NCBI GenBank assembly: GCA_016193065.1
Contig: JACPSX010000042.1
Span: 1-10,308, forward strand
Length of the DNA stretch: 10,308 nt
Source of the DNA: Candidatus Tectimicrobiota bacterium
GTDB taxonomy: Bacteria; JACPSX01
Direction: 5' to 3'
Shown: piece after piece, positions 1 to 10,308 of the stretch
Layout of the letters: every line of letters begins with the position of its first letter
How positions within the stretch are numbered: the stretch's first letter is position 1
Program-made: the position numbers and the translations under genes
Notes under the pieces: generated by a model
The model's input: the letters and a program-made list of their open reading frames with translations, nothing else
Databases searched by the model: none
Told to the model about the DNA's origin: nothing

Positions 1-1
1 G

Positions 2-436
2 TGGTGCCACGAGGCGGGATGTAACTATATGTTGATCGTGGTCTCCATCCGTCAACGTTACCCCGGCCATGCCAAGCAGGCCGGAGTAGTCGCTTCCCAA
101 TGCCACGGAGGTGCCTATCTGGGCCGTTATGTCATTGTCGTGGATGAGGATATTGATCCTTCCAATATCACGGAAGTCCTTTGGGCCCTTGCCACTCGAT
201 CGGATCCCGCTTCCTCGATCGATATCCTGCGCAGGTGCTGGAGTGGACCTCTGGACCCGATCATCCGAAAAGAGCAGAAGGGGTTTAATTCTCGTGCCAT
301 CATCGAGGCCTGCCGCCCGTTTGAGTGGAAGGAGAGCTTTCCCGAGGTTTCGGGGCTCAGTCCGGAACTGCGCAGAAAGGTAAAAGAGGACTGGTCAAAA
401 GAATTGATTCGGATTGGAGCACTGAACGGGGAGTAG
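2..436 (+). CDS. UbiD-family decarboxylase, C-terminal part (5' end outside window)
   Basis: This is the last 144 residues of a UbiD-family (prenylated-FMN-dependent) decarboxylase or carboxylase. The frame is open from base 2, so the gene begins upstream; the ATG at 29 is internal. The visible part is the family's C-terminal domain: a glycine-rich GGAYLGRYVIVVDEDID stretch, then DPSNITEVLWALATRSDP, a WSGPLDP loop, NSRAIIEACRPFEW, and a closing charged helix ending in a TAG stop. The catalytic Arg and Glu residues would lie in the missing part, so activity cannot be judged. Its core motif (DPSNITEVLWALATRSDP) differs from the matching part of the two complete UbiD proteins downstream (DANALDWAICYRMQP and DPDAINWALSFHMQP), so it belongs to another subgroup and probably acts on another substrate. 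It precedes a promoter and a regulator gene, so it probably ends a separate operon. The family is clear; the substrate is unknown. Confidence 0.88.
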   Translation, partial: WCHEAGCNYMLIVVSIRQRYPGHAKQAGVVASQCHGGAYLGRYVIVVDEDIDPSNITEVLWALATRSDPASSIDILRRCWSGPLDPIIRKEQKGFNSRAIIEACRPFEWKESFPEVSGLSPELRRKVKEDWSKELIRIGALNGE

Positions 437-446
437 AATTCTTCCA

Positions 447-477
447 GGATTGAGAAGGGCGCTTGTTTCTCCAATCC
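447..477 (+). terminator. Imperfect hairpin after the first UbiD gene
   Basis: GGATTG (447-452) pairs with CAATCC (472-477). The stem can extend through AGA/TCT with one bulged C, and the loop is GC-rich. It starts 10 bases after the TAG stop and lies before the iclR promoter, where a terminator would be expected. No T-run follows it, so it does not meet the usual intrinsic-terminator pattern. It may only stabilise the 3' end of the message. Confidence 0.3.
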
Positions 478-511
478 CGGTCACTGCGGATCCAGGAGAA
501 ACAAATTTTGG

Positions 512-540
512 TTGACAAAGCCACAGCAGGAGTCTAGAGT
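512..540 (+). promoter_or_regulatory. Probable sigma70-type promoter for the iclR gene
   Basis: A perfect -35 hexamer TTGACA (512-517) is followed, after exactly 17 bases, by TAGAGT (535-540), which matches four of six positions of TATAAT. A transcript would begin near 547 and leave a leader of about 60 bases before the chosen TTG start at 608. A second TTGACA at 553-558 has no acceptable -10 at the right distance. Confidence 0.5.
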
Positions 541-559
541 TTCTCTATTCAATTGACAG

Positions 560-590
560 TTCCGATAGTTGGAATTCCAGGGAATTTCTT
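560..590 (+). promoter_or_regulatory. Candidate operator with GGAATT repeats
   Basis: TGGAATTCCA (570-579) is a perfect 10-base palindrome. GGAATT starts at 571 and again at 581, exactly 10 bases later, so the two copies face the same side of the helix. A TTCC at 560-563 forms a further inverted pair with GGAA at 571-574. The block lies just downstream of the likely transcription start of iclR, where an autorepressor would bind. E. coli IclR sites carry related TGGAA...TTCCA arms (from memory). Binding is inferred, not shown. Confidence 0.35.
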
Positions 591-593
591 TCT

Positions 594-600
594 GGGGAGG
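594..600 (+). promoter_or_regulatory. Ribosome binding site that sets the iclR start
   Basis: GGGGAGG ends 7 bases before the TTG at 608. The farther-upstream in-frame TTG at 569 has no purine-rich site in front of it. This favours 608 as the translation start. Confidence 0.6.
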
Positions 601-607
601 AAAGTCT

Positions 608-1450
608 TTGCAGCCCTCAAAGGGGGTTTCCTCCACTCTGCTGCTGGGCTTGCGGGCCCTGGAGGTTCTGGCCACGAAGAGGGAGATGGGAACCCTGGAA
701 GTGGCTAGCGTACTCGGCTTGCCCCGAGCCACGGCTCACCGTCTGGTCCGCTCTCTCCTCAAAGGGGGGTTCGTTACCCAAAATCCGCTCACCCGGAAGT
801 ACCACCTGGCCTTCAAGCTCTGGACTTTAGGCTCAATGGCCGTGCGGGGCTTGAACTTCATGGAGATGGCTAGGCCCTTCATGGAGGAACTGGCTCGGGA
901 GTGCGGTGAGGTGGTCTATCTGGGAGTGCTGGACAAGCGGGCCGACTGCCCTGTGGTCGTGCATTTGGACCGGGTCCAAGGAGCCAATAAGGTGCAGGTG
1001 GTGAGCCAGGTCGGCGACACTTCGCCTCCGCATGCGGTAGCCACCGGCAAAGCGCTGCTGGCATATCAGGAGCCAGAGTTCCTGAGTAATTTTCTGGCCC
1101 AGGGGTTGCGAGTCTATACCCGGAACACCCTTGTCGATCCACAGCGCTTCCAATCAGAGATGGAAAAGATTCGCCGACAAGGGTATGCCATGAACCTGGA
1201 AGAATGGCGATACGACATCGGAGCCGTGGCTGCGCCTCTTTTTGACCACAGCGGCGCGGTCCGGGCGGCGCTCGGGATCGTTGCTCCTTTTACACGGTTT
1301 GACGGCAGGCGGCGCCAGAAACTGGCAGAGAGTGTCAAAGAGGCTGCCGCCAGGATTTCAGCCACCCTGGGCTACTCCCGAGGAGACGGGATTCAGCCCC
1401 GGCGGTTCAAAAGACCGAGGAAGGGCATGGCTCAGGAGGCCATTTTGTAA
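608..1450 (+). CDS. IclR-family transcriptional regulator
   Basis: A 280-residue IclR-type regulator, a normal length for the family. The N-terminal winged helix-turn-helix occupies about residues 8-68: the helix-turn-helix is around residues 29-49 (LEVASVLGLPRATAHRLVRS), and the wing is FVTQNPLTRKYHL. The C-terminal effector-binding domain follows. It contains the family's HAVATGKALLA stretch at about residues 142-152 and YDIGAVAAPLFDHSGAVRAALGIV near the end. IclR proteins are dimers or tetramers that bind a small aromatic or organic acid and repress or activate adjacent catabolic genes. The start is a TTG at 608 with a strong ribosome site; the frame extends to 569 but without one. The gene has its own promoter and sits directly ahead of the catabolic genes on the same strand, so it probably controls them and itself. 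The effector is unknown. Confidence 0.92.
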   Translation: MQPSKGVSSTLLLGLRALEVLATKREMGTLEVASVLGLPRATAHRLVRSLLKGGFVTQNPLTRKYHLAFKLWTLGSMAVRGLNFMEMARPFMEELARECGEVVYLGVLDKRADCPVVVHLDRVQGANKVQVVSQVGDTSPPHAVATGKALLAYQEPEFLSNFLAQGLRVYTRNTLVDPQRFQSEMEKIRRQGYAMNLEEWRYDIGAVAAPLFDHSGAVRAALGIVAPFTRFDGRRRQKLAESVKEAAARISATLGYSRGDGIQPRRFKRPRKGMAQEAIL

Positions 1451-1469
1451 GGGGGGCCACCGTCGAGAC

Positions 1470-1498
1470 CCACGGGGAATTGCCGCGGACCTTTTTTT
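1470..1498 (+). terminator. Possible weak terminator or attenuator before the first binding-protein gene
   Basis: CCACGG (1470-1475) and CCGCGG (1483-1488) form a stem with one A-C mismatch and a 7-base loop, followed by ACC and seven Ts (1492-1498). The T-run ends only 11 bases before the ATG at 1510 and 2 bases before its ribosome site, so there is no room for a separate promoter in between. It may cause partial termination between the regulator and the catabolic genes, or it may be chance. Confidence 0.3.
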
Positions 1499-1509
1499 CA
1501 GGGAGAGGC

Positions 1510-2502
1510 ATGCAGATGAGGAGAGCAAATGGCTATCTGATGGTTTTTCTCTTTCTATTGAGTTTTGCACTGGTGATGCCAGTTCAGGGGCAGGCACAGT
1601 TGGAGACGAAAAAATTGATTGTGGCCCTCTCTGCGCCTACGCCGACATTCTTTCCCCTGGTGCTGGCGAGAGATAAAGGCTTCTACAGGGCAGAGGGTCT
1701 GGAGGTTGCCACCGATATCGTGCAATCCGGTGTTCAGGTCCAAGCCCTGATTGCCGGGAAAGTTTTTGCGGCGGTTCCGCGCATCGAGCCCATGTTGCAA
1801 GGGGTTAAAGCAAAGATCATCCTGGTCGTGGGCTACAAGCCTTCCTTTGACTTGATGTCCCAACCGGAGCTGAAGAGCTTTGCGGATCTAAAGGGGAAGG
1901 TGGTAGCTGTCTCGGGCCGGGGGAGCACAACCGATGCGGTGACACGCGAAATTCTGGAAGCGAACGGTCTCAATTACGAAAAAGATGTGGTCCTTCTGGT
2001 CGCCGGAAACATGTCAACCATGTACGCGGCTCTGGCCGCCAAGCGGGTCGCCGGCGCTTTGCTGGCCATGCCGTTCAACTTCATGGCGATGGACCAGGGA
2101 TTTCACAAACTCGCCTTTGCCGGCGATTTCGCAAGAGCCATTCAGGGCGGCTTGATGATTATGGACGGCAGCCTGAGGTCGGAGTCGGACATGGTCCTGA
2201 AAGTCACCAGGGGGACCCTGAAGGGGATGCTAGCCTATCGCAGGGGCGGAGAGGAGACTTTGCAGCTATTGAGCCGTTTTATCAAGACAGAAGACCTGGA
2301 GCTGCTCAAGAGAATTTACGAGTACCACGTGCAGACCATTACGGAAGATGGAACTATTTCCGAGCGACTCATGGACGACCTGATCCAGCAGGCGGAGTCT
2401 GGGGCGAAAGGGCAAACGGCGGTCGGACGCGCGGACATATTTGACTTTTCCCCGGCCCGCAAAGCCCTTCAAACCCTCCAGGTTTCTGGGTGGCGGCCGT
2501 AG
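1510..2502 (+). CDS. ABC-type solute-binding protein, NMT1/SsuA-like (binding protein 1)
   Basis: A 330-residue periplasmic binding protein of the nitrate/sulfonate/taurine/NMT1-like type. The start is ATG 1510 (or ATG 1516), behind GGGAGAGG at 1501-1508. The frame is open back to a TTG at 1480, but that runs through the T-run and would spoil the signal peptide. The N-terminus is a classical signal peptide: basic MQMRRAN, a hydrophobic core YLMVFLFLLSFALVMPV, and likely cleavage after QGQA. There is no lipobox cysteine. The mature part has the family layout: KLIVALSAPTPTFFPLVLARDKGFYRAEGLEV, then ALIAGKV, then SFADLKGKVVAVSGRGSTTD and a second lobe. These proteins hand a small anion, often a carboxylate or sulfonate, to an ABC permease. 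No permease or ATPase gene is adjacent. UbiD-1 follows after 36 bases, so co-transcription is likely. The ligand is unknown; an aromatic acid is an inference from context. Confidence 0.88.
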   Translation: MQMRRANGYLMVFLFLLSFALVMPVQGQAQLETKKLIVALSAPTPTFFPLVLARDKGFYRAEGLEVATDIVQSGVQVQALIAGKVFAAVPRIEPMLQGVKAKIILVVGYKPSFDLMSQPELKSFADLKGKVVAVSGRGSTTDAVTREILEANGLNYEKDVVLLVAGNMSTMYAALAAKRVAGALLAMPFNFMAMDQGFHKLAFAGDFARAIQGGLMIMDGSLRSESDMVLKVTRGTLKGMLAYRRGGEETLQLLSRFIKTEDLELLKRIYEYHVQTITEDGTISERLMDDLIQQAESGAKGQTAVGRADIFDFSPARKALQTLQVSGWRP

Positions 2503-2538
2503 ACTGTCTTTCTTGACGACTTCAAGGAGAACCATACC

Positions 2539-3972
2539 ATGCCCTATGGGGATTTACGCGAGTACCTGCAAGCCCTGGAAGCGCACGGCAAGCTGCATAG
2601 GGTGACCAAGGAAGTGGATAAGGACTGGGAGATTTCCGCCGTCGGGCGCTCGACGTTCCGGCGCATCCCCGCCGAACGCCGACCGGCGCTGTTGTTCGAG
2701 CGGGTCAAGGGTTACACAATTCCCGTACTGGTAGGGGCTCTGGGAGCCTCGCTGGAAGTGTACGCGCTTGCCCTTGAGACCACCTTGCCGGGAATACCTG
2801 GGAAGTGGGAGAAGGCCTTAGCGAATCCGATCCCGCCGGTGCGGATCGCCACGGGCCCGTGCAAGGAAAACATCCTCATGGAAGATCAGGTGGATCTGGG
2901 GAAATTTCCCATTCCCACCTGGACCGCCCGCCAGGATCCGGGGCCTTACATCAATTTGCCCTACGTGTGCTCAAAAGATCCCGAGGACGGTTCTCGCAAC
3001 GTGGGCACGTACCGAATGCAGGTGAAAGGAAAAAACAAGACGGGTTTGTTCATCAGCACCTTTAAGAATATTCTCCCCCACATTGCGAAAAATGAGAAGC
3101 TGGGAAGGCCCACGCCGGTCGCCGTGGTGATCGGCGCGGATCCCACCATCGGCATGACGTCGGTTGCCACTGTGCCCTACGACGTCGACGAATTTGCGCT
3201 TTCCGGCGGCTTGCGCGGGGCTCCCGTGGAGCTGGTGAAGTGCGAGACGAGCGACATTGAGGTACCGGCTACTGCCGAGATTGTTCTGGAGGGAGAGATC
3301 CCTCCCAATGTCCGCGAGCACGAGGGACCTTTTGGCGAGCATACGGGGTACATGGGGCCTCCAGGAGATACCTTTGTCTTTCATATTAAATGCATCACGC
3401 ACCGGAACAATCCGATTTATCAAGGGATCATCAGTCTGCTTCCCCCGAGCGAGAGCAGTTGCATCCGTCTTGCCGCCCGTGAATTCCCGATTCTAAAACA
3501 TTTGCGAGATCGTCTGGGGTTGCCCGTTGTCGATGTGCACTTGAAGGAGAGTGGGGGTACGGGACCTTACCTGGCGATCTCCATGAAGAAGCAGTTTCCC
3601 GAGCAGGTAAAGCAGGTCATTTGGGGAGCCTGGTCGTTCGAACCGACTTTCGGGAAGATCGTCGTTGTCGTCGATGATGACATCGATATCCGGGACGCTA
3701 ACGCACTGGATTGGGCCATCTGCTACCGCATGCAGCCTGACCGGGACGTGTTTATTGTCCCTGAGGCGGCGGCCTATCGCCTGGACCCGTCCACGGCTCC
3801 GGTCGATGTCCCCTCCCATCACCCGTCCCGACGCATCGGATCGAAGCTGGCAATGGACGCGACCCGCAAACACGAGTTTCCGGGCGTAGCTGTGCCGCCG
3901 AAGGAGCATCTGGATCGCGTCTGGAGACAGTGGGAAGAATACGGCTTTCCCAGGTCTTATCCGGAGTATTAG
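2539..3972 (+). CDS. UbiD-family decarboxylase (UbiD-1)
   Basis: A complete 477-residue UbiD-family enzyme, predicted cytoplasmic and dependent on prenylated FMN made by a UbiX protein not seen here. Such enzymes decarboxylate, or in reverse carboxylate, aromatic, heteroaromatic or unsaturated acids. The ATG at 2539 follows AAGGAG (2523-2528). Key residues, aligned from memory to Aspergillus niger Fdc1: N154 and R159 in NVGTYRMQV (Fdc1 N168, R173), E218 in YDVDEFALSGGLRG (E233), and E262 and E267 in EGPFGE (E277, E282). The full catalytic Arg-Glu-Glu set is therefore present. The metal-ligand histidine (Fdc1 H191) is not found; F175-K176 stands at that place. The C-terminal domain carries VVVVDDDIDIRDANALDWAICYR. 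It resembles UbiD-2 more than the partial enzyme at the window start. The large molybdenum subunit follows after 103 bases. The substrate is unknown. Confidence 0.93.
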   Translation: MPYGDLREYLQALEAHGKLHRVTKEVDKDWEISAVGRSTFRRIPAERRPALLFERVKGYTIPVLVGALGASLEVYALALETTLPGIPGKWEKALANPIPPVRIATGPCKENILMEDQVDLGKFPIPTWTARQDPGPYINLPYVCSKDPEDGSRNVGTYRMQVKGKNKTGLFISTFKNILPHIAKNEKLGRPTPVAVVIGADPTIGMTSVATVPYDVDEFALSGGLRGAPVELVKCETSDIEVPATAEIVLEGEIPPNVREHEGPFGEHTGYMGPPGDTFVFHIKCITHRNNPIYQGIISLLPPSESSCIRLAAREFPILKHLRDRLGLPVVDVHLKESGGTGPYLAISMKKQFPEQVKQVIWGAWSFEPTFGKIVVVVDDDIDIRDANALDWAICYRMQPDRDVFIVPEAAAYRLDPSTAPVDVPSHHPSRRIGSKLAMDATRKHEFPGVAVPPKEHLDRVWRQWEEYGFPRSYPEY

Positions 3973-4063
3973 GGGGGTAGCGATCACGAAAGGATAAGCA
4001 GTTCGTCTTCCCATGGATGTAGGTGAGGTCTATCGGGGAGATCCTGGAAACTTTTTACCTGTT

Positions 4064-4069
4064 GAGGAG
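4064..4069 (+). promoter_or_regulatory. Ribosome binding site that sets the large-subunit start
   Basis: GAGGAG ends 6 bases before ATG 4076. The earlier in-frame ATG at 4013 would add 21 residues unlike any molybdenum hydroxylase N-terminus I know, and has no purine-rich site at a normal distance. Confidence 0.65.
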
Positions 4070-4075
4070 CAACTT

Positions 4076-6517
4076 ATGGCTGATGTGATCACCGGAAACG
4101 GGAAGAAGCTGGTGGGGACGAGCGTGCGGCGCAAGGAGGACCCGGATGTGCTCCTGGGCCGGGAGACTTACACAGCGGACCTGAAGTTGCCGGGGATGGT
4201 GTACGCGGCCATCTTCCGCAGCCCCTATGCCCACGCCCTCCTGAAGCGGGTCGATTTAAGGCGAGCCCTGGCCCTGCCCGGGGTAATCTTTGGGATCACG
4301 GGGGATAGTCTTCCTGACTTCCTCAAACCCATGTCCTTGTCGCCCTATCGTAATGTGGAGTGGGCCGAACTGAAAGTTAAGAATCCCCAGATGAATTATT
4401 TCCCCCATGTGTGCCTGGCTCGGGAGAGGGTGCGGTTTGTAGGGGAGCCGGTGGCGGCTGTGGTGGCCACGGATCCGTACGTGGCTGAGGACGCCCTGGA
4501 GCTCATCGAAGCCGAGTTTGACCCGCTGCCTGTCGTCACCTCGGTGGAACAGGCCCTGCAGCCCGATGCCCCGTTGCTCTATGAAGAGTGGGGCGATAAC
4601 GTCCAACTCCGGTTTAAAGTCTCGGGAGGAGATGTGGAGCGCGCGTTCCGGGAAGCGGATCTGGTGGTGAAGGAGACGGTGATCAGTTCCCGGTATACGG
4701 GGACGCCGATGGAGCCCCGGGTGGTCATCGGGAGGTACAGTGCCGAGGAGAACTACCTGGAGGTGTGGGACACGACTCAGCGGACCCATTCCGTGAGCAT
4801 GTTCGTGCGCAACTCGATCGATCTGCCGGACTTGCAAGTCCGGGTCATCACCCTGCGGGTGGGAGGGGGCTTTGGTCAGAAGCGGGGGTTCTACTCCGAA
4901 GAGGTGTTGATCCCGCTCTTGTCGATTTTGACCCATCGGCCGGTGAAGTGGGTGGAGACGCGCAGCGAGCACATGGTGGGGACAAGCCACGGGCGCCAGC
5001 AAGTCCACCAGATGGAGGCGGCGGTCAAGCGCGATGGGACGGTGCTGGCGCTGCGGGACCGCATCCTTGCCGACCTGGGCGTCGCCTACCCCACCTCGGG
5101 CACCATCTCCGTCATGACCACCTTGATGTTCATACCCGGCGCCTACCGGATCCAAAATTACGAAGGCGAGCTTCTCGGCGTGAACACCAACAAGACCGTT
5201 TACGGTTCGCACCGGGCCTTTGGGAAGGCCGACGCGGCCTACGCCATCGAGCGCTTCATGGACGTAATTGCTCAGGAACTGGGGATGGACCCGGCCGAAC
5301 TGCGCCTCAAGAACTTTATCCAGCCCCATGAGTTCCCCTATCTTTGCGTGACGGGCTCCCGTTACGACAGCGGCAACTACCCGCAGGCGTTTCAAGATGC
5401 CCTGAAACGAGCAGGCAATGAGAAGTGGCGAGAGGAGCAGAAACGGGGGTGGCAGCAGGGGCGCTATCTGGGCATAGGGGTGAGCCTGGTCATCGAGCCC
5501 AACAGCGCCAGCAAGGTGGCCACTTACAACGCCGGTCACTACGGGGTACGGATGCAGATGGACCCCACGGGCGGGGTCACCGTGTTCTGCGCGGGCAACG
5601 ACGAGGGTCAAGGGCACGGGACAGCCATCGGGCAGTTGGTGGCGGACGAGCTGGGGGTGGAGTTCGATCGGGTTCACACGGTGGAGGGGGACAGCCTGTT
5701 ATGTCCGTTTGGGTCCGGGTCCTACTCAGCCCGCTTCGCGGTGGTGGGCACCTCGGCGGTGATTATGGCCAGCCGGCGGCTCAAGGAGAAGCTCGTGCGG
5801 ATTGCAGCCCAGGTGTTGGGGGTAGGCGTGGAGGAGGTGCGGGCCGAGGGGGGAGCCGTGGAGGTGCTGAAGGACCCCTCGCGCCGGCTCAGTTATCAGC
5901 AGATCGCCCAGGTTGCCTACTTCGAGGTGCTGCGGCTCCCTGCTGGGGTGGAGCCGGGCCTGGAGGTGCTCTACTACTACATTGATTCGAATTTGCAGGC
6001 TGCGGATCTCAGGAAGGTTCCCGATGAGCGGGGACGCTATGCGGTCTACTCCACCTTCCCCTATGCGGCCAATGTGGCAGTGGTGGAGGTGGACGTGGAG
6101 ACGGGCCGGGTGAGACTGCTGGAATATGTGAGTACGGATGACTGCGGGCGGATGATTAACCCGGCGGAGGTGGTGAGTCAGTACATGGGGGCCTTTGCGC
6201 ACGGGTTGGGCGGGGCGTTTTACGAGGAGCTGGTCTACGACGAAGGGGGGCAGCCTCTGGCGCAGAATTTCAAGGACTATTTGGTGCCGACGGCGCTGGA
6301 GGTCCCGCGCGTAAAGCTGGCGCACATGGAGACGCCGAATCCGTTTACTCCGGGAGGCTTTAAGGGGGCTTCGGAGACGGGGGCCGTGGGGCCCACGCCG
6401 ACGATTGCCAATGCGGTGGAGGATGCTTTGAGGCCTTTGGGGGTGAAGCTGCGCCGCATCCCGATCACTCCTGCGATTGTCTGGGAGGCCATCCAGAAAG
6501 CCAAGGGGTTGAAGTGA
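4076..6517 (+). CDS. Xanthine dehydrogenase-family molybdopterin-binding (large) subunit
   Basis: An 813-residue catalytic subunit of a molybdenum hydroxylase (XDH/CoxL/HcrA superfamily), which oxidises its substrate with water-derived oxygen at a Mo-cytosine-dinucleotide centre. The start is ATG 4076. The N-terminal hammerhead domain (about 8-130) opens with KKLVGTSVRRKEDPDVLLGR; the molybdopterin domains follow. By residue offset from bovine XDH: Q235 in DTTQ (bovine Q767), GGGFG at 263-267 (F798 = F266), R380 and F382 in GSHRAFGK (R912, F914), and the base E767 in KGASETG (E1261), followed by PTIANAVEDAL. The Q-to-F and F-to-R spacings equal the bovine ones (31 and 114). Bovine E802 is replaced by R270, and the R880 position appears to be T348, so a purine substrate is unlikely. 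The CO dehydrogenase AYXCSFR motif is absent. Its FAD and Fe-S partners lie 2.9 kb downstream, separated by UbiD-2 and binding protein 2. The substrate is unknown. Confidence 0.93.
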   Translation: MADVITGNGKKLVGTSVRRKEDPDVLLGRETYTADLKLPGMVYAAIFRSPYAHALLKRVDLRRALALPGVIFGITGDSLPDFLKPMSLSPYRNVEWAELKVKNPQMNYFPHVCLARERVRFVGEPVAAVVATDPYVAEDALELIEAEFDPLPVVTSVEQALQPDAPLLYEEWGDNVQLRFKVSGGDVERAFREADLVVKETVISSRYTGTPMEPRVVIGRYSAEENYLEVWDTTQRTHSVSMFVRNSIDLPDLQVRVITLRVGGGFGQKRGFYSEEVLIPLLSILTHRPVKWVETRSEHMVGTSHGRQQVHQMEAAVKRDGTVLALRDRILADLGVAYPTSGTISVMTTLMFIPGAYRIQNYEGELLGVNTNKTVYGSHRAFGKADAAYAIERFMDVIAQELGMDPAELRLKNFIQPHEFPYLCVTGSRYDSGNYPQAFQDALKRAGNEKWREEQKRGWQQGRYLGIGVSLVIEPNSASKVATYNAGHYGVRMQMDPTGGVTVFCAGNDEGQGHGTAIGQLVADELGVEFDRVHTVEGDSLLCPFGSGSYSARFAVVGTSAVIMASRRLKEKLVRIAAQVLGVGVEEVRAEGGAVEVLKDPSRRLSYQQIAQVAYFEVLRLPAGVEPGLEVLYYYIDSNLQAADLRKVPDERGRYAVYSTFPYAANVAVVEVDVETGRVRLLEYVSTDDCGRMINPAEVVSQYMGAFAHGLGGAFYEELVYDEGGQPLAQNFKDYLVPTALEVPRVKLAHMETPNPFTPGGFKGASETGAVGPTPTIANAVEDALRPLGVKLRRIPITPAIVWEAIQKAKGLK

Positions 6518-6552
6518 ATTCAAGGAAGTGAATTCAAGGAAGTGAATTCAAG
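6511..6552 (+). repeat. Perfect tandem repeat, 3 x 14 bp
   Basis: GAAGTGAATTCAAG occurs three times without a mismatch at 6511-6524, 6525-6538 and 6539-6552. The first copy contains the TGA stop of the large-subunit gene (6515-6517); the last runs up to the ribosome site of UbiD-2. Each junction reads AAGGAAGTG, a weak ribosome site almost touching a GTG. Replication slippage is the simplest origin. Confidence 0.95.
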
Positions 6553-6555
6553 GGA

Positions 6556-6562
6556 AAGGGGG
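6556..6562 (+). promoter_or_regulatory. Ribosome binding site that sets the UbiD-2 start
   Basis: AAGGGGG ends 6 bases before the GTG at 6569. The upstream in-frame GTG at 6542 lies inside the third 14-bp repeat, with AAGGA only 1-2 bases ahead of it, too close for good initiation. Confidence 0.55.
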
Positions 6563-6568
6563 ACTGCC

Positions 6569-8215
6569 GTGGCGGGATATTATCCAGATTTCAGATCCTA
6601 TCTGGAGCACTTGGACAGTCAGGGTCTTCTCCAGCGCATCCGCCGTCCCATCAATAAGGATACGGAGATGCACCCTCTGGTCCGCATCCAGTTCCGTGGG
6701 CTGCCGGAGAGCGCCCGCAAGGGGTTTCTCTTTGATCAGGTGATTGATTCTCAGGGGAAGAGATACGACATTCCCGTTGCCGTCGGCTGCATTGCCGCTT
6801 CCAAACAGGTCTATCTCGTGGGGATGCAGTGCCGGGACGAGGAAGAGTTGACCCGCTGCTGGACCCGCGCCCAGGTGGAGCCCATACCTGCGGTGCTGGT
6901 GTCAGGGGGTCTGGCGCAGGAAGTGGTTCACCAAGGCAAGGACCTGAGCCTCCCCGGAGGAGGGATGGACATGATCCCGGTTCCCGTCTCCACGCCGGGG
7001 TTAGATAACGCTCCCTACATTACCGCGGGTCACTGGATCACGAAGGACCCCGAGACCGGCATCCGCAACGTCGGCAACTATCGCGGGATGATCAAGAGCA
7101 CGAACCGCATCGGGTGCTATGCGGGCAGCTCCAAGGGCTTGACCGACCACTGGCTCAAATGCAGGAAACAGAGGATCCCTTTGCAGGTGGCAATTGCCAT
7201 CGGTGTGACTCCCAACGTCGCTTGCACGGCAATCGCGAAATTGCCCATGGACGTGGATGAGTTGGCCGTGGCGGGGGGGCTGGCGGGAGAGCCCCTGGAA
7301 GTGGTGCGGTGCAAAACCGTCGATCTGGAGGTTCCGGCCCACACGGAAATCGTGATTGAGGGGGTCATCTCCACGGACGCCCTGGAATACGAAGCCCCGT
7401 TCGGGGAGTTTACGGGCTACATGGGGCTCAAGGAACTCATGTACTACATGGATGTGACCTGCATCACCCATCGCCGAAACCCCACATACATGGCGTTCCT
7501 GAGCCAATTTCCCCCCAGCGAGTCCAGCAAGATCCGGCAGATCACCTGGGAGCGCATTCTTTACAAATATCTGGCCGTTGACGAGGGGATCAAAGGGGTC
7601 CAGGAGGTGGCTCTGCACGAGCCCACGGGCAGTTGGGGCCTGTGCGTCATTCGCCTGGCCAAGCAGAAACAGGACGATGCCTGGAGGGCGCTGCAGGGGG
7701 TTGCCCGCCGGACCACGGTAGGTTGCAAAATGGTTATCGCCGTGGACGAGGATGTGGACTGTCGCGATCCGGACGCGATCAACTGGGCTTTGAGCTTTCA
7801 TATGCAACCGTACCGGGACCTGCAGGTCGTGGATTGCGAAAAACCCATGCTTCTCGATTATTCCACTGCCCCACCGGGACAGGGGGTGATGAGAGGTCCC
7901 GCCGCCGAGCAGGAGCCTCGCTCTACATGCCTCCTCCTGGATGCCACCCGGAAATGGGCCTACCCTCCGGTCAGCCTTCCCAGGAGGGAGTTCATGGAAC
8001 GCGCTCTGGAGATTTGGCGGGAGGAGAAGTTGCCCGAACCGGATCTCAAGGAGCCCTGGTTCGGTTACCCGTTGGGCTGTTGGAACCAGGAGGATGAGGG
8101 AGAGGCTCAACTCGCCGTACGAGGGGAGCACTACATAACCGGCGAAAAAATGCGGCAGAGTCGGCATCCGCTTGGACAGGGGGAAGTGCCGAAGGGGAGT
8201 GCGGACTCAGGATAG
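6569..8215 (+). CDS. UbiD-family decarboxylase (UbiD-2)
   Basis: A complete 548-residue UbiD-family, prenylated-FMN-dependent enzyme, about 70 residues longer than UbiD-1. The start is GTG 6569 (MAGYYPDFRSYLEHL); 6542 is the longer alternative. Family residues, aligned from memory to Fdc1: N167 and R172 in NVGNYRGM, E231 in MDVDELAVAGGLAG, and E275 and E280 in EAPFGE. Spacings match UbiD-1 exactly (N to E 64, E to E 44). The metal-ligand histidine is again missing: S188-K189 occupies its place. The C-terminal domain has VIAVDEDVDCRDPDAINWALSFH, LDATRKWAYPPVSLPR, and then a tail of about 60 residues (PWFGYPLGCW...GEHYITGEKM) that UbiD-1 lacks. The shared DATRK and WA(I/L) motifs make UbiD-1 and UbiD-2 paralogues. 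They could act on successive substrates or form a mixed complex, as PpcA and PpcB do in phenylphosphate carboxylase; neither is shown. The substrate is unknown. Confidence 0.93.
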   Translation: MAGYYPDFRSYLEHLDSQGLLQRIRRPINKDTEMHPLVRIQFRGLPESARKGFLFDQVIDSQGKRYDIPVAVGCIAASKQVYLVGMQCRDEEELTRCWTRAQVEPIPAVLVSGGLAQEVVHQGKDLSLPGGGMDMIPVPVSTPGLDNAPYITAGHWITKDPETGIRNVGNYRGMIKSTNRIGCYAGSSKGLTDHWLKCRKQRIPLQVAIAIGVTPNVACTAIAKLPMDVDELAVAGGLAGEPLEVVRCKTVDLEVPAHTEIVIEGVISTDALEYEAPFGEFTGYMGLKELMYYMDVTCITHRRNPTYMAFLSQFPPSESSKIRQITWERILYKYLAVDEGIKGVQEVALHEPTGSWGLCVIRLAKQKQDDAWRALQGVARRTTVGCKMVIAVDEDVDCRDPDAINWALSFHMQPYRDLQVVDCEKPMLLDYSTAPPGQGVMRGPAAEQEPRSTCLLLDATRKWAYPPVSLPRREFMERALEIWREEKLPEPDLKEPWFGYPLGCWNQEDEGEAQLAVRGEHYITGEKMRQSRHPLGQGEVPKGSADSG

Positions 8216-8250
8216 GAGAGGCTGGAGAAAGGGGGCCAGGACATGGCCTC

Positions 8251-8256
8251 AGGAGG
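8251..8256 (+). promoter_or_regulatory. Ribosome binding site that sets the binding protein 2 start
   Basis: A perfect AGGAGG ends 7 bases before ATG 8264. The ATG at 8243 is also preceded by a usable run (AAAGGGGG ending at 8235). The two starts differ by only seven residues, ahead of the signal peptide. Confidence 0.5.
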
Positions 8257-8263
8257 GGAAAAA

Positions 8264-9286
8264 ATGGTACCAGGGACCTGTTCGCAAGGGGAAAGTCACC
8301 GGCTGCTTGCGGGACTTGTTTTTATTCTCCTGCTCCTGATCTTTTTTTCTATCTCCCGTCCGGTAGAGGCAAAGATCCGCGTGGCCTACAGCAGTGTGAG
8401 CGGGGTTTTCATGGGATTGTTTGTGGCCCAGGACGCCGGCTATTTTGCTCAACAGGACCTTGATGTGGAAATCCTCTACATCGCCAGCGGCACCACGATG
8501 ACTCAGGCCCTGCTCGGCGGCGACGTGCAGATGGGATTTGGGGGCGGGGTCGGGGCAATTCGGTCCAAGTCGCAGGGAGCCGATCTGGTGATTGTCGGCA
8601 TTTCCGTCGACCGCATGAGCTTCTCCATCTATGGCAGGAAGGAGGTCCGCACCCCGGCCGATCTCAAGGGCCGCAAGTTGGGGGTGACTCGTTTTGGTGG
8701 CGCTCCGGACGTTTGGGCTCGAATTGTTCTGTCTCGGCTTGCCATGGTCCCCGAAAAAGACGTGCCCCTGATCCAGATGGGAGGGCAGCCGCAGATTCTG
8801 GCTGGGCTCGCTGGAGGAGGAATCGACGCGGGAGTGCTCTCCCCACCTATGCTTTTCAAGGCAGCGGACCTGGGCTACCACGAGGTCATCAGCTTTCAAA
8901 GCTCGCCCATTCCCTTCCCCCATATGGCCCTTGTCACCTCTGGGGCGTACGCAGCGAAGCGCGAGGACGAAGTGGAGCGTCTTCTGCGGGCCTACGTGAT
9001 CGGGGTCCACCGGGTCAAGACGGATCCGGTCTTCACCAAAAAAACTCTGGGAAAGTACACAAAGGTACAAGATACCAAAGTCCTGGATCGGACCTACGAT
9101 CTGTGGAACGGGGAGATCCAGAGAGGCCTATCTCTCTCCGAGGAAGCCCTCAATGGAGCCATTGCCGACGTAGCCAAGACCGATTCGAAGGTTCGAAATT
9201 TGCCCCGGGAGAGTTTCCTCAATCCGGTTTTTGTCAAAAGGCTGGAAGCTTCCGGGCTGCTGGAAAAGCTCTATGGCAAGAATTGA
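8264..9286 (+). CDS. ABC-type solute-binding protein, NMT1/SsuA-like (binding protein 2)
   Basis: A 340-residue periplasmic binding protein from the same broad family as binding protein 1 but clearly diverged from it. The start is ATG 8264 (alternative ATG 8243). The signal peptide has a very hydrophobic core LLAGLVFILLLLIFFSI and probable cleavage after RPVEA; there is no lipobox cysteine. The mature chain shows the two-lobe layout: KIRVAYSSVSGVFMGLFVAQDAGYFAQQDLDVEI, ALLGGDVQMGFGGGVGAI, then TPADLKGRKLGVTRFGGAPD and GLAGGGIDAGVLSPP. The PADLKGRKLGV element is the usual hinge-region signature of NMT1/SsuA-like proteins. No permease or ATPase is adjacent. It lies 48 bases after UbiD-2 and 98 bases before the FAD subunit, inside the enzyme operon, so its ligand is probably tied to the pathway. 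It may share an ABC transporter encoded elsewhere. The ligand is unknown. Confidence 0.88.
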   Translation: MVPGTCSQGESHRLLAGLVFILLLLIFFSISRPVEAKIRVAYSSVSGVFMGLFVAQDAGYFAQQDLDVEILYIASGTTMTQALLGGDVQMGFGGGVGAIRSKSQGADLVIVGISVDRMSFSIYGRKEVRTPADLKGRKLGVTRFGGAPDVWARIVLSRLAMVPEKDVPLIQMGGQPQILAGLAGGGIDAGVLSPPMLFKAADLGYHEVISFQSSPIPFPHMALVTSGAYAAKREDEVERLLRAYVIGVHRVKTDPVFTKKTLGKYTKVQDTKVLDRTYDLWNGEIQRGLSLSEEALNGAIADVAKTDSKVRNLPRESFLNPVFVKRLEASGLLEKLYGKN

Positions 9287-9384
9287 GGGGAAACGCTGAC
9301 TGTGGAGCGAAGGGTGTTTGGACGGTTTTCTCGAAACGCGGTTCGCCCAGGAAGAAATAGGCGGCTGAACCTGGAGGCTTTGCT

Positions 9385-10278
9385 ATGTTTCCTGCCCGAT
9401 TCAATTATTACCGCGCGGAGTCTTTACCCGAAGTCTTAGACCTTCTAGCCCGACACGGGTCCGAGGGGAAAATACTGGCTGGGGGCCAGAGCGTTATCCC
9501 GCTGATGAAGTTGAGGCTGGCTTCACCGGCAGTGTTGATTGATATTAACCGGGTGCGCGAGCTGCAGGCCATCGCCGGCGACGAGCGTGGGGGCCTACGC
9601 ATTGGTGCCTTGACCCGCCACCACCACATGGAGATCAAAAAATGGCCCAGATCGCTCGCCTTGCTTATGGATGCCGCCAGAGACATCGGAGATCCGCAGG
9701 TTCGAAACCTGGGGACGGTAGGCGGCGCCTTGGCGGAAGTGGATCCCGCCGGAGACTGGGGCCCCGTCATGCTGTCCCTGGGAGCCAGGGTTCGGGCTGT
9801 TAGCCCCAAAGGAGAACGGACTCTTCCGATCGACGAGTTGTTTGTGGATGCCTTCACGACTTGCCTGGCGGAGGACGAACTGCTGCGGGAGGTGGAGATC
9901 CCTCCTCTTTCCGACGGGACCGGCACCGCTTACCTGAAGATGGAGCGCAAGGCCGGGGACTTTGCCATTGCCAGCGCCGCCGTGCGGGTAAATCGGTCCC
10001 CCGATGGTCGCTGCCAGGACGTGGGGATCGGCCTGGGGGGGGTGGGGCTGGTGCCCCTGCGGGCGCGCGGAGCAGAAGATCTCCTGCGCGGTTCAAATCT
10101 CGAGGAAGAGCTGATTCGCGAGGCGGAGGAATCAGTACGGAAGGAGTGCGAACCCCTCGCGGACATTCGGGGATCCGTGGAGTTCAAGCGGCAAGTGGTA
10201 GGAGTACTGTTCCGCAGAGCCCTCAAAATTGCCCTGCGACGGGCGCAAGGAGAGGAGGTGGAGGCAGGACATGTCTAA
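9385..10278 (+). CDS. FAD-binding (medium) subunit of a molybdenum hydroxylase
   Basis: A 297-residue FAD subunit (CoxM/XdhB/HcrB type) that passes electrons from the Fe-S subunit to an external acceptor. The start is ATG 9385, with GGAGG (9372-9376) 8 bases ahead. The two flavin-binding motifs sit where CO dehydrogenase has them: AGGQS at 32-36 and TVGG at 111-114, followed by ALAEVDPAGDWGP. The C-terminal domain (about 180-290, starting near AYLKMERKAGDFAIASAAV) is the usual CO dehydrogenase flavoprotein C-terminal domain. The cysteine-rich insertion that carries an extra [4Fe-4S] cluster in 4-hydroxybenzoyl-CoA reductase is absent; only three cysteines are scattered late in the chain. That favours an ordinary hydroxylase over a ring-reducing enzyme. 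It overlaps the next gene by 8 bases. It presumably assembles with the large subunit at 4076-6517, though a second large subunit beyond the window cannot be excluded. Confidence 0.92.
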   Translation: MFPARFNYYRAESLPEVLDLLARHGSEGKILAGGQSVIPLMKLRLASPAVLIDINRVRELQAIAGDERGGLRIGALTRHHHMEIKKWPRSLALLMDAARDIGDPQVRNLGTVGGALAEVDPAGDWGPVMLSLGARVRAVSPKGERTLPIDELFVDAFTTCLAEDELLREVEIPPLSDGTGTAYLKMERKAGDFAIASAAVRVNRSPDGRCQDVGIGLGGVGLVPLRARGAEDLLRGSNLEEELIREAEESVRKECEPLADIRGSVEFKRQVVGVLFRRALKIALRRAQGEEVEAGHV

Positions 10279-10308
10279 ACATCTGGTGAAAATTCGAGTG
10301 AATGGTCA
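10271..10308 (+). CDS. [2Fe-2S] small subunit of the molybdenum hydroxylase, N-terminal fragment
   Basis: The ATG at 10271 overlaps the end of the FAD subunit gene by 8 bases and reads MSKHLVKIRVNG before the window ends. The K-I-x-V-N-G pattern is how CoxS/HcrC-type two-cluster ferredoxin subunits begin. A ribosome site, GGAGAGGAGGTGGAGG (10249-10264), lies in front within the upstream gene. The order FAD subunit then Fe-S subunit, with translational overlap, is common in this family. No cysteine ligands are visible in the 12 codons, so the call rests on position plus the short N-terminal match. Confidence 0.75.
   Translation, partial: MSKHLVKIRVNG

Follow-up and report, generated by a model that had tools for sequence, protein, structure and literature searches.

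The contig studied is 20,681 bases long, and the 10,308-nt stretch of DNA analyzed here (the window) makes up its first half, so the genes downstream of the window could also be read. The contig comes from a metagenome-assembled genome that is 86% complete and consists of 294 contigs. It begins inside a UbiD gene, and genes were read from this point as far as contig base 20,437. A run of 31 N starts at contig base 10309, precisely where the window stops. ORF reading and profile searches found all of the genes named in the original prediction on the plus strand. They encode an IclR-family regulator with a TTG start (569..1450, PF01614 146 bits, PF09339 39 bits), two binding proteins, two full-length UbiD enzymes, and the subunits of a putative molybdenum hydroxylase. 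The gaps from the regulator gene to the FAD subunit gene are 24 to 98 nt, which bears out the predicted run of same-strand genes with short spacing. The tight, one-strand arrangement continues past the window to a gene for an HbpS-like protein (gaps of -7 to 98 nt), and based on this spacing the genes are presumably co-transcribed as an operon.

The locus contains three UbiD enzymes, one more than was originally predicted. UbiD-A (2539..3972, plus strand, 477 aa) belongs to the prFMN-dependent decarboxylase family. It has all of the three-domain set PF20695, PF01977 (237 bits), and PF20696, and its TIGR00148 score of 339 bits exceeds the cut-off. UbiD-B (6542..8215, plus strand, 557 aa, GTG start) has PF01977 (180 bits) and PF20696, and its AlphaFold model (pLDDT 85.9) adopts the UbiD fold. 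The overlooked third enzyme, UbiD-C, is represented by its last 144 codons (2..436, plus strand), with the 5' part off the contig; it shows PF20696 alone (89 bits) because the gene is cut off by the contig start. The conserved E(D)RE motif of UbiD enzymes is integral for activity (PMC8379154). UbiD-A keeps the catalytic R159, E262, and E267, and the corresponding R181, E284, and E289 of UbiD-B are invariant in an alignment with 61 homologues. The same alignment revealed a conserved C-terminal tail in UbiD-B, in which P505, W506, G508, G512, and W514 are invariant and which extends past the part of the profile that solved structures match. UbiD-B is a member of an uncharacterised UbiD subfamily that carries this conserved tail, and at least 581 hits for UbiD-B were confirmed.

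For both full-length enzymes the nearest solved relative is HmfF. PtHmfF (6h6v) is the nearest PDB entry to UbiD-A (1.4e-82) and the nearest fold to the UbiD-B model (E 2e-39), and the UbiD-B profile also leads to HmfF (2.4e-85). At the positions aligned with His296 and residue 304 of HmfF, both of which we presume to matter for substrate, UbiD-A has a Ser in place of the His and keeps the Arg at residue 304, and UbiD-B differs at both. The decarboxylases HmfF, AnInD, and AroY (PMC8988006) have the UbiD fold and the Arg-Glu-Glu residues in common with the enzymes described here, whereas UbiD-B is only 28-29% identical to HmfF and has its own conserved C-terminal tail.

Large subunit 1 of the molybdenum hydroxylase (4013..6517, plus strand, 834 aa) belongs to the xanthine oxidase family (PF02738/PF20256 231/251 bits; PF01315), and its gene follows UbiD-A after a gap of 40 nt and is itself followed 24 nt later by UbiD-B. 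It contains the motifs GGGFGQK (Mo site) and KGASE (active-site Glu), and this Glu aligns with that of CoxL. The FAD (medium) subunit follows at 9385..10278 on the plus strand (PF00941 149 bits, PF03450 88 bits). The predicted Fe-S (small) subunit is real, even though only its first 12 codons are in the window as an ORF (10272..10308, plus strand). The gene runs on past the 31 N to contig base 10789, and the continuation carries PF01799 (114 bits) and the cysteines for two [2Fe-2S] clusters. Taken together, the three genes have the sequence features of a xanthine-oxidase-family molybdenum hydroxylase. The FAD and Fe-S genes come only after UbiD-B and binding protein 2, so that the hydroxylase set encloses a UbiD gene.

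Both binding proteins are of the NMT1/SsuA type, with PF09084 scores of 55 bits for binding protein 1 (1510..2502, plus strand) and 73 bits for binding protein 2 (8243..9286, plus strand) against a cut-off of 20.5; their TIGR01728 scores of 46 and 78 bits are below the cut-off of that model. The ORF of binding protein 1 opens at a TTG at 1480 and the protein has a hydrophobic N-terminus; its start is likely the ATG at 1510. No ABC permease or ATPase for these proteins is present on the contig. Past the window, the contig completes the Fe-S subunit and then encodes CoxG, a thiol-dioxygenase-like protein, the HbpS-like protein, a second Mo large subunit (54% identical to large subunit 1), a TAXI/TRAP transporter pair, and an ACMSD-like amidohydrolase. 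As in the window, no CoA ligase is visible on the whole 20.7-kb contig, nor is a UbiX or a ring-cleavage enzyme, and no PF02441 or TIGR00421 match for UbiX was found in the 86%-complete MAG. The downstream genes match no well-described pathway that we found.

The gene order was correctly described as near mirror-image. In a comparison set whose nearest genomes share only the domain with the source bacterium, neither the 80 loci around UbiD-B nor the 16 around large subunits showed the exact seven-gene order, which is not conserved there. Relatives carry these genes in other arrangements, so we dropped the mirror order as a meaningful feature; it is probably incidental. What recurs is the gene content, with UbiD, Mo hydroxylase, and binding-protein genes linked in unrelated bacteria. 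Loci with UbiD and a Mo hydroxylase were found in Deltaproteobacteria, Bacillota, Binatia, Tectomicrobia, and Rokubacteria, and a UbiD is carried by 9 of the 16 loci fetched for large-subunit similarity alone. One close analogue, L145, opens with a 35% relative of the IclR regulator, followed by a UbiD-B homologue (45%), a cyclase, a TPP enzyme, the FAD, Fe-S, and large (47%) subunits, DHDPS, and SBPs; the TPP enzyme of this locus is Xsc-like. A second, L123 from Bacillota, consists of an amidohydrolase, a large subunit, CoxG, FAD and Fe-S subunits, a binding protein, and UbiD-B. On two Binatia chromosomes, 17 of 51 UbiD genes have a Mo large subunit at most 7 kb away as compared to 5.5 expected, a clustering about three-fold above chance that was reached in 0 of 2000 shifts. 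The same linkage is weaker in a Tectomicrobia genome (10/46 versus 5.4 expected, p 0.046). The closest relatives of the large subunit (56-57%, L143 and L144) lack a neighboring UbiD, so a link to UbiD is not obligatory for this hydroxylase clade. Literature searches found no work on UbiD together with xanthine dehydrogenase or molybdopterin in MAGs, and nothing on topic for UbiD expansion in these phyla.

It could be that the locus consists of two independent modules of binding protein plus UbiD that lie beside an unrelated Mo hydroxylase, with no shared pathway. The source genome is crowded with such genes (17 UbiD and about 50 NMT1 proteins), and both the variable gene order and the marginal linkage in the Tectomicrobia genome would fit. 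However, the nesting of a UbiD gene in the hydroxylase set with gaps of 40 and 24 nt, the like interleaving of UbiD and Mo genes in L149, L151, L148, and L147, and the enrichment in Binatia make this explanation unlikely. We also doubt that the Mo enzyme oxidizes an aldehyde or CO and has no part in ring hydroxylation. The top NCBIfam models are glyceraldehyde dehydrogenase subunits, yet the scores of 609 and 286 bits are below the cut-offs of 790 and 350, and with the CO dehydrogenase models the scores are 527 and 491 bits, where 950 and 991 would be required. The best PDB match to large subunit 1 is CoxL (8uem), but the ring hydroxylases 7dqx (KDH) and 1t3q (quinoline 2-oxidoreductase) score almost as high, at 426 bits each. 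A CoxG gene also follows, but such genes accompany many Mo hydroxylases. Both large subunits lack the CSFR motif found in form I CoxL, with SHRAFGK in its place in subunit 1 and AHRGFGK in subunit 2, and for this reason we rejected a form I CO dehydrogenase.

The parallel drawn in the original prediction with HMF/furoate degradation stands at the level of families, with HmfF as the nearest solved UbiD and a UbiD decarboxylase and three-subunit Mo hydroxylase in one cluster, and fails for the rest of the operon. The known cluster consists of hmfABCDE, hmfF, and psfC, and has a furoyl-CoA synthetase, a 2-oxoglutaryl-CoA hydrolase, and a UbiX-like accessory (PMC12064950). None of these last three is among the genes read on the contig, the order differs, and the locus has instead three UbiDs, two Mo large subunits, an IclR regulator, NMT1 binding proteins, and TAXI/TRAP. 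Because of the missing genes we rejected a canonical HMF/furoate operon. That a UbiD here would do the work of HmfF on furandicarboxylate (FDCA), with furoyl-CoA left to the Mo enzyme in the role of HmfABC, is very unlikely: the matches to HmfF and the retained Arg of UbiD-A favor it, but the identity of UbiD-B to HmfF is low, the presumed substrate positions are changed once in UbiD-A and twice in UbiD-B, and the UbiDs number three and the Mo large subunits two. The UbiDs could alternatively work in the reverse direction as carboxylases in the style of phenylphosphate or benzene carboxylation, possibly as UbiD/UbiD heteromers, with the Mo enzyme acting later in a reductive or hydroxylating step. 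UbiD reactions are reversible (PMC8379154). In 18 of 80 UbiD-B loci a same-strand UbiD partner lies within 2.5 kb, half of these being of the UbiD-C type, and the closest UbiD-C relatives (59-65%) adjoin UbiD-B homologues in L069, L103, L106, L110, and L117. The top NCBIfam model for UbiD-C is phenylphosphate carboxylase beta, although its score is far under the cut-off. We nevertheless regard this direction as improbable, because phenylphosphate synthase-like genes and a CoA ligase are absent from the locus, several haem-copper oxidases in the genome mean that a strictly anaerobic route is not needed, and the abundant binding proteins would import acids.

Two further comparisons concern N-heterocycles. 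Both 6-hydroxypseudooxynicotine dehydrogenase (7dqx) and 1t3q share the xanthine-oxidase family with large subunit 1; they belong to N-heterocycle pathways, and nothing in this comparison linked them to UbiD. Picolinate-type pathways pair a Mo hydroxylase with an amidohydrolase-2 decarboxylase, which resembles the Mo hydroxylase and ACMSD-like amidohydrolase neighbors seen here and in L123. The present locus differs in its extra UbiDs and has no flavin monooxygenase or dihydroxypyridine dioxygenase; a literature search on the picolinate pathway found nothing.

Our current hypothesis, to which we assign a probability of roughly 0.6, is that the locus is a peripheral catabolic operon under IclR control, through which the cell takes up an aromatic or heteroaromatic acid, hydroxylates its ring, and decarboxylates it with prFMN-dependent enzymes. 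The uptake, oxidation, and decarboxylation originally proposed agree with the families of the enzymes, with their intact catalytic residues, and with the recurrent loci in unrelated bacteria. The acid, which probably carries more than one carboxyl group, would be delivered by the two NMT1-type binding proteins, with TAXI/TRAP encoded downstream. The three-subunit Mo hydroxylase would then add a water-derived hydroxyl to the ring, and the two alternative large subunits may share one FAD/Fe-S pair. The UbiDs would remove ring carboxyls, aided by the added electron density, and the ACMSD-like amidohydrolase and thiol-dioxygenase-like protein may serve a later step or a side branch. A sulfur heterocycle of the thiophene type is only an idea, raised by the thiol-dioxygenase-like protein, the SsuA-like binding proteins, and the Xsc-like enzyme in L145.

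More broadly, we tentatively entertain the possibility that this is a widespread, undescribed system in which the UbiD-B subfamily, a partner UbiD, and an uncharacterised Mo clade act on heteroaromatic (di)carboxylates, its modules multiplying and reshuffling across uncultured Tectomicrobia, Binatia, Deltaproteobacteria, Rokubacteria, and Bacillota. Ring carboxylation and decarboxylation by UbiD enzymes are wanted for bio-based chemicals, and few UbiDs have known substrates. Loci that combine UbiD, a Mo hydroxylase, and binding proteins offer a direct handle, since the acid is indicated by what the binding protein binds. The large UbiD sets of uncultured soil, groundwater, and sediment bacteria, with up to 59 genes in a single genome, suggest a little-explored route for the turnover of aromatic organic matter.

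The window spans bases 1-10308 of contig C143, which is 20,681 bases long and belongs to a 2.9 Mb metagenome-assembled genome (86% complete). All clear genes of the window lie on the forward strand, as do the genes that follow on the contig. The window encodes the C-terminal end of a UbiD (UbiD-C, 2-436), an IclR regulator (569-1450), NMT1 binding protein 1 (1510-2502), the full-length UbiD-A (2539-3972), molybdenum hydroxylase large subunit 1 (4013-6517), the full-length UbiD-B (6542-8215), NMT1 binding protein 2 (8243-9286), a FAD subunit (9385-10278), and the first 12 codons of a Fe-S subunit (PF01799) that ends at contig position 10789. A run of 31 N starts at contig base 10309, at the exact window end. 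Downstream are genes for CoxG (PF06240, contig 10790-11236), a 203-aa protein weakly similar to thiol dioxygenases (11252-11863), an HbpS-like protein (PF03928, 11864-12295), molybdenum large subunit 2 (GTG at 12654, to 15005), a TAXI binding protein (15211-16266), a fused TRAP permease (16303-18375), an ACMSD-like amidohydrolase (18588-19637) whose closest solved structures are ACMSD decarboxylases (2.5e-38), and a CinA/MoCF-type protein (19805-20437). Intergenic gaps are -7 to 98 nt from the IclR gene through the HbpS-like gene and 358, 205, 36, 212, and 167 nt beyond it. This spacing suggests one long operon followed by two or three further units. The 203-aa protein (L052:3252-3863 in the downstream locus) has no Pfam match and weakly resembles mercaptosuccinate and 3-mercaptopropionate dioxygenases (best E 7e-7), a hint of an organosulfur side to the pathway.

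UbiD-A and UbiD-B share 38% identity across their common part, and both keep the catalytic Arg-Glu-Glu residues (R159/E262/E267 and R181/E284/E289, respectively), those of UbiD-B being invariant among 61 aligned homologues. The E(D)RE motif is described as integral for UbiD activity (PMC8379154). By sequence, the closest solved structure to either enzyme is Pelotomaculum HmfF (6h6v/6h6x), which is also the closest fold to the predicted UbiD-B model (pLDDT 85.9). The C-terminal tail of UbiD-B (residues about 480-545) extends past the part of the protein that aligns with solved UbiD structures in the PDB; it is predicted, mostly with high confidence, to be helical, and P505, W506, G508, G512, and W514 are invariant in the same alignment. 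The original prediction counted two UbiD enzymes and overlooked the third, UbiD-C, which belongs to a different group. Since relatives of UbiD-C (59-65% identity) adjoin UbiD-B homologues in five other loci (L069, L103, L106, L110, and L117), the fragment is likely part of the system.

The two molybdenum large subunits are 54% identical. Both contain GGGFG as well as a KGA-x-E segment that lines up with the CoxL active-site Glu, and the CSFR motif of CO dehydrogenase is replaced by SHRAFGK (subunit 1) or AHRGFGK (subunit 2). The closest structures, with similar scores, are CoxL (8uem), 6-hydroxypseudooxynicotine dehydrogenase (7dqx), and quinoline 2-oxidoreductase (1t3q). Because the contig carries one FAD and one Fe-S gene, the large subunits may share this pair. 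Similarity of subunit 2 reaches upstream of its first ATG/GTG/TTG to ∼12591, just past a stop; either the start codon is uncertain or the gene is slightly damaged.

Searched with the UbiD-B alignment, 84,980 genomes yielded at least 581 relatives. The 80 top-scoring ones (45-56% identity) come from Tectomicrobia, Rokubacteria, Deltaproteobacteria, Chloroflexi, Binatia, Bacillota, and further groups, and their neighborhoods hold many binding proteins or transporters, second UbiDs, AMP ligases, and molybdenum enzymes. The seven-gene order originally described was absent from all 80. A second UbiD lies within 2.5 kb on the same strand in 18 of these 80 loci, and in nine of the 18 it is of the UbiD-C type. 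The UbiD pair is matched most closely in a Tectomicrobia locus, L063, which reads NMT1, UbiD-B (56%), possible cupin, UbiD-A (48%). UbiD genes also occur at 9/16 loci of the best large-subunit relatives, which were drawn from genomes picked for having UbiD-B and thus have a high UbiD background. Among these loci, UbiD and binding-protein genes are interleaved with split hydroxylase subunits in L147, L148, L149, and L151. A deltaproteobacterial locus (L145) reads IclR (35%), UbiD-B (45%), cyclase, TPP enzyme, FAD, Fe-S, large subunit (47%), DHDPS, and binding proteins, and a Bacillota locus (L123) reads amidohydrolase, large subunit, CoxG, FAD, Fe-S, binding protein, and UbiD-B. Proteins weakly like M29 peptidases directly adjoin UbiD genes at L147:11459-12571, L149:4396-5466, and L149:15616-16671.

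Linkage was compared with circular shifts. On two related Binatia chromosomes, 17 of the 51 UbiDs among the best matches listed lie within 7 kb of a molybdenum large subunit (5.5 expected; reached by 0/2000 shifts). In a Tectomicrobia genome with partly approximate contig sizes, the listed matches gave 10/46 UbiDs within 7 kb of a large subunit (5.4 expected, p 0.046) and 17/46 within 5 kb of an NMT1 gene (9.1 expected, p 0.013). Given the use of listed matches, the relatedness of the Binatia, and the approximated contigs, these statistics are moderate, not overwhelming.

The source genome encodes 17 UbiDs (18 domain matches, one gene being split), six molybdenum large subunits, about 50 NMT1 proteins, and four strong haem-copper oxidase matches. 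A second locus (L013, contig C208) combines a UbiD, a Fe-S subunit, a large-subunit fragment, and a branched-chain-type binding protein (PF13458 cluster). UbiD expansion is extreme elsewhere, with 59 domains in the Tectomicrobia genome G047 (JACPUC01) and 41, 34, and 38 in those of L091, L106, and L117, each in a single 4-5 Mb genome. Despite 17 prFMN-requiring UbiDs, neither UbiX (TIGR00421) nor any PF02441 protein was found in the 86%-complete assembly. Since the assembly lacks ∼14% of the genome and all 14 control genomes contain PF02441, the gene may simply be unassembled.

Alongside the observed protein families, motifs, layout, and recurrent linkage, we infer a route in which acids would be bound in the periplasm and imported, the molybdenum hydroxylase would hydroxylate the ring with oxygen from water, before or after decarboxylation, the prFMN-dependent UbiDs would decarboxylate the activated ring, with or without a CoA thioester, and further enzymes would open it. 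No permease for the NMT1 proteins is present at the locus; they might contribute to sensing or pair with a transporter encoded elsewhere.

HMF/furoate degradation, the parallel drawn in the original prediction, likewise places a UbiD and a molybdenum hydroxylase in one pathway, and that part of the comparison stands. However, the described HMF/furoate cluster (PMC12064950) additionally encodes a CoA synthetase, 2-oxoglutaryl-CoA hydrolase, and accessory protein for HmfF, whereas our contig has none of the three and carries extra genes, so we did not assign the locus to this pathway. The reported absence of a visible CoA ligase was borne out, as none was recognized on the rest of the contig, nor were UbiX, XdhC, or a ring-cleavage dioxygenase assignable to a known pathway for aromatics anywhere on it. 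A limited search of open-access full texts found no published description of this gene combination. With the HMF/furoate partners missing as well, we regard the locus, with its other partners, as a new variation on the already known pairing of UbiD with a molybdenum hydroxylase.
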